A stretch of 64,000 bases of DNA, taken from Oscillospiraceae bacterium (lineage in GTDB: Bacteria > Bacillota > Clostridia > Oscillospirales > Ruminococcaceae). The position numbers and the translations under genes were made by a program. The notes under the pieces are model-generated. The model was not told where the DNA came from. It searched no databases and saw only the letters and a program-made list of their open reading frames with translations. The stretch is from positions 62,001 through 126,000 of the forward strand of contig WRLG01000005.1 in NCBI GenBank assembly GCA_009777725.1, read 5' to 3'. Shown here one piece after another: positions 1 through 64,000 of this stretch. How positions within the stretch are numbered: position 1 is the first letter of the stretch; each line of letters opens with the position of its first letter.

Positions 1-1
1 G

Positions 2-784
2 ATTAAAGGGCTGCCCGATACATCGGAACTGCCCCAAATCGGGGAAGTGATTCCTTCAAGCTACGCCAATATCGAAAGGTCAAGAGTAGAGCTTAATATT
101 GAGCTCCCCGAGTCGGGCGGCGAATCGGTTGATTTTGATGATATTGTGGATATTGACGACCTTTTGGGGCTGAGCGAGCCCGGCATCGGCGGGATTCTGC
201 CTAAGCCTGTGGATTATACGGGGCAAAAAAAGACCAGTGCTTATATGGATGCCTTAGATGTTGCCGCCGAAGCGTCACATATTAAAGAAATCCCCGAAAA
301 TGTAACCCAAAAGTATCCCGCTGATATAGAGGGGGTACTCCCTCCGCCGCCTGCAATTATTGCCAAGCAGAGCTCCGAGCCGCCCGCCAAAACTCACCCG
401 ACGGGGGACATCGAAGGCATAGATACCAAAAAATATGTCAAAGAGCTTAAAGAAAAGGTTCGCGCCCAATCGGAAGCGGAAAAAACTAAGCCCGAGGTCA
501 AGCCCGATGCCAAGCCCGTTGCAAGGGTTGAGCCCAAGCCCGAGCCGCGGGTTGAAGCCAAGCCCGTGCCTAAATTTGAAGCTAAGCCCGAGCCCGGGGT
601 TGAAGCTAAGGCTGAGCCGAAAGCCGAAATTAAACGCGAAGCCGCGCCTAAAAAGGCAGAGAGCATGACGCTTGAAGAATTTGAACTAACGGTTAAGAAG
701 CTTAAAGTGATGCTGGATAACAAGGTAATTACTCAAAGCGAGTTTTCAGAGGAAAAAAAGAAGCTTCTTTCATTGCTTTATTAA
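2..784 (+). CDS. Pro/Lys/Glu-rich protein with SHOCT-like C-terminal segment (5' truncated by window)
   Basis: Frame stays open upstream of the tracked GTG at 47 to the window edge (IKGLPDTSELPQIGE-VIPSS); KPEP-type repeats; C-term LEEFELTVKKLKVMLDNKVITQSEFSEEKKKLLSLL resembles SHOCT. Confidence 0.6.
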   Translation: MKGLPDTSELPQIGEVIPSSYANIERSRVELNIELPESGGESVDFDDIVDIDDLLGLSEPGIGGILPKPVDYTGQKKTSAYMDALDVAAEASHIKEIPENVTQKYPADIEGVLPPPPAIIAKQSSEPPAKTHPTGDIEGIDTKKYVKELKEKVRAQSEAEKTKPEVKPDAKPVARVEPKPEPRVEAKPVPKFEAKPEPGVEAKAEPKAEIKREAAPKKAESMTLEEFELTVKKLKVMLDNKVITQSEFSEEKKKLLSLLY

Positions 785-810
785 GGTACTGTTCCTAAGG
801 AGAGAATGAT

Positions 811-1575
811 ATGGCGGTTGTAATTGCTGTAACAAATCAAAAGGGCGGCGTAGGAAAAACCACTACCTGCGCCGCCCTTGCAGGGATTTTGCGCGGCAGG
901 GGAAAGCGGGTTCTGGCTATTGATATGGACCCGCAAGGGAATCTGTCGTTTTCGCTGGGCGCGCCCGATACGGGGAATACGATACATGATGTGATAAAGG
1001 GAGCTTGCGATATACGGGATGCGATTAAGAATACCCGCTCCTGCGATGTAATCACCTCAAATATTCTGCTTTCGGGAACGGAGCTTGAAATCAGCGGCGA
1101 AAACCGAGAGTTTATTTTAAAAGAGGCACTTTCAAAGGTTAAATCAAACTATGATTATATTATAATAGACACGCCTCCCGCGCTCTCCGTTCTGACGATT
1201 AACGCCTATACCGCCGCAAATGACCTAATTATACCTATGACGGCGGAAATCCTTTCACTTCACGGAATATCCCAGCTTAAACAGACGATACTCGCCGTCA
1301 AAAAATACTATAATAAAAAGCTTAATATAAGAGGGATTTTGATTACGAAGTATATGCCGAAGCAGTTGCTTTCGCGGGAGGTTTCCGAAATGGCGGAGGT
1401 GATTGCCAATCAGCTCGGCACAGTTGTCATGGAAAGCAAAATTGCCTTTTCCGCACCCGTTGCCGAAGCACCTGCACATCAGCAGACCATCAATGTATAC
1501 TCGCCCTCCTGCAAGGCATCAAAGGATTATGTAAAGCTTGCGGAAGCTCTCTACCCGGAGATAAGATTTGACTAA
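811..1575 (+). CDS. ParA/Soj-family AAA ATPase
   Basis: Deviant Walker A NQKGGVGKTTT at N-terminus, DMDPQGNLS, DTPPALSVLT. Confidence 0.9.
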   Translation: MAVVIAVTNQKGGVGKTTTCAALAGILRGRGKRVLAIDMDPQGNLSFSLGAPDTGNTIHDVIKGACDIRDAIKNTRSCDVITSNILLSGTELEISGENREFILKEALSKVKSNYDYIIIDTPPALSVLTINAYTAANDLIIPMTAEILSLHGISQLKQTILAVKKYYNKKLNIRGILITKYMPKQLLSREVSEMAEVIANQLGTVVMESKIAFSAPVAEAPAHQQTINVYSPSCKASKDYVKLAEALYPEIRFD

Positions 1576-1587
1576 GGAAGTATGTAA

Positions 1588-2034
1588 ATGCCTAAGACCA
1601 AAACTCATAAGACGGAAGCAGTTATGCGGCTGATAATGGGCGGCGCGGACTCTGCCGTAAATCCTATGATTGACGAGGAATTTAAAGAGGAAGTTATAAC
1701 CCCGCGCCTCTCCCCCGAGGAGAGGGCGGAAAAAAACGCTGAAATTGAAAAATTCCGCAAAAACTCCGTTGATATAGACGTGGCGGCGGAGCTTGTGTCC
1801 GAATTGCTCCCCAAGGCAATGCGGAGGTTTAATTGCTGTAACTGCCCCCTGTGCTTTGCCGATGCTATGGCGGACGCGCTTGACACAGTGCCTAAGCTAA
1901 AGGTCAGACTGCGCGCGGATAACGATATAAAAAAAGCCGATGCCCTCAAAAAGAAGAGCCGGCGGGATATTCTCCTTATCATTATAAGATTGGTTATTGT
2001 CAGACGCGGGCTTCCCAAGTGCGATGAGGCGTAA
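1588..2034 (+). CDS. ComFB-like (late competence development) family protein
   Basis: C-terminal RRFNCCNCPLCFADAMADALDTVPKLKV resembles the Cys-rich ComFB motif; adjacent to parA. Confidence 0.5.
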   Translation: MPKTKTHKTEAVMRLIMGGADSAVNPMIDEEFKEEVITPRLSPEERAEKNAEIEKFRKNSVDIDVAAELVSELLPKAMRRFNCCNCPLCFADAMADALDTVPKLKVRLRADNDIKKADALKKKSRRDILLIIIRLVIVRRGLPKCDEA

Positions 2035-2291
2035 TTGATTATATTCGGTATATTTAACGACTGAAATTACATACAGTATATTTAATGCGTTACTTTTTTT
2101 AATGGAAAAAGATACAGGTTTTTAAGCACTTTTACCAAGATTTTAATGCTTTTTGTGTATAATGAGAATAATGAGGCTAAAAAATCATTAAATATGTTAA
2201 AAATTTTTTCTTTTTAGGGCTTGTTTTTTTAAAGCAAGTAATATATAATATAGTAAGGTAATTGTGATGTTCGATAAAAGAGGGGTTAGGT

Positions 2292-2678
2292 ATGGGACTT
2301 TTTAACAATTCAAACCAGATTCTTGCAGAAAGGGCGTTAGATGCGGTTTGGTATAAGCAAAGGGTTATATCAAATAATATATCTAATGTTGATACGCCCG
2401 GCTTTAAAGCTAAAACCGTGGATTTTAAGCTTTTACTTAATGAAAAGAGAAAATGCAGGTATCGCCCCTTAAAGGAAAGCCGTAGCGGTGAAGGCGGGCT
2501 TTCGGATTTCAAGGTGGTTACATCGCAACGGGCGGATACAAACCAGATACTAGACGGAAACAATGTTGATATGGAAAAAGAAGCTCTGGCACTTGCCGAT
2601 GCACAGTACCAGTATTCCGCTTTAATTGACCGTCTGAACAACGACTACAGAATGATTCGCTCCGCACTGGTGAAATAG
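2292..2678 (+). CDS. flgB: Flagellar basal-body rod protein FlgB
   Basis: SNNISNVDTPGFKAKTVDF motif; followed by flgC-fliE. Confidence 0.95.
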   Translation: MGLFNNSNQILAERALDAVWYKQRVISNNISNVDTPGFKAKTVDFKLLLNEKRKCRYRPLKESRSGEGGLSDFKVVTSQRADTNQILDGNNVDMEKEALALADAQYQYSALIDRLNNDYRMIRSALVK

Positions 2679-2727
2679 GTGAAATGTTTATGCCGTTGGG
2701 GAGTATAAATAAAGGGAGGCTTTTGAA

Positions 2728-3213
2728 ATGGCGTTTTTATCATCGTTGGACATAGGAGGCTCTGCACTGTCAGCCGAACGGCTGAGGGTAGATATTATAA
2801 ATCAGAACATAGCAAATCAAAATACCTACAATACCGCAGACGGCGACCCTTACCGCAGGCAGCTTGTTGTTTTTCAAGAAAAGAAAACCTTTAAAGAAAC
2901 TTTAAGCCGATTTGAGCAGGAGGCGAAATCTTCTTACAGCAGGGGGACTTATTATCTTGCCAGAAAAGAAAAGTACCAATCGGCGGGGGTTGAGGCGGTC
3001 AGAGTTACCGAGGATATGTCGCCCTTTATCCCTGTTTACGACCCGAATAATCCCTTGGCGGATGAAAACGGGTACATATATAAGAGCAACGTCAATAACA
3101 CAAAAGAGCAGATAGACTTAATGGTCGCGCAGAGAGCGTATGAGGCAAATGTCGCGGCGATTGCCGCAGTGAAAGCGATGGCTACCAAGGCAATGTCGTT
3201 AACGGGCAGATAA
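2728..3213 (+). CDS. flgC: Flagellar basal-body rod protein FlgC
   Basis: SALSAERLRVDIINQNIANQNT; C-term QIDLMVAQRAYEANVAAIAAVKAMATKAMSL. Confidence 0.95.
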   Translation: MAFLSSLDIGGSALSAERLRVDIINQNIANQNTYNTADGDPYRRQLVVFQEKKTFKETLSRFEQEAKSSYSRGTYYLARKEKYQSAGVEAVRVTEDMSPFIPVYDPNNPLADENGYIYKSNVNNTKEQIDLMVAQRAYEANVAAIAAVKAMATKAMSLTGR

Positions 3214-3247
3214 TTGGCAACACTATTAAAGAAAGGATTGGTCTTAT

Positions 3248-3553
3248 ATGTTTATCGTACCTATAAGTGATGGGATTCCCCCTGTAAAATCAATTTTTGA
3301 GAGAACGCCGACAGTGCAGTCGGCAGAACAGCAGGAGGGGTTTAAGAGCCTTTTCAAAGAAATTTTCGCGGAAGCGCAAGCTGCCGGAGTGAATACGGCG
3401 GATGATAATATCAGAATGGTGAACGGCGAAATAGACGATTTACATACGTTATATAATAATGCAACTAAAGCGGCGATTTCCGTTGAAGCGTTTGTAGCCG
3501 TCAAAAATACGACGGTTGAAGCTTTTGAAAGAATAATGAATATGCAAATTTAA
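3248..3553 (+). CDS. fliE: Flagellar hook-basal body complex protein FliE
   Basis: Size, position between flgC and fliF, C-term VKNTTVEAFERIMNMQI. Confidence 0.9.
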   Translation: MFIVPISDGIPPVKSIFERTPTVQSAEQQEGFKSLFKEIFAEAQAAGVNTADDNIRMVNGEIDDLHTLYNNATKAAISVEAFVAVKNTTVEAFERIMNMQI

Positions 3554-3631
3554 GGGGCGGCAGGGTGTAAAACGCGCCCTATTTGCCGTTGTTAGGGAAT
3601 ATATAATTAAAATTCGGAAAGGAAAGTCGTA

Positions 3632-5233
3632 ATGAGCGAACAGGTGCAAAAGGTTTTGCGCTCTTTCAAGCAATTTTGGAACGCGCAGGATAGAAAAAGA
3701 AAAATCTTATATATAGTCGCGGTTGTTTCCATAATCATTATAGCCATAGTCGCAACGATGCTTTTGAACAGAAAAGACTATATTATCCTTTATCAAGGAT
3801 TAAGCCCTCAGGAAGCGGGGGATATTTACAATGAAATACAGTCGCTCGGATACGAAGCAAACGTGAAGTCAAACGGCACGATTGAGGTTTTGAGCGGCAC
3901 TGAAAGTGCTATAGCTATGGAACTGGCTATGGTTAACCTGCCCACCAAAAGCGATTATAACTATTTCACGGAAAACGTAAACATGTTTTCTACCGAAAAA
4001 GAAAAAGAATTTTTCAAAATTATTACCGCAGAGAAAAAGACACAGTCGGCAATTGAATCGCTTTCAGGGGTTGAGCGCGCGATTGTCGGTTTATCTGTGC
4101 CGGAGCAGAAAAATGTTGTTGTCGCATCGAACCGGCAGTACCCGAATATATCGGTTACCGTTCATCTGGCAAGAAATACCGTGCTGACCAATACCCAAAT
4201 AACGGGAATCCATAACCTTGCTAAGACGAGTTATCCCGGCTTGAGGGACGAGGACGTATACATAATTGACGGAAACAGTGTCCCGCTGATTCCGGGTGAA
4301 TCGGATTTTGACCTTTACGCGGATTTGACCAGAAAGCTGTTGTTCAAAAACAAGCTTGAAGAGGATGCCAAGAATAAAATATCCGACATTTTAGGTCCGG
4401 GCTTCGGAGATGAAAATGTTAGAATCGCAGTCAATTATGACTTGAATTTTGACCGCCAGGTGTCGGAAAGTACCGACTACGGAGAGGGCTCGGTTCAGCA
4501 CGAGCATGAGAGCGATGCTTGGGGCGGAGCTACCGTAGAGGGAGGGATTCCGGGGATTGAGCCTAATGTTGAGGAATACCCCACGGTTGACGAGGCGGGC
4601 GATAACGCTCCATGGCGCGAAACAGAGGTTGAGCGCACCTATCTTGTTGATACTTTCAAAAATCAAATACATAAGGAGGGCTACAGCGTTGACGGGCTGA
4701 CCATTGCGGTTATGCTGTACGCCGAATATATACCCGAAACAACGAGGCAGGAGCTTGTGCGTGCCGTTGCTACGGCAAGCGGGATTCAGCCCTTTAATGA
4801 GGAAGGGATTTTAATAGCCGAGGACCTTATCACGGTTATGACAATGCCCAAATTTGACGACCTGCTTGCAGAAGCACTTGTAATCAGAGGATTATTCGGA
4901 TTAACGACAACGCAGTTGATAGCGGCTCTTGCGGCTCTCGGAATATTGCTGGTATTCTTGGTTGTATTCCTTACGATTTCCTCCAAATCCGCTAAGAAGA
5001 GAAGGGCTGAATTTGAGCAAAGGCTTATGGCGACCATGTCCGATATAGACCGCAAGGCTTTGGCGGACGGATTTATGGTTGACATTGACGGCGAGCTTGT
5101 AGATATACCGAGCTTGACCGATGACGGAGAGGAAACCAAGGAAATCGTAATCAGGCGCGAAATCGGCGAATTTGCGAGAACAAGCCCCGATATTGTCGCT
5201 ACCCTGCTTAAAAACTGGATGAGGGATAGCTAA
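3632..5233 (+). CDS. fliF: Flagellar M-ring protein FliF
   Basis: LYQGLSPQEAGDIYNEIQSLGYEANV; two TM segments; position. Confidence 0.95.
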   Translation: MSEQVQKVLRSFKQFWNAQDRKRKILYIVAVVSIIIIAIVATMLLNRKDYIILYQGLSPQEAGDIYNEIQSLGYEANVKSNGTIEVLSGTESAIAMELAMVNLPTKSDYNYFTENVNMFSTEKEKEFFKIITAEKKTQSAIESLSGVERAIVGLSVPEQKNVVVASNRQYPNISVTVHLARNTVLTNTQITGIHNLAKTSYPGLRDEDVYIIDGNSVPLIPGESDFDLYADLTRKLLFKNKLEEDAKNKISDILGPGFGDENVRIAVNYDLNFDRQVSESTDYGEGSVQHEHESDAWGGATVEGGIPGIEPNVEEYPTVDEAGDNAPWRETEVERTYLVDTFKNQIHKEGYSVDGLTIAVMLYAEYIPETTRQELVRAVATASGIQPFNEEGILIAEDLITVMTMPKFDDLLAEALVIRGLFGLTTTQLIAALAALGILLVFLVVFLTISSKSAKKRRAEFEQRLMATMSDIDRKALADGFMVDIDGELVDIPSLTDDGEETKEIVIRREIGEFARTSPDIVATLLKNWMRDS

Positions 5234-5352
5234 CCCCCTCTTGTCAATATCTTGTGCAGGAACGCGCCATGTAAGAAAAGCGCGTTTCCCTGCAAAAACA
5301 CAGCATGAATAAAGCGGAGGCTCTTAAACAGGCTCTGAGGAAGGGTGGCATT

Positions 5353-6363
5353 ATGTCGGATATAAATGATTTAACCGCGATGCAAAAGGTGGCGATTGTC
5401 GTCAGTACGGTAGGCATCGAGAACGCCGCGGCGGTATACAAAAGAATGTCAGAGGATGAAATTGAGCGGATTACCTTTGAAGTATCAAGCCTGCCTTTCT
5501 TTGACATCAATATTATCGACTCGGTTTTAAGTGAGTTTTACGAGCTTTGCCTCACCCAAAAGGTGATTACGGACGGCGGAATGGAATACGCCCGCAATAT
5601 ACTCGAAAAAGCCTACGGTCCGGAAATGGCGCAAAGGCTTATGGAAAAAGTATCCAAATCCTTGCAATCGAAATCGTTTGAGTTTGTGCGTAAATCGGAC
5701 CACAAGAACATTCTCGCGATTATCCAAAACGAGCAGCCGCAGACAATTGCACTTGTACTTTCATACGCAGCTCCCGAGCAGGCTTCCCTTGTTTTGCAGG
5801 AGCTGCCTAAGGAAAAGCGTGTTGAGGTGGTTGAGAAAATCGCTAAAATGGAACCGGCTTCGCCTGAGACCATTAAAACGATTGAGGCTACCTTGGAGAG
5901 GAAATTTGCGGCGGCTGTTTCAATGGACGTTACCGAGGTCGGCGGCATCAACTATGTCGCGGATGTCCTTAACAGAGTTGACAGGGGCAATGAAAAGTAT
6001 ATATTCGACGAGCTTTCAATGCGCGACCCGTTGCTTGTCGAGGAAATCAAGAAAAAGATGTTCGTTTTCGAGGATATTATGGGCTTGGATTCGATGTCCA
6101 TCCAGCGTTTCATCAGAGACGTGGAAGTAAAAGACCTCGCGATTGCTATCAAAGGTTCCAATGCCGATGTCGCCGCCACTCTTTACGCCAATATGCCTAA
6201 GAGAATGCAGGATACAATTCAGCAGGAAATTGAATACCTCCACAACGTCCGTATGCGCGATGTAGACGAGGCTCAGCAGAGAATCGTCGGCATTATACGC
6301 CACTTGGAGGAGGAAGGCGAGCTGGTCATCGGAAAGGGCGGAGAGGACGAGTTAATTGTATAA
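5353..6363 (+). CDS. fliG: Flagellar motor switch protein FliG
   Basis: NEQPQTIALVLSYAAPEQASLVLQELP, FVFEDIMGLDSMSIQRFIRDV; RBS-preceded ATG at 5353 preferred over tracked 5305. Confidence 0.96.
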   Translation: MSDINDLTAMQKVAIVVSTVGIENAAAVYKRMSEDEIERITFEVSSLPFFDINIIDSVLSEFYELCLTQKVITDGGMEYARNILEKAYGPEMAQRLMEKVSKSLQSKSFEFVRKSDHKNILAIIQNEQPQTIALVLSYAAPEQASLVLQELPKEKRVEVVEKIAKMEPASPETIKTIEATLERKFAAAVSMDVTEVGGINYVADVLNRVDRGNEKYIFDELSMRDPLLVEEIKKKMFVFEDIMGLDSMSIQRFIRDVEVKDLAIAIKGSNADVAATLYANMPKRMQDTIQQEIEYLHNVRMRDVDEAQQRIVGIIRHLEEEGELVIGKGGEDELIV

Positions 6364-7207
6364 GGTTGTTAAGCAATACGGGTTTAACTCGGCTATGGGC
6401 AATCCCGTTCCCATTGACAATAACGTATATGTTCCTCTTGACGAAGAAGAAAGGCTGATGTCCGCCGAGGAAAAGAAAGCCAGAGACGCGGAGCGCAAAG
6501 CCGAGGAAGAAAAGGTTTTCAACGATGCGGTTGACGCGAAGGTTAAAAGAATACTTTCCGAGCGGGAGGCTGAAACCGAGCTGAAACGCGCCTCTATTAT
6601 AGAAGAAGCGAGAACCTTTGCTAAAGCAATTACATCTGACGTAAAGGATTCCGTTGCCGCAACGCTTGAAAAAACTGTTAAAGAGTGCGACTCCCTCATG
6701 GAGCAGGCGAAAAAGGACGGCTATGCGGAAGGCTACAAGAACGGTCACACGGAGGCTACGGCGAAGTACAAAAAGTTTATAGACGGAGCGGCGGCTTTAA
6801 TGGGCGAAATCAACGCCCGCAAGGAAGCGTATTATATCTCAAATGAAAAAGAGCTTCGGGAAACTTTGTTTTTAATTACGCAGAAAATTGTTAAAGCCGA
6901 ATTGGAAGTAAATCCCTTAGTGATTGAAAACATTATAGCCGATGCGGCAAAGGGATACCGCAATTCCGATTATCTGAGGATTTCTATAGCGGACGGTGAA
7001 ATCACCGAAAAAATCAAAACCGATAAGAATTTCGCCAAAAAGCTGATTCCCTATATTAAAGACATTGAATTTGAAATACTCCCGGAAGCGGACGAAAGCA
7101 CCATCATTCTTGACGATGAACACACAATAGTAGACGCTTCAATCCCGACCCAGCTTGATTTCCTCAAAGAAATACTCAAAAACACAAGAGGAGACTCTGA
7201 CAATTAA
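6356..7207 (+). CDS. fliH: Flagellar assembly protein FliH
   Basis: Between fliG and fliI; coiled-coil Glu/Lys-rich N-term and FliH-like C-term; start uncertain (TTG 6356 or ATG 6392). Confidence 0.85.
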   Translation: MYKVVKQYGFNSAMGNPVPIDNNVYVPLDEEERLMSAEEKKARDAERKAEEEKVFNDAVDAKVKRILSEREAETELKRASIIEEARTFAKAITSDVKDSVAATLEKTVKECDSLMEQAKKDGYAEGYKNGHTEATAKYKKFIDGAAALMGEINARKEAYYISNEKELRETLFLITQKIVKAELEVNPLVIENIIADAAKGYRNSDYLRISIADGEITEKIKTDKNFAKKLIPYIKDIEFEILPEADESTIILDDEHTIVDASIPTQLDFLKEILKNTRGDSDN

Positions 7208-7233
7208 CAATTAACAATGAACAATGAACAATT
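7199..7233. repeat. Heptad (7-bp) repeat, left arm of inverted pair between fliH and fliI
   Basis: caattaa-caattaa-caatgaa-caatgaa-caattta. Confidence 0.8.
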
Positions 7234-7290
7234 TAAAGATTTCGGCTTTAGCGTGACATTTGAGGCGGGCAGGGGGGTTTCTTTTGATAC

Positions 7291-7334
7291 GAATTGACAA
7301 TTGTTAATTGTTAATTGTTAATTGTTAATTGTTC
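7291..7334. repeat. Heptad repeat, right arm of inverted pair
   Basis: gacaatt-gttaatt-gttaatt-gttaatt-gttaatt-gttc. Confidence 0.8.
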
Positions 7335-7347
7335 AAAGGGGTGTGTT

Positions 7348-8658
7348 ATGAATTTCTCCGCTGTTCGTTCGGTTGTGAAGCAGGCTGATTTTTATCGGCG
7401 GCAGGGCAAAATAGAAAAAATTATAGGATTAACCATTGAAGCATCCGGTCCTGTTTGTAATATAGGGGACGTTTGCAGGGTTTATCATAAAGGTTCTAAA
7501 CGGGATGAGTTTATCTATGCCGAGGTGGTAGGCTTTACCGGCGGCAAGGTTATGCTTATGCCTTATACCGACATTGAGGGAATCGGTCCGGGCTCGATTG
7601 TTGACAATACGGGGCGGCAACTGGAGGTAAATGTCGGGGAGGCTCTTGTCGGGCGGATTATTAACGCGATTGGTCAGCCGATTGACGGCAAGGGCAAAAT
7701 CAAAACAACGGCGCAATATTCCATAGCGGGAGAGCCGGTAAATCCGCTTACCCGCCCGCGCATATCGGAGATTATCCCTTTCGGAGTAAAGGCTATAGAC
7801 GGGCTTTTAACAATCGGCAGGGGGCAGCGTATCGGAATATTCGCAGGCTCGGGCGTTGGTAAATCTACGCTTATGGGGATGATTGCACGGGAAGTGCAGG
7901 CAGATTTGAACGTCATCGCCTTAGTAGGGGAGCGCGGACGCGAGGTTGTTGAATTCATCGAGAGAGATTTGGGCGAAAAGGGGATGGAGCGTTCCGTCTT
8001 GGTAGTCGCCACCTCCGACCAGCCCGCCATGATGCGAAATAAATGCCCGCTTACGGCGACTGCGATTGCCGAATATTTCAAGGACCAAGGGCTGAATGTC
8101 CTGCTGATGATGGATTCGCTCACACGCTACGCCATGGCGCAAAGGGAAATCGGGCTTGCGGTAGGCGAAGCACCCATAGCAAGAGGTTATACGCCGTCAC
8201 TTTATACCGTTATGCCCAAACTTTTAGAGAGGGCGGGCAACTTTGAGGAAGGCTCAATCACGGGCATTTATACAGTCCTTGTCGAGGGTGACGACACGAA
8301 TGAGCCGATTTCCGACACGGTGCGCGGTATCATAGACGGGCATATCATACTGTCGAGAAAAGTAGCGGCGCGGAATCATTATCCGGCTATAGAGATTCTC
8401 GAATCGGTATCCAGACTTATGGTTGACATAACCGATGAACATCAAAAGGAAGCCGCAAACAAGCTTCGTAATCTTCTCTCGGTATATAACGCGAATTACG
8501 ACCTTGTTTCAATCGGTGCTTACAAAAAAGGCACAAACCCCGCTCTTGATGAGGCTTTACGCAAAATCGGCAAAATCAACGACTTTTTAAAGCAGAAGGT
8601 AGACGGTACGTTTTCATTTGAAGAAACCGTGGAGATGATGGTTGAAGCGGTTAAATAA
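7348..8658 (+). CDS. fliI: Flagellum-specific ATP synthase FliI
   Basis: Walker A GSGVGKSTLMGMIAR, VGERGREVVEF, MMDSLTRYAMAQREIGLAVGEAP; ATG at 7348 preferred over tracked start. Confidence 0.96.
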   Translation: MNFSAVRSVVKQADFYRRQGKIEKIIGLTIEASGPVCNIGDVCRVYHKGSKRDEFIYAEVVGFTGGKVMLMPYTDIEGIGPGSIVDNTGRQLEVNVGEALVGRIINAIGQPIDGKGKIKTTAQYSIAGEPVNPLTRPRISEIIPFGVKAIDGLLTIGRGQRIGIFAGSGVGKSTLMGMIAREVQADLNVIALVGERGREVVEFIERDLGEKGMERSVLVVATSDQPAMMRNKCPLTATAIAEYFKDQGLNVLLMMDSLTRYAMAQREIGLAVGEAPIARGYTPSLYTVMPKLLERAGNFEEGSITGIYTVLVEGDDTNEPISDTVRGIIDGHIILSRKVAARNHYPAIEILESVSRLMVDITDEHQKEAANKLRNLLSVYNANYDLVSIGAYKKGTNPALDEALRKIGKINDFLKQKVDGTFSFEETVEMMVEAVK

Positions 8659-8681
8659 TATTTTTTAGGGGTTAGTATTTT

Positions 8682-9125
8682 ATGAAAAGGTTTGAGTTTT
8701 CGCTGAACAAGTTGAAGAGCTACAAAAATCAAGTTTTAGACAGGGAGAAGGATGCTTTGGCGTTTCTGCGGCAGCAGCAGCAGCTTTTAGAGGAAGAGAG
8801 GTCCGAAAGTATAAGACGGCTTACGGAATCGAACGAGGAGTATAAGCGGCAGTCAATGCAAGGGCTGAATGTCGTGCAGATTCAAGTGTTTAAGGGCTTT
8901 CATAAGTCGCTTTCGGATAGGATTACGGAGCTTGAGGAAGCGATTAAGAGGGCGGAATTTAAGGTTCAGCAACAGGTAAGGGTTGTCGTAGAGGCGACAA
9001 AGGAGGTTAAGACCTTAGAGAAGCTTGAAGAAAAGCAGTTGGAAGAATATAAATTTAAAGCGGCAAAAGCGGAAGAAAAATTTATAGACGAATTTGTGTT
9101 GAATCAAACCTACAAGGCAGGGTAA
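8682..9125 (+). CDS. fliJ: Flagellar export protein FliJ
   Basis: Coiled-coil 147 aa, FEFSLNKLKSYKNQVLDREKD, directly after fliI. Confidence 0.88.
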   Translation: MKRFEFSLNKLKSYKNQVLDREKDALAFLRQQQQLLEEERSESIRRLTESNEEYKRQSMQGLNVVQIQVFKGFHKSLSDRITELEEAIKRAEFKVQQQVRVVVEATKEVKTLEKLEEKQLEEYKFKAAKAEEKFIDEFVLNQTYKAG

Positions 9126-9196
9126 TGACAATTAACAATTAACAGTTAACAATTTGGGAATGGTTTAAGCCTTTGGGGGTTTAGATATAATTTTTA

Positions 9197-10753
9197 ATGA
9201 AAGGAGGCTTCGGAAAAAACATGGATGGTATTTCCTTTGACATGATGGCGGGACTTAAACAGGCTCTTGTTGCAAGTACTGCGTTAAATCCGTCTTCGGG
9301 TGCGGGCGTTAAAATCGGCTCTGCTACTTTCGGAGAGGTTATGAGGCAGGCGGCGAACGATAGTGTTCCTACGGCAAAGGCTGTTGTAAGCTCCGGGAGC
9401 GCAGGCGTTTCCAAGAGCGAGGTTGATTCGGTGGTTTACGGTCTGCCGCAAACTAAGAAGCTGACGGAGGAAGAAGCCGGCGCGCTGGTTGACGGCTTTA
9501 TAGCGAAATGGCTGGAACTGACGAATTCCGAGCAGGATTTTGATTCAATAAAGCTGGTCATCAACACGGCTTCGGACGATGATGAAACCTATGGGCTGAT
9601 TTGCCGGATATTTGCGGAAAAAGCCGCTCTGAGCGGAAATGAACTGCTTATGGGCTTGAACCCCGAGGATGTGGTGGTTGATTTCGGAAAAGCCGTTGAA
9701 GCCGACGAGGAATCGGACGAAAAAGACCAGACCCTTATTGATAGCTTTATTAAGACGCTTAGGGAGCATTATGACGAACGGGTTGAAAAATCCAACGAAT
9801 ATAAGAGCTTGGAGAATGTAATCTCCATGAGCCAAGCGGCACTTTGGGCAACACCGAGCAACGCCCCGGAAAAACCTGTTATCTACATACCCGAATACGC
9901 AGACCCATCGAAACTCAGCCCCGATGTTTTAAGAAGCTTTTCGTCTTTTTTAAACGGAATCCCGGAGGAAGAGGAATTTGAAAACAGAACAATCGTTCCT
10001 CCCCCTAAGGAAGATGCTTTTGTAAAGCTGATTGAGGTTAAGGCGAGCGGCGGCGCGGACGGAGATGTGAATTTCAATGCGGGCGGACTTTCAGCCCCAC
10101 TGAAAATCAACGATGCCACAGCGCAGATAAGCGCGCTTAAAACAGGCAGTGACGGATTGAACACAGGTTTTGTGCCCGGTGTTGACGGGGCGGTTTTTCA
10201 AACGGCTTCGGGTAATTACGCCGAGGTGAATCAGACTGCCGCAGGGCAGACAAACGCGCTTGATTCTTATCACGCGAACCTCGTGGAACGGCAGCTTACG
10301 GAACGGCTTACTCCGGCGGTTATTTCAACGGGTTCAAACGGAGTCAGCGAGATGGTAATTGTATTAAAGCCGGAGGAATTGGGCGAGATTGCCGTTAAGA
10401 TTATCTCTGAAAAGGGTAAGGTTTCTATTACCATGGCGGCACAGCATCATGCCGTAAATTCCGCAGTAAATGACAGGGCTTCCGATTTGGCGAGCGGGCT
10501 GTCAAGGCAGGGTATTGACGTTAAGAGCATTGACGTGATTGACCCGTCGGACGCGGCGGCGCAGATGGGGCTTGACTTCACCAATCAAGGCTTTAACCGC
10601 AGGGATACGAGTGAAGCCGGAGACGGCGAAACCAACCGCTCAAAAGAAGGAATGAATATTGACGGCGTTCTGATTGACGAAGAGCTTGACAACGAAGCCG
10701 AACTACACGAAAGCATTTTAACCAAGGAGGCGAAACTATGGGCACGGGCATAG
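9197..10753 (+). CDS. fliK: Flagellar hook-length control protein FliK
   Basis: C-term Flg_hook-type domain: SEMVIVLKPEELGEIAVKIISEKGKVSITMAAQHH; precedes flgD. Confidence 0.88.
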   Translation: MKGGFGKNMDGISFDMMAGLKQALVASTALNPSSGAGVKIGSATFGEVMRQAANDSVPTAKAVVSSGSAGVSKSEVDSVVYGLPQTKKLTEEEAGALVDGFIAKWLELTNSEQDFDSIKLVINTASDDDETYGLICRIFAEKAALSGNELLMGLNPEDVVVDFGKAVEADEESDEKDQTLIDSFIKTLREHYDERVEKSNEYKSLENVISMSQAALWATPSNAPEKPVIYIPEYADPSKLSPDVLRSFSSFLNGIPEEEEFENRTIVPPPKEDAFVKLIEVKASGGADGDVNFNAGGLSAPLKINDATAQISALKTGSDGLNTGFVPGVDGAVFQTASGNYAEVNQTAAGQTNALDSYHANLVERQLTERLTPAVISTGSNGVSEMVIVLKPEELGEIAVKIISEKGKVSITMAAQHHAVNSAVNDRASDLASGLSRQGIDVKSIDVIDPSDAAAQMGLDFTNQGFNRRDTSEAGDGETNRSKEGMNIDGVLIDEELDNEAELHESILTKEAKLWARA

Positions 10754-12348
10754 CGAATACGCGGGGGATTAACCTCACGGAAGAAATCAAGTCCAAGTAT
10801 TCGACAAGGAGCGCGAAAGAGGTCGAAAAGGATGAAGTTACAAGCTACATGGGCTTTGACGATTATTTAAAGCTTTTAGTAGCGCAGATGCAGAATCAAG
10901 ACTTTAACGACCCGATGAGCGACACTGAATTTTTAAACCAGATGGCTACCTACTCTATGATAGAGAGCATTAAAAACATGACTGCTCAGTCGAGCATAAA
11001 TCAAGCATCCTCCCTGATTGGAAAAGTAGTTACCGTTGCAGACGGCACTGTTTATGATACGGGCACGGTTGAATCGGTTGTAATTTCGGAGGGCAAGGCT
11101 TTTCTGGTTATTAACGGCACTTCGCATCCTATGTCAGCCTTAACCGATGTTGTTAACGAAGAAAAGTACGCAAATCTGAGCAAGCTTCTGGGTATGGAAG
11201 GTATTGCTAAAACAACAAGCGGCGAGCTTGCTACAGGAAAAGTAACCAATGTTCTGATTGTTGCGGGCGTTGAGTTGGTTGTTTTGGACGGGAATATCAT
11301 CTGTACCAGAGGTAACTTTACCCCCTTTGAAAAGGAAGAGGAGAAAAAGCCGGAATCCGATAAGCGCGTTGAAGAAGCCAAAGAGGCGGATAAGACCGAT
11401 GATGCGGGCACGGGCACTGCCGATGTTGATGGCGTGAACGGCGGCGAAGTAATCCTTGATGACGGGACGGACGGCTCTGACTACCTGTCTGATTATTCCT
11501 CGGTAACGGAAGGGGTCATTTCCAGAACCTCTTATGCCGAAAAGGCGCAGTCGATTCTGGAGAATGTAACTTCTCCTATGAACAGCACATCGGTTTGGGA
11601 AGTTGAACTGTCCGAAATGGCTGAGGGCGGCGAGTTTTATGTTACCTACGTTGATGTACCCGATTACGCGGCGGCAATTTTCGGAGAGGACGATGCAACC
11701 TTAGACGAGCTTTATGCCGAGCTGAACGAATATATGTCAAGCTCTGACAGCTCCGTAACGGGCGTTCTTCATGTAAACTCCGCAGGAACGGGTAATTTGG
11801 CATCGACAAACACGGGCACGCTCAATTCAACAGGTGCAGGTAGCTTGACTTCGTCCGGCAATGCGGCGTGGGGGCAGTACACGACCGACCCCGGCATTAC
11901 AACATCTCACGGAATTCCCAAAAGAACCAAGCACGGAGATAAATTTCCCGCTGAAATGGCTCTTGCCGCACAATACGGAACACGTATGTACGACATAAGG
12001 CATATCAACAACAAAGCGGTTACTTCGCGGATTAAAAGAGGCGAGATTATCGGCTATTCTTCGGGCGGTACTCCCGTAACCGAGGTTGGCTACAGCGGAG
12101 TGGGAAGATTGGGCGAGGTAGTAACCTTTGCAAACGGTCAGCAAAGAGTAGAAATACTGAATAAGCTTGACGGAAGCTCTGCTTGGCTTCATACAAGCGG
12201 AAATCATACCCTTGACGCTATTTGCGATTTGAACAGAAGTGCGCCTTTACAGCCACGTTTAACCCCGTCTGAGCACGCGATAAGAAATTATGCTATAAGA
12301 GAAGCAAGGACAGGAAGAGCTTACGGCATAACGATTAACGTCAGCTGA
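10738..12348 (+). CDS. flgD: Flagellar hook capping protein FlgD with long C-terminal extension
   Basis: N-term GFDDYLKLLVAQMQNQDFNDPMSDTEFLNQMATYSMIESI is the FlgD signature; protein is 536 aa. Confidence 0.9.
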   Translation: MGTGIANTRGINLTEEIKSKYSTRSAKEVEKDEVTSYMGFDDYLKLLVAQMQNQDFNDPMSDTEFLNQMATYSMIESIKNMTAQSSINQASSLIGKVVTVADGTVYDTGTVESVVISEGKAFLVINGTSHPMSALTDVVNEEKYANLSKLLGMEGIAKTTSGELATGKVTNVLIVAGVELVVLDGNIICTRGNFTPFEKEEEKKPESDKRVEEAKEADKTDDAGTGTADVDGVNGGEVILDDGTDGSDYLSDYSSVTEGVISRTSYAEKAQSILENVTSPMNSTSVWEVELSEMAEGGEFYVTYVDVPDYAAAIFGEDDATLDELYAELNEYMSSSDSSVTGVLHVNSAGTGNLASTNTGTLNSTGAGSLTSSGNAAWGQYTTDPGITTSHGIPKRTKHGDKFPAEMALAAQYGTRMYDIRHINNKAVTSRIKRGEIIGYSSGGTPVTEVGYSGVGRLGEVVTFANGQQRVEILNKLDGSSAWLHTSGNHTLDAICDLNRSAPLQPRLTPSEHAIRNYAIREARTGRAYGITINVS

Positions 12349-12411
12349 GGCACTGTGTAAAGCAACTTTCACAGCGACTAACGTCAGCGGCTGAAGGAGG
12401 TTTTTTATGGT

Positions 12412-12834
12412 ATGATTATTAATAACGAGTACGTGTACAGTAACGTATCCGTTACAACGGGCAAAGCTCCGGCAGAATTCCGAGCAAGACTGCCAAACAA
12501 GAAGATTTTGCCCGAGGACAGCGAATTTGCGCGGCTCTTAAACGAGCGGATGGCGGAGATTAAGGCTGACGAAACAAATGTTCAATTTTCCAAACATGCC
12601 GTTGAAAGAATTTACGAGCGGAATATTGACCTTTATGACAATGATGTTTTAGAAAGGCTGAACAAGGGAGTTGAGCTGGCGTTAGGCAAGGGCTCAAACG
12701 ATGCTTTGATTATGGTTGACCAGAATGCCTTTGTAGTCAGCGTAGAGAACAACAAGGTCATCACGACAATGAACGCTTCGGACCTTTCCGAGGGAAGCAT
12801 TTTCACAAACATTGATTCAACGGTTTTTATGTAG
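12412..12834 (+). CDS. Flagellar operon protein (TIGR02530-like)
   Basis: VQFSKHAVERIYERNIDL...GSNDALIMVDQNAFVVSVENNKVITTM, between flgD and flgE. Confidence 0.8.
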   Translation: MIINNEYVYSNVSVTTGKAPAEFRARLPNKKILPEDSEFARLLNERMAEIKADETNVQFSKHAVERIYERNIDLYDNDVLERLNKGVELALGKGSNDALIMVDQNAFVVSVENNKVITTMNASDLSEGSIFTNIDSTVFM

Positions 12835-12854
12835 TTTAGGAAGGCGGTTTTCAA

Positions 12855-13040
12855 ATGGCGATTTCAATTGAAGTCAGAGAAAGGCAAAAGCATCTTCTTA
12901 ATCTGCTTTTGCACCTCAAAAAACTTAATCCGAATGTGACCGTAAACGGATTGCAAAGGGAAATTGTTGATGCAGTTGCGGTTATGGAACAAGAGGATGT
13001 TGCTTGGGTTGAGAAAATCGTTGGGATTCAAGCACTTTAG
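12855..13040 (+). CDS. Small hypothetical protein, paralog of 14765-14959 product
   Basis: 61 aa, C-term AVMEQEDVAWVEKIVG; RBS-like gga aggcgg upstream. Confidence 0.6.
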   Translation: MAISIEVRERQKHLLNLLLHLKKLNPNVTVNGLQREIVDAVAVMEQEDVAWVEKIVGIQAL

Positions 13041-13194
13041 TATCGTTGCCGTTATATAAATCGGACCTCTTTGAGGAGATTTGGAAGTCCCGACCGATTG
13101 ACGGACTTCACCAAAAAGCAACGGTGCAACAAAAAAATTGTCAATGAACAATGAATAATTGTCAATTGGCGGAAAAAGGAGTTGTACTTATAGT

Positions 13195-14682
13195 ATGATT
13201 AGGTCACTTTATTCAGGCGTTTCGGGTATGACCAACCATCAGACTAAAATGGACGTTATAGGTAATAACATAGCAAACGTCAACACCTACGGCTATAAAT
13301 CGTCCTCGGCTATTTTTAAGGATGTTTACTATCAGATGGCAAAAGCTCCGACAGCGGGTACTCTCGCGGCGGGAGGTAACAGCCCCGGCACGGTAGGTTA
13401 CGGCGTTCAGCTGGCGGGTATTGTTAAGGATATGACCCCCTCAAACTTTATGGTTACTTTCCAGACGCTGGATTTAGCAATCAGCGGAGACGGTTTCTTC
13501 ATAACCGCTCAATTCCCCGGCATGGCAGGTACGGAAGCATCGCCTAACCCCGGTCCTTCCAACGTAACCTATACGAGGATGGGGGCTATGGAAATCGACT
13601 CGTTTGGTAACCTTGTAGCAAATAACAGGTTTCTTTTGGGAACAAGAAACTCAATGGCAGGGCTTCAAGCCACGGGAACGACAAGCTTAAATCTGCTTGA
13701 CAATGCCCCCGGTCCTGCAAGAGCAAGTGACATGACTTTCACCAACACAATTAATATAAACCAACTTATTCGCGATGCTTACAGTCTTTACACCGACGCT
13801 AACGGATTCCTTTATACGTTCAGACAGCCCGACGGTACGATTGATGAGGACAGACCTTTGTGGGCGGATGAAACAGGCAATCCTATGGTAAGGGCGGACG
13901 TAAGAGCGGCAGTTGAAAGGCTTTATAACGGCTTTACCGCCGCCGCCGAAGCCGCGGCAGATGTCCGCACCCCGGGCGATGCCACCGCTGACCCGCCGGT
14001 TCCTCCCGGTCTCCCCGGTTCGGGAACGGCAGCACAAGCTGCTACCGCCGCGATTGCAGAGTTTACTGCTATTAGCACCGCTATGACGGATTTGTCCCCG
14101 GAGGCGACTGCCGCAGTTACTGAGTTTATAACTGAAATTACCGCACTTCTTAATGACCTTGCCGCTGACCCCAACGCAAGTCCTTCTACGATAGGAAGAG
14201 CGGTAAGAGATTACGCGGCTGAGGCAAGAAGCGCGGCTTACAGCACAGACGATGCCGTAATTCCGGCAACGATTGGCGATGATGTGCAGGCAAGAGCTAT
14301 GGGCGCGCTTCAGCATGAATTTACCGTTAAGGATTTAGCCGCCTTTGATATTGGCTTTGACGGAGTCATTACCGTATTTTATAACAACCAGCTTAAAGCC
14401 ATAGCGCGGATTGAGCTTGCTGTTTTTGACAATGTTTACGGCTTGCAGGAAGCGGGCGATACCTCATTCAGAGAAACCACTGCTTCCGGCGAGGGCTATA
14501 TCAAGAAGCCGGGCGCGGAGGGCGCGGGTACGGTTCAATCCGGCAGGCTGGAGATGTCAAATGTAAACCTTGCCAAGGAATTTTCGGATATGATTGTTAC
14601 CCAAAGAGGATTCCAAGCAAATTCCAGAATGATTACTGTTTCCGACTCTATGCTGGAGGAATTGGTTAACTTGAAACGATAG
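13195..14682 (+). CDS. flgE: Flagellar hook protein FlgE with Ala-rich insertion
   Basis: MIRSLYSGVSGMTNHQTKMDVIGNNIANVNTYGYKSS; C-term VNLAKEFSDMIVTQRGFQANSRMITVSDSMLEELVNLKR; ATG at 13195 preferred. Confidence 0.94.
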   Translation: MIRSLYSGVSGMTNHQTKMDVIGNNIANVNTYGYKSSSAIFKDVYYQMAKAPTAGTLAAGGNSPGTVGYGVQLAGIVKDMTPSNFMVTFQTLDLAISGDGFFITAQFPGMAGTEASPNPGPSNVTYTRMGAMEIDSFGNLVANNRFLLGTRNSMAGLQATGTTSLNLLDNAPGPARASDMTFTNTININQLIRDAYSLYTDANGFLYTFRQPDGTIDEDRPLWADETGNPMVRADVRAAVERLYNGFTAAAEAAADVRTPGDATADPPVPPGLPGSGTAAQAATAAIAEFTAISTAMTDLSPEATAAVTEFITEITALLNDLAADPNASPSTIGRAVRDYAAEARSAAYSTDDAVIPATIGDDVQARAMGALQHEFTVKDLAAFDIGFDGVITVFYNNQLKAIARIELAVFDNVYGLQEAGDTSFRETTASGEGYIKKPGAEGAGTVQSGRLEMSNVNLAKEFSDMIVTQRGFQANSRMITVSDSMLEELVNLKR

Positions 14683-14684
14683 GG

Positions 14685-14760
14685 CGTTAATTGTTAGTTG
14701 AGAGTGGAGAGTGGGGGGTTAAGCTCCCAACTCCAAGCTCTTAACTTCAAACTCCAAATG
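14685..14760. repeat. Heptad repeat (purine/pyrimidine-biased variant) downstream of flgE
   Basis: agttgag-agtggag-agtgggg-ggttaag then ctcccaa-ctccaag-ctcttaa-cttcaaa-ctccaaa. Confidence 0.75.
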
Positions 14761-14764
14761 GGAG

Positions 14765-14959
14765 GTGAAGCAAATGCCGACTAATAGCGAGTTAAGAACA
14801 AATCATAAAAAAATGCTATTTGATTTTCTTAAATTAGCAAAAGACAATGGCGGGAGCGATAAGGTTATAGGTCTTTACGAGTTAATTATTGGTACTCAAG
14901 CAATTATGGAAGCCGAAGATGTTGCTTACGTTGAGAAAATGATTGCAAAGTTAAAGTAA
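14765..14959 (+). CDS. Small hypothetical protein, paralog of 12855-13040 product
   Basis: 64 aa, C-term AIMEAEDVAYVEKMIAKLK; RBS gggaggtgaag. Confidence 0.6.
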   Translation: MKQMPTNSELRTNHKKMLFDFLKLAKDNGGSDKVIGLYELIIGTQAIMEAEDVAYVEKMIAKLK

Positions 14960-14972
14960 GCATAAGCACCTT

Positions 14973-15021
14973 TAGAGAGCGGAGAGTTGAACTTAAACTC
15001 TCAACTCTCAACCCTCAACCT
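14973..15021. repeat. Heptad repeat (variant) upstream of flbD
   Basis: ttagaga-gcggaga-gttgaac-ttaaact-ctcaact-ctcaacc-ctcaacc. Confidence 0.75.
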
Positions 15022-15041
15022 ATATGAAAGGACTTTCACTT

Positions 15042-15251
15042 ATGATAAAGCTGACTCACCTTAAAGAGCGTTCCGTTATACTTTTGAACGAGGATTTTAT
15101 AGCGACTGTTGAGCAAACACCTGACACCATTGTAAATTTACAGGACGGACGTAAATTTTTCGTTGCGGAGACAATTGACGAAATATTTGAAAAATGCGTT
15201 GAATACAATGAAATTCACCGTGGGTATAAAAATGAAAATAAAATGCAATGA
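15042..15251 (+). CDS. flbD: Flagellar FlbD family protein
   Basis: MIKLTHLKERSVILLNEDFIATVEQTPDTIVNLQDGRKFFVAETIDEI; precedes motA. Confidence 0.9.
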   Translation: MIKLTHLKERSVILLNEDFIATVEQTPDTIVNLQDGRKFFVAETIDEIFEKCVEYNEIHRGYKNENKMQ

Positions 15252-15295
15252 GTATAACGCATTTGAATAGATAAAAAGCTAAAAGGAGTTTTCTT

Positions 15296-16099
15296 ATGAA
15301 CATTACAGGTATTATAGGGTTTTTGATGGCAATGGGCTTCATAATCGGCGGTATTGTAAGTAACGGTCCGCTGGGGGACTTTGTTGACATTGCTTCATTG
15401 CTGATTGTTTTCGGCGGTACTATAGGAGTTGTTGTATACAATTTTCCGTTTTCGGTCTTGAAAAAAGTGCCTAAAATGTTAAGAATAGCCATTTTCCCCG
15501 TTAAGTATGACCCCGAGCAATACATAGAGGAGATGGTGGAGCACTGTAAAACCGCTCGTATGAAAGGTATATTGGCTCTGGAGGAAACCGCGAACGCCTG
15601 CGAAAACCCGTTTATGAAGTCCGCGCTTATGCTTATCGTAGATGCTAACGATTCGGACAAGGTTAAGAGTATGCTTGACGATTCCATTGATTTTATGTGC
15701 GAAAGGCATGAAAGCAACTTCGCGCTTTGGAGCAAAGCCGCCGGAGTAGCACCCGCAATCGGTATGGTAGGTACGCTAATCGGTTTGATTCAGATGCTCG
15801 CGGCTATGGACCCTACAAACCCGGAATCCGCAAACCAGCTGGGTCCTGCTATGTCAGTCGCGCTGATTACCACCTTCTACGGCTGTATTATCGCTCACGT
15901 CATGGCAACCCCCGTAGGAACTCTTTGTAAATATAACCATAATAAGGAATTGCTCTGCCTCCAGATTATAGAGGAGGGTACGCTGGCAATTATTTCCGGC
16001 GCGAACCCCCGTTACGTTGAAGAAAAGCTCCGCATGATGCTGCCCGCCACATATAAGGAGAGCAAAAAGAGCGCGAGAAAGGCATCGAGCGAGGAGTAA
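15296..16099 (+). CDS. motA: Flagellar motor stator protein MotA
   Basis: AGVAPAIGMVGTLIGLIQMLAAMDPTNPESANQLGPAMSVALITTFYGCIIAHV. Confidence 0.95.
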   Translation: MNITGIIGFLMAMGFIIGGIVSNGPLGDFVDIASLLIVFGGTIGVVVYNFPFSVLKKVPKMLRIAIFPVKYDPEQYIEEMVEHCKTARMKGILALEETANACENPFMKSALMLIVDANDSDKVKSMLDDSIDFMCERHESNFALWSKAAGVAPAIGMVGTLIGLIQMLAAMDPTNPESANQLGPAMSVALITTFYGCIIAHVMATPVGTLCKYNHNKELLCLQIIEEGTLAIISGANPRYVEEKLRMMLPATYKESKKSARKASSEE

Positions 16100-16187
16100 A
16101 AATTTAACATAAAAGGTTCAATTTGCTTAAATTAGGGCTTGACATTATAATTTTTCGTCAATTTTACTAATTTAGAATGAAAATTTC

Positions 16188-16215
16188 TTTCAAAAAACTA
16201 TAATATTTTTTGAAA
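16188..16215. terminator. AT-rich hairpin in motA-motB intergenic region
   Basis: tttcaaaaaa-ctataata-ttttttgaaa perfect 10-bp stem; strand and function uncertain. Confidence 0.4.
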
Positions 16216-16302
16216 TATACTATGGTAATGACGGAGAATTTATGTTATAATTGAATGTGACTTAATATTATACCTAAACATTTTAAAAAAGGGGGAGAGG
16301 GT

Positions 16303-17205
16303 ATGGCAAGAAAAAAAGGCGGCGGCGAGGAAGAAGGCGGCGCGAATTGGATGGATACATACGGCGATATGGTTACGCTGATGCTTACTTTCTTTGTTCT
16401 GCTTTATGCGATGTCTACGATGGACGTGTCTAAGTGGCAGTATATAGCCAGTGCTTTCTCCAGAGGACCTTCTGAAGTTCAAGTTGTTACCGAAGCCAAT
16501 CCCGAAAACGACCCGCAAGCAATCTTTACCGATGAGGTCGTAGATACAATCACGGACGGGGAAGTCATTGACTTTGACGACCTGTATATGTACCTGCAGG
16601 AGATTATACAAAGTAATAATCTTCAAGACAGCGTAAGCGTTGAAATGTCCCCCAGTTATATCTACGTCAGATTCAGAGACAGGATTATATTTGAGCCCGA
16701 CAGTGCGACATTGCTTGATGAGGGAGAATTTATAATTGAGCTCATATCGGACGGGGTAAGGCAAATTGAGGATATGATTTTCGGCGTAAGGGTTTTCGGA
16801 CATACCGCAAAGAGCCCGGGCTCAACGACAAACGAATGGGATTTGTCTTCCATGCGCGCAACCTCCGCTATCAATTTTATGATTGATTTGAGTGCGGCGG
16901 AGAGCTATAAATTTTCAAGCTCCGGCTTCGGCGGACACCGCCCGATTGCCAACAATGATTCGGAAGAGGGCAGGCGGCAGAACAGGCGCGTTGAAATCAT
17001 ATTTATCCGTAACGATATTGATTTTAACGACCCGCAGGTAATGAGAGACCTTTGGGAGCTCGAAAACGGACGGCTTGCTTCGCGGACCGACTCGGAAGGC
17101 AATGAGCTTGAAGACGACCAAACCGATATTGATTTTCACGCAGAACCCGCCCCGGAATTCGGCGGCTCAGACCCGGACAGGGTTTACGTTCCCAGACCGA
17201 ATTAA
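16303..17205 (+). CDS. motB: Flagellar motor stator protein MotB (OmpA-like)
   Basis: NWMDTYGDMVTLMLTFFVLLYAMSTMD; OmpA-type VFGHTAKSPGS...RRQNRRVEII. Confidence 0.95.
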   Translation: MARKKGGGEEEGGANWMDTYGDMVTLMLTFFVLLYAMSTMDVSKWQYIASAFSRGPSEVQVVTEANPENDPQAIFTDEVVDTITDGEVIDFDDLYMYLQEIIQSNNLQDSVSVEMSPSYIYVRFRDRIIFEPDSATLLDEGEFIIELISDGVRQIEDMIFGVRVFGHTAKSPGSTTNEWDLSSMRATSAINFMIDLSAAESYKFSSSGFGGHRPIANNDSEEGRRQNRRVEIIFIRNDIDFNDPQVMRDLWELENGRLASRTDSEGNELEDDQTDIDFHAEPAPEFGGSDPDRVYVPRPN

Positions 17206-17258
17206 ATACTGACAATGAAATCGCACGCTGAATATTAAATATACCGCAAAGGACGGTC

Positions 17259-18272
17259 ATGCTTATGGCTGACGTACTGTCGCAAGCCCAAATAGACGCT
17301 CTGCTGGGTAACTTCGCTTCCGAGGGTACAAAAGCTTTCGATGATATTGATGAAAAAGGAACAGAGCGCAAGGTCAAGAATTATGACTTTAAAATGCCTA
17401 AGAAATTTACCAAAGAGCAGCTGAAAATTTTGGACGGTATTTTTGAAAACTACTCGCGTATGCTCTCCTCCTACTTGATAGGGCTTATGAGGGTTTACTG
17501 CAAGGTAGAGGTTTTGCAGATTGAGGAACAGCTTTATTTCGAGTTTAACAACGCCCTGCCCGACTATGTTATGATGGCTACCATTGACATGGGGGTGGAG
17601 GACGATGATGTTTTGGAAACCAGCTGTATCATTCAGCTGTCAAACCCGATAGCCTACGCCACGATGGACAGACTTATGGGCGGAAGCGGGATGTATATCG
17701 ATTCGAGCAGGGATTTTACGGAGATTGAATCGGGGCTTTTATCCAGCATTATAACGCGGATGGCGGAGCTTATGCGAGAACCTTGGAGTAATTACATAGG
17801 CATTAATCCGAAGGTAAGCGCGATTGAGACAAATTCGCGGGTTATGCAGTCGATTCCGCCGGACGAGGTTGTGGTTCTGATTGTCCTCGAGGTGGAGATA
17901 AAGGATGTAAAAAATACGCTCACAATCTGCGTACCCGCCATGAATCTTGAATCCATGATGTCGAAATTCAGCGGCAGGTGGTCCAGGACATTTACAAAGT
18001 ATGACCCGCGTAAGGAAGAGGAACGTAAAAATTCTCTGCTTTCGGCAATTAAGGATTCCGAGCTTAAAATAGACGCGGTCCTTTGTGAAACAAAGCTTGA
18101 TTTTTTCGATGTTCTCTCATTGCAGGTGAACGACGTTATTCCGCTTAATGTTCCTATTGACAGAAACATTTCGATTAAAATCGGAAACAACCTTTGGTTT
18201 GACGGAAAGCTGGGACTTCATAACAACCAAAAGGCTGTTAAAATAGATAACATATATAAAGAATTGAGGTAA
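17259..18272 (+). CDS. fliM: Flagellar motor switch protein FliM
   Basis: DVLSQAQIDALLGN N-term; MDRLMGGSG. Confidence 0.96.
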   Translation: MLMADVLSQAQIDALLGNFASEGTKAFDDIDEKGTERKVKNYDFKMPKKFTKEQLKILDGIFENYSRMLSSYLIGLMRVYCKVEVLQIEEQLYFEFNNALPDYVMMATIDMGVEDDDVLETSCIIQLSNPIAYATMDRLMGGSGMYIDSSRDFTEIESGLLSSIITRMAELMREPWSNYIGINPKVSAIETNSRVMQSIPPDEVVVLIVLEVEIKDVKNTLTICVPAMNLESMMSKFSGRWSRTFTKYDPRKEEERKNSLLSAIKDSELKIDAVLCETKLDFFDVLSLQVNDVIPLNVPIDRNISIKIGNNLWFDGKLGLHNNQKAVKIDNIYKELR

Positions 18273-18280
18273 CCGGTACA

Positions 18281-19471
18281 ATGAGCGATGAAAAAATTGT
18301 TATTGACGAATTCGGCATGATGGAGCAAGACGCGATTGGCGAAATAATGAACATAACAATGGGGTCTGCCGCTACAGCCGTTTCAAATATGCTTTATGCA
18401 AAGGTTTGGATTACCACGCCTACGGTGTCGATTATTAAGGCGAAAAGTCTTTCCTTTCCCGAGTTAGAGCCGTCGATTGTAGTCAGAATTAAATATACTA
18501 AAGGGATTTCGGGGCACAACGTACTTGTTTTAAAGCAAAACGATGTTCAGATGATTCTGAATCAGCTGATGGGGCTTCCTTTGGAGCTTTCGGATGATTT
18601 TCAATTTGATGAAATGAATATCTCCGCCGTCTGCGAGGTTATGAACCAGATGATGGGCGCGTCAGCCACTGCCCTTTCGGAAATATTGGATATGCCGGTT
18701 GATATTTCAACACCCGAGGCGATTGTCCAGGAAGACCCGAACGCGACGATAGACAGGCTTGCCGGTCTTGAAGTCGGAGACGATGAGTATGCTTGTACGG
18801 TAAAGTTTAACCTTACAATTGACGGGGTTATTCAATCTGAGTTTATGTCTGTCCTTACGTTAGATTTGGCTAAGGAGATGGCGGGCAAAATGATGTCCGG
18901 CTATGCCGCGGACGATGAGCCCGAGCCTGCTCCTGCTCCTCCTCCCCCGGCACCCGCTCCGGCGGCTCAGCCCATGCCGGCGGCGGCTCAACCGCAGCCG
19001 ATGATGCCGCCTCCTGCCGCACCCTATCCGCAACCTATGCCCTACGACCCCAACATGGCGGCACCGCCCCCTATGTACCCGCAACCGTATCCCATGCCGC
19101 CGCAAGGAATGCCGATGCCGATGCAGATGCCGGTTCAGATGAATATGCAGCCCGTTCAGCTTCAAAGCTTCGGCGCGTATACGAATCCTTCGTTGAATCA
19201 AGGGCAGAACGATAATTTGCAGTTACTTATGAGTGTTCCTCTGAATGTTTCGGTTGAAATCGGTTCTACCACTAAAAAGGTTAAGGACATATTGGACTTC
19301 GCACAGGGGACAATCATTGAGCTTGAGCGTCAAGCGGGCGCGCCCGTTGATATAGTAGTCAATGGAAATCTTGTCGCGAAAGGCGATGTTGTGGTCATTG
19401 ACGACAACTTTGCGGTGAGAATCACCGAAATAATCAAATCAAAATTTTTAGATAATTTAGGTAAGGAGTAA
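18281..19471 (+). CDS. fliY: Flagellar motor switch phosphatase FliY/FliN
   Basis: CheC-like N-term (DAIGEIMNITMGSAATAVSNML), Pro/Met/Gln linker, FliN C-term (VPLNVSVEIGSTTKKVKDILDFAQGTIIELE). Confidence 0.95.
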   Translation: MSDEKIVIDEFGMMEQDAIGEIMNITMGSAATAVSNMLYAKVWITTPTVSIIKAKSLSFPELEPSIVVRIKYTKGISGHNVLVLKQNDVQMILNQLMGLPLELSDDFQFDEMNISAVCEVMNQMMGASATALSEILDMPVDISTPEAIVQEDPNATIDRLAGLEVGDDEYACTVKFNLTIDGVIQSEFMSVLTLDLAKEMAGKMMSGYAADDEPEPAPAPPPPAPAPAAQPMPAAAQPQPMMPPPAAPYPQPMPYDPNMAAPPPMYPQPYPMPPQGMPMPMQMPVQMNMQPVQLQSFGAYTNPSLNQGQNDNLQLLMSVPLNVSVEIGSTTKKVKDILDFAQGTIIELERQAGAPVDIVVNGNLVAKGDVVVIDDNFAVRITEIIKSKFLDNLGKE

Positions 19472-19477
19472 AACGAA

Positions 19478-19840
19478 ATGAGTAAAAAGATTTTGTTGGT
19501 TGACGATGCCGCTTTCATGAGGATGATGATTAAGGACGCGCTGACCAAAAACGGCTACACGGACATAATCGAAGCCGCTGATGGTGAAATTGCGTGCAGT
19601 ACCTATGCGGCGGAAAAACCGGACCTTGTGATTATGGACATCACTATGCCCAATAAAACGGGGATTGAAGCCCTCAGAGACATTAAAGCCTCCAATCCGG
19701 CGGCGAAAATTGTCATGTGTTCCGCTATGGGGCAGGAGTCGATGGTTGTCGAGGCGATTAAGCTGGGCGCATTGGATTTTATAGTTAAGCCGTTTAAGGC
19801 GGACAGAATCCTGCAGACTGTTCAAAAGGTTCTCGGCTGA
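19478..19840 (+). CDS. cheY: Chemotaxis response regulator CheY
   Basis: LLVDDAAFMRMMIKDAL...LVIMDITMPNKTGIEAL...FIVKPFKADRIL. Confidence 0.95.
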   Translation: MSKKILLVDDAAFMRMMIKDALTKNGYTDIIEAADGEIACSTYAAEKPDLVIMDITMPNKTGIEALRDIKASNPAAKIVMCSAMGQESMVVEAIKLGALDFIVKPFKADRILQTVQKVLG

Positions 19841-20283
19841 TGATTCGATGGACATTGCCGGTTCTGGTGTCATTTCAAGATTCGCTGATGATTTTTGTAT
19901 CTCTTTTAGGGGTAATCGGTTTAATTTTCCTCACATACGCGGGAACAAAATGGCTTAACAAGAAGTTCCGCTTAGGAGGATTTTACGGAGAAGCCAAGGG
20001 GATTAAAATCGTTGAATGTGCCGGCATAGCTCAGGATAAGCAGCTCATGATTGTAAGAATCGGTAAAAAGCTTATGCTTTTGGGAGTTACCGCCGGTTCT
20101 GTTACTAAAATCTGCGATTTGGATGAAGACGACCTTGCGGGTTTGACTGAAACCGAATCGGCGGAGGATGGGTTTTTGAGCAGCTTTAAAAAGGTTTTCG
20201 CCGAAAAGAACAAGGCTTTTGGCAATGCGCGGCAAGATACTTCGGCGGAAAAGGATGGTCGAGAGCACGAAAATGAGTTTTAA
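19840..20283 (+). CDS. fliO: Flagellar biosynthetic protein FliO
   Basis: Single TM then GIKIVECAGIAQDKQLMIVRIGKKLMLLGVT; between cheY and fliP. Confidence 0.85.
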   Translation: MIRWTLPVLVSFQDSLMIFVSLLGVIGLIFLTYAGTKWLNKKFRLGGFYGEAKGIKIVECAGIAQDKQLMIVRIGKKLMLLGVTAGSVTKICDLDEDDLAGLTETESAEDGFLSSFKKVFAEKNKAFGNARQDTSAEKDGREHENEF

Positions 20284-21205
20284 TGTGTTTAACGCGGCGC
20301 GTTTAAGCGGCAAACTGCTTTTAACCGTATTGATTTTTATTACGGCGGCGGTTGTTTGCTTGACGCATCTGCCCGTGTCGGTTCATGGTATTGTTACCGA
20401 GATTCCCAATATTGAGCAGGATGTTCCGCAGACAACGCAAGCGCAGGAGCCGCCTGTTGACGGTATTCCTCCCCTGTTTGATGCGGAGCTTCCCTACGAA
20501 TTGCCCGTTACGGACGGCGATATTGCCGGACAATCCTTGCTTGGGCAACTAGGTCTTACGGGAGGCACTACGCCCATTGACTTAATTATATTAATCACAA
20601 TACTTTCGTTAGCACCTTCGATTCTCATAATGATGACCTGCTTTGCGCGGATTATCATATCGTTTTCTCTTTTGAGGAACGCTATGGGCGTACAGCAGAC
20701 ACCGCCCAATCAGGTTATGATAGGCTTGGCTTTGTTTCTTACCCTGTTTATCATGAGCCCTGTTATAGCGGAGATGAACGAGGTTGCCTATCAGCCGTAC
20801 AGGGACGGCGTTTACACCTCAGCTGAAGCTGTGCAAGCTGCCTCTGTGCCGCTTAAAACGTGGATGCTCAAACAAACCAGTAACGACTCCTTGTATTTTT
20901 TCGTAGGACTTTCGGGCGAGGAGGTCACTGCTTTAACGGAGGAGGAAATCGTTGAGCAGGTCAGCTTTGTCACTGTTGTTCCGGCTTTTTTGCTTAGTGA
21001 AATCAAAACAGGGTTTGAAATCGGCTTTTTGCTTTACCTGCCCTTTTTGGTAATAGACATTATCGTTGCGACCATATTGATGTCAATGGGTATGATTATG
21101 CTTCCCCCCACTATGATTTCCGTTCCTTTTAAAATCATGATGTTTGTGTTGGCGGACGGCTGGGCGTTACTCATGGGCTCTTTGGTTACAGGCTTTAATG
21201 TATAG
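20255..21205 (+). CDS. fliP: Flagellar export protein FliP
   Basis: MMTCFARIIISFSLLRNAMGVQQTPPNQVMIGLALFLTLFIMSPV; ATG 20255 a plausible start. Confidence 0.95.
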   Translation: MVESTKMSFNVFNAARLSGKLLLTVLIFITAAVVCLTHLPVSVHGIVTEIPNIEQDVPQTTQAQEPPVDGIPPLFDAELPYELPVTDGDIAGQSLLGQLGLTGGTTPIDLIILITILSLAPSILIMMTCFARIIISFSLLRNAMGVQQTPPNQVMIGLALFLTLFIMSPVIAEMNEVAYQPYRDGVYTSAEAVQAASVPLKTWMLKQTSNDSLYFFVGLSGEEVTALTEEEIVEQVSFVTVVPAFLLSEIKTGFEIGFLLYLPFLVIDIIVATILMSMGMIMLPPTMISVPFKIMMFVLADGWALLMGSLVTGFNV

Positions 21206-21219
21206 GGGGTTCGGTTGAT

Positions 21220-21504
21220 ATGACTGCCGATTTAGTCATACAGGTTTTCAGAGAGGTTTTAATGCTTTCAATCAAGCTTGCCGGTCCGTTGCTTATCATC
21301 AGTATGATTGTTGGTCTTTTTATAGCCGTTTTCCAAGCGGCAACGCAAATCAACGAGCAAACGCTGACTTTCGTTCCGAAGGCTTTAACCATAACGGTTC
21401 TGCTGTTGCTCTTAGCACCGAATATGATTGCATCCCTTACGGGCTTTTTGGAAAATATATTTACGATTATAACGCGTATAAGTCAGCACACGACTGCTTT
21501 TTAG
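21220..21504 (+). CDS. fliQ: Flagellar export protein FliQ
   Basis: 94 aa, two TMs, AATQINEQTLTFVPK. Confidence 0.95.
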   Translation: MTADLVIQVFREVLMLSIKLAGPLLIISMIVGLFIAVFQAATQINEQTLTFVPKALTITVLLLLLAPNMIASLTGFLENIFTIITRISQHTTAF

Positions 21505-21528
21505 GAACTGTCGGCGGAGGTTTTTTCT

Positions 21529-22311
21529 TTGGATTTTTTTGACGTCCTTTTCGGCGGTTTTGAAACGAACCTTTTGATTTTTGCAAGAGCGATTGGCATG
21601 ATTGCCTTTAACCCTATATTGTCAAGAAAAAATATCCCACTCAGGGCAAAGGTCGGCGTAGCGTTTTTTGTTGCGATTGCTGTAGTCATGGCAATGAGAC
21701 CTGCTCCGATTGATACGGGAGAAATCCCGGGCGTTTATCTGATGATGGTTGTAAAGGAAGGCTTTGTCGGGCTAACCTTGGGGTTTATAACCGACATGTT
21801 CTTATACTCCGTTCAAGTGGGCGGGGAGCTTATGGATATGCAGTCGGGGCTTGGAATGGCTAAGGTTTTCGACCCGATTACAAATTCGCAGTCATCGGTA
21901 ATGGGTTCGCTTGTAGGAATAATGATATACCTGTACTTTTTTGTTATTAACGCACATCTGTCTATTATCGGGATATTTGCGGCTTCATACAGTGTTGTCC
22001 CGCTTGGGGATTGGGTGGTTAATCTGGAATCGGGGATTGCAATTGCGTCTTATTTTTCCTTGGTTTTAGGGCTGGTTATAAAGCTGGCTATGCCGGTGGT
22101 GGTTGCCGCCTTAATTGTTCAGTTTTGCATTGGGCTTATTATGAAATCTGTTCCGGGGATTCCCATTATGATGCTTAATATTCAAATTAAGGTTATATTC
22201 GGATTTTGGGTGCTTTTTACAATCGCTTCCCCCATGGCAGACTTTATTGACAGATATATGAGAATATGGATTGAAACGCTGGAAGAGGCGATTCATTACA
22301 TCGCTGTATAG
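21529..22311 (+). CDS. fliR: Flagellar export protein FliR
   Basis: GGELMDMQSGLGMAKVFDPITNSQSSVMG; TTG start. Confidence 0.94.
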   Translation: MDFFDVLFGGFETNLLIFARAIGMIAFNPILSRKNIPLRAKVGVAFFVAIAVVMAMRPAPIDTGEIPGVYLMMVVKEGFVGLTLGFITDMFLYSVQVGGELMDMQSGLGMAKVFDPITNSQSSVMGSLVGIMIYLYFFVINAHLSIIGIFAASYSVVPLGDWVVNLESGIAIASYFSLVLGLVIKLAMPVVVAALIVQFCIGLIMKSVPGIPIMMLNIQIKVIFGFWVLFTIASPMADFIDRYMRIWIETLEEAIHYIAV

Positions 22312-22362
22312 CGGATTTCGGCGAAAGTTCGGTCGCTTTAATGCGGCGGATTGGAGGATGTC

Positions 22363-23457
22363 ATGGCTGACGGAGGCGGTCAGGAAAAAACCGAGAAAGC
22401 GACCAGTCATAAACGGCAGGAGCAACGTAAAAAAGGTAACGTCATGCAAAGCAAGGACGTTGTAACGGCGGCTTTTATCCTTGTCGTGTTTAATGTACTT
22501 AGAATGACCATAAGGCTGATTTATCATTCCGCTCAAAAATCTATGACCTATTGGATTGGCATTTCGGGCGGCGGGATGGAGGGGAACGGCACGGTTATTG
22601 ACGGTGTACCCGTCCATATAAAGGTAATTTTTGAAATCATTAAAACTGTTCTGCTTGCTGCCGGACCAACCTTGATTGTAGCTGCTATTGTTTCAATTAT
22701 CGCTTCGGGTACGCAGACAAAGTGGATACGAACCTTAGAAACCACCAAACCTAAGTTTTCAAAGCTTAACCCTTTGAAAGGTATGAAAAAATTTTTCTCT
22801 TTAAAATCTATTTTTGAAGTTATAAAAAATCTTATTAAGCTTGCTCTTATAGCCGCTATTATTTATAATGAAGTAAAAATAAGGTTTATAGATTTTGCCA
22901 AAACATTTGATTGGGAAATACTTACCTCGTTAACCTATATGGTTCAAGCAATCTATTGGGCGGCAATGAAAATCGGGCTTGCATTTATCTTTGTTGCGGC
23001 TCTGGATTATATGTATCAGAAATGGCAATGGGAAAAAGACATGAAGATGACAAAGCAAGAGGTCAAGGAAGAATTCAAGAACACGGAGGGCGACCCGAAG
23101 GTCAAGGGTAAGCGGCGTCAAATCCAGATGAGGATGGCAATGCAGAGGATGATGCAATCCGTCCCCGAGGCGGATGTTATTATAAGAAATCCTACGCATT
23201 TTGCGGTTGCCGTAAGATACGACCACGATAATGATAACGCCCCCTTTGTTTTAGCTAAAGGAAAAGACAACCTTGCTTTGAAAATTATAAAATTAGCGGA
23301 AGAAAATAACGTAACTTTGGTTGAAAATAAACCTCTTGCCAAAGCTCTTTATGAAACTGTTGAGGTTGATAAAGAAATTCCTGCGAATTTCTATCAAGCA
23401 GTCGCTGAGATTTTGGCGTTTGTATATGACTTAAAGAAAAAGGCTAGTGTATATTAG
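22363..23457 (+). CDS. flhB: Flagellar export switch protein FlhB
   Basis: EKTEKATSHKRQEQRKKGNV; NPTH autocleavage motif IIRNPTHFAVAVRY; ATG 22363 after ggagg. Confidence 0.95.
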   Translation: MADGGGQEKTEKATSHKRQEQRKKGNVMQSKDVVTAAFILVVFNVLRMTIRLIYHSAQKSMTYWIGISGGGMEGNGTVIDGVPVHIKVIFEIIKTVLLAAGPTLIVAAIVSIIASGTQTKWIRTLETTKPKFSKLNPLKGMKKFFSLKSIFEVIKNLIKLALIAAIIYNEVKIRFIDFAKTFDWEILTSLTYMVQAIYWAAMKIGLAFIFVAALDYMYQKWQWEKDMKMTKQEVKEEFKNTEGDPKVKGKRRQIQMRMAMQRMMQSVPEADVIIRNPTHFAVAVRYDHDNDNAPFVLAKGKDNLALKIIKLAEENNVTLVENKPLAKALYETVEVDKEIPANFYQAVAEILAFVYDLKKKASVY

Positions 23458-23500
23458 AGACTGATTAAACCCCGTATATTCCTGCGAAAGGTTGCTTAGT

Positions 23501-25558
23501 GTGAAAAAAATCTTAAACAACGTGGTAACGGTATTCGTTATAATGATTGTTTTCCTGCTTATTATACCGCTCCCTACGGTACTGCTTGACTTGCTGTTTG
23601 CTTTAAATATAATGATTTCTCTTATTATACTGCTGATTACAATGTATTCAAAGAGTGCTTTGGAGTTTTCCATCTTCCCGTCTGTGCTTTTGGTTACGAC
23701 TATTTTTAGGCTTGGGTTGAATATGTCGTCAACCCGTCAGATTTTGTCAAACCAAGGTTATGCGGGCGAAATGGTAAAGGCTTTCGGCGCGTTTGTTATG
23801 CAGGGCAATGCGATTATAGGATTTATTATATTTATTCTTATAGCGATTGTTCAAGTTTTGGTCATTACCAAGGGTGCGGAGAGGATTGCCGAGGTAACGG
23901 CGCGCTTTACGTTGGATGCTATGCCGGGTAAGCAGATGGCTATTGACGCAGACTTGAACTCGGGAATGATAACCGAGGAAGAAGCTAAAATCAGAAGAAG
24001 CAATATACAGCGCGAAGCTGATTTCTTCGGCTCTATGGATGGTGCCGCCAAGTTTGTCAAGGGCGATGCAGTCTTTATGATTATAGCGGCTGTCGTAAAT
24101 CTTATCGGCGGCATGGTCGTTGGTATGGCTATGGAAGGTATGGATTTTTGGACGGTTGTGAGCGTATACAGCATAGCGACTGTGGGGGACGGTCTTTGCG
24201 CTCAGATTCCCGCCCTGCTCATCTCAACCGCTATGGGTATGATTGTAACCAGAGCGGCTTCGGACGGAACGCTTAACGCGGACATGAAGCAGCAATTCTC
24301 ATCCCAGCCGCTGACGCTGATTATAGCGGGCGGGGTTATGATTATTATGATGCTGATTCCGGGGTTCCCCAAGATTCAGCTGTTTATTCTGGGCGTATCC
24401 ATGATTGTGCTGGGTATTGTTCTTTTGAGAGGTCAAGCGCAGGTTGCTGCGGCTGATGGAGTAATGCCGGATTATCCGGCGGGTGCCGAAGAGGTTACAG
24501 AGCTTGAATATTATAAGGATATTGACAATGTATACAAGCTTCTTAACGTCGAGCAGATTGAGATGGAATTCGGCTACAGCTTAATACCCCTGGCGGATGA
24601 ATCGGCGGGCGGAACGCTGATTGAGCGCGTTGTTATCTTCCGAAAGCAGTTTGCATCCGATATGGGTATCGTATTCCCCTCCGTCAGAATGAGGGACAAC
24701 CAACATATTAACCCAAATCAATACGTTATAAAAATAAAAGGCGAGTCGGTGGCATCTGCCGAGATTCTTATGGACCACTACCTTGCGCTGGACAGCGGCG
24801 GTGTTATTAAGGAGATGGACGGTATAGATACCATCGAGCCTGCATTTAACATTCCCGCAAAATGGATTTCCGAGCAGGATAAGCTGCAAGCCGAAATTGC
24901 CGGCTACACACTGATTGACCCGACCTCCGTTATCGTTACGCACCTTTCCGAAACAATTAAAAACCACGCGCACGAGCTTATATCGCGGCAGGACGTGAAG
25001 GTTATGCTTGATAAGCTGAAAGAAATAAGTCCTACCGTTGTTGATGATATAGTACCCAACATTGTTTCCGCGGCTTACCTGCAAAAGGTTTTGGCTTTAT
25101 TGCTGAAAGAGGGCGTTCCCGTCAGAGATTTGCAAACTATACTTGAAACCCTCGCCGATAATCAGCACACCATGAAAGATGTTGACATAACCGCCGAGTA
25201 TGTCCGTCAAGCTCTGAAGCGTACCATAACGCGGCGTTTTCAAGACGGCGGTCAAATCAGGGTTCTTACCTTGGATACGGAAACAGAAAATGTTATCGTA
25301 TCCTCCGTTAAAAAATCCGAGCAGGGCTCTTATCTTGCCCTTGACCCCCAGACCATTCAGCAGCTGATTTCCGCTCTGAGCGACCAAATAGACAGGGTTA
25401 AGGATATTATCCCCGTTCCCATTGTGTTAACATCGCCGATTGTCAGAATTTACTTTAAAAAGCTGATAGACCAGTTTATACCGAACATTACGGTTCTTTC
25501 ATTCAGTGAAATAGACGGTTCAGTACAGATTCAAGCGGTTGGCAATATTAGTATTTAA
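23501..25558 (+). CDS. flhA: Flagellar export protein FlhA
   Basis: FTLDAMPGKQMAIDADLNSGMITEEEAKIRR signature; GTG 23501 likely. Confidence 0.96.
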   Translation: MKKILNNVVTVFVIMIVFLLIIPLPTVLLDLLFALNIMISLIILLITMYSKSALEFSIFPSVLLVTTIFRLGLNMSSTRQILSNQGYAGEMVKAFGAFVMQGNAIIGFIIFILIAIVQVLVITKGAERIAEVTARFTLDAMPGKQMAIDADLNSGMITEEEAKIRRSNIQREADFFGSMDGAAKFVKGDAVFMIIAAVVNLIGGMVVGMAMEGMDFWTVVSVYSIATVGDGLCAQIPALLISTAMGMIVTRAASDGTLNADMKQQFSSQPLTLIIAGGVMIIMMLIPGFPKIQLFILGVSMIVLGIVLLRGQAQVAAADGVMPDYPAGAEEVTELEYYKDIDNVYKLLNVEQIEMEFGYSLIPLADESAGGTLIERVVIFRKQFASDMGIVFPSVRMRDNQHINPNQYVIKIKGESVASAEILMDHYLALDSGGVIKEMDGIDTIEPAFNIPAKWISEQDKLQAEIAGYTLIDPTSVIVTHLSETIKNHAHELISRQDVKVMLDKLKEISPTVVDDIVPNIVSAAYLQKVLALLLKEGVPVRDLQTILETLADNQHTMKDVDITAEYVRQALKRTITRRFQDGGQIRVLTLDTETENVIVSSVKKSEQGSYLALDPQTIQQLISALSDQIDRVKDIIPVPIVLTSPIVRIYFKKLIDQFIPNITVLSFSEIDGSVQIQAVGNISI

Positions 25559-25578
25559 CCGATAAAGGACGGGCGCAT

Positions 25579-26340
25579 ATGAACGATATGACCTCCGAGC
25601 AAAAGGCGGAATTGCTTTTAAGCTATAAAAAGCACGGCGGTAAGGAACTGCGGAATGAAATTGTTATACATTATATGAATATAGTGAAATACGCCGCAAT
25701 TTCAACCCGCAACATATATTTGAGCTACGCCGACAGGGAGGATATAGTAAACGAAGCGGTTATTGGCTTGATTCACTCAATAGAAAGCTTCGACCCCGAA
25801 AAAAACGTAAAATTTGAGACCTACGCCTCCGTCAAGGTGCGGGGCGCGATAATAGACTATATAAGGCGGCAGGATATTGTGCCGCGAAAAATACGCAAAT
25901 TTGCCCGTGATTACGAAGCGGCATATTCCGCACTCTATGCGGAGCTTGACAGAGAGCCCGCGCCCTTTGAAATCGCCGAGCGGATGGAACTGAAAACGGA
26001 AAAGCTTGAGGAACTCTCGGCATCCGCCGCCGCCGCTCATACACTTTCGCTGGAGGAGCTTATGCTCAACCCCGCGTTTGACTTGCCGGAGGAAGGCTCC
26101 GAGGAAGGTTTATGGTCCGCGGAGGAGCGGATACATTGCAAGGAAAAAATCAATCAGCTTGCAAAGGCGATTGAAAGCTTAACAGAGCGGCAACGCTTGA
26201 TAGTTACGCTGTACTACTACGAAAAGCTCAAATTTTCAGACATAGGAAAGGTCTTGGAATTATCGGAATCAAGAATCTGCCAAATCCATTCCGAATCGGT
26301 GGTAAGGATGAAAAAATTTATGGCGGACTATATAAATTAA
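25579..26340 (+). CDS. fliA: Sigma factor, FliA/SigD (sigma-28) type
   Basis: YADREDIVNEAVIGLIHSIESFDPEKNVKFETYASVKVRGAIIDYIRRQDIVPR; region 4 LTERQRLIVTLYYYEKLKFSDIGKVLELSESRICQIHSE. Confidence 0.93.
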   Translation: MNDMTSEQKAELLLSYKKHGGKELRNEIVIHYMNIVKYAAISTRNIYLSYADREDIVNEAVIGLIHSIESFDPEKNVKFETYASVKVRGAIIDYIRRQDIVPRKIRKFARDYEAAYSALYAELDREPAPFEIAERMELKTEKLEELSASAAAAHTLSLEELMLNPAFDLPEEGSEEGLWSAEERIHCKEKINQLAKAIESLTERQRLIVTLYYYEKLKFSDIGKVLELSESRICQIHSESVVRMKKFMADYIN

Positions 26341-26373
26341 CAGTTAAAAATTATTATTTTTAAGGAGTATGTT

Positions 26374-27126
26374 ATGCTTAGAGGATTTTATACGGCGGCT
26401 AACGCGATTGTACATGAACAAAGGATTATTAATGTTAAGACGAATAATCTTTCCAATGTAGGGACTGCCGGATTTAAGTCGGACACCGCAATCCCCACGA
26501 CATTTGCCGAGAAAATGCTTCTGATACAAAACCGCTCTGACACCGGCGTTATACGCTACAGAACCTTGCAGGAAACCTTTACCAATTTGGAGCAGGGGAC
26601 TTGGGAGGAAACAGGCTCGCGGCTTGATATGGCGTTGAGGGGGAGCGTTTTTTTCAATATTGCCCGCGCCTCCGACGGAGAGGTTCTTTTGACCCGAAAC
26701 GGGCAGTTCAATATTGACGCGGAGGGGTATCTGGCTTTGGGCTCTTCGGGCAGGGTATTGGATGCTGCGGGCAATGAAATCATGCTGGGCACGGCGGATT
26801 TCACCGTTTCCGAGGAGGGCGTAATAACCGTTTCCGATGGCAGGGAGATTGCGCTGGGACTTACTTATGTTGATGAATATGATGATGTTTATAAAGTGGC
26901 TGACAGCCTTATGCGCCCTATGAACGGCGAGGTTATGGGCAATATTCCGCCGGACTACGAGTACGTTGTCATGCAGGGCGCGTATGAACGCTCAAATGTC
27001 AATGTAGCGCGGGAAATGACGGAGGTTATGAGCGCGCAGAGCGTAATCAGCGCAAGTGCGAACGCGCTCAAAGTAGCGAACGCCCTTAACCAGACGGCGG
27101 CGAATGAATTGATGAAGATTAATTAA
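26374..27126 (+). CDS. Flagellar hook-basal body rod protein (FlgF/FlgG family)
   Basis: NNLSNVGTAGFKSDTA; C-term YERSNVNVAREMTEVMSAQSVISASANALKVANALNQTAANEL. Confidence 0.88.
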   Translation: MLRGFYTAANAIVHEQRIINVKTNNLSNVGTAGFKSDTAIPTTFAEKMLLIQNRSDTGVIRYRTLQETFTNLEQGTWEETGSRLDMALRGSVFFNIARASDGEVLLTRNGQFNIDAEGYLALGSSGRVLDAAGNEIMLGTADFTVSEEGVITVSDGREIALGLTYVDEYDDVYKVADSLMRPMNGEVMGNIPPDYEYVVMQGAYERSNVNVAREMTEVMSAQSVISASANALKVANALNQTAANELMKIN

Positions 27127-27184
27127 CTTTCGCGCATAGTTTTATACTATAACTGAGCAAAAAAACTTAGGAGATGACCCTGCT

Positions 27185-28279
27185 ATGAAATCAAGAAAAA
27201 CGCTTGCTCTGCTTCTGATTATGACGATGCTGTCCGTTTCAACGCTTTTTGCCTGCTCTTCGGACAGGGGGGCGGCGCAGAATCATGCGGCTTCGGACTA
27301 CGTTGCGGCGGAGGAAATTTCAGATACAATTCCCGATTTAACAGAACAAGAGGGAACACCCGAGCCAAGAATCACCCGCGAAGATTTTCAAGGCTTCAAG
27401 CTGACAATACTCCACACAAACGACCTGCACGGAAGACTGGAGAATGTGGCGCAATATTATACGATAATAGAACAGGTTCGCCAAGACGAGCCGAACGTGT
27501 TATTGCTTGACGGCGGCGATTTGTACAGACGCGGTCCGTATGAGCATTTAAACGGCGCGGTTGAAGTTGAAATTATGAACGCAATGGGATATGAGGCAGT
27601 TGCTTTCGGTAATAACGAGTTTCCTTTTAATGATGAGGAGCTATATGATTTGTCGGAGCATACGATTTTGAAAAATGCCGAGTTTCCCGTGCTTTTAGGC
27701 AACGTGACCTTGGACGGCGAGTATATTGAAGGCACCGAGCCGTATATTATACTTGAATATGACATTAACGGCGAGCCTGTGAAAATAGCCGTAATCGGCG
27801 TGACATCAATGAAGCCCTTGGACAGAGATTTTGACATAACGAAACGGGTTGTTTTTTCCGAGCCGGATAAAGCACTTGATGCACTGACCGAGAAAACCAA
27901 ACCGCTTTCCGATATTCAAATCGCTTTGTCCCACGCGGGGTTAGATACGGACTTGCTGATGAGAGGTGTCAGCGCAATTGTCGGGGCGGATACGCATACA
28001 AAATTAGAATCTCCGATGGTGATAACTGACGGCGACAGGTTGATTCCGGTTGTGCAAGCCGGCGGCGAGCTGGATAATTACTTAGGGCGGTTGGAGCTTT
28101 ATTTCGAGCAGGCGGACGGGGAATGGGTTTTAGTTGATTTCGATGGGTATTTATACTCTTTGGAGGGCGTTGAAGCGAATCCCGAAATTTTAGCTATACT
28201 TGAAAAATACGCCGATGAGTATCATGACCCGGCGGATATAGAATATTCTATAATGAATACCTATGAGGATGCGGCGTAG
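27185..28279 (+). CDS. 5'-nucleotidase/UshA-like metallophosphatase lipoprotein
   Basis: Lipobox-like LFAC after signal; LTILHTNDLHGRLEN, LLDGGDLYRRG, FGNNEFPF, IVGADTHT. Confidence 0.82.
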   Translation: MKSRKTLALLLIMTMLSVSTLFACSSDRGAAQNHAASDYVAAEEISDTIPDLTEQEGTPEPRITREDFQGFKLTILHTNDLHGRLENVAQYYTIIEQVRQDEPNVLLLDGGDLYRRGPYEHLNGAVEVEIMNAMGYEAVAFGNNEFPFNDEELYDLSEHTILKNAEFPVLLGNVTLDGEYIEGTEPYIILEYDINGEPVKIAVIGVTSMKPLDRDFDITKRVVFSEPDKALDALTEKTKPLSDIQIALSHAGLDTDLLMRGVSAIVGADTHTKLESPMVITDGDRLIPVVQAGGELDNYLGRLELYFEQADGEWVLVDFDGYLYSLEGVEANPEILAILEKYADEYHDPADIEYSIMNTYEDAA

Positions 28280-28344
28280 ATAAAATGATGATGAAGCTTA
28301 TATAAAAAAAACTGCTCTTAAACAGGGGCAGGGAGGAGATAATT

Positions 28345-29073
28345 ATGGCAAACGCAGGGTTTCATGCGGCGGCTTCGGGGGTTATGGGCTATCAATCGGC
28401 TCTGGACATTACCGCCAATAATATGGCTAACGTAAATACGAACGGGTTTAAGGCATCAAGGGCTTCTTTTCAAGATATTCTTTATCACAGGTGGACGCAA
28501 AACGAGCGCGTTGACAGAGGGCACGGCATGAGGATTGACAAAACAGACTTGATGTTTGAGCAATCCGCGATTCGCGAAACGGGGCTTATGCTTGATTTTG
28601 CCGCTTTAGACGAAGGCTTTTTTGCCGTGGAAAATAACGGGCGTATTTTGTACACTAAGGACGGCAGTTTCGGTTTAACCCGAGCCGATGATGATGGCGA
28701 GTGGGAGCTCTGCGACCAAAGCGGGGGCTTTGTCCTTGACTATAACGGCGACAGGATAACAGTGCCCTTTATCGGGGACTCATCGGAAATTGACGGAGTT
28801 GCGCTGCTTGACATGGTAGGCGTTTATTCCTTTGAAAACCCTTACGGGCTGAATCAAATCGGTAATAACTATTTTGAGCAGACCCCTTCAAGCGGCGAGG
28901 CGGCGGCTGACCCCGAATTGGCTAAAAGACAAGGATTTTTGGAATCCTCCTCTACAAGCATAGGAGGGGAAATGTCAAGAATGATTGAGCACCAGCGGGC
29001 ATTTCAGCTTAACGCCGCTATGGTTAAAACCCACGGGGAAATAGGAGATGTCATAAATAATCTCAGAAATTAA
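28345..29073 (+). CDS. Flagellar hook-basal body rod protein (FlgG-like)
   Basis: TANNMANVNTNGFKASRASFQDILYHRW; C-term MSRMIEHQRAFQLNAAMVKTHGEIGDVINNLRN. Confidence 0.87.
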   Translation: MANAGFHAAASGVMGYQSALDITANNMANVNTNGFKASRASFQDILYHRWTQNERVDRGHGMRIDKTDLMFEQSAIRETGLMLDFAALDEGFFAVENNGRILYTKDGSFGLTRADDDGEWELCDQSGGFVLDYNGDRITVPFIGDSSEIDGVALLDMVGVYSFENPYGLNQIGNNYFEQTPSSGEAAADPELAKRQGFLESSSTSIGGEMSRMIEHQRAFQLNAAMVKTHGEIGDVINNLRN

Positions 29074-29113
29074 GTTTTAATATAAAAAGTCCCTTTTAAA
29101 AAAGGGTGAGAGG

Positions 29114-29752
29114 ATGGTAGTATTAATTATGCCGATTAACAATGTTGAGCAATTAGGAGACCTGCACTTTGATGTTCTGAGGGAAATTGGCAGTATCGGC
29201 TCGGGGAACGCCGCCAGCGCGCTTTCGGGGTTGCTTAACTGCGAAACCAGCATCGCCGTCCCCAAGGTTACACTTTTGGATTTTAATGAAAGCGTTAATT
29301 TTTTGGGAGGACCTGAAAATATCGTTATCGGAATGTTGGTTGACATTAAGGGCGATATTACCGCGATGATGCTGTATGTTTTACAGCGCGAATTTGCGGA
29401 TAAGATGGCAAGTGCTGTTTTCGGCAGTAATATTTCCGATATTTTGAGCATGAATGAAATGGAAACATCTTTTATTTCGGAAATCGGAAACATTCTGGGG
29501 GCATCTTATATAAACGCGATAGCCCAGCTTACGGGGCTTGCAATTGATATATCCATACCGTATATGACAATTGATATGGCGGGTGCTATACTGAGTGTGC
29601 CTACGATTCATTTCGCGCAGGTAGGGGACAAGGTTTTGTTTATTGACGATTGCTTTTCAATAGGCGACGATGCAATCAAAAGCAATATGATACTTGTACC
29701 TGAGATGAAATCACTTGAAACCTTGTTTTCAAAACTCGGGGTCAATCATTAA
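29114..29752 (+). CDS. cheC: Chemotaxis protein CheC
   Basis: DVLREIGSIGSGNAASALSGLLN; EIGNILGASYINAIAQLTG. Confidence 0.93.
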   Translation: MVVLIMPINNVEQLGDLHFDVLREIGSIGSGNAASALSGLLNCETSIAVPKVTLLDFNESVNFLGGPENIVIGMLVDIKGDITAMMLYVLQREFADKMASAVFGSNISDILSMNEMETSFISEIGNILGASYINAIAQLTGLAIDISIPYMTIDMAGAILSVPTIHFAQVGDKVLFIDDCFSIGDDAIKSNMILVPEMKSLETLFSKLGVNH

Positions 29753-29780
29753 ATCAGCCTCGGAAAGGTGGACAAATATT

Positions 29781-30260
29781 ATGCCAATAACCGTAGGTAT
29801 TGCGGATTTAAAAGCGGGAAAAGCCCCCGATGTTATTGTTACATACGCTTTAGGCTCTTGCGTTGGAATTTGCTTATATGACGCATCGACTAAAGTGGGC
29901 GGACTTGCTCATATTATGCTCCCGTTAAGCACAGAAGCGGCGGCTTACACCGCCGATAATAAGTATAGGTACGCAGATACAGGTATAGCAGAGTTAATTA
30001 CCCTTATGGAGCGCAAGGGTGCTTCCAAAACAAGAATGACCGCTAAAATAGCGGGCGGAGCGCAGATGTTCAGTTCAAACTCAGCTGTTTTCAATATCGG
30101 CGAACGTAACGTAATAGCCGTTCGGCAGATTTTAGCTAAAAACGGAATCCGCATTGCCGCCCAAGCAGTCGGCTCTAATTACGGGCGAACCGTATTTTTT
30201 CACACGGATAAGGGAACAATGGAGGTCCGGGCGGCAACGAAGCCTACTCAGATGATGTAG
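29781..30260 (+). CDS. cheD: Chemoreceptor glutamine deamidase CheD
   Basis: VTYALGSCVGICLYDASTKVGGLAHIMLP; ATG 29781 preferred. Confidence 0.94.
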   Translation: MPITVGIADLKAGKAPDVIVTYALGSCVGICLYDASTKVGGLAHIMLPLSTEAAAYTADNKYRYADTGIAELITLMERKGASKTRMTAKIAGGAQMFSSNSAVFNIGERNVIAVRQILAKNGIRIAAQAVGSNYGRTVFFHTDKGTMEVRAATKPTQMM

Positions 30261-30549
30261 ATGATGTATTGTCACTTTTTGCAAGCTCGGCGACTTGGAT
30301 ATAAATCGCGGCTATAACTTGATAAAGCTCGGGCGGGATTCCCTGCCCTACATTTAACATAGTAAGCATGGCGGCGGCGGAGTCATCCCGAAAAATCGGA
30401 ACGCCGTTTTCATCCGCCAAGCTTATTATTTTTTCGGCTACCTTTCCGTGCCCGGACGCAACCACTATCGGCGTATAATCCTTTTGGGAATTATATTTAA
30501 GCGCGACCGCCGCAGTTTGAGCCTTGCGGGGCTTTTTGGATTCCTGCAT
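30244..30549 (-). CDS. FlhB C-terminal-like protein (YlqH/EscU-YscU-HrcU family)
   Basis: AAVALKYNSQKDYTPIVVASGHGKVAEKIISLADENGVPIFRDDSAAAMLTMLNVGQGIPPELYQVIAAIYIQV aligns by eye with FlhB C domain. Confidence 0.85.
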   Translation of the reverse strand: MQESKKPRKAQTAAVALKYNSQKDYTPIVVASGHGKVAEKIISLADENGVPIFRDDSAAAMLTMLNVGQGIPPELYQVIAAIYIQVAELAKSDNTSSTSSE

Positions 30550-30606
30550 TGAAATTCACCTTTCCAACATAAAATTGTCATGAGCAATGAGCAATTGTCA
30601 ATTGCC

Positions 30607-32433
30607 CTAAACCTTTACGTTTAAGCCGCCTCGGCTGTTTCTTACCTTAGGGAATACCTGCGCTAAATCCCTGCGCTTAGTAAGCGCGCCGATTGCCGCA
30701 TTGCTTATATTATAGCCGTTGCTTTCCGCTATAACGGGAAGCATTTCCTTTAACGGAGATAATCTTTTCTCTACACCGGGTGGACACAGCAAGAGCACGT
30801 TCATGCTGTTATCATGGGTAAAGACTTCAAGCTCGAAATAACCCGTGTTTTCAACATCAAAGCACAGGAACATATGACAGCAGCGGTTATATGTTCCGCC
30901 GTCCCTGCTTTCCGCATCGGGGTCTGCCCACAATTCTCCGAACGCCTTAAAGCCGCCGAGGTCTATAGGCAGAAGGAAGTGCAGAAGCGGCGTATAAACG
31001 CCGGGCGCGGAAATCAAGCCCCCCACCATCTCGCTCTTACTCATAGCGGAAAGGCTTTTCAGAGCGGGGTCGTCCATATTTTTAATCAGAAAGTCAAACA
31101 TATTTTCAAGGGATGTCGGCGGTCTGTAGCTTATGCCTTCGCTTTTTGTCATTTCCCCTAAGATTTCATTCAGCTTTTGAGCCAGAATGATTTTATTTTC
31201 ATTATCATCTATAGAATTTACGATTAAGCCGAGCCTTTCAATAAGCGAGTTTAAGTCCTTCGTATTGTCAAAGTTTCGCAGAAGAGTATTAAGCGCGCCG
31301 CCCATGCCCTGATTGATAAGAGGCGATAAGGCTTCCCTGATTGATTCAGAGCCCTTGGACGCGTCTACTTTACCCATAAGCCTTGACAGTTCCTCCGCGC
31401 TTATCGTCCCGGCTTGGTGGCGCACGGAGGCGGCAAGGCGGTCGGTAAGCAGGGTCATAGACATTTGGGCGGATACGGAGTCGCTTTGCTTTAAAGCCGC
31501 CAGCTTAACCTCGGAGGGTAAATCCGAATTTTCAACATAGTTTATAAACGCCGATTTCAGCTTAGCCGCCTGCTCCGCGCTGTCCGCCATATTCAGCAGG
31601 GCATGAAAGCTTTCCCCTAATGCGGTATCGCTTTTATTGAAGCGCGACATATTATATATGATTAACGGGATTAGGTTTTTGGTTTGGTCGTTTAATATCA
31701 AGCTTTTTTCGGTGTGGCTCAGCAAGGAGAGTATTGTATTTTTCAGTTCAAAGAAAGTTTCCTTGTTAAGGTCGTTTGCCGCCGCGTGAAGATTTTCCGA
31801 CAGTTCTCTGCTTGAAGCGGCTTCATTGGCAAGGTATCGCAAGCCCATAGAAATCGATTGCAAGACATCATCCCGCGAATTCGCGCCGGAAGCCGCTTTC
31901 ATAAAATCAAGAACAGCGTCTAGGAACGCTTCCTTGCCCAGTCCCTGCAGGTTTGCCCCGTTTTGAGCGTTATTTGAAAGCAAGCCGCTTAAAATGCCGC
32001 GAAGTTCATCCCATAGCTTACCGCTGAATATCGTAGCCTCCGACTCTTGGCGCAGAATGTCAGCCAAAAGCTCATCGGGCTTTAACAGCACCTCTCCGGC
32101 GAATTCAGCCGCTTTGTTCAGAAGCTCCGCGCCTGCACCCTCACGCAGGGTCTGCAACGCATCGCCGCCCGCCAAGGAGCGCAAAAGCAACGCCGCCATA
32201 GCAGGATTTTTTGACACCAAGGTTTCAAGGCGGGGAAGCCCCTGCTTGTCGCGCAGGTTTTCTTCAAGCATCTGCTCGGTGCGGTCGTGCGATTTTTGCA
32301 CCTTCGTGGTGTCACCCATGTCTAAAATCTTATCGGAAAGTGCCGCTTGCTGTTCGGATTGATGTGCGCGCCCGGATAAATCAAAGGCAGGGCGAGGCTG
32401 CACGGGCGTGTTAATATGTATGAGTTCAGGCAC
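30607..32433 (-). CDS. Large helical protein paired with YlqH-like gene (possibly FliK/YlqG-like)
   Basis: GTG start at 32433 preceded by aggaggg; C-term hook-length-control-like segment (FELEVFTHDNSMNVLLLCPPGVEKRLSPLKEMLPVIAESNGY). Confidence 0.6.
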   Translation of the reverse strand: MPELIHINTPVQPRPAFDLSGRAHQSEQQAALSDKILDMGDTTKVQKSHDRTEQMLEENLRDKQGLPRLETLVSKNPAMAALLLRSLAGGDALQTLREGAGAELLNKAAEFAGEVLLKPDELLADILRQESEATIFSGKLWDELRGILSGLLSNNAQNGANLQGLGKEAFLDAVLDFMKAASGANSRDDVLQSISMGLRYLANEAASSRELSENLHAAANDLNKETFFELKNTILSLLSHTEKSLILNDQTKNLIPLIIYNMSRFNKSDTALGESFHALLNMADSAEQAAKLKSAFINYVENSDLPSEVKLAALKQSDSVSAQMSMTLLTDRLAASVRHQAGTISAEELSRLMGKVDASKGSESIREALSPLINQGMGGALNTLLRNFDNTKDLNSLIERLGLIVNSIDDNENKIILAQKLNEILGEMTKSEGISYRPPTSLENMFDFLIKNMDDPALKSLSAMSKSEMVGGLISAPGVYTPLLHFLLPIDLGGFKAFGELWADPDAESRDGGTYNRCCHMFLCFDVENTGYFELEVFTHDNSMNVLLLCPPGVEKRLSPLKEMLPVIAESNGYNISNAAIGALTKRRDLAQVFPKVRNSRGGLNVKV

Positions 32434-32724
32434 AAAATACCCTCCTACTTTTAGGTATATATGTAAAATTAACAATTTTTTTAATTGTTTTGTTAATTTT
32501 TAACGAAAATAGGCTGAAATCTTTTTTGTCTATATTACTATTATATTTCATTTTGGGCTTGAAGTAAAGAGTTTTTTATAGTATAATTAAAAATATACAT
32601 ATTACACAATAGAAGCCCCTTAGATTTAGCGCGCTGTTTTAAAACAAATTTTAATATATTCACAGGCAAGCGTTTGAGGCGGGAGATTTTTCGCGCCAAG
32701 CGCAGGAAAGGAAGGTTTTTCTTT

Positions 32725-35157
32725 ATGGCGGTTTTTGAAGCGGGAATGGAAGCAATGGTCGATATGTACATTTTCGAGACCACTTCCCTTTTAGAGCAGC
32801 TTGACCAAACTCTGATAAAAACGGAAAGTGATAAAAACTTCGGCGAGGAGGAGATAAACGAGATTTTTCGCGTAATGCACACGATTAAAGGCTCTTCCTC
32901 CATGATGGGTCTTGAAAATATGGCTAGAATAGCGCATATTATCGAGGATATGTTCTTTATTATAAGGGAGGACAAACCTGTCATAGGCTCGGTGGAATCG
33001 CTTTACGAGCTGATTTTTACAGCTTCCGACCTTATGAAATCCGAAATAGAGCTTGTTCAGGAGGAAGACCATGTATTGACGGACTTCTCTGACTGCTGTA
33101 ATAAGATGAGCGCGTTTGCGGAAGCCTTGAAAAACGGAGGGACTGCTGCACCGGCGGCTGAAGCCTCTGCGTCCGCTGAAGCGCCCGCGCCCGCCGCGAA
33201 AGCGGGCGGTGATGGTGAAGATCACCTTACAACGGTTCGTATTCATTTTGAGGACGATTGTAAGATGGAAAACCTGCGCGCCTTGCTTGTCGTAAGCAAG
33301 ATAACGGAGGATTGCTCTCATCTGGAGTATATCCCGTCGGATATTGAAAATAATTCGGACGCTTCAAAGGATATAATCGAAAACGGATTTTTTGTAAGAT
33401 TCGCGCCTGCCAGCGATACTAACGCGGATAACGTGCTCAGCATCATCGCGGAAACGGCTAACGTAAAATCTTATGAAATCATAGATATGGCAGGCGAAAG
33501 CTTCAGCACGTCCGCCCCGAGCTCCGGCGATGCCGTAATGGTTAAAGTTACCTTTGACGATGACTGCAAGATGGAGAACCTGCGCGCCTTGCTTGTTGTA
33601 AACAATATCAAGGATTACTGCAAGGAGCTTTCTTTTGAGCCGAGCGACATAGAGAGCAATGCTAATTCGGCATCCGTGATTGTAGAAAACGGATTTTTAG
33701 TCCGTTTTACTTCTACGATGCCCGAGGAGGTTATAAAGATGATTGAAACGACTCCTAATGTTAAAGCATATCAATTTGTGGGCGAGTCGGTGGAAGCCGA
33801 GCTTGAAGCAGTTGTTCCTGTTGCGGCGGCTGTTCCTGCGGTAACTGTTTCAGCCGCTCCGGCTGTGAAGGAAGCACCCAAGCCTCAGCCTCCCGCAGTT
33901 AAAAGCGCAGAGCCTGCTTTACCGGCTGAATCAAGGTCACTCGACCAGCTTAACAATATGCTGAATACCAAGGGCGGCGCGAAGCAGTCGCTTATATCCG
34001 TTAATCTGAATAAGCTTGATACGCTTCAAGACCTTGTGGGAGAAATCGTGATTACCGAGGCTATGGTTACTTCAAACCCGGACTTAAAGGGTTTGCGTCT
34101 TGATAATTTCCAAAAGGCGGCGCGCCAGCTGAGGAAGCTTAACTCCGAGCTTCAAGATACGGTTATGTCCATAAGGATGGTTCCGCTTTCGGGCGCGTTT
34201 AATAAGATGACCCGCATTGTGCGCGATATGAAAGTAAAGCTCGGAAAGGACGTTGACCTTGTATTTGAGGGCGAGGATACCGAGGTTGACAAATCAATCA
34301 TCGACCAATTGAACGACCCGCTTATGCACATGGTCAGAAACTGCATGGACCACGGTATTGAATCCTCCTCCGAGGAGCGCGTGCTGGCTGGAAAGAACCC
34401 GAAGGGTAAGCTGACGCTTTCGGCTTACAATGCTTCCGGCGAGGTTATCATCGTGGTCGCCGATGACGGCGGAGGCATTAACCCTCAAAAGGTGCTTGAA
34501 AAAGCCGAAAGAGCAGGGATTCTTAACAGACCGCCCGATGAATACACCGAAAAAGAAGTATTTAACATGATAATGCTCCCCGGCTTCTCTACCAACGAGG
34601 AGGTTACCGAATTTTCCGGCAGGGGCGTCGGAATGGACGTTGTAAGGAAAAATATTGAAAAAATCGGAGGTACGGTTTCGGTTGATTCAAGGCTTGGAGC
34701 GGGCTCGAGCTTTACCATAAAAATCCCGCTTTCGCTTTCAATTGTCGATGGCATGGAAGTTTCGGTCGGAGATTCGATTTTCACGATTCCCATTAATTCA
34801 ATCAGAGAGTCGTTTAAGGTTAAGGCAAACCAGCTTGTTAAGGACACAAGCGGCAGAGAGATGATCATGATACGCGGAGAATGTTTCCCGCTCATCAGGC
34901 TCTATGAGCTATACGACCTTAACCCGAATACGCAGGACCTTTACGAGGGGATTGTCATCCTTGTGGAAGCGGAACGCCGTTGTGCCTGTATCTTCGCGGA
35001 TGAGCTAATCGGCGAGCAGCAGGTTGTCGTAAAGCCGTTCTCTCCTCTTTTGAACAACTACAATATCAAGGCAAACGGCATGGCGGGCTGTTCAATATTA
35101 GGCGATGGCTCGATTACGATTATACTTGATGTTAACAATATTATAACAGACTTTTAA
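32725..35157 (+). CDS. cheA: Chemotaxis histidine kinase CheA with duplicated P2-like domain
   Basis: Hpt MHTIKGSSSMMGLENMARIAH; two DDCKMENLRALLVV repeats; HATPase NCMDHGIESSSEERV...GRGVGMDVVRKNIEKIGG; CheW-like C-term. Confidence 0.95.
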   Translation: MAVFEAGMEAMVDMYIFETTSLLEQLDQTLIKTESDKNFGEEEINEIFRVMHTIKGSSSMMGLENMARIAHIIEDMFFIIREDKPVIGSVESLYELIFTASDLMKSEIELVQEEDHVLTDFSDCCNKMSAFAEALKNGGTAAPAAEASASAEAPAPAAKAGGDGEDHLTTVRIHFEDDCKMENLRALLVVSKITEDCSHLEYIPSDIENNSDASKDIIENGFFVRFAPASDTNADNVLSIIAETANVKSYEIIDMAGESFSTSAPSSGDAVMVKVTFDDDCKMENLRALLVVNNIKDYCKELSFEPSDIESNANSASVIVENGFLVRFTSTMPEEVIKMIETTPNVKAYQFVGESVEAELEAVVPVAAAVPAVTVSAAPAVKEAPKPQPPAVKSAEPALPAESRSLDQLNNMLNTKGGAKQSLISVNLNKLDTLQDLVGEIVITEAMVTSNPDLKGLRLDNFQKAARQLRKLNSELQDTVMSIRMVPLSGAFNKMTRIVRDMKVKLGKDVDLVFEGEDTEVDKSIIDQLNDPLMHMVRNCMDHGIESSSEERVLAGKNPKGKLTLSAYNASGEVIIVVADDGGGINPQKVLEKAERAGILNRPPDEYTEKEVFNMIMLPGFSTNEEVTEFSGRGVGMDVVRKNIEKIGGTVSVDSRLGAGSSFTIKIPLSLSIVDGMEVSVGDSIFTIPINSIRESFKVKANQLVKDTSGREMIMIRGECFPLIRLYELYDLNPNTQDLYEGIVILVEAERRCACIFADELIGEQQVVVKPFSPLLNNYNIKANGMAGCSILGDGSITIILDVNNIITDF

Positions 35158-35194
35158 ATGTTGTTAAAAAAACACATTTATTGAAAGGAAGGTT

Positions 35195-35683
35195 TTGGTT
35201 ATTATGACCAATGAAACTTACGCTCTTGATACGATAGACAATTCCAAGCATCACTCAGACGGGATTGAAGTTCTTTTCTTCACCTTGGGCGATACGATTT
35301 ACGGGATTGAGATTAAGTATATAAATGAAATCATAGGAATCGAGGATATTACCGTTGTTCCGAAAATTCCTCCCCATGTTAAGGGGGTTATCAATATCCG
35401 CGGAAAGGTTGTGCCGGTGATTAGTATACGGCGGCGGTTTTATATGGAAGAAATTCCGTATGACGACCGTACCTGTATTATAGTGATTGAGTTTAACGAT
35501 GGGAATCAGGTGGGAATTATAGTAGACAGGGTTCAGGAGGTAGTTGTAGTCAAAAAAGAATACATCAGCAGAACCCCCGACTATAAAAATGTAAACACCA
35601 ATCGCTACATCAAGAATATTATTGAAATAAACGAGGACATAAAGCTTCTTCTTGATTGCGACAAACTTATTCTGGACGATTAG
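35195..35683 (+). CDS. cheW: Chemotaxis coupling protein CheW
   Basis: VLFFTLGDTIYGIEIKYINEIIGIEDITVVPKIPPHVKGVINIRGKVVPVISIRRRF. Confidence 0.95.
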   Translation: MVIMTNETYALDTIDNSKHHSDGIEVLFFTLGDTIYGIEIKYINEIIGIEDITVVPKIPPHVKGVINIRGKVVPVISIRRRFYMEEIPYDDRTCIIVIEFNDGNQVGIIVDRVQEVVVVKKEYISRTPDYKNVNTNRYIKNIIEINEDIKLLLDCDKLILDD

Positions 35684-35726
35684 TACTACTCCTTGCACTA
35701 AACATAAGGATTGAAAGGATATTATT

Positions 35727-36542
35727 ATGCTGCAAAAGCTTACCGATGATGATTTTAATCGCCTTGTCGATTATATGAAAAAGAATTACGGCATTAATCT
35801 TGACAAAAAGCGCGTCTTGATTGAAGGCAGGCTTGCGAATACGCTTAATGCTAAGGGGTTTAAAACCTTTAAAGAGTTTATTGATTTTGCCTTTGCCGAC
35901 AGGACGGGTAAAGAAACCATGCAGCTTGTCAACAAGCTCACAACGAATCACACCTATTTTATGAGAGAGCCGGAGCATTTTGAATATTTAAAATCAACGG
36001 TTCTGCCTTATTTTGAGCAGGCTAATAAAACCAATGAAATACGGATATGGTGCGCCGCCTCCTCTACGGGGCAAGAGCCGTATACGATTATGATGACAAT
36101 TGACGATTATTTAGGGATGAAGTCGTCAATTTGGCGGGTTAAAATGCTTGCCACAGACCTTGATACCGATGTTCTTAACAAAGCAAAGACGGGTATTTAT
36201 GAGCAGGACTCCTTAAAGGATGTCCCCAAGCACTGGCTGACAAAATATTTTAAGAAGATTGACGGCAATCGTTATCAGGTGATTGACAGAATCAGGAATC
36301 AAATTGAGTTTAGGCAATTTAACCTTATGAAGCCTATTCCGATGACCCAAACCTATGATTTAATCAGCTGCCGCAATGTAATGATATATTTTGAGCCGGA
36401 AACCAAGAACGCACTGGTGGAAAGATTTTACGATGTCACCAAGGAGGGCGGATATTTATATATCGGACACGCCGAAAGCGTGGGCAAGACAACGCGGTTC
36501 ACCTACGTGAAACCCGCAGTATACCGCAAGGGAGCAAAATAG
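35727..36542 (+). CDS. cheR: Protein-glutamate methyltransferase CheR
   Basis: NHTYFMREPEHFEYL, WCAASSTGQEPYTIMM, DLISCRNVMIYFEPETKNALVERF. Confidence 0.95.
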   Translation: MLQKLTDDDFNRLVDYMKKNYGINLDKKRVLIEGRLANTLNAKGFKTFKEFIDFAFADRTGKETMQLVNKLTTNHTYFMREPEHFEYLKSTVLPYFEQANKTNEIRIWCAASSTGQEPYTIMMTIDDYLGMKSSIWRVKMLATDLDTDVLNKAKTGIYEQDSLKDVPKHWLTKYFKKIDGNRYQVIDRIRNQIEFRQFNLMKPIPMTQTYDLISCRNVMIYFEPETKNALVERFYDVTKEGGYLYIGHAESVGKTTRFTYVKPAVYRKGAK

Positions 36543-36545
36543 ACG

Positions 36546-36591
36546 GTGAACAGTTAAAACAACTGTTCACTGTTCACTGTTAAATGTTAAC
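36546..36591. repeat. Heptad repeat between cheR and cheB
   Basis: gtgaaca-gttaaaa-caactgt-tcactgt-tcactgt-taaatgt-taac. Confidence 0.7.
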
Positions 36592-36612
36592 TTATATGTA
36601 GGGGTGATGTTT

Positions 36613-37722
36613 ATGACGAATAAAATTAAAACGCTTATTGTCGATGACTCGCTGGTTTTTAGAAATATGGCTGCCAGAAGCTTGGAAAACAATCCGAATA
36701 TAGAGGTTGTCGGTACGGCGGTTGACGCCTTTGACGCGGGTGAGAAAATCACCGACTTAAACCCCGATGTGCTTATTTTAGATATTAACATGCCCAGAAT
36801 GAGCGGCAAGCAATTTTTAACTCGGCTGATGGCTGAGTGTCCGATTGCGTGCGTTATGGTTACGTCCTCCGATGCTGACGAAAGAGAGCTCCTGAATTTG
36901 GGCGCGGCGGCTTTTATGAAAAAGCCCAATTCGTCGGAAGAGATGAGAATCTTCGGAAGCACGATTGCCGTTAAAATTATTGCCGCGGCTCAAAAGAGGG
37001 TGTCCCCTCTGAGGAGAGCGGTTAAAATAGCCCCTCCTGCCCCTTCGGCACCTCCTCCTTCGGCACAGGGGAATCGCTTCGGAAGGGTTAATCCGATTAT
37101 GCCCTCCGCGCTTGAATTAAGCGGAGTTGGCGATAAGGGGAGAAACGGGTATATGGTCGCGTTGGGCGCGTCTACGGGGGGGACGGATGCGCTGGAATGT
37201 GTTCTCAGAGCATTTCCCAAGGATATGCCGCCAACGCTGGTTGTTCAGCATATGCCGCCTGTTTTCACAAAGATGTACGCGGAAAGGCTGGATAAATGCT
37301 GCCCTATGAGCATAAAGGAAGCAGAGGACGGCGACAGGCTTACAAACGGCGTTTGCCTTATAGGGGCGGGCGGTTATCATATGGAATTGAAAAAGGACGC
37401 AAGGGGATACTTTGTAAAATGCTATACGGGCGAAAAGGTGTCGGGTCATATCCCCTCGGTTGATGTTATGTTTGAGAGTGTTGCAAATACCGCAGGGAAT
37501 AAAGCCGTTGGCGCGATTCTCACGGGGATGGGCGCGGACGGTGCCAGGGGCTTGCTTAAAATGCGGAACAAGGGCTCGTTTACCGTGGGGCAGAATCAAG
37601 AAACCTGCGTAGTTTACGGTATGCCGATGGAGGCGCATAAGCTTGGCGCGTGTAAGGAGCAGCATCCGCTTGAAAGCATCGGAGCGGTTCTTTGCAAGGC
37701 ACTTTCGCAAGGCTGGAAATAA
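36613..37722 (+). CDS. cheB: Protein-glutamate methylesterase CheB
   Basis: Receiver domain plus methylesterase: ALGASTGGTDALECVLRAFPKDMPPTLVVQHMPP; ILTGMGADGARGLLKM. Confidence 0.95.
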   Translation: MTNKIKTLIVDDSLVFRNMAARSLENNPNIEVVGTAVDAFDAGEKITDLNPDVLILDINMPRMSGKQFLTRLMAECPIACVMVTSSDADERELLNLGAAAFMKKPNSSEEMRIFGSTIAVKIIAAAQKRVSPLRRAVKIAPPAPSAPPPSAQGNRFGRVNPIMPSALELSGVGDKGRNGYMVALGASTGGTDALECVLRAFPKDMPPTLVVQHMPPVFTKMYAERLDKCCPMSIKEAEDGDRLTNGVCLIGAGGYHMELKKDARGYFVKCYTGEKVSGHIPSVDVMFESVANTAGNKAVGAILTGMGADGARGLLKMRNKGSFTVGQNQETCVVYGMPMEAHKLGACKEQHPLESIGAVLCKALSQGWK

Positions 37723-37727
37723 ACAAT

Positions 37728-37885
37728 AGACCTCCACGGGAATTAAGTTGCGGCGAATGAATAAGATTTTTTTCGCAGTGCAAGGCAAATTTCCGTAGTA
37801 ATACTTGCGTATTGCAAGGAAATTTAACGCCGCAATGCGGAAAAAAGATTGTTTAGGCGTTGTGATTTAATTTCCGTGGAGGTCT
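37728..37885. mobile_element. MITE-like inverted-repeat element (~158 bp)
   Basis: Termini agacctccacggGaattaa / ttaatttccgtggaggtct, 18/19 complementary; flanked by aat on both sides; no ORF. Confidence 0.6.
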
Positions 37886-37890
37886 AATAA

Positions 37891-37917
37891 CACCGGCGAA
37901 AGTGTCGCCGGTGTTTA
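37891..37917 (+). terminator. Rho-independent terminator-like hairpin
   Basis: caccggcga-aagtg-tcgccggtg perfect 9-bp stem followed by ttt. Confidence 0.6.
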
Positions 37918-37975
37918 AGATTTATGTGGCGGCGTAATATTGTGAACGGATATATCTGTTAGGGGGGTTATTCTC

Positions 37976-38833
37976 TTGGACATCAAGGAGAAAATAGGCG
38001 GATTTTTTATTAAAGATAAAAAAGAAAAATTTGAGAATATAATCAAAACTGCCTTAAAACGCCACAATTTTTCAATTGCCGGCGTTAATAAGGAGGACGA
38101 ATTTAAATATGAAATAACAAGCGGTACAGCAGTTTTTACCGTTAACGTAAGGGAATTGCGAAAGCTTTATAACCTTGCTCATACGGAGGAAGAGATTGAA
38201 TCCCTAATTGTTGAAGCCGAGGAATTTTTTCTGACTGAGAGCAAGATGATTTCCTTTACAAATGCTCAGACGCTCCTGCGGCTGTTGATTATGCGCGATG
38301 ATGAGGTAAAAAATGAGTTTGTCAGCGCGGATTTTATACAGGGGCTGAAAAAAGTAGTTGTATACACCTCCGATGATGTAAATTTAAATATACTTGATGA
38401 AGCATTTCTAAAAAAGTGGGGTGTTCCGAGGGAAGTGATACTTCCCGTTGCGGACAGAAATATGTGCCGGCTGCTTGAAAAGGCGGAAATCGTTGAATCA
38501 AGCATTAACGAAACAAGGGTGCTGGAGCTTAAGCTGCCGAGTAAGGAATTGTGCGTTTCCATGCTGATGTGCAGTGATTTAAGAAAAACCGTTTGCCAAT
38601 ATTTCGGCGAAAAATTTTTAGCGGTAGCACCTTCAAGGGAAAATCTCTTGATTCTGGAGGATGTTACCAAAGATATGCTGGAGGGCTTGGGCTCGGTGAT
38701 TATCAATGAATACCGCAAAGCCGCGAATCCGCTCACGACAGGAGTTATGCTGTTTACCCAAAACGACATTGAGGCGATTGGATATTTTTCCGTAGCAAAA
38801 GCAAGCGAGGAAGGCGGGGTTGAAGATGCCTAA
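37976..38833 (+). CDS. DUF1444/YtpQ-like protein
   Basis: 285 aa ORF with TTG start after ggggggtt; DUF1444-like fold by eye only. Confidence 0.45.
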   Translation: MDIKEKIGGFFIKDKKEKFENIIKTALKRHNFSIAGVNKEDEFKYEITSGTAVFTVNVRELRKLYNLAHTEEEIESLIVEAEEFFLTESKMISFTNAQTLLRLLIMRDDEVKNEFVSADFIQGLKKVVVYTSDDVNLNILDEAFLKKWGVPREVILPVADRNMCRLLEKAEIVESSINETRVLELKLPSKELCVSMLMCSDLRKTVCQYFGEKFLAVAPSRENLLILEDVTKDMLEGLGSVIINEYRKAANPLTTGVMLFTQNDIEAIGYFSVAKASEEGGVEDA

Positions 38834-40022
38834 AAAAAGAAAGCCCGTGTATAACAAAAGAAAAAGCATTGTTTTGAGGATTATAATTTTAATCGTAGCG
38901 GCGGCATTGCTTTTGGGAATTTTAATTATGCCGCTGTCGCATCTGCTGTACGCCTTTGAGGGCGAGGAATTAACGGTTTCCGAATTTGAAACGGGCAGAT
39001 TGGGCGAGGCTCTCTTAAAAGCCGCTGACGGAACGGATTTTAACAATATAGCCAAAGCGTCAATTTTAAGCGGAACTCTTTCGGAGGAGGATTATAACGC
39101 CCTGCTTGCTTTGCCCAATTTAACTCATTTAGAATTGAGAGGAACTCAAACGGAGCTTGGGATAATCCCGGAAAATGCACTGCCAAGCAGAAATCAGCTT
39201 ACCTATATATCACTGCCGAAAAACACGGCGGTAATCGGCGCGAGGGCTTTTTTAAATAACAAAAGGCTTGAAAAGGTGGATATGCCTTTTTCGGTAAATC
39301 GTATAGAAGATTATGCCTTTGACGGCTGTATATCCTTGGGCAGTATACCGATTTCGGAAAATATCGTTTATATCGGTGCGGGAGCTTTCAGAGATTGCCA
39401 AAGCATTGTCAATTTTATTATCCCATCGGGCGTTACGGCAATTTATGACGACACTTTTAGCAAGTGCGGGTTTGAGGAGCTTCATATCGGAGCTAATATT
39501 GAAAGCATAGGCGAACGCGCCTTTGCGGATTGCAATAACCTTAGAGATATATACGCCTACAGCGTTACCCCCCCGGCACTGGGCAATGAAGCTTTTCGCA
39601 ATGTTAACGCGGTAATACACGTTTACGAGGATTCGCTTAAGGACTATGAATCATGGGCGGGTAACAACATACGGGTAGCGGATAGTTTAGTCACGGCGTA
39701 TAATTTAATGGCTATTATACCTAATGTAAACGAAGTTTATTACGCGGAAGCTGATTTGGAAAGCGTCACGGAAGCCGCAGAGACTGCCGAATACGACTTA
39801 GAGCAGGAAGCAAGCACCGCTCAAAATGCTGATGCGGAGGTAGTGTTACTATCCCAGCACCCCGCCTTATGCGGACCTAAAGGCGCGGGTTTCGGGACAA
39901 TTGCTGTTGTAGCTGTTGTGTTTGCCGCTATAGGCGCGCTGGCATCGTATTTTATTGTTACCCGGAGCAGAAAAACGGCTGAAAGCCAAACTGATGGGCA
40001 AGCTTCTAAGGCGGAGTGGTAA
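38826..40022 (+). CDS. BspA-type leucine-rich repeat membrane protein
   Basis: LRR_5-type IGARAFLNNKRLEKVDMPFSVNRIEDYAFDGCISLGSIPISENIVYIGAGAFRDC; N- and C-terminal TM segments. Confidence 0.82.
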   Translation: MPKKRKPVYNKRKSIVLRIIILIVAAALLLGILIMPLSHLLYAFEGEELTVSEFETGRLGEALLKAADGTDFNNIAKASILSGTLSEEDYNALLALPNLTHLELRGTQTELGIIPENALPSRNQLTYISLPKNTAVIGARAFLNNKRLEKVDMPFSVNRIEDYAFDGCISLGSIPISENIVYIGAGAFRDCQSIVNFIIPSGVTAIYDDTFSKCGFEELHIGANIESIGERAFADCNNLRDIYAYSVTPPALGNEAFRNVNAVIHVYEDSLKDYESWAGNNIRVADSLVTAYNLMAIIPNVNEVYYAEADLESVTEAAETAEYDLEQEASTAQNADAEVVLLSQHPALCGPKGAGFGTIAVVAVVFAAIGALASYFIVTRSRKTAESQTDGQASKAEW

Positions 40023-40034
40023 GGAGAAACAATT

Positions 40035-40979
40035 ATGAATGAGAAAATCAAGCTTTTAGCCGATAATATTGAAAAGGTAATTGTCGGCAAAAGGGGCGTT
40101 ATACTGGAGCTTATTTCTGCTCTTTTGGTAGAGGGGCATGTTCTTGTGGAGGATGTGCCGGGGGTTGGGAAAACTCAGCTGGCGGCGGCTTTGTCAAGGT
40201 CGGTTAACGGCAGGTTTAACCGTATCCAGTTAACGCCGGACATCATGCCCTCCGATATAACGGGCTTTACTTTAATAAACAAAGAGAACGGCGCGCTTGA
40301 ATACCGCAAGGGTGCGGCTTTTTGCAACTTTTTATTGGCGGACGAAATCAACCGCGCTTCACCTAAGGCTCAATCCGCGTTGCTTGAAGCAATGGAGGAG
40401 CGTCAAATCAGCATTGACGGCAAAACCTACCCTCTGCCCAAACCCTTTATGACGCTTGCCACCCAAAACCCCGTTGAAACCTATGGGACCTATCACCTAC
40501 CCGAAGCCCAGATGGACAGATTTTCCATGAGGCTGACAATCGGATACCCCGATGATGACGCCGAGCTTGGCATATTAACGAGAAACGAACACGGCAACCC
40601 GATTGCAACGATTGAGCCTGCACTTTCAATCGATGATGTAACCGCGCTTCAAGAGCAGGTACGGGAGGTCAAGGCGGCTGAAAATGTAAGGCGTTACATC
40701 ACCTCAATCGTCAGAGCTTCAAGGGATAACGAAAGCATCAGATTAGGGGTAAGCCCGCGCGGAAGCATAGCTCTTTTCAAAGCCGCAAAAGCCCGCGCCT
40801 TTATTGACGACAGGGATTTTATTACCCCCCAAGATGTTAAAAAATGCGCCGTAAGAACCTTATCCCACCGTATCATTCTGTCCCCCAAAGGAAAATCAGA
40901 ATTTTTAACCCCCGAAAACGCGCTAAAAGACATTCTAAACAAAACTACAGTACCTAAGACAATTGACAATGAACAATGA
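40035..40979 (+). CDS. MoxR-family AAA+ ATPase
   Basis: EDVPGVGKTQLAAALSRSV, LADEINRASPKAQSALLEAMEERQISIDG, TQNPVETYGTYHLPEAQMDRF. Confidence 0.95.
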   Translation: MNEKIKLLADNIEKVIVGKRGVILELISALLVEGHVLVEDVPGVGKTQLAAALSRSVNGRFNRIQLTPDIMPSDITGFTLINKENGALEYRKGAAFCNFLLADEINRASPKAQSALLEAMEERQISIDGKTYPLPKPFMTLATQNPVETYGTYHLPEAQMDRFSMRLTIGYPDDDAELGILTRNEHGNPIATIEPALSIDDVTALQEQVREVKAAENVRRYITSIVRASRDNESIRLGVSPRGSIALFKAAKARAFIDDRDFITPQDVKKCAVRTLSHRIILSPKGKSEFLTPENALKDILNKTTVPKTIDNEQ

Positions 40980-40983
40980 ATGT

Positions 40984-41138
40984 GTCTATTCAGTCGATCT
41001 TCTGCCGTCTTAACTCCCTCCGTCACCTGCGGGTGACACCTCCCTCAAAGAGGGAGGCAAGGAGTTTTTCGCCTCCCTCTTTGAGGGAGGTGCCGCCCGC
41101 AGGCGGCGGAGGGAGTGTTCGAGCGGCTGAGTAGATAC
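40984..41138. mobile_element. Palindromic MITE-like element between moxR and DUF58 gene
   Basis: Outer ends gtctattcagtcg / cggctgagtagatac (imperfect inverted); inner palindrome actccctccg...cacctccctcaaagagggaggc / gcctccctctttgagggaggtg...cggagggagt. Confidence 0.65.
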
Positions 41139-42401
41139 CTGTTAATTGTAAAAAAGGGGGGTTTTTTTCTGAAAGCTTTGGTAAATTCCAGGGTTGTTGC
41201 TAATGTAACGCGGATTTTGGGGTATTTGTTTGCAATATTTATGGCTTACCTTTTTTCGCTTTATTTGAATGCGAGGATTGGTTGGATGTTTGTTGTGCTT
41301 TTTGCGGTATCGCCTGTTTTTTCGGTTTTGGTTACGGCTGTGCTGAAGCGCAGGGGCAGAATCACCCTATCGGCGGATAGCGATGCTACACTTATATATA
41401 AGAATGAAACGGTTGCTTTAAGAATTAAAGTGTTCAATAAAGGCTTTTTGCCCATTCCCGTTGTGATTCTGGGGCTCTTTACGCCCGTCTGCCTGAAGCG
41501 TGAGGACGCAGCAGATAAGGGACGTTTCGCCGTCAGCGTTTCGCCGCGCTCCGAGACGGCTTTTGAGGTTAGGTATAAGGCTAAGGTTTGGGGCAGTTGT
41601 GTTCTCGGCATCAATCATGCAAGGCTGCAGGATTTCATGCGGTTTTCCGGATTTACGCTTTATACGGAGCAGGGGGAGGCTCTTTACAGCCATACGGTGA
41701 AAATTATACCCGATATACCCGACATTCCTGCGGATTCTCCGATTATAAAAAGCACGTTTAACGCGGCTTGGTATAACGACAATGAGGATACCAAGGAGTC
41801 GCAAAGTTATATGCTTTCGGGGATACCCGGCTATACGCACCGCGAATACGAAGAGGGAGACCCCATCAAAAGAATTAACTGGAAGCTTTCGGCAGGGCGC
41901 GACAGCTACCTTATACGCTTAGATGATGAGAAAGAATCCATACAGCAAACCATCGCCTTGGATATGATGGGCTCGGCTGACCCTTATGTCAATGAGCGTG
42001 CCGTAGAGGGGGTTTTGGCGGTTGTCTTTTCCTTAATCCGGCTGGGGGTTGAATCTACGGTTTGGTATAAAAAGGGCGGGCTGTTTGTAAGCCATTCCAT
42101 TGAATCGCAGGCAGATGTTTTGGCTTTGCAGACGGCTTTTGCGGAGTATAGCTTTATGCAGGACATCAGCGGCGGAGGGCGGCAGGAGCGCGTTCCCGCT
42201 GTGGAGCTTACAGAGGGGAAAAACAGCGGTAACCTTTTGCTTTTCACCCCCCTGCCCGACAGGGAGCTTGCCGCGCTTATAAGCGAAATGCGGAGCAAGG
42301 GAGCTTTCGTCACAACAATCTCCGCCGATTATGAATATAAAAGCGTGATAGATAACCTATGGAAGCTTTTTGAAGACTATACCGCAGTGAAGGTCAATTA
42401 A
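41115..42401 (+). CDS. DUF58-family protein
   Basis: YEEGDPIKRINWKLSAGRDSYLIRLDDEKESIQQTIALDM; MoxR-DUF58-transglutaminase order. True start probably downstream of 41115, which lies in the palindromic element. Confidence 0.88.
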   Translation: MFERLSRYLLIVKKGGFFLKALVNSRVVANVTRILGYLFAIFMAYLFSLYLNARIGWMFVVLFAVSPVFSVLVTAVLKRRGRITLSADSDATLIYKNETVALRIKVFNKGFLPIPVVILGLFTPVCLKREDAADKGRFAVSVSPRSETAFEVRYKAKVWGSCVLGINHARLQDFMRFSGFTLYTEQGEALYSHTVKIIPDIPDIPADSPIIKSTFNAAWYNDNEDTKESQSYMLSGIPGYTHREYEEGDPIKRINWKLSAGRDSYLIRLDDEKESIQQTIALDMMGSADPYVNERAVEGVLAVVFSLIRLGVESTVWYKKGGLFVSHSIESQADVLALQTAFAEYSFMQDISGGGRQERVPAVELTEGKNSGNLLLFTPLPDRELAALISEMRSKGAFVTTISADYEYKSVIDNLWKLFEDYTAVKVN

Positions 42402-42418
42402 ATAACTATAATTTAAAT

Positions 42419-42455
42419 GACAATTGTCAATTGTCAATTGTTAATTGTTAATTGA
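42419..42455. repeat. Heptad repeat between DUF58 and transglutaminase genes
   Basis: gacaatt-gtcaatt-gtcaatt-gttaatt-gttaatt-ga. Confidence 0.8.
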
Positions 42456-42470
42456 AAAAGAGGGGGCTTT

Positions 42471-44711
42471 ATGGGAGAGCGCGGAACTTTCACTCTTAAA
42501 GGTTTGAGTGATAAAATCTTCGGTATTTTGCTGACGGTTGTTTTAATGTCGGCGGGAATTTATGTATATATTAAAAGCTACGTTAATATCTACTCCGTTT
42601 CTGCGGCGGTATTGGCTGTGGTTATTTTTATATTTTTAAGCTTTGTCCAAAAAAAGAAAGGGCTTGGCGTTGTTATTTATATTGTCTCTTTAATCTTAAT
42701 TTTTAATATGCTTAACTTTATTCTAAATATGTTGCCCGGAATCCGCGTAGTTAATATAATGAGCTTTGCCGAATGGTTTTTCTCAGCCGGAGAGGCGGTT
42801 GAAACCAATAGTTATTATATGGCGTTTTTTATATTGGGCTTTACTTTTTTTATCAGCTCGGCGATATATTACTTTACCGCTGTGGTTTACCGCCCGCTTT
42901 TAGTTGTGCTTATAAGCTTTATTCCCTGCATCCTTTTTGTAAGAACCATGACGGCATTTCCGTTGGGCTATCTTCTTATCATTGCTTCGCTTAATCTGTT
43001 TATCTATTTAAAGGGATGCCGTGATGAAATCGGGAAGGATGCGGTATCCGTAAATCAAAAAGCAGTCTTTATATGCTACACCGACTTTGCGGTTGCGGCG
43101 GTGCTTTTGGCGTTTATAATCCCTAAGCCTACGGAAACTCCCTACTATGAGCAGTTCGCGGAATTTACCTCTCGTTATTTCACAATCGGCAGAGCCTATG
43201 CGGGCGCGGAAGGCAGGTTTACTCGCTATTCGGGGAATGCGGACCAGCTTTTACAGGAAGAGGAGCGCACCTTATATATGGTCAGCGCGGAAGTTCCCGA
43301 AAGTTTTAAAATGCAAACCTTTTACTCCTTTGATGAGGAAAACTATCGCTGGGGTATTCTTGATGAAGCGGTTACGGGTGATGCCGATTGGGAGGACGAA
43401 AGAGCGCGGCTTAATATGGGAGACCTTCTGGAGGCTTACAAGCGCGCCTTTGAAATCTCACCCGACACAATCGGCGCGTATATTTCAGACGAGCTGCTTA
43501 GCTTGGGCGAGGTTAGGGAGCGGCGGCAGTTTTCGCAGGTCAGAGCTATGGATTACCGCTCGGAATATATTGTTGCACCCGTTCGCGTTATTGAAGTGAG
43601 TTTCCCCGAAAGCAGCCGCGTTTCAAGAGTATACCGCGCGGGCGGCGGCGAGCTTTTCCCGGATACAGAGCTTATGCACCCTTTTGAGGTGTACACGCTT
43701 GTCTATTATTCGGGTCGTTTTATCTATGAAAGCGGCTGGCTTGAAGCGGGCGGCTGTAATTACAGCTTTGAGGAATTCGGCAATATGCTGGCAGCGGTCG
43801 AAGCCGCGCTCAAAAGCGGCGGGGTGAACAGTCGGCTCAATACCGTTTCGGCTTTTTTAAAGGAGCATAACGAGGCGAAATTAAGCAGGGCGGAGAATTA
43901 TCAGCCCGTTCCCGAAAGCTTGAAGGAACTTGCGCTGGAGATTACCGCGCCTTATGAATATGATTGGCAGAAGGCAGCGGCTTTGGAGGCGTTTTTTCAT
44001 AAGGGGGACTTTACATATGACCTAACTTTCACATCGGAGCGGAACAATAACAGCGCGGAGTTTTTTACATTTGAAAGCAAGCGCGGAACTTGCTCCGATT
44101 TTGCCACGGCATTTTCGCTAATGGCAAGAGGCGCGGGGCTTACAGTCCGTTATGCCGAAGGGTATAATCTTACGAGGAGGGAGAATAGTGAAAGCTATAT
44201 GATTACAACCGAAACCGCGCACGCCTATCCCGAGGTGTATATTCCGGGGGCGGGCTGGGTTACGTTTGAGCCGACCGTTGCCGACCTTACGGGCAGGGCA
44301 AACGGCGGGAATGTTAATATTGACGCTGTAACGGCGTTGGCAACCATTGTTTCAACCTTAATCGTAGGGCTGTTCATTATTACATTTTTCTTGCTGAAGC
44401 CGATTTTAACGGAGGCGGCTTTTAGATTTAAAATCCGCCTTGCTAAAGGCGGCAAGGCGGCTATCATGCTTCATGCGCGACATTCGGCGCAAATTTCAAA
44501 GCTTTTTTCAATTGATACAAAGCCCCTAACCGCAGAGCAAACCTTTCATCACGCTAAAGAACTTACAGGCGAGGCTTCAAGTCCGCTTTTATCCGCTTTT
44601 ACAAAAGCTTGCTATGGTGACGAGGAAATCGGCGATAATGAAAAAGTTGCGGCTTTTGATTGTTATAAGGCTCAGTATAAGTTGCTTAAACAGCGGAGGA
44701 AGGGGAAATAG
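42471..44711 (+). CDS. Transglutaminase-like domain membrane protein
   Basis: Multiple N-term TMs; catalytic core ESKRGTCSDFATAFSLMARGAGLTVRYAEGY...TAHAYPEVYIPGAGWVTFEPT. Confidence 0.92.
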   Translation: MGERGTFTLKGLSDKIFGILLTVVLMSAGIYVYIKSYVNIYSVSAAVLAVVIFIFLSFVQKKKGLGVVIYIVSLILIFNMLNFILNMLPGIRVVNIMSFAEWFFSAGEAVETNSYYMAFFILGFTFFISSAIYYFTAVVYRPLLVVLISFIPCILFVRTMTAFPLGYLLIIASLNLFIYLKGCRDEIGKDAVSVNQKAVFICYTDFAVAAVLLAFIIPKPTETPYYEQFAEFTSRYFTIGRAYAGAEGRFTRYSGNADQLLQEEERTLYMVSAEVPESFKMQTFYSFDEENYRWGILDEAVTGDADWEDERARLNMGDLLEAYKRAFEISPDTIGAYISDELLSLGEVRERRQFSQVRAMDYRSEYIVAPVRVIEVSFPESSRVSRVYRAGGGELFPDTELMHPFEVYTLVYYSGRFIYESGWLEAGGCNYSFEEFGNMLAAVEAALKSGGVNSRLNTVSAFLKEHNEAKLSRAENYQPVPESLKELALEITAPYEYDWQKAAALEAFFHKGDFTYDLTFTSERNNNSAEFFTFESKRGTCSDFATAFSLMARGAGLTVRYAEGYNLTRRENSESYMITTETAHAYPEVYIPGAGWVTFEPTVADLTGRANGGNVNIDAVTALATIVSTLIVGLFIITFFLLKPILTEAAFRFKIRLAKGGKAAIMLHARHSAQISKLFSIDTKPLTAEQTFHHAKELTGEASSPLLSAFTKACYGDEEIGDNEKVAAFDCYKAQYKLLKQRRKGK

Positions 44712-44776
44712 GTAGTTTACAGTTTGCAGTTTTGGGGTTCGTTTTGCGGATGATGTTGAATTTTTATTAATATTTA

Positions 44777-45088
44777 GTATCTATTCAGTCGCTCTGCTTG
44801 ACTTTGCTCATAATGAACAATCTTTTGTAGGGGCGAACGCCTCGTTCGCCCGAAAGGACAGGCAAAAGAATAAATAACAGAGGTATTCGGGCGACCGTGG
44901 CGGTCGCCCCTACGAAAAATTTGCCACCTGTGCAATAGGTCAAAATTTTATTCTGTAGGGGATGGGCTTGCCCGTCCCGCACGCAAAAAACGCATTTTCG
45001 CTATTGGCGGGACAGGCGAGCCTGTCCCCTACAAATCTTATTGCACAGTTGGAAAATTTGTGCAATATTTCATTGACTGAATAGATAC
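44777..45088. mobile_element. Composite/nested MITE-like element
   Basis: Perfect 14-bp terminal inverted repeats gtatctattcagtc / gactgaatagatac; inner inverted pair 44917-44937/45039-45059; several palindromes inside. Confidence 0.65.
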
Positions 45089-45135
45089 AATACTTAAACA
45101 GGGGTAAAGCAAAACTACCTTACCCCTGCGTTACT

Positions 45136-45230
45136 CCCCACTTAAGGCTGGGGTTCTCCTCTTTATAAATCCCCACTCAAGGCTGGGGTTCTCCTCTTTA
45201 TAAATCCCCATTTAAGGCTGGGGTTCTCCT
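45136..45230. repeat. 35-bp tandem repeat, 2.7 copies
   Basis: ccccacttaaggctggggttctcctctttataaat repeated with 1-2 substitutions, no spacers. Confidence 0.85.
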
Positions 45231-45332
45231 ATATTTTAGCTCCTCTAATATTATACCATACATAGAAAAATAAGTCAATAGTCATATTGTATAAAATATA
45301 TAAATTTTTAAAATCAGCAATGGGGTGGTTTT

Positions 45333-46103
45333 GTGATTGTTAATGAAATAATTAAATCGGCGGCGGAGCAGTTGGCGCGGGATTATGCTTGCGAGCCGGG
45401 GGATTTTTTTGCTCAGAGAAATAGGGTGTCAAAGGCAAGGCTTATTCCGGGCAGGCGGGAGCTTAGGGGGGAGGCGGATTTTTTTAAAATAGCCACGTTC
45501 GGCGGGGTTGCCGTGGCTTCCGTGTCGGCTGAGATGGTGCATTTTACCAAGGCTTTATTGGCGAAATATGATGTGAAAGAATCGGCGGAGCTTTTTAGCG
45601 CGGCACAGCTTTATCTTATTAATAAGGAACTTTCAAAATGGGGCAAAACAATCGGTGCGAACAGTATCTTCTATCTCCCTAAAACGCCCTGCCTATATCA
45701 GCCTAAGGGGGATTTTAATATAAGGGTCTACAATGAAGCTGAAATCAAAGCTGTGTTATATAAATATAAGGGCTTTAATCACGCGCTTTTGTACAGCAAT
45801 AAGGCGCAGGGGCGGCGCGATGTTTCCGCTGTTTGCGCTTTTGAGGGCGGCAAGCTGGCGGGGATGGCGGGTGCTTCGAGCGATAGTGCCGAGTTTTGGC
45901 AAATCGGCATTGACGTTAAGCCCGAATACAGGGGCAGGGGGCTTGCCGCTGATTTGGTTTCTGTTTTGACGCGGGAGGTTTTTATGAGGGGGGCTATCCC
46001 GTATTACGGTACATGGGGCGGCAATATAGCCTCGCAAAAGGTCGCGTTAAAATGCGGGTATTATCCTGCTTGGAGCGAGGCGGTTGCGTTTAATGAGGGT
46101 TGA
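45333..46103 (+). CDS. GNAT-family N-acetyltransferase
   Basis: FWQIGIDVKPEYRGRGLAADLVSVLTREVFMRGAIPYYGTWGGNIASQKVALKCGY. Confidence 0.85.
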   Translation: MIVNEIIKSAAEQLARDYACEPGDFFAQRNRVSKARLIPGRRELRGEADFFKIATFGGVAVASVSAEMVHFTKALLAKYDVKESAELFSAAQLYLINKELSKWGKTIGANSIFYLPKTPCLYQPKGDFNIRVYNEAEIKAVLYKYKGFNHALLYSNKAQGRRDVSAVCAFEGGKLAGMAGASSDSAEFWQIGIDVKPEYRGRGLAADLVSVLTREVFMRGAIPYYGTWGGNIASQKVALKCGYYPAWSEAVAFNEG

Positions 46104-46128
46104 GGGACAGGCGGCGGAGGTAGTGTTC

Positions 46129-46149
46129 GGGCGACCGGGGCGGTCGCCC
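46129..46149. repeat. REP-like palindrome, second copy of the one at 44889-44909
   Basis: gggcgaccg-ggg-cggtcgccc followed by ctacgaaa as at 44889. Confidence 0.7.
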
Positions 46150-46190
46150 CTACGAAAGATTGTTTATTATGCACAAAATTAAGCAGGGCG

Positions 46191-46225
46191 AGTGTTATTT
46201 TTTCTTGAAAAAATAACACTTTATT
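46191..46225 (+). terminator. Terminator-like hairpin downstream of GNAT gene
   Basis: agtgttatttttt-cttg-aaaaaataacact perfect 13-bp stem. Confidence 0.55.
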
Positions 46226-46261
46226 TACAATTAAAACACCTCTGTTACCCCCCAAAGGCAG

Positions 46262-46290
46262 TTGACTTTTTGGGGGTGCGGTGCTATAAT
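46262..46290 (+). promoter_or_regulatory. SigA-type promoter for surface-protein gene 1
   Basis: ttgact-N17-tataat, 46 bp upstream of ATG. Confidence 0.75.
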
Positions 46291-46335
46291 GACTTACTGG
46301 AGCTTTTAATTGACTTTAAATAAGGGGGAATTGCT

Positions 46336-49300
46336 ATGATGACTAAATCATTTAAATTGCGAGCATTGTCCGCGGCGGTTGCGGTTGCCGTGTTATTTTC
46401 GGCGGCGGTTCAATATAAATTTACTACGGTATGGGCGGATGATGACGGCACTGACAACGGCATGGGTTCATCTTTTGAAGAAAACAGCGGCGGAACTGAG
46501 GGTAGCGGTGAGGAAATTAACGAAGAAAAAACTAACGGCGAGGAAAACAGCGGTGAAGAATTCGGCGAAACGCAGGATTCTTCAACGTCTATCACGTCTT
46601 TATCAAGTGAGTTTGGTATTTTAGATAACGACAATGAAATTATTTTGAACGAAGTACAAGACGGAGACAGCGGAAACGATTGGAGTGTATTAGGTGGAAT
46701 TATTACTATTTCAAACCCTAGCGGTCTTAGGATTACAGGGACTACTGATAAGGGTATTAAAATTGACAGTGATGTTTATGGTGCTAGTATTATTTTAGAT
46801 GATGCTATTATTAATTCTTCGGGAGTACCGGGAATTGAAATCAATGTGGTTGCAAGAAATTTTGAGCTTATTCTGGTTGGGGATTCTGTGGTTTCCTCTG
46901 ATTCAGATGCGGGGATTCAAGTTAGTGGCGGGTTCGGATCCTACCTTGCAATAGAAGAAGAAGAAAGAGGAAGTCTGAGAGCGAGTGGCGGCGGAGGCGG
47001 AGCGGGAATTGGTGTTTTGGGGACAATAATTAGGATAAACGGAGGAACAGTCATAGCGAACGGTTCAGGAAGCGGTGCGGGAATAGGAGCATCCGGGAGT
47101 GGTTTGGTTGAAATAAACGGCGGTGACGTAACAGCGACAGGCGGCTTGGGCGGAGGTGCGGGAATCGGGCAGTTAAGTGCTACCGATGATGTGGTTGTTA
47201 GAATTACTGGTGGGATGGTAAAGGCAACGGGCGGTGGAGACGGTGCGGGAATTGAAAGTAAAAACTCAATCCAACTGTACCGCTGGAACAATAGCGACCC
47301 CTACCCCGCTGTATACACTTCCTCTTTAGTAGTGCATAGTGGGGAAGAGTTGGAAGGTAACCACAAAGGAATCTTAGAAGGAATCTTATTTATAGGAAAC
47401 AAAGGAACGCTTTACGGTGAGTATAATGGGTATACAGTAGATGATTTAAACTGGTTGGACTTTAGTTTTCTCTCGCATACATATTCTTCATACATTTTGG
47501 AAATACCTATGAATTTACACTTGACAGTTGAAGCCGGAGAAACATTAGTAATTCCGAGCAATTTAACTGTAAGAAATTACGGAACTATTGATGTTTTAGG
47601 AATAATAGACAACCAAGGAAATATAGAAAACTACGGAGTTATTGACATCACACCACCGGGCGAAATTAAAGGCAAAGCGGTAGAAAGCGGCGGTTGGTAC
47701 TATGCTATGGTAGCAGAGTTAGAAGAAACAGGTTATGGTGGAGAGTACGGAACACTAACTATACAAAATAACGTCGGCATGGAGGATTGGCGTGTTAACG
47801 GAAGACAAATGATGATTGATGCGGGCATGGCAGATGAAGTAGACCGTGTTATAATCGAAAGCGATGTAATAAATTCCACGGGAAATCCGTTTGCAGGAGG
47901 TTTCGATAACATTGCCAGAGTTACCTTTATGCACACTTCGCCACCATTCAGTAATAATTTTTCAGCATTTTTTAACGGTCTAAGCAATTTATGTGTTATA
48001 CAAGCACCGAACGCAACGAATATAAACAACTGGAATTTTGACAACGTGAACGGCGTGACATTCCATAGCGTAAAATACAGCACTATAGGCGGCGGAAAAA
48101 TTGACGAAGCAAGAATCACTTATATGGAGGTAGACGGCAACCAAGCCCCGAACGGTGCAATGGGTTTGCTCGGAACTAACAGCTTTATCAGAAGCGGGGA
48201 CATAATGCGGTTTAGCGTTCACGCCCTGCCCGATGCAGGTTCGGTGGTTTTAGCTTGGAGAAACGGGGAGAAGGGGTTTAGTAACGCAACCCCCGGAGTA
48301 TTCATAGAAAATGATTTTGACAACAACGGTAGTATGGAATACAAAGTTACTCGGATTAGCTTTGAATTCGGCGATGAATATGAAGATTTTAACGAAGACT
48401 TTGACCTGATAGTTGAATTTTCACTTGACCCAAATGTTACCGATACAATCGAAACAGGCGGCAACTCGGCTGTAATTCCAAATGCAGAAGCAGTTATTGA
48501 TATTGACATCGGCACAGTGGTTATGACGGAGGAGGGCGCGGAAACAATCTATGCGGGTAACATATTCAGCTTGACCCTTAATATTGAAGATGAATCGGGT
48601 ATATCAAACGTAAGCGACTTGCTCGACTTTTTAGGTGACGAAAATTTAGCGGCGGAATTTATAGAGGAAGTTCAAAACCATATTGAAGCAAACAAATTTA
48701 ATTCAGAAGAAGCTGTAGCTTTGGGCTTTGATATTTCACTGCTTTTACACGTTGGTTATGACAGCAACAACCCTGACGGAGGGCATGACGTTAAAGTTAT
48801 TGACATGGAAGGCGGCATGATTGCGGCGACTTTTGCGATTCCTCCCGAACTGGCGAACTGCGACCTAATGTTTTTCGGGGTTCATAAAAATGCCGCAGGC
48901 GAGACGGAACTGCTGAAATTTACCATAGGCGAAAATATGTTTATTAATAATGACGGCACGCTCACGCTTCATTTGAGCCAATTTTCCAATTACTTCCTTA
49001 TGGGAACACCCAAGGCAAAGCCCGTAGGACCCGGACCTTTGGTGATTGACGGCGGCAACAACAGCAGAAGCAGAGGACCTTCAAGGACAGTTGTGACTAA
49101 TACCGAAAGCCTTAACACACTCGACAACGAAAGCAATGAGCTTGAACAAGATGAGCAAGGAGACGAAACGGAGGAGACAGGGCTTACCGAGGAAAACAAC
49201 CTAACCGTTGAAAGCCCCGTACCGCTCCCGCCACCACCACCGCCTACATCTTCAAACCATAACCTCCCCTCCGCACCAACGACTACAAGCGGCAACGGCG

Positions 49301-49680
49301 GAAACAGCGTTTCAACGGCGGGAAGCTCCGCTCCGTCACGCACGAGGCAAGCGGCGGATACAAGTGAAGAAAACCGCACCCCTGGCGGCGCATACACGGA
49401 CGGGGGAGCAGACGGCGGCTTAGGCTTAGACGAACAAGGCAACCCCGACACCAACACTTCCGCCGACACTTCGGGCGATACCTATTACGCCGAAGCCAAC
49501 TCGGAAGGCACGGGCTCAACCGAGGCGGCGGGTACGGCAGTTTCACCCGTAGCAGGCAGAGAGGGCACGAAGTCAGCGAACACGAATGTCCCCCTAGCTG
49601 TTGCGGCGGTCGCCGGAACAGCGGCAGTCGGCGGCGGCGCGGCGTTTGCTGTAAAGGGTTTGAGGGTGAAATTTAAATAA
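46336..49680 (+). CDS. Surface protein paralog 1: signal peptide, Gly-rich repeat domain, acidic/polyPro stalk, C-terminal TM anchor
   Basis: Signal FSAAVQYKFTTVWA-DD; INGGTVIANGSGSGAGIGASGSG repeats (DUF4353/carbohydrate-binding-like); PLPPPPPPTSSN; VPLAVAAVAGTAAVGGGAAFAVKGLRVKFK end. Confidence 0.8.
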   Translation: MMTKSFKLRALSAAVAVAVLFSAAVQYKFTTVWADDDGTDNGMGSSFEENSGGTEGSGEEINEEKTNGEENSGEEFGETQDSSTSITSLSSEFGILDNDNEIILNEVQDGDSGNDWSVLGGIITISNPSGLRITGTTDKGIKIDSDVYGASIILDDAIINSSGVPGIEINVVARNFELILVGDSVVSSDSDAGIQVSGGFGSYLAIEEEERGSLRASGGGGGAGIGVLGTIIRINGGTVIANGSGSGAGIGASGSGLVEINGGDVTATGGLGGGAGIGQLSATDDVVVRITGGMVKATGGGDGAGIESKNSIQLYRWNNSDPYPAVYTSSLVVHSGEELEGNHKGILEGILFIGNKGTLYGEYNGYTVDDLNWLDFSFLSHTYSSYILEIPMNLHLTVEAGETLVIPSNLTVRNYGTIDVLGIIDNQGNIENYGVIDITPPGEIKGKAVESGGWYYAMVAELEETGYGGEYGTLTIQNNVGMEDWRVNGRQMMIDAGMADEVDRVIIESDVINSTGNPFAGGFDNIARVTFMHTSPPFSNNFSAFFNGLSNLCVIQAPNATNINNWNFDNVNGVTFHSVKYSTIGGGKIDEARITYMEVDGNQAPNGAMGLLGTNSFIRSGDIMRFSVHALPDAGSVVLAWRNGEKGFSNATPGVFIENDFDNNGSMEYKVTRISFEFGDEYEDFNEDFDLIVEFSLDPNVTDTIETGGNSAVIPNAEAVIDIDIGTVVMTEEGAETIYAGNIFSLTLNIEDESGISNVSDLLDFLGDENLAAEFIEEVQNHIEANKFNSEEAVALGFDISLLLHVGYDSNNPDGGHDVKVIDMEGGMIAATFAIPPELANCDLMFFGVHKNAAGETELLKFTIGENMFINNDGTLTLHLSQFSNYFLMGTPKAKPVGPGPLVIDGGNNSRSRGPSRTVVTNTESLNTLDNESNELEQDEQGDETEETGLTEENNLTVESPVPLPPPPPPTSSNHNLPSAPTTTSGNGGNSVSTAGSSAPSRTRQAADTSEENRTPGGAYTDGGADGGLGLDEQGNPDTNTSADTSGDTYYAEANSEGTGSTEAAGTAVSPVAGREGTKSANTNVPLAVAAVAGTAAVGGGAAFAVKGLRVKFK

Positions 49681-49692
49681 GGAGGAATTGAT

Positions 49693-52600
49693 ATGATGAC
49701 TAAATCATTTAAATTGCGCGCATTGTCCGTGGCTGTCGCTGCCGCTGTGTTTTTTTCGGCGGCGGTTCAATATAAATTTACTACGGTATGGGCGGATGAT
49801 GACGGCACAGATAACGGCACGGGTTCATCTTTTGAAGAAAACGGCGGCGGAACTGAGGGTAGCGGCGAGGAAATTAACGAAGAAAAAACTAACGGTGAGG
49901 AAAACAGCGGCGAAGAATTCGGCGAAACGCAGGATTCTTCAACGTCTATCACGTCTTTATCAAGTGAGTTTGTCCGATTAGATTCCGGCTATGTGATTGA
50001 TTTGGACGAAATAGAAGATGACGATGAAGAACCGGGCTTTTGGCAGGAATCGGGCGGAGTTATCACTATTTCAGCCAACGACAGGTATACGATTACAGGG
50101 AGTGCAAACAAGAGAATTATAGTTAATACTAGTGCTGATATTACTTTAGATAATGCTACTATTAATTCCTCAAACGGAGCAGGTATTGAAATCGGTGCGG
50201 GTTCAACCGTTGCGCTTAAATTGGTCGGAACATCTGCGGTTTCATCTAGCTCATCAGCGGGAATTCAAGTTAACGGTACAAAGCTTACGATTAGCGGAGG
50301 CGGAAGTTTGACAGCGCGTGGCGGCGGAAGCGGCGCGGGAATCGCTGGCGGTTCTGGTAGCTCAACTATTGAAATAGTCGGCGGAACAATCACCGCGAAC
50401 GGTTCGGGCGGCGGCGCAGGAATCGGAGCGTCGAATAACAGCGGTTCTACAAATGTTGTAATAAGCGGCGGTAACGTAACGGCAACAGGCGGCGGCGGCG
50501 GCGCAGGAATCGGTAACGGTAAAACCAGTAACGGTGCTGTAAATGTAACGATTACAGGCGGCAATGTTTCAGCAACCGGTTCGGGTAACGCTTCGGGAAT
50601 CGGAAGAGGCGATGACATGGGAAACGGAAACCAAACTGCCGGTAGTAACCGTAGAATAGAAATTAGCGGAGGTACTGTTTTCGCAAGCGTTAACCAGCCC
50701 AGCAGTGGGGGCGGCTCATACCCGGCGATAGGCGGGGTGAGCTTTGCTGTTAACATTGCGGGCGGCAACGTAACAGCAAGGGGCAGAGGAAGTGCTGCTT
50801 CGGCGATACAAGGCAATGATGTTACTATTAACGGAGGTCTTGTTAATGCAAGTATCCAAGCTGTCAGCAATAATGCCAGTGCAATAGGAATCAGAAGCAA
50901 CAATCCTATAGTAATGAACGGCAATGCTGTTATATACACAAACTCTATAAGCACGTTAAGCACTGCACCTGACCTCAAAGGAATCTTGTTTGAAGGAAGC
51001 AACGGAACGCTTTACGGTGGGGTTGAAATAGATGGTGAGTTGGGCTTTGGCTCTCCCACTAGTGCACGCACTTTAATAATACCTATGGGTCGTTGGTTGC
51101 AAATTCCCGATGGAGAGACTTTAGAGATTCCGAGCAACTTAACTGTAAAGAATTACGGAACAATCCATGTTGAGGGAACAATAAACAACTTGGGAACTAT
51201 AGAAAACTACGGGGCTATTAACGGCAACATTATAGGCAACCCGGTAAAACAGGGCGGCTGGAACTATGTTTGGGACGATGAAAGCGGAAACGACATATAC
51301 GGAATACTGACGATACAAAATAATGACGGCATGACGGATTGGATTAATATCGGAAGCGAAATGTTAGCCAATACCCGCATACAACAAGAAGATGGACTAC
51401 TATACCATGTTACAATCGGAAGCGGTGTAACGAATTTAACAGGAACTCCGTTTGCGGATTTCGGCGAAATTACAAGAATTACCTTTATGCACAATTCACA
51501 GCCGCAAGCTGATTTTTCAGAGCTTTTTGACGGCTTAGACAATTTGTGCGTTATACAAGCCCCGAACGCAACCAATATAAACAGCTGGGATTTTAACGTA
51601 AACGGCATGACATTCCATAGCGTAAAATACAACGAGATAGGCAACGGAAAAATTGACTATGCCAGAATAACTTGGATAGAGGTGGACGGCGTAGCCGTTG
51701 AGGGTGCAGGTCCTTTTGTATCTAACAGCTTTATCAGAAGCGGCGGTGTAATGCGTTTTAGTATTTACTCTGTACCTGATAGTAATGCGGTAGTTTTGGG
51801 TTGGAGAAACAATGGGAAGGGAATGGTTGCTAAATCAAATACCGGGGTGCAGATAGAATTGGGTGACGGTACAGTAATAGAGGAAGGGGCTACCCGAGTT
51901 AGCTTTGAATTCGGCGATGAATTTGACGATTTTACCGAAGATTTTGACATAACGGTTGAATTTTCACTTGACCCAAATGTTACCGATACAATCGAAACAG
52001 GCGGCAGCTCGGCGGTAATGTCAAACACGCAAGCACTCGCTGATTTTGACATTAACTCAGCCATTATAACAGAGGACGGAGCGGGGACGATAGGGGTATG
52101 GAACAGATTCAGCTTGAACCTTACCATTGAAGATGAAGCGGGTATATCAAACACAGAGGAATTACTTGACTTTTTAGGGGACGAAAATTTAGCGGCGGAA
52201 TTTATAGAGGAAGTTCAAGACCATATCGAAGCAAACAAATTTGATTCAGAAGAAACGGTAGCTTTGGGCTTCGATATTTCACTGCTCATATACGATGACG
52301 ACCAAGGCGATGATGTAAAAATCATAGACATGGGAGACGGCATGATTGCGGCGACCTTTGCGCTCCCTCCCGAATTGGTGGGTAAAGACCTTATGTTTTT
52401 CGGGGTTCACCAAAATGCCAACGGCGAGACGGAACTGCTGAAATTTACCGCGGGTCAAAATATGCTGATTAACAATGACGGCACAATAACGGTTTATTTG
52501 AGCCAATTTTCAAACTTTTTCCTTATGGGAACACCTAAATCAAAGCCCGTAGGACCTGGACCGTTGGTGATTGACGGCAACAGCGGCGGCAACAACAGCA

Positions 52601-53223
52601 GAAGCAGAGGACCTTCAAGGACGGTTGTGACTAATACCGAAAGCCTCAACACACTCGACAACCAAAGCGATGAGCCGGAACAAGGCGAGCAAGGAGACGA
52701 AACGGAGGAAACAGGGCTTACCGAGGAAAACAACCTAACCGTTGAAAGCACCCCGCCCCCGCCGCCACCTCCACCCCCGCCCCCGCCTACATCTCCAAAC
52801 CATAACCTCCCCTCCGCACCAACGACTACAAGCGGCAACGGCGGAAACAGCGTTTCAACCGCGGGAAGTTCCGCTCCGTCACGCACGAGGCAAGCGGCGG
52901 ATACAAGTGAAGAAACCCGCACCCCCGGCGGCGCAGACACGGACGGCGGCGCAGACAACGGCTTAGACTTAGACGAACAAGGCAACCCCGACACCGACAC
53001 TTCCGCCGATACTTCGGGCGATACCTATTACGCCGAAGCCAACTCGGAAGGCACGGGCTCGACCGAGGCGGCGGGTACGGCAGTTTCACCCGTAGCAGGC
53101 AGAGAGGGCACGAAGTCAGCGAACACGAATGTTCCCTTAGCTGTTGCGGCGGTCGCCGGAACAGCGGCAGTCGGCGGCGGCGCGGCGTTTGCTGTGAAGG
53201 GTTTGAGGGTGAAATTTAAATAA
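49693..53223 (+). CDS. Surface protein paralog 2
   Basis: N- and C-termini near-identical to paralog 1; ISGGNVTATGGGGGAGIGNG repeats; 12-bp gap to paralog 1 so probably co-transcribed. Confidence 0.8.
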   Translation: MMTKSFKLRALSVAVAAAVFFSAAVQYKFTTVWADDDGTDNGTGSSFEENGGGTEGSGEEINEEKTNGEENSGEEFGETQDSSTSITSLSSEFVRLDSGYVIDLDEIEDDDEEPGFWQESGGVITISANDRYTITGSANKRIIVNTSADITLDNATINSSNGAGIEIGAGSTVALKLVGTSAVSSSSSAGIQVNGTKLTISGGGSLTARGGGSGAGIAGGSGSSTIEIVGGTITANGSGGGAGIGASNNSGSTNVVISGGNVTATGGGGGAGIGNGKTSNGAVNVTITGGNVSATGSGNASGIGRGDDMGNGNQTAGSNRRIEISGGTVFASVNQPSSGGGSYPAIGGVSFAVNIAGGNVTARGRGSAASAIQGNDVTINGGLVNASIQAVSNNASAIGIRSNNPIVMNGNAVIYTNSISTLSTAPDLKGILFEGSNGTLYGGVEIDGELGFGSPTSARTLIIPMGRWLQIPDGETLEIPSNLTVKNYGTIHVEGTINNLGTIENYGAINGNIIGNPVKQGGWNYVWDDESGNDIYGILTIQNNDGMTDWINIGSEMLANTRIQQEDGLLYHVTIGSGVTNLTGTPFADFGEITRITFMHNSQPQADFSELFDGLDNLCVIQAPNATNINSWDFNVNGMTFHSVKYNEIGNGKIDYARITWIEVDGVAVEGAGPFVSNSFIRSGGVMRFSIYSVPDSNAVVLGWRNNGKGMVAKSNTGVQIELGDGTVIEEGATRVSFEFGDEFDDFTEDFDITVEFSLDPNVTDTIETGGSSAVMSNTQALADFDINSAIITEDGAGTIGVWNRFSLNLTIEDEAGISNTEELLDFLGDENLAAEFIEEVQDHIEANKFDSEETVALGFDISLLIYDDDQGDDVKIIDMGDGMIAATFALPPELVGKDLMFFGVHQNANGETELLKFTAGQNMLINNDGTITVYLSQFSNFFLMGTPKSKPVGPGPLVIDGNSGGNNSRSRGPSRTVVTNTESLNTLDNQSDEPEQGEQGDETEETGLTEENNLTVESTPPPPPPPPPPPPTSPNHNLPSAPTTTSGNGGNSVSTAGSSAPSRTRQAADTSEETRTPGGADTDGGADNGLDLDEQGNPDTDTSADTSGDTYYAEANSEGTGSTEAAGTAVSPVAGREGTKSANTNVPLAVAAVAGTAAVGGGAAFAVKGLRVKFK

Positions 53224-53230
53224 TGATGAG

Positions 53231-53263
53231 CACCGCTTGTTTTTGGCAGGCGGTGTTTTTTTG
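53231..53263 (+). terminator. Rho-independent terminator
   Basis: caccgcttgtttttggcaggcggtgttttttt. Confidence 0.7.
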
Positions 53264-53273
53264 CCCAAAGGCA

Positions 53274-53302
53274 TTGACAGCCCTTAAATTATAAGCTATA
53301 AT
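53274..53302 (+). promoter_or_regulatory. Consensus SigA promoter for rpn copy 1
   Basis: ttgaca-N17-tataat. Confidence 0.8.
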
Positions 53303-53332
53303 AAAATTACAACAACCGAAAGGAAGATAAAC

Positions 53333-54169
53333 ATGCCCCGAAACGCCGTAATATTAAAGCTGGACGTAATATTCAAAAAAGCCTTTACAGAGCATGATGA
53401 AATGCTGAGGGGCTTGCTTTGCGGTCTGTTACAGGTTGAGGCTGTTGAGAATATAAAAATTCGCAATTCCGAGATTGTCCCCGATGGGATAGACGGAAAA
53501 TTTGTCCGAATGGATTTGAATTTGGAGGCGGACGGCAAGTTAATCAATGTTGAAATGCAGTACCGCGTTGATTCGGATTTTAAGGATAGGGCACTTTTCC
53601 ATTGGTCGAAACTTTACGGCGGAGAGCTGAAAAGCGGCGAGGATTACAGGAAGCTAAAGCCGAGCATCTGCATAAATATCGTGAATTTTAACCTGTTTGA
53701 CTGCTCCGACTATCATTCGTGCTTTAAGGTTATGGAAGAGGAGCGTCATGAGGTTTTGTCGGATAAGTGCGAAATTCACTTTTTTGAGCTTAAAAAAATC
53801 GGGAAAAGCATAAATAAGGATGACAAGGTTCGTCTTTGGTTGCAACTAATCAATGCAGAAACGGAGGAGGAGTTGGATATGTTAGAGCAAACGGGGGTAC
53901 TTCCCATTCAGAATGCAGTGCGCGTGGTTCGTGATATGAGCGAGGACACGAGAATCCGCGAAGCTGCCCGTATCCGCGAAAAAGCCATGCACGATGAAGC
54001 TTCGGCGATGAATTCGGCTAGGCGGGAGGGGGTTGAGCAGGGGATTCGGCAGGGGATTCAACAGGGACTTCAGCAAGGGGTTCGGCAGGGGAGACAGCAA
54101 ATGCTTGACAAGCTTAGGGAGTTGGGTATTTCCGAGGAAATAATTGGTAAAATCGAGGGACAAACATAG
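53333..54169 (+). CDS. Rpn-family PD-(D/E)XK nuclease (RpnL-like), copy 1
   Basis: LKLDVIFKKAFTEHDEMLRGLLCGLL; FVRMDLNLEADGKLINVEMQYR nuclease core (D...ExQ); C-term QGI/QQGL repeats then LDKLRELGISEEIIGKI. Confidence 0.85.
   Translation: MPRNAVILKLDVIFKKAFTEHDEMLRGLLCGLLQVEAVENIKIRNSEIVPDGIDGKFVRMDLNLEADGKLINVEMQYRVDSDFKDRALFHWSKLYGGELKSGEDYRKLKPSICINIVNFNLFDCSDYHSCFKVMEEERHEVLSDKCEIHFFELKKIGKSINKDDKVRLWLQLINAETEEELDMLEQTGVLPIQNAVRVVRDMSEDTRIREAARIREKAMHDEASAMNSARREGVEQGIRQGIQQGLQQGVRQGRQQMLDKLRELGISEEIIGKIEGQT
53879..54169 (+). CDS. Candidate internal in-frame ORF (RpnS-like antitoxin) within rpn copy 1, 96 aa
   Basis: ggaggagg at 53863-53870, 8-nt spacing to ATG 53879; C-terminal repeat-containing domain. 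Confidence 0.5.
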   Translation: MLEQTGVLPIQNAVRVVRDMSEDTRIREAARIREKAMHDEASAMNSARREGVEQGIRQGIQQGLQQGVRQGRQQMLDKLRELGISEEIIGKIEGQT

Positions 54170-54252
54170 TATGGCAAGCGCGGAAAATTCACAGGTGGGT
54201 TGTTGTGAACAAATTGTGAAATGTTAATAAATTGAAAATTTTTATAAAAATA

Positions 54253-54281
54253 TTGCCTTTTGGGGGTGGGTGTGATATAAT
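54253..54281 (+). promoter_or_regulatory. SigA-type promoter for surface-protein gene 3
   Basis: ttgcct-N17-tataat. Confidence 0.7.
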
Positions 54282-54337
54282 AATAAGAGCTAAATATGTG
54301 TAATTATTGTAAGAATTACAATGAGGGGGAATGTGCT

Positions 54338-57300
54338 ATGTTATTGATTAAGAAGATTAAAATAGGGAAACATCGTATATTATCGGTGGCGGTGGCGTTC
54401 GCGCTTTTGCTTTCGGTGACGGTTCAGTATTCTCCTTTTCTGTTCTTCGCCTATTCTTATGACGGCGGCGACGGGGGCGATTATTACGATGGCGGTGATG
54501 ACGGCACAGATAACGACTTAGGCGGCGGCACGGGTTCGGAGGGGCTGACTACCGAGGAAGAGGTTAGTTTCGGGGCTTCTGATGATTCTTCCTCTACTAC
54601 CAATCAAGTTGACCTAAGTTACCTAAGCACAGTCGGTTATGACATAACCGACTTAATAGGAGGCTGGAGCTTTAACAATACTTCCGGCGAGGTTACTATT
54701 TTAAATGGTGCTAATGTTATGATTACGGGTACGGCTTCTAATGCTCTGCGCGTTGTGGTGGCTTCGGGCGCAACGGCAAAAATTACTTTGAACAACGCAA
54801 AAATTACTCCGGCGGTAGGATCGGGTATTGAGCTTATGGGCGGTGCAAATGTTGCTATGAGCTTGGTTGGGGAATCAACTGTTTCTTCAAGCAGTCACTC
54901 GGGTATACAAATGAGACCCTACGCATCACCAACAACAAAGCTTGTAATTGACGGAAGCGACGGAGGCGGAAAGCTTATTGCGAATGGCGGAAGCGGCGGC
55001 GCAGGTATTGGGTGCTACAGCGGCGCATCGGGAATGGGTATTGATATTGAAATAAAAGGCGGGATTATTGAAGCGACAGGCGGCTCAGGCGGAGGCTCGG
55101 GAATCGGAAGTGCTTCCAACGGGGGCACGGGAATGGATATTAAAGTTTCCGGGGGCGTCGTAACCGCTAAAGGAAACGGTGCTAATAGCGCAGGAGTAGG
55201 CGGCGGTGTCGTTGGCGGGACGATTACTGTTACGGACGGTTATGTTAATGCCGGGCAGGTTGACAATAGTATTTCTTCCGGTCCCGGTCAAGGTATAGGA
55301 GGTCGTAGTGCGAGTCAAAAGGCTTTTGATATTAATATAAGCGGCGGCACGGTAGTGGCTGTCGGTAGCACTTTAGGCAGTGGGATATTGGGGAAAAATG
55401 TTAATATAAGCGGCGGTGCTGTTACTGCTCTGGGTGCTAGCGGAATTTCCTACGAAGAATTTATAATGGACGGCAATGTTGTTATATATGCCAAAAGTAC
55501 CAGCTTTGATACGTCGACCCCGGGGGGTTCAAATGACGGGGAGATTAAAGGTATCATATTTAAGCAACTTTCTACATCGCTTTATCAAGGGGCGGTTTAT
55601 GGTGATGTGACTTTGGAGGTGAGCGAATTAACAATAGAGTTACCCAACGGGGAGAGCGGAACTTTATATATACAATCCGACTCGTCATTAACCATTCCGA
55701 ACAGAGCTACTTTAACCATTCCGAGCAATATCACGGTAACTAACAACGGAACGCTTACGGTTAACGGAACTTTGACCAATAACGGAGCAATTGATAATAG
55801 CTCAACAGGAATAATAAACGGAAACGGCGCAATAAACGGAAACGGTACAATAAAGGGTAATCCGCCCCAGAGTGGTGTAACTGTTGCAAATACCATTAGT
55901 ATGGTTGAAAGTGATTTGAGCTTTGACGAAACAACAGGGACACTTCAAATCAATACAGTCGCCGGAATGACAGAATGGTGGAATACGGGCAAAGGGGGTT
56001 GGTTGGAGCTCTACCATAATTTAGGAATTGAGCATGTGAAAGAAGTGATATTGGGCAGTGGCGTAAGTGCTTTGCCGAACGGTACATTTGATGGGTGTAT
56101 TGAGCTTGAAAGAATAACTTTTCTTCACACGACATTGCCAAGCGGCAATATGGCAGCCTTGGGAACGGGTATACCAAGCTTGGTATTAATCCACACGCCC
56201 AATATAGACCCGCTTGTCGCATCTTTTGGAAATGACTTTGTAAACATACGCTTTGAGCAAACACAGGGCGGCACATTGACGGCATATTGCACTTGGACAG
56301 GAGGCAGCACAATATCTATTGATTCTAACACTTTTGTAAGAAAAATTCATGAAGGTAAAGTAGGCTACGTAGGCTTTCCTGCAGAATTTGAGGCGGGTTT
56401 GCATTTTAAGGGCTTTAAAAATCATGATACCGTGTTAACGCATGATGGAAATGACGTATTTGTAGATGTATGGGCTGATTTGAATTCGGCAAGACTTGAA
56501 ATTTTAATAGGAACACCTCAAAATATACCCGGATTTGTAAATAACAACTTTATCAAAATAACGGCTGAATTTTCGGACACCGCAAATATTCAAACAGAGA
56601 TTGAAACCGAGGGTAATTCCGAAAAAATCACTAACCCGGATGCGAGCATTGAAATTGACCTCGGCACTTCCGTGACTACGGAGGGCGGGAATTCGGTTAC
56701 GATTGATATGAGCAATATATTCAGCTTAGTCCTTAATATTGACGATGAGGACGGAATATCAACGGTAAACGAATTGATTGACTTTTTAGAGGGCACGACT
56801 TCGGCGACCGAGTTTGTGGACGATGTGAAAAAGCATATCGCGACAAACGGCTTCAGCTCAAACCAAACAGTTGTTTTGGGATTTGATATTTCCCTGCTGT
56901 TATCCGATGAGCAAGGCAACGGCATTAAAATCATAGACTTGGGCGACGGCATGGTTGCGGCTACGTTTGCTCTGCCTTCCGAATTGGCGGGTAAGGATAT
57001 ACTGTTCTTGGGCGTTCACAAAAACAGCGCGGGCGGGAATGAATTGCTGAAATTTACCACGGGTGTAAATTTGTTCACAAACAGTGACGGCACGATAACG
57101 CTCCATATGAGTAAATTTTCCAACTTCTTCCTCATGGGCGCACCAAAGGCAAGACCCGCCGCGCCCGGACCGATGGTGGTTGACGGCGGCAGCAGCAGAG
57201 GCAGAAGCGGCGCGTCCAGAACCGTTGTTGCGAACAGCCCTACGAGCACCGACTTAACCGAAACCGAAAACACCGAAACGGAAGAAATTGAAAATACAGA

Positions 57301-57817
57301 CGGCACAGATGAGGAAAACGGGCTCACGGAAGAAAGCGGCTTAACTGTTGAAAATTCAACTACACCCCCGCCGCCACCTCCTCCGCCACCTCCTACGACT
57401 TCAAGCAATAACTTCCCCTCCGCACCGACTACAGGCAGGAATCAGCCATCCTCCGGCAACAGCAGTTCCTCCTCAGAGGGAAGCTCCGCTCCGTCAAGAA
57501 CGCGGACAACAAGCTCCGATGAACCGTCAAGCCCTTCCACCGAAGAAGAAGTGACGGGCGGCTTAGATGAGCAGGGCGGTTCTGACATTCCCGAGGGCAA
57601 TTCGGACGTTTACTACGCTGAGGGAATTGCGGAATCGACCGACACGGCAATTGCGGCAGTTGATACAAACGCAGTTTCACCCGCAGCAGGCACAGAGGGC
57701 ACGAAGCCTACGAGCAATACAGTTCCCATAGCTGCCGCGGCGGCAGTCGGAACAGTAGCAGTCGGCGGCGGCGCGGCGTTTGCTGTAAGAGGGATAAGGA
57801 TTAGGAAGCTGAAATAA
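54338..57817 (+). CDS. Surface protein paralog 3
   Basis: Signal peptide; Gly-rich repeats; single LRR_5-like LPNGTFDGCIELERITFLH; PPPPPPPPPPTTSS; C-term TM and RGIRIRKLK; ATG 54338 after agggggaatgtgct. Confidence 0.8.
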   Translation: MLLIKKIKIGKHRILSVAVAFALLLSVTVQYSPFLFFAYSYDGGDGGDYYDGGDDGTDNDLGGGTGSEGLTTEEEVSFGASDDSSSTTNQVDLSYLSTVGYDITDLIGGWSFNNTSGEVTILNGANVMITGTASNALRVVVASGATAKITLNNAKITPAVGSGIELMGGANVAMSLVGESTVSSSSHSGIQMRPYASPTTKLVIDGSDGGGKLIANGGSGGAGIGCYSGASGMGIDIEIKGGIIEATGGSGGGSGIGSASNGGTGMDIKVSGGVVTAKGNGANSAGVGGGVVGGTITVTDGYVNAGQVDNSISSGPGQGIGGRSASQKAFDINISGGTVVAVGSTLGSGILGKNVNISGGAVTALGASGISYEEFIMDGNVVIYAKSTSFDTSTPGGSNDGEIKGIIFKQLSTSLYQGAVYGDVTLEVSELTIELPNGESGTLYIQSDSSLTIPNRATLTIPSNITVTNNGTLTVNGTLTNNGAIDNSSTGIINGNGAINGNGTIKGNPPQSGVTVANTISMVESDLSFDETTGTLQINTVAGMTEWWNTGKGGWLELYHNLGIEHVKEVILGSGVSALPNGTFDGCIELERITFLHTTLPSGNMAALGTGIPSLVLIHTPNIDPLVASFGNDFVNIRFEQTQGGTLTAYCTWTGGSTISIDSNTFVRKIHEGKVGYVGFPAEFEAGLHFKGFKNHDTVLTHDGNDVFVDVWADLNSARLEILIGTPQNIPGFVNNNFIKITAEFSDTANIQTEIETEGNSEKITNPDASIEIDLGTSVTTEGGNSVTIDMSNIFSLVLNIDDEDGISTVNELIDFLEGTTSATEFVDDVKKHIATNGFSSNQTVVLGFDISLLLSDEQGNGIKIIDLGDGMVAATFALPSELAGKDILFLGVHKNSAGGNELLKFTTGVNLFTNSDGTITLHMSKFSNFFLMGAPKARPAAPGPMVVDGGSSRGRSGASRTVVANSPTSTDLTETENTETEEIENTDGTDEENGLTEESGLTVENSTTPPPPPPPPPPTTSSNNFPSAPTTGRNQPSSGNSSSSSEGSSAPSRTRTTSSDEPSSPSTEEEVTGGLDEQGGSDIPEGNSDVYYAEGIAESTDTAIAAVDTNAVSPAAGTEGTKPTSNTVPIAAAAAVGTVAVGGGAAFAVRGIRIRKLK

Positions 57818-57831
57818 ATTTGATGTTATAG

Positions 57832-57864
57832 AACCGCTTGTTTTGGTGACAGGCGGTTTTTTTT
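57832..57864 (+). terminator. Rho-independent terminator
   Basis: aaccgcttgt-tttggtg-acaggcggtt-tttttt. Confidence 0.75.
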
Positions 57865-57877
57865 ATGCCCAAAGGCA

Positions 57878-57906
57878 TTGACAACCCTTAAATTATAAGC
57901 TATAAT
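57878..57906 (+). promoter_or_regulatory. Consensus SigA promoter for rpn copy 2
   Basis: ttgaca-N17-tataat, same context as copy 1. Confidence 0.8.
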
Positions 57907-57937
57907 AAAATTACAACAACCGAAAGGAAGATTTAAC

Positions 57938-58798
57938 ATGCCCCGAAACGCCGTAATATTAAAGCTGGACGTAATATTCAAAAAAGCCTTTACAGAGCAT
58001 GATGAAATGCTGAGGGGTTTGCTTTGCGGTCTGTTACAGGTTGAGGCTGTTGAAAATATAAAAATTCGCAATTCCGAGATTGTCCCCGATGGGATAGACG
58101 GGAAATTTGTCCGAATGGATTTGAATTTGGAGGCGGACGGCAAGCTGATTAATGTTGAAATGCAGTACCGCGTTGATTCGGATTTTAAGGATAGGGCACT
58201 TTTCCATTGGTCGAAACTTTACGGCGGAGAGCTGAAAAGCGGCGAGGATTACAGGAAGCTAAAGCCGAGCATCTGCATAAATATCGTGAACTTTAACCTG
58301 TTTGACTGCTCCGACTATCATTCGTGCTTTAAGGTTATGGAAGAGGAACGTCATGAGGTTTTGTCGGATAAGTGCGAAATTCACTTTTTTGAGCTTAAAA
58401 AAATCGGGAAAAGCATAAACAAAGATGACAAGGTTCGTCTTTGGTTGCAACTAATCAATGCAGAAACGGAGGAGGAGTTGGATATGTTAGAGCAAACGGG
58501 GGTACTTCCCATTCAAAATGCAGTGCGCGTGGTTCGCGATATGAGCGAGGATACGAGAATCCGCGAAGCCGCCCGTATCCGCGAAAAAGCCATGCACGAT
58601 GAAGCTTCGGCGATGAATTCAGCAAGGCGGGAGGGGGTTGAGCAGGGGATTCGGCAGGGGATTCAACAGGGACTTCAGCAGGGACTTCAGCAAGGGGTTC
58701 AGCAAGGGGTTCAGCAGGGGAGACAGCAAATGCTTGACAAGCTTAGGGAGTTGGGTATTTCCGAGGAAATAATTGGTAAAATTGAGGGGCAGGCATAG
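57938..58798 (+). CDS. Rpn-family PD-(D/E)XK nuclease (RpnL-like), copy 2
   Basis: Near-identical to 53333-54169 apart from two extra 12-nt repeat units. Confidence 0.85.
   Translation: MPRNAVILKLDVIFKKAFTEHDEMLRGLLCGLLQVEAVENIKIRNSEIVPDGIDGKFVRMDLNLEADGKLINVEMQYRVDSDFKDRALFHWSKLYGGELKSGEDYRKLKPSICINIVNFNLFDCSDYHSCFKVMEEERHEVLSDKCEIHFFELKKIGKSINKDDKVRLWLQLINAETEEELDMLEQTGVLPIQNAVRVVRDMSEDTRIREAARIREKAMHDEASAMNSARREGVEQGIRQGIQQGLQQGLQQGVQQGVQQGRQQMLDKLRELGISEEIIGKIEGQA
58484..58798 (+). CDS. Candidate internal in-frame ORF (RpnS-like antitoxin) within rpn copy 2, 104 aa
   Basis: ggaggagg at 58468-58475, 8-nt spacing to ATG 58484. Confidence 0.5.
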   Translation: MLEQTGVLPIQNAVRVVRDMSEDTRIREAARIREKAMHDEASAMNSARREGVEQGIRQGIQQGLQQGLQQGVQQGVQQGRQQMLDKLRELGISEEIIGKIEGQA

Positions 58799-58885
58799 TG
58801 TGGCAGGCGTTGCGGAAAATTCACAGGGGCGTTGTTGTGGACATTTTGTGAATTATTAATAAATTGAAAATTTTGATAAAAACAT

Positions 58886-58914
58886 TGCCTTTTTTATCCG
58901 GGTATGATATAATA
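58886..58914 (+). promoter_or_regulatory. SigA-type promoter for surface-protein gene 4
   Basis: ttgcct-N17-tataat. Confidence 0.7.
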
Positions 58915-58970
58915 ATAGTATCTAAATACGTGTAATTATTGTAAGAATCAGAATGAGGGGGGAATGTGCT

Positions 58971-61900
58971 ATGTTATTTATTAAGAAGATTAAATCTAAA
59001 AAACATCGTATATTATCGGTGGCGGTGGCGTCCGCACTTTTGTTTTCGGTTGCGGTTCAATTTTCTCCTTTTTTGTCTTTTGCTGACCCTTTTGACGAGG
59101 GCGGCGGTAGCTATGGGGAATGTGATTGCTACTATTATTACTACGATGACGAACACGACCCGGATTGCCCGGTCGGGTTGGGTTTAGGTGAATGGGGTGG
59201 CTTAGGTGATTTGGGCGACTTGGGTGAAGAAGATAGCATGTCCGCCTTTGGTGGGGTCGGGTTTGCGGCTACTTCGGCTTCTTTAACCGAAACACAAATA
59301 GACCTAAGTGAATTAAGCTCAAATGTCTCATTCGATAATTGGAGCTATAATTCAAGTACAGGCGTGGTGAATATTCACAAGGGCAGTGTTGTAATTACAG
59401 GAATTGCTCAAACAGGCACATATATTCAAGTTGCCGGGCTAGGCGAATCGGCAAACATTACTTTGAGAAATGCGACAATTAATGGGGGTAGCAACCCTGC
59501 AATTTCTATCAACGTATCTGCCTCAGCGACAATTGTGTCAGAAGGAGTAAACACGTTAACAAGCAGTCACGCTAACGGCGTAATAAATATAGCTGACGTG
59601 TCCTTTCTAACAATTGAAGGGTACGGAGCTTTGACTGTTAAGAATAACGGTAGCGGTCACGGCATAAGAAGCGGGGAAAGAATAACAATAAAAAGCGGCG
59701 AAGTTAATATAGAAGCCGGCTCGAGTGGTGTAGGGATTTTAGGCAATGACTTTCCGGGCACTGAAATAAGGATACAGGGCGGGACTGTTACCGCGCGGGG
59801 CAATGCTACAGCCGGTGGTGTCGGTATTACAGGTTATAATGTTAACATAACCGGCGGAGTGGTTACTGCTAAGGGTTCATCCTCAGACCTTTTGGGAATA
59901 CAATGCCATTCATTTAGCATGAACGGAAATGCTGTTGTATATCTTTCCGGCAACGGAGATGGGCTGGGAGCAGGAAGCGGGTCGGGACCCAACTATGCCA
60001 GTGGAATTTTATTTAATAACAACCAAGGAACAGTTTACGGTGATGTGGCTTTAGGGCGAGTAACTGCGGACTATTTTGTGGACAATTTTAAGTTTGATGT
60101 TGTGAGCGGTGACGGTACTTTAACTATACTTGACGGTGCAACTTTAACAATACCTCTTGATTTAGAATTAGAGGTTCAGCAGGGGTTTGAAATTATAAAC
60201 CGTGGAAATTTTATGGTTTTAGGGACAATTGACTTAAGCGGCACTATAACCAATCATTCGGAAAACATGATTGTTAATGGGACAATAATGGGAACGGGAG
60301 ACTTGTTTAATCATGGGACTATTAACGGGAACGGTACAATATCTGATGACATTGATTATTTCGGCTTAGGAGAGAACAATTTGCCGGGGGCAGTTGACCC
60401 AACTTACAGTGATTGGAATTTTGACAATGGCGTTCTTACAATCAATGACCAAGACGCGATGGACAATTGGCAAGCAGAATGGAATGTCAAGTATGGTCCG
60501 ATATTAACTGAACCATTAAAAAGTGATATAACAAGCGTTGTTGTTGCTGGTGATGTGGGCAACATACCGAATGATGCCTTTGCAGGTTGCACGAATATTG
60601 AAGAAATAACTTTTCTTCATGCAACGGAGCTTCAAGATGTACTCAGCAATATTACCGCCGTCACTTCCGGCTCGAACTTGCGATTTGCGTATGTGCCTAA
60701 TTTGACTGACTTTAGCGATGTAAGCCCTGCTTTCTATGCTCATGGTTATGTTTACTTTGACTTTGATAACAGCAAAATAACCGCAACTGCTCATGGCAAA
60801 GAAGTCGCGCCTAAAACTTTTGTAAGAGCGATGGGCAGTTCTGCAATTGTATTTAAAGTGACTGACACGGAAGCTCTGACTTGGAAAAATAACGAAACTG
60901 TAATTCCGGCAGGCTCCGGCAGAGAAATGACATATGACCCGGATACAGAAACCGCAACGCTTGAAATTGATTTAAACACCGCAACAATCAGTGCGATACA
61001 AGGAACTTCACCCGCCCAAACACTTAACATCACTGTTGAAGTTGATTTGACGGGGACTGTGGTTACGGAAGATGTGACCACCGAAAACAACTCATCTATT
61101 ACCACTACCGATGAAAGCATTGAAATTGAGCTTGGCTCTACCGTGACCTTGTCAAACGGGGAAACTGTTGTAATTGACGCGAGCAATATATACAGCTTGG
61201 TTCTTACGATTGACGATGAAAACGGCGTATCTACGACAAATGAGTTAATCGGCTTTTTAGAGGCAACGGAATCGGCGGAATTTATGGACGATTTGAAAAA
61301 GCATATCGCGACTGAAACAGAGGGGCGCAGTAATGACAAAGAAACCGTTGTTTTAGGGCTTGATATTTCCCTGCTCTTAACGGACGGTATTGATGACATA
61401 AAAATAATTGACCTGGGCGATGGCTTGGTCGCGGCTACGTTTGCTCTGCCTTCGGAATTGGCGGGCATGGATATACTGTTCTTGGGAATCCATAAAAACA
61501 GCGCGGGCGGTACTGAATTGCTGAAATTTACCACGGGTGTAAATATGTTTGAGAATGGTGACGGCACGATAACGCTCCATATGAGTAAATTCTCTAACTT
61601 CTTCCTCATGGGCTCGCCCAAGGCAAAACCCGCGCCCGGACCGATGATAATTGACGGTAGCAGCAATAACAGCGGCGGCAACAGCAGAGGCAGAGGCGGC
61701 ACGGCTTCATCCAGAACCGTTATTGCGGATAGCCCTGCGAATACCCACCACGAAACCGAAAACACCGACACGGAAGAAATTGAGAATACAGACGGCTTTG
61801 AAGAGGAAAACGGGCTCACGGAAGAAAGCGGCTTAACTGTTGAAAATTCAACTACACCCCCGCCTCCTCCGCCGCCGCCACCTCCTACATCTTCAAGCGA

Positions 61901-62312
61901 CAACTTTCCCACCGCGCCGACTATAGGCGGGAATCTACCCTCAGCCAGCAACAGCAGTTCTTCATCAGAGGGAAGCTCCGCTCCGTCAAGAACGCGGACA
62001 ACAAGCTCCAATGAAACTTCAAGCTCTTCTTCCAATGAAGAAGCGGGCGGATTAGATGAGCAGGAGCAGAGTAGCACTGACATTTCCGAGGACGATTCGG
62101 ACGATGTTTACTACGCCGAGGGGATTGCGGATGTTCCCAACCCAATCGCCGCGGCAAGCGCGCACGCAGTTTCACCCGTAGCGGGCAGAGAAGGCACGAG
62201 GTCGATGAATACTACCATTCCCATGGCTGCCGCGGCGGCGGTCGGAGTAGTAGCAGTCGGCGGCGGCACGGCGTTTGTTATACGGGGGATAAAGGTTAAA
62301 AAACTGAAATAA
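58971..62312 (+). CDS. Surface protein paralog 4
   Basis: Same architecture; VGNIPNDAFAGCTNIEEITFLHAT; PPPPPPPPPPTSSS; IPMAAAAAVGVVAVGGGTAFVIRGIKVKKLK. Confidence 0.8.
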   Translation: MLFIKKIKSKKHRILSVAVASALLFSVAVQFSPFLSFADPFDEGGGSYGECDCYYYYYDDEHDPDCPVGLGLGEWGGLGDLGDLGEEDSMSAFGGVGFAATSASLTETQIDLSELSSNVSFDNWSYNSSTGVVNIHKGSVVITGIAQTGTYIQVAGLGESANITLRNATINGGSNPAISINVSASATIVSEGVNTLTSSHANGVINIADVSFLTIEGYGALTVKNNGSGHGIRSGERITIKSGEVNIEAGSSGVGILGNDFPGTEIRIQGGTVTARGNATAGGVGITGYNVNITGGVVTAKGSSSDLLGIQCHSFSMNGNAVVYLSGNGDGLGAGSGSGPNYASGILFNNNQGTVYGDVALGRVTADYFVDNFKFDVVSGDGTLTILDGATLTIPLDLELEVQQGFEIINRGNFMVLGTIDLSGTITNHSENMIVNGTIMGTGDLFNHGTINGNGTISDDIDYFGLGENNLPGAVDPTYSDWNFDNGVLTINDQDAMDNWQAEWNVKYGPILTEPLKSDITSVVVAGDVGNIPNDAFAGCTNIEEITFLHATELQDVLSNITAVTSGSNLRFAYVPNLTDFSDVSPAFYAHGYVYFDFDNSKITATAHGKEVAPKTFVRAMGSSAIVFKVTDTEALTWKNNETVIPAGSGREMTYDPDTETATLEIDLNTATISAIQGTSPAQTLNITVEVDLTGTVVTEDVTTENNSSITTTDESIEIELGSTVTLSNGETVVIDASNIYSLVLTIDDENGVSTTNELIGFLEATESAEFMDDLKKHIATETEGRSNDKETVVLGLDISLLLTDGIDDIKIIDLGDGLVAATFALPSELAGMDILFLGIHKNSAGGTELLKFTTGVNMFENGDGTITLHMSKFSNFFLMGSPKAKPAPGPMIIDGSSNNSGGNSRGRGGTASSRTVIADSPANTHHETENTDTEEIENTDGFEEENGLTEESGLTVENSTTPPPPPPPPPPTSSSDNFPTAPTIGGNLPSASNSSSSSEGSSAPSRTRTTSSNETSSSSSNEEAGGLDEQEQSSTDISEDDSDDVYYAEGIADVPNPIAAASAHAVSPVAGREGTRSMNTTIPMAAAAAVGVVAVGGGTAFVIRGIKVKKLK

Positions 62313-62328
62313 AATTTAATTTTATAGA

Positions 62329-62362
62329 AACCGCTTGTCTTAAACGACAGGCGGTTTTTTTT
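62329..62362 (+). terminator. Rho-independent terminator
   Basis: aaccgcttgtc-ttaaac-gacaggcggtt-tttttt. Confidence 0.8.
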
Positions 62363-62495
62363 ATATGCTCCAAATTTTCACTTGCCTGTTAAGCTCAAAG
62401 CATTATTTTTTAGTGCATATGCAACGAATTTGTTGAGGCGGCTTGCTCAAATCTCGTACATATAGTAGATTTTATTTTCAATATTACAAAAACCA

Positions 62496-62524
62496 TTGAC
62501 TTTATAAGGTAGGAGAGCTATAAT
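62496..62524 (+). promoter_or_regulatory. SigA-type promoter for surface-protein gene 5
   Basis: ttgact-N17-tataat. Confidence 0.75.
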
Positions 62525-62577
62525 AATAACATAAAAGTGAGTGAAATTATTGTAATATTAATTAGGGGGAATTGGTA

Positions 62578-64000
62578 ATGTTGGTGGTTAAGATGAGGGC
62601 GAAAAAGTATCGGGTATTATCGGCGGCGGTGGCTATGGCAGTTTTGGTGTCCTCCGCTGTTCAGTATTTGTCTTTTTCGGCTTGGGCAGAGCCGTTAGAC
62701 GATGAGCAGTCAAGTAAGGGTGGCGAATATTGTGATAATTATGGTGAATATTACAACGAGTATAACAATGAATATGACGAGGAAGCAAACCAACAAAAGA
62801 CGGAAACCAACGAAGGCGAAGAAGAGGACGAGGATTTAGAAGAGGGAGAATTTATACATAGCTTGTATCCGGCAAGGGAAATCTACCTGCATAGCTTAAA
62901 GGACGGCATGGGCGTGCAGGACATTTGGGAGTTTGACGGAGCGGACGTATACATTTATAAGGACGGCGGCTTTCGGATTAGCGGGCAGAGCTCTTTAGAA
63001 TCGGGTGTGGGCATTATAATCCCCGATGGTTTGCAGGGTGTGAACATTACACTGGACAATGCCGACATCAAGGCGAGCGGCAGACCGGGGATAGAAATCG
63101 GCAATAATTCAAGCGTTACCCTTAATTTAGTCGGCGAATCAAAGGTTTCCTCCGATGCGACTTCGGCGGTTAGGCTCAACTACGAGACCTCCGAGCTTGT
63201 AATCGAGGGCGGCGGGAAGTTGAGCGTTCAAGGCGGCAAGGGCGGCGCGGGCATCGGCGGCAGGGGTAAGGCAGAGATAAGCGGCGGCGAGATTTGCGCC
63301 AAAGGCGGCGCGCAAGGCGAGGGAATCGGCGGGAGCGCGGTGGTAATCATAAGCGGCGGCGAGGTTCACGCCGAGAGCGGCGGAAACAGCCCGGGGATTG
63401 GCGGCTTCAAGGGAGATTTCGAGATGCGAAGCGGTCACGGTAACGGCAACGGCGTTGCGTTCACGATAGGTTTGCGGGTAGACAGCATGGAGGGCGTTAT
63501 AAACGGCATACTGTTCAACGGTGCTAACGGCAGGGTTTACGGAGATGTAACGCTTGAAAAGGATTTGGTGATACCGAGCGGTTTTGTTTTAGAAGTCCCC
63601 ACGGCGGCGAGCCTGCATATTCCCGCGGAAATCACGCTTAGCAATTACGGCACGATTAAAGGCGGGAATATCACGGGAACAGTCACCAATTTGGACGGCG
63701 GCAGGATTTTGGGCGGCGGCGCGGTATTTTCGCAAGGCGGCGCGGCTCTCACAATCAAGGGGCAGGACGGCGTTGCCGATTGGATGGCGGTTAGGCAGGA
63801 CGCAGAGCTTGATTTAATCAAAAGCATTTCGGTTACAGGCGATGTAACGAGCATACCGAGCGGCGCGTTTATCGGTTGCGCCAATCTTGAAGAGGTTGCT
63901 TTTCACATGGAAACTCCGCCCGAGTTCGGTAGCATATTTGACAAAAGCAACCCGGTGCTGACATTCATAGACCACCCCAAAACACCCGAATGGATTGCGG
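62578..64000 (+). CDS. Surface protein paralog 5 (3' truncated by window; not in ORF track)
   Basis: Manual translation MLVVKMRAKKYRVLSAAVAMAVLVSSAVQYLSFSAWAEPLDDEQ... GGKGGAGIGGRGKAEISGGEICAKGGAQGEGIGG ... ends ...FIDHPKTPEWIA at the window edge with no stop. Confidence 0.8.
   Translation, partial: MLVVKMRAKKYRVLSAAVAMAVLVSSAVQYLSFSAWAEPLDDEQSSKGGEYCDNYGEYYNEYNNEYDEEANQQKTETNEGEEEDEDLEEGEFIHSLYPAREIYLHSLKDGMGVQDIWEFDGADVYIYKDGGFRISGQSSLESGVGIIIPDGLQGVNITLDNADIKASGRPGIEIGNNSSVTLNLVGESKVSSDATSAVRLNYETSELVIEGGGKLSVQGGKGGAGIGGRGKAEISGGEICAKGGAQGEGIGGSAVVIISGGEVHAESGGNSPGIGGFKGDFEMRSGHGNGNGVAFTIGLRVDSMEGVINGILFNGANGRVYGDVTLEKDLVIPSGFVLEVPTAASLHIPAEITLSNYGTIKGGNITGTVTNLDGGRILGGGAVFSQGGAALTIKGQDGVADWMAVRQDAELDLIKSISVTGDVTSIPSGAFIGCANLEEVAFHMETPPEFGSIFDKSNPVLTFIDHPKTPEWIA

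Follow-up and report, generated by a model that had tools for sequence, protein, structure and literature searches.

The 64,000-nucleotide stretch of Oscillospiraceae DNA analysed here (the window) contains, at 53333–54169, an open reading frame of 278 aa that a sequence-only reading had assigned to the Rpn-family PD-(D/E)XK nucleases. Profile scores bear this assignment out. The product matches PF12784 (PDDEXK_2) with E = 1.5e-42 over residues 9–229, and also TIGR01784 ('Rpn family recombination-promoting nuclease') at 5e-37, the scores of 146 and 128 bits exceeding curated cut-offs of 27 and 52 respectively. Residues D61, E74 and Q76 are invariant in 79/79 relatives that cover these positions; they are the putative PD-(D/E)XK catalytic residues, assigned by motif and not by a structure match, and as such are intact. 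A consensus promoter precedes the gene, and similar promoters stand before many of its paralogues. A second copy of the gene lies further downstream in the window; the features of both copies are collected in Table 1.

Table 1. Features of the two rpn copies in the window.
Feature	Position	Strand	Remarks
Sigma-A promoter, copy 1, consensus TTGACA-N17-TATAAT, 12/12	53274..53302	+	
RBS of the full-length gene, copy 1, AAGGAAG	53320..53326	+	
rpnL copy 1, PDDEXK_2 / Rpn-family nuclease, 278 aa	53333..54169	+	Profile matches; model pLDDT 88
Internal Shine-Dalgarno (SD), copy 1, GGAGGAGG, encoded by codons GAG GAG GAG	53863..53870	+	
Nested rpnS copy 1, predicted 96-aa C-terminal product from internal ATG (codon 183)	53879..54169	+	SD/start selection; free-standing homologues begin at the same Met
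Six four-residue repeats inside predicted long helix 206–263	54023..54094	+	Residues 231–254
Promoter, copy 2, TTGACA-N17-TATAAT	57878..57906	+	
rpnL copy 2, 286 aa	57938..58798	+	
Internal Shine-Dalgarno, copy 2, GGAGGAGG	58468..58475	+	
Nested rpnS copy 2, predicted 104 aa, eight tetrads, ATG 58484	58484..58798	+	

The same reading had proposed that a second protein is started within copy 1, and its description of the site was exact: GGAGGAGG at 53863–53870 is followed, after a gap of 8 nt, by an in-frame ATG (53879–53881) from which a C-terminal product of 96 aa would be made. The repeats in this tail are the six tetrads REGV EQGI RQGI QQGL QQGV RQGR. When copy 1 is considered alone, the nested SD is not significant in a synonymous shuffle (p = 0.49), as the gene is rich in GAG codons and encodes EEE at the motif. 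The same result would be obtained if the SD-like sequence were a by-product of a conserved acidic motif, TEEEL[DE]M, with no internal product at all, as an EEE coded by GAG yields an SD motif automatically. The evidence for the nested start, as we read it from the alignments, is evidence from the family and not from this single gene.

Host-genome paralogues were aligned with relatives from other genomes, and anti-SD pairing was scored before every start codon, with a strong SD defined as dG<=-9. Within a non-redundant set of 34 genes (<80% identity), 31 have a strong SD before an ATG or GTG at reference codons 180–193; equivalent windows elsewhere in the same genes contain a strong SD with a start in 0–2 of the 34. 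When only genes with a start in the slot are counted, a strong SD is observed in 31/32 compared with 9.4 ± 2.4 under synonymous-codon shuffles within each gene, in which the maximum was 18 and 0/2000 reached 31. The codon for E179 is GAG rather than GAA in a ratio of 40:1 when ATG or GTG follows at 183, and of 5:13 when it is absent (p = 2.7e-8, and p = 0.009 once relatives above 80% identity are removed; relatedness among the genes makes such p-values rough). In a per-column test of synonymous conservation across all homologues, E179 ranks third or lower because genes with and without the start are mixed, and the conditional test is the informative one. Both the joint shuffle and the fact that codon choice tracks the presence of the ATG, within the same protein motif and the same genome, argue against a by-product of the acidic motif.

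The position of the nested start provides a further line of evidence. Most genes have it at codon 183, those of subfamily B in the host genome at 192 (EVEEM, GGAGGT) and those of Paenibacillus at 185–186 (WEVLKM, GGGAGGT). Each of the shifted starts (183, 185, 186, 192), which are seen in Oscillospiraceae and Paenibacillus, has its own SD at a workable distance. The SD therefore moves with the start and is encoded by other residues in Paenibacillus and subfamily B, contrary to the expectation for a by-product, and the shifting positions can be taken as several separate confirmations of the nested start. A start at or near the same slot is found in Chitinispirillales, Priestia, Metabacillus (where it is TTG) and on a Klebsiella plasmid. 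Across Bacillaceae plasmids, the Klebsiella plasmid, a phage-labelled scaffold and a phylum-wide sample, the place is mostly equivalent, in some cases with a weaker SD. As a positive control, the scan ranks first M244 of RpnA, the E. coli start proved by mutation, and it also picks M244 of RpnB, M241/242 of RpnC and M244 of RpnE; free-standing ypaA begins at the place equivalent to RpnA M244. Six copies of subfamily C in the host genome (two in L019, and one each in L022, L023, L025 and L028) have no nested SD-ATG at the usual place. The phage-labelled scaffold is of faecal origin, and its Rpn gene (L091; MT835532.1, 3684–4373) is 51% identical and has a nested start; a scan of viral contigs with two subfamilies found no relatives.

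The nested reading frame also occurs on its own. At one locus in the host genome (L046, G000:C38), the upstream part of subfamily-D nuclease genes (promoter, leader and RBS) runs straight into the internal ATG, and from this arrangement we read the locus as a start-to-start deletion of a nuclease gene. Another host locus (L043, G000:C7) has a TTGCCA-N17-TATAAT-like promoter and GGAGGT ahead of its start, which is at the codon-192 site of its subfamily. Outside the host genome, two loci combine a nuclease gene with a free-standing tail: in L059 the tail starts at 183 and lies immediately after the nuclease gene; in L057 it is coupled, starts at 192 and closely overlaps the nuclease stop (TGATTATG). 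In L096 (1468–3330), two copies without the nuclease part come after a full-length rpn; both retain the nested ORF, and tetrad numbers differ. Dead nucleases with the nested SD, ATG and tail intact are present at two host loci, one interrupted by TAG (L034, G000:C6) and the other by frame breaks (L041, G000:C10), although some nuclease breaks could in principle be assembly errors. Free tails and dead-nuclease relics would be expected of a protective product that outlives its toxin.

These comparisons show that selection acts on the nested SD-start, that the SD is displaced together with the start, and that the unit so delimited is also found as free-standing genes. Because these genes begin at the nested site, and in view of the shuffles and the moving SD, we consider it very improbable that the SD is a by-product of the acidic motif. 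The design that had been proposed for this locus, a nuclease gene with a separately started C-terminal product that holds variable four-residue repeats, is strongly supported by the family-wide selected SD-ATG, by a start that moves with its SD, by free-standing C-terminal genes and by nuclease-dead copies that retain the nested ORF; the gene-within-gene RpnL/RpnS design is therefore very likely real here.

In the structural model of copy 1, the nuclease core extends to residue ~185 and is followed by a helix at 190–204, a long helix at 206–263 that carries the repeats, and a terminal helix, so that the nested start is predicted to fall at the hinge between core and tail. Comparison of the tail and full-length models with the PDB gave no significant structural match, and PADLOC returned only a weak match between the tail and a model named 'putative invertase'. 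At the sequence level, the family profile finds RpnA_S (crystal 7th0) through its tail region (E = 3.4e-4).

We envisage that full-length RpnL, with its PD-(D/E)XK core (residues ~1–185) and helical tail, would be made from the consensus promoter, and that a second ribosome entry at codon 183 would make the 96-aa RpnS, consisting of a short helix, the long repeat helix and the terminal helix. Using its repeat helix, RpnS would bind the tail of RpnL, which is identical to it, and keep the nuclease from acting; release, perhaps upon phage infection, would free the enzyme. The number of repeats would set which RpnS fits which RpnL, and copies 1 and 2, with 6 and 8 tetrads, would therefore be separate specificities. 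That the long product is toxic, the short product its antitoxin and the pair anti-phage we infer from Zhong et al. (2023; PMC10327210), and it is by the same analogy that RpnS is presumed to be made in vivo, to pair with RpnL and inhibit it, and that toxicity and defence are presumed here.

A short product might, alternatively, be made and support the nuclease structurally or activate it, as an assembly subunit comparable to Cas11d inside Cas10d, instead of being an antitoxin. The predicted long-helix tail would suit oligomerisation, and an activator cannot be told from an inhibitor by sequence. However, the E. coli homologues of this RpnS act as inhibitors of RpnL (PMC10327210), and the persistence of nuclease-dead copies and free tails is easier to explain by an antitoxin that protects against sibling toxins. 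A partner role is thus improbable in our judgement, and we interpret the locus, with good confidence, as an Rpn-type intragenic toxin-antitoxin gene (RpnL/RpnS).

The known systems closest to the locus are RpnA-E and RpnP2 of E. coli, which are RpnL-RpnS intragenic toxin-antitoxin systems (Zhong et al., 2023; PMC10327210). As in E. coli, a PD-(D/E)XK nuclease is combined with an in-frame internal SD-ATG and a C-terminal product with variable four-residue repeats, solo RpnS genes of the ypaA type occur, and the tail is homologous to that in the RpnA_S crystal. The N-domain differs, being PF12784 here and Transposase_31 (PF04754) in E. coli Rpn, and the predicted RpnS is 96–104 aa long here versus about 50–60 in E. 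coli. In all examples of Zhong et al. (PMC10327210) the repeats lie 8–20 residues past the internal start, whereas in copy 1 they begin 48 residues past it; the predicted RpnS is therefore roughly twice the length of RpnA_S. Starts nearer the repeats (codons 202, 219 and 226), which would bring the spacing nearer to the published values, have no conserved SD, and a strong SD with ATG or GTG at codons 208–230 was found in 0/34 non-redundant homologues. Transcription also starts inside the rpn genes of E. coli, whereas copy 1 is without a convincing internal promoter, the best site within it scoring 9/12, inside shuffle noise. A C. difficile rpn, likewise a Gram-positive gene with an internal start, which was shown by mutation on expression in E. 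coli (PMC10327210), may already be of the long-RpnS kind. By profile score the gene is a full member of TIGR01784 and PF12784; the descriptions of these families do not mention a nested start, and one subfamily of the host genome is without it.

Copies 1 and 2, when codon-aligned, differ by 18 synonymous and 2 non-synonymous changes plus a 24-nt tetrad insertion. Their promoter-to-stop block is markedly more alike than the adjoining coding DNA, and the cassette was therefore probably copied or homogenised recently. The host genome (2.77 Mb, 49 contigs) carries fragments and about 40 full-length Rpn copies, which fall into at least four subfamilies, and tetrad number varies across the paralogues. 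A same-genus relative has no Rpn copies at the cut-offs used. Any Rpn copy at all is present in 26/149 sampled genomes of the family, the host included, the most elsewhere being 9; 26 rpn copies have been described in one B. thuringiensis (PMC10327210).

Copy number of this order, the database names and the likeness of the promoter-to-stop block over its flanks are what might be expected of a mobile-element nuclease (a putative transposase) whose tail is a multimerisation domain only. This explanation leaves the selected nested start and the free-standing tails unaccounted for. Moreover, tetrad number differs between copies, the cores are under purifying selection, as the ratio of synonymous to non-synonymous changes given above indicates, and rpn genes were without terminal repeats or target duplications in Zhong et al. 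(PMC10327210). We find it scarcely credible.

Returning to the RpnL/RpnS reading, we tentatively propose, as a suggestion that could well fall either way, that the antitoxin of the PF12784 branch is a longer form (about 80–120 aa) started at the nuclease hinge, and that the ~40 Rpn pairs of one genome, with their several start positions and with solo antitoxins generated by start-to-start deletion, constitute a repertoire of nucleases and immunity proteins with many specificities, diversified through repeat number. The analysis provides computational evidence, independent of E. coli, for Rpn genes with two products throughout the PDDEXK_2 branch, whose annotation still reads 'putative transposase'. 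It fixes the position of the nested start in this branch and points to a natural origin for free-standing antitoxins and dead-nuclease relics. A genome with ~40 copies would also be well suited to studying how antitoxin specificity depends on repeat number.

Four tandem genes (46336–49680, 49693–53223, 54296–57817 and 58953–62312) encode very large proteins of 1114–1176 aa, for which a Pfam search gave no match; in those that were read, stretches rich in proline occur and the C-terminus is hydrophobic and basic. Both rpn copies are placed between members of this array.
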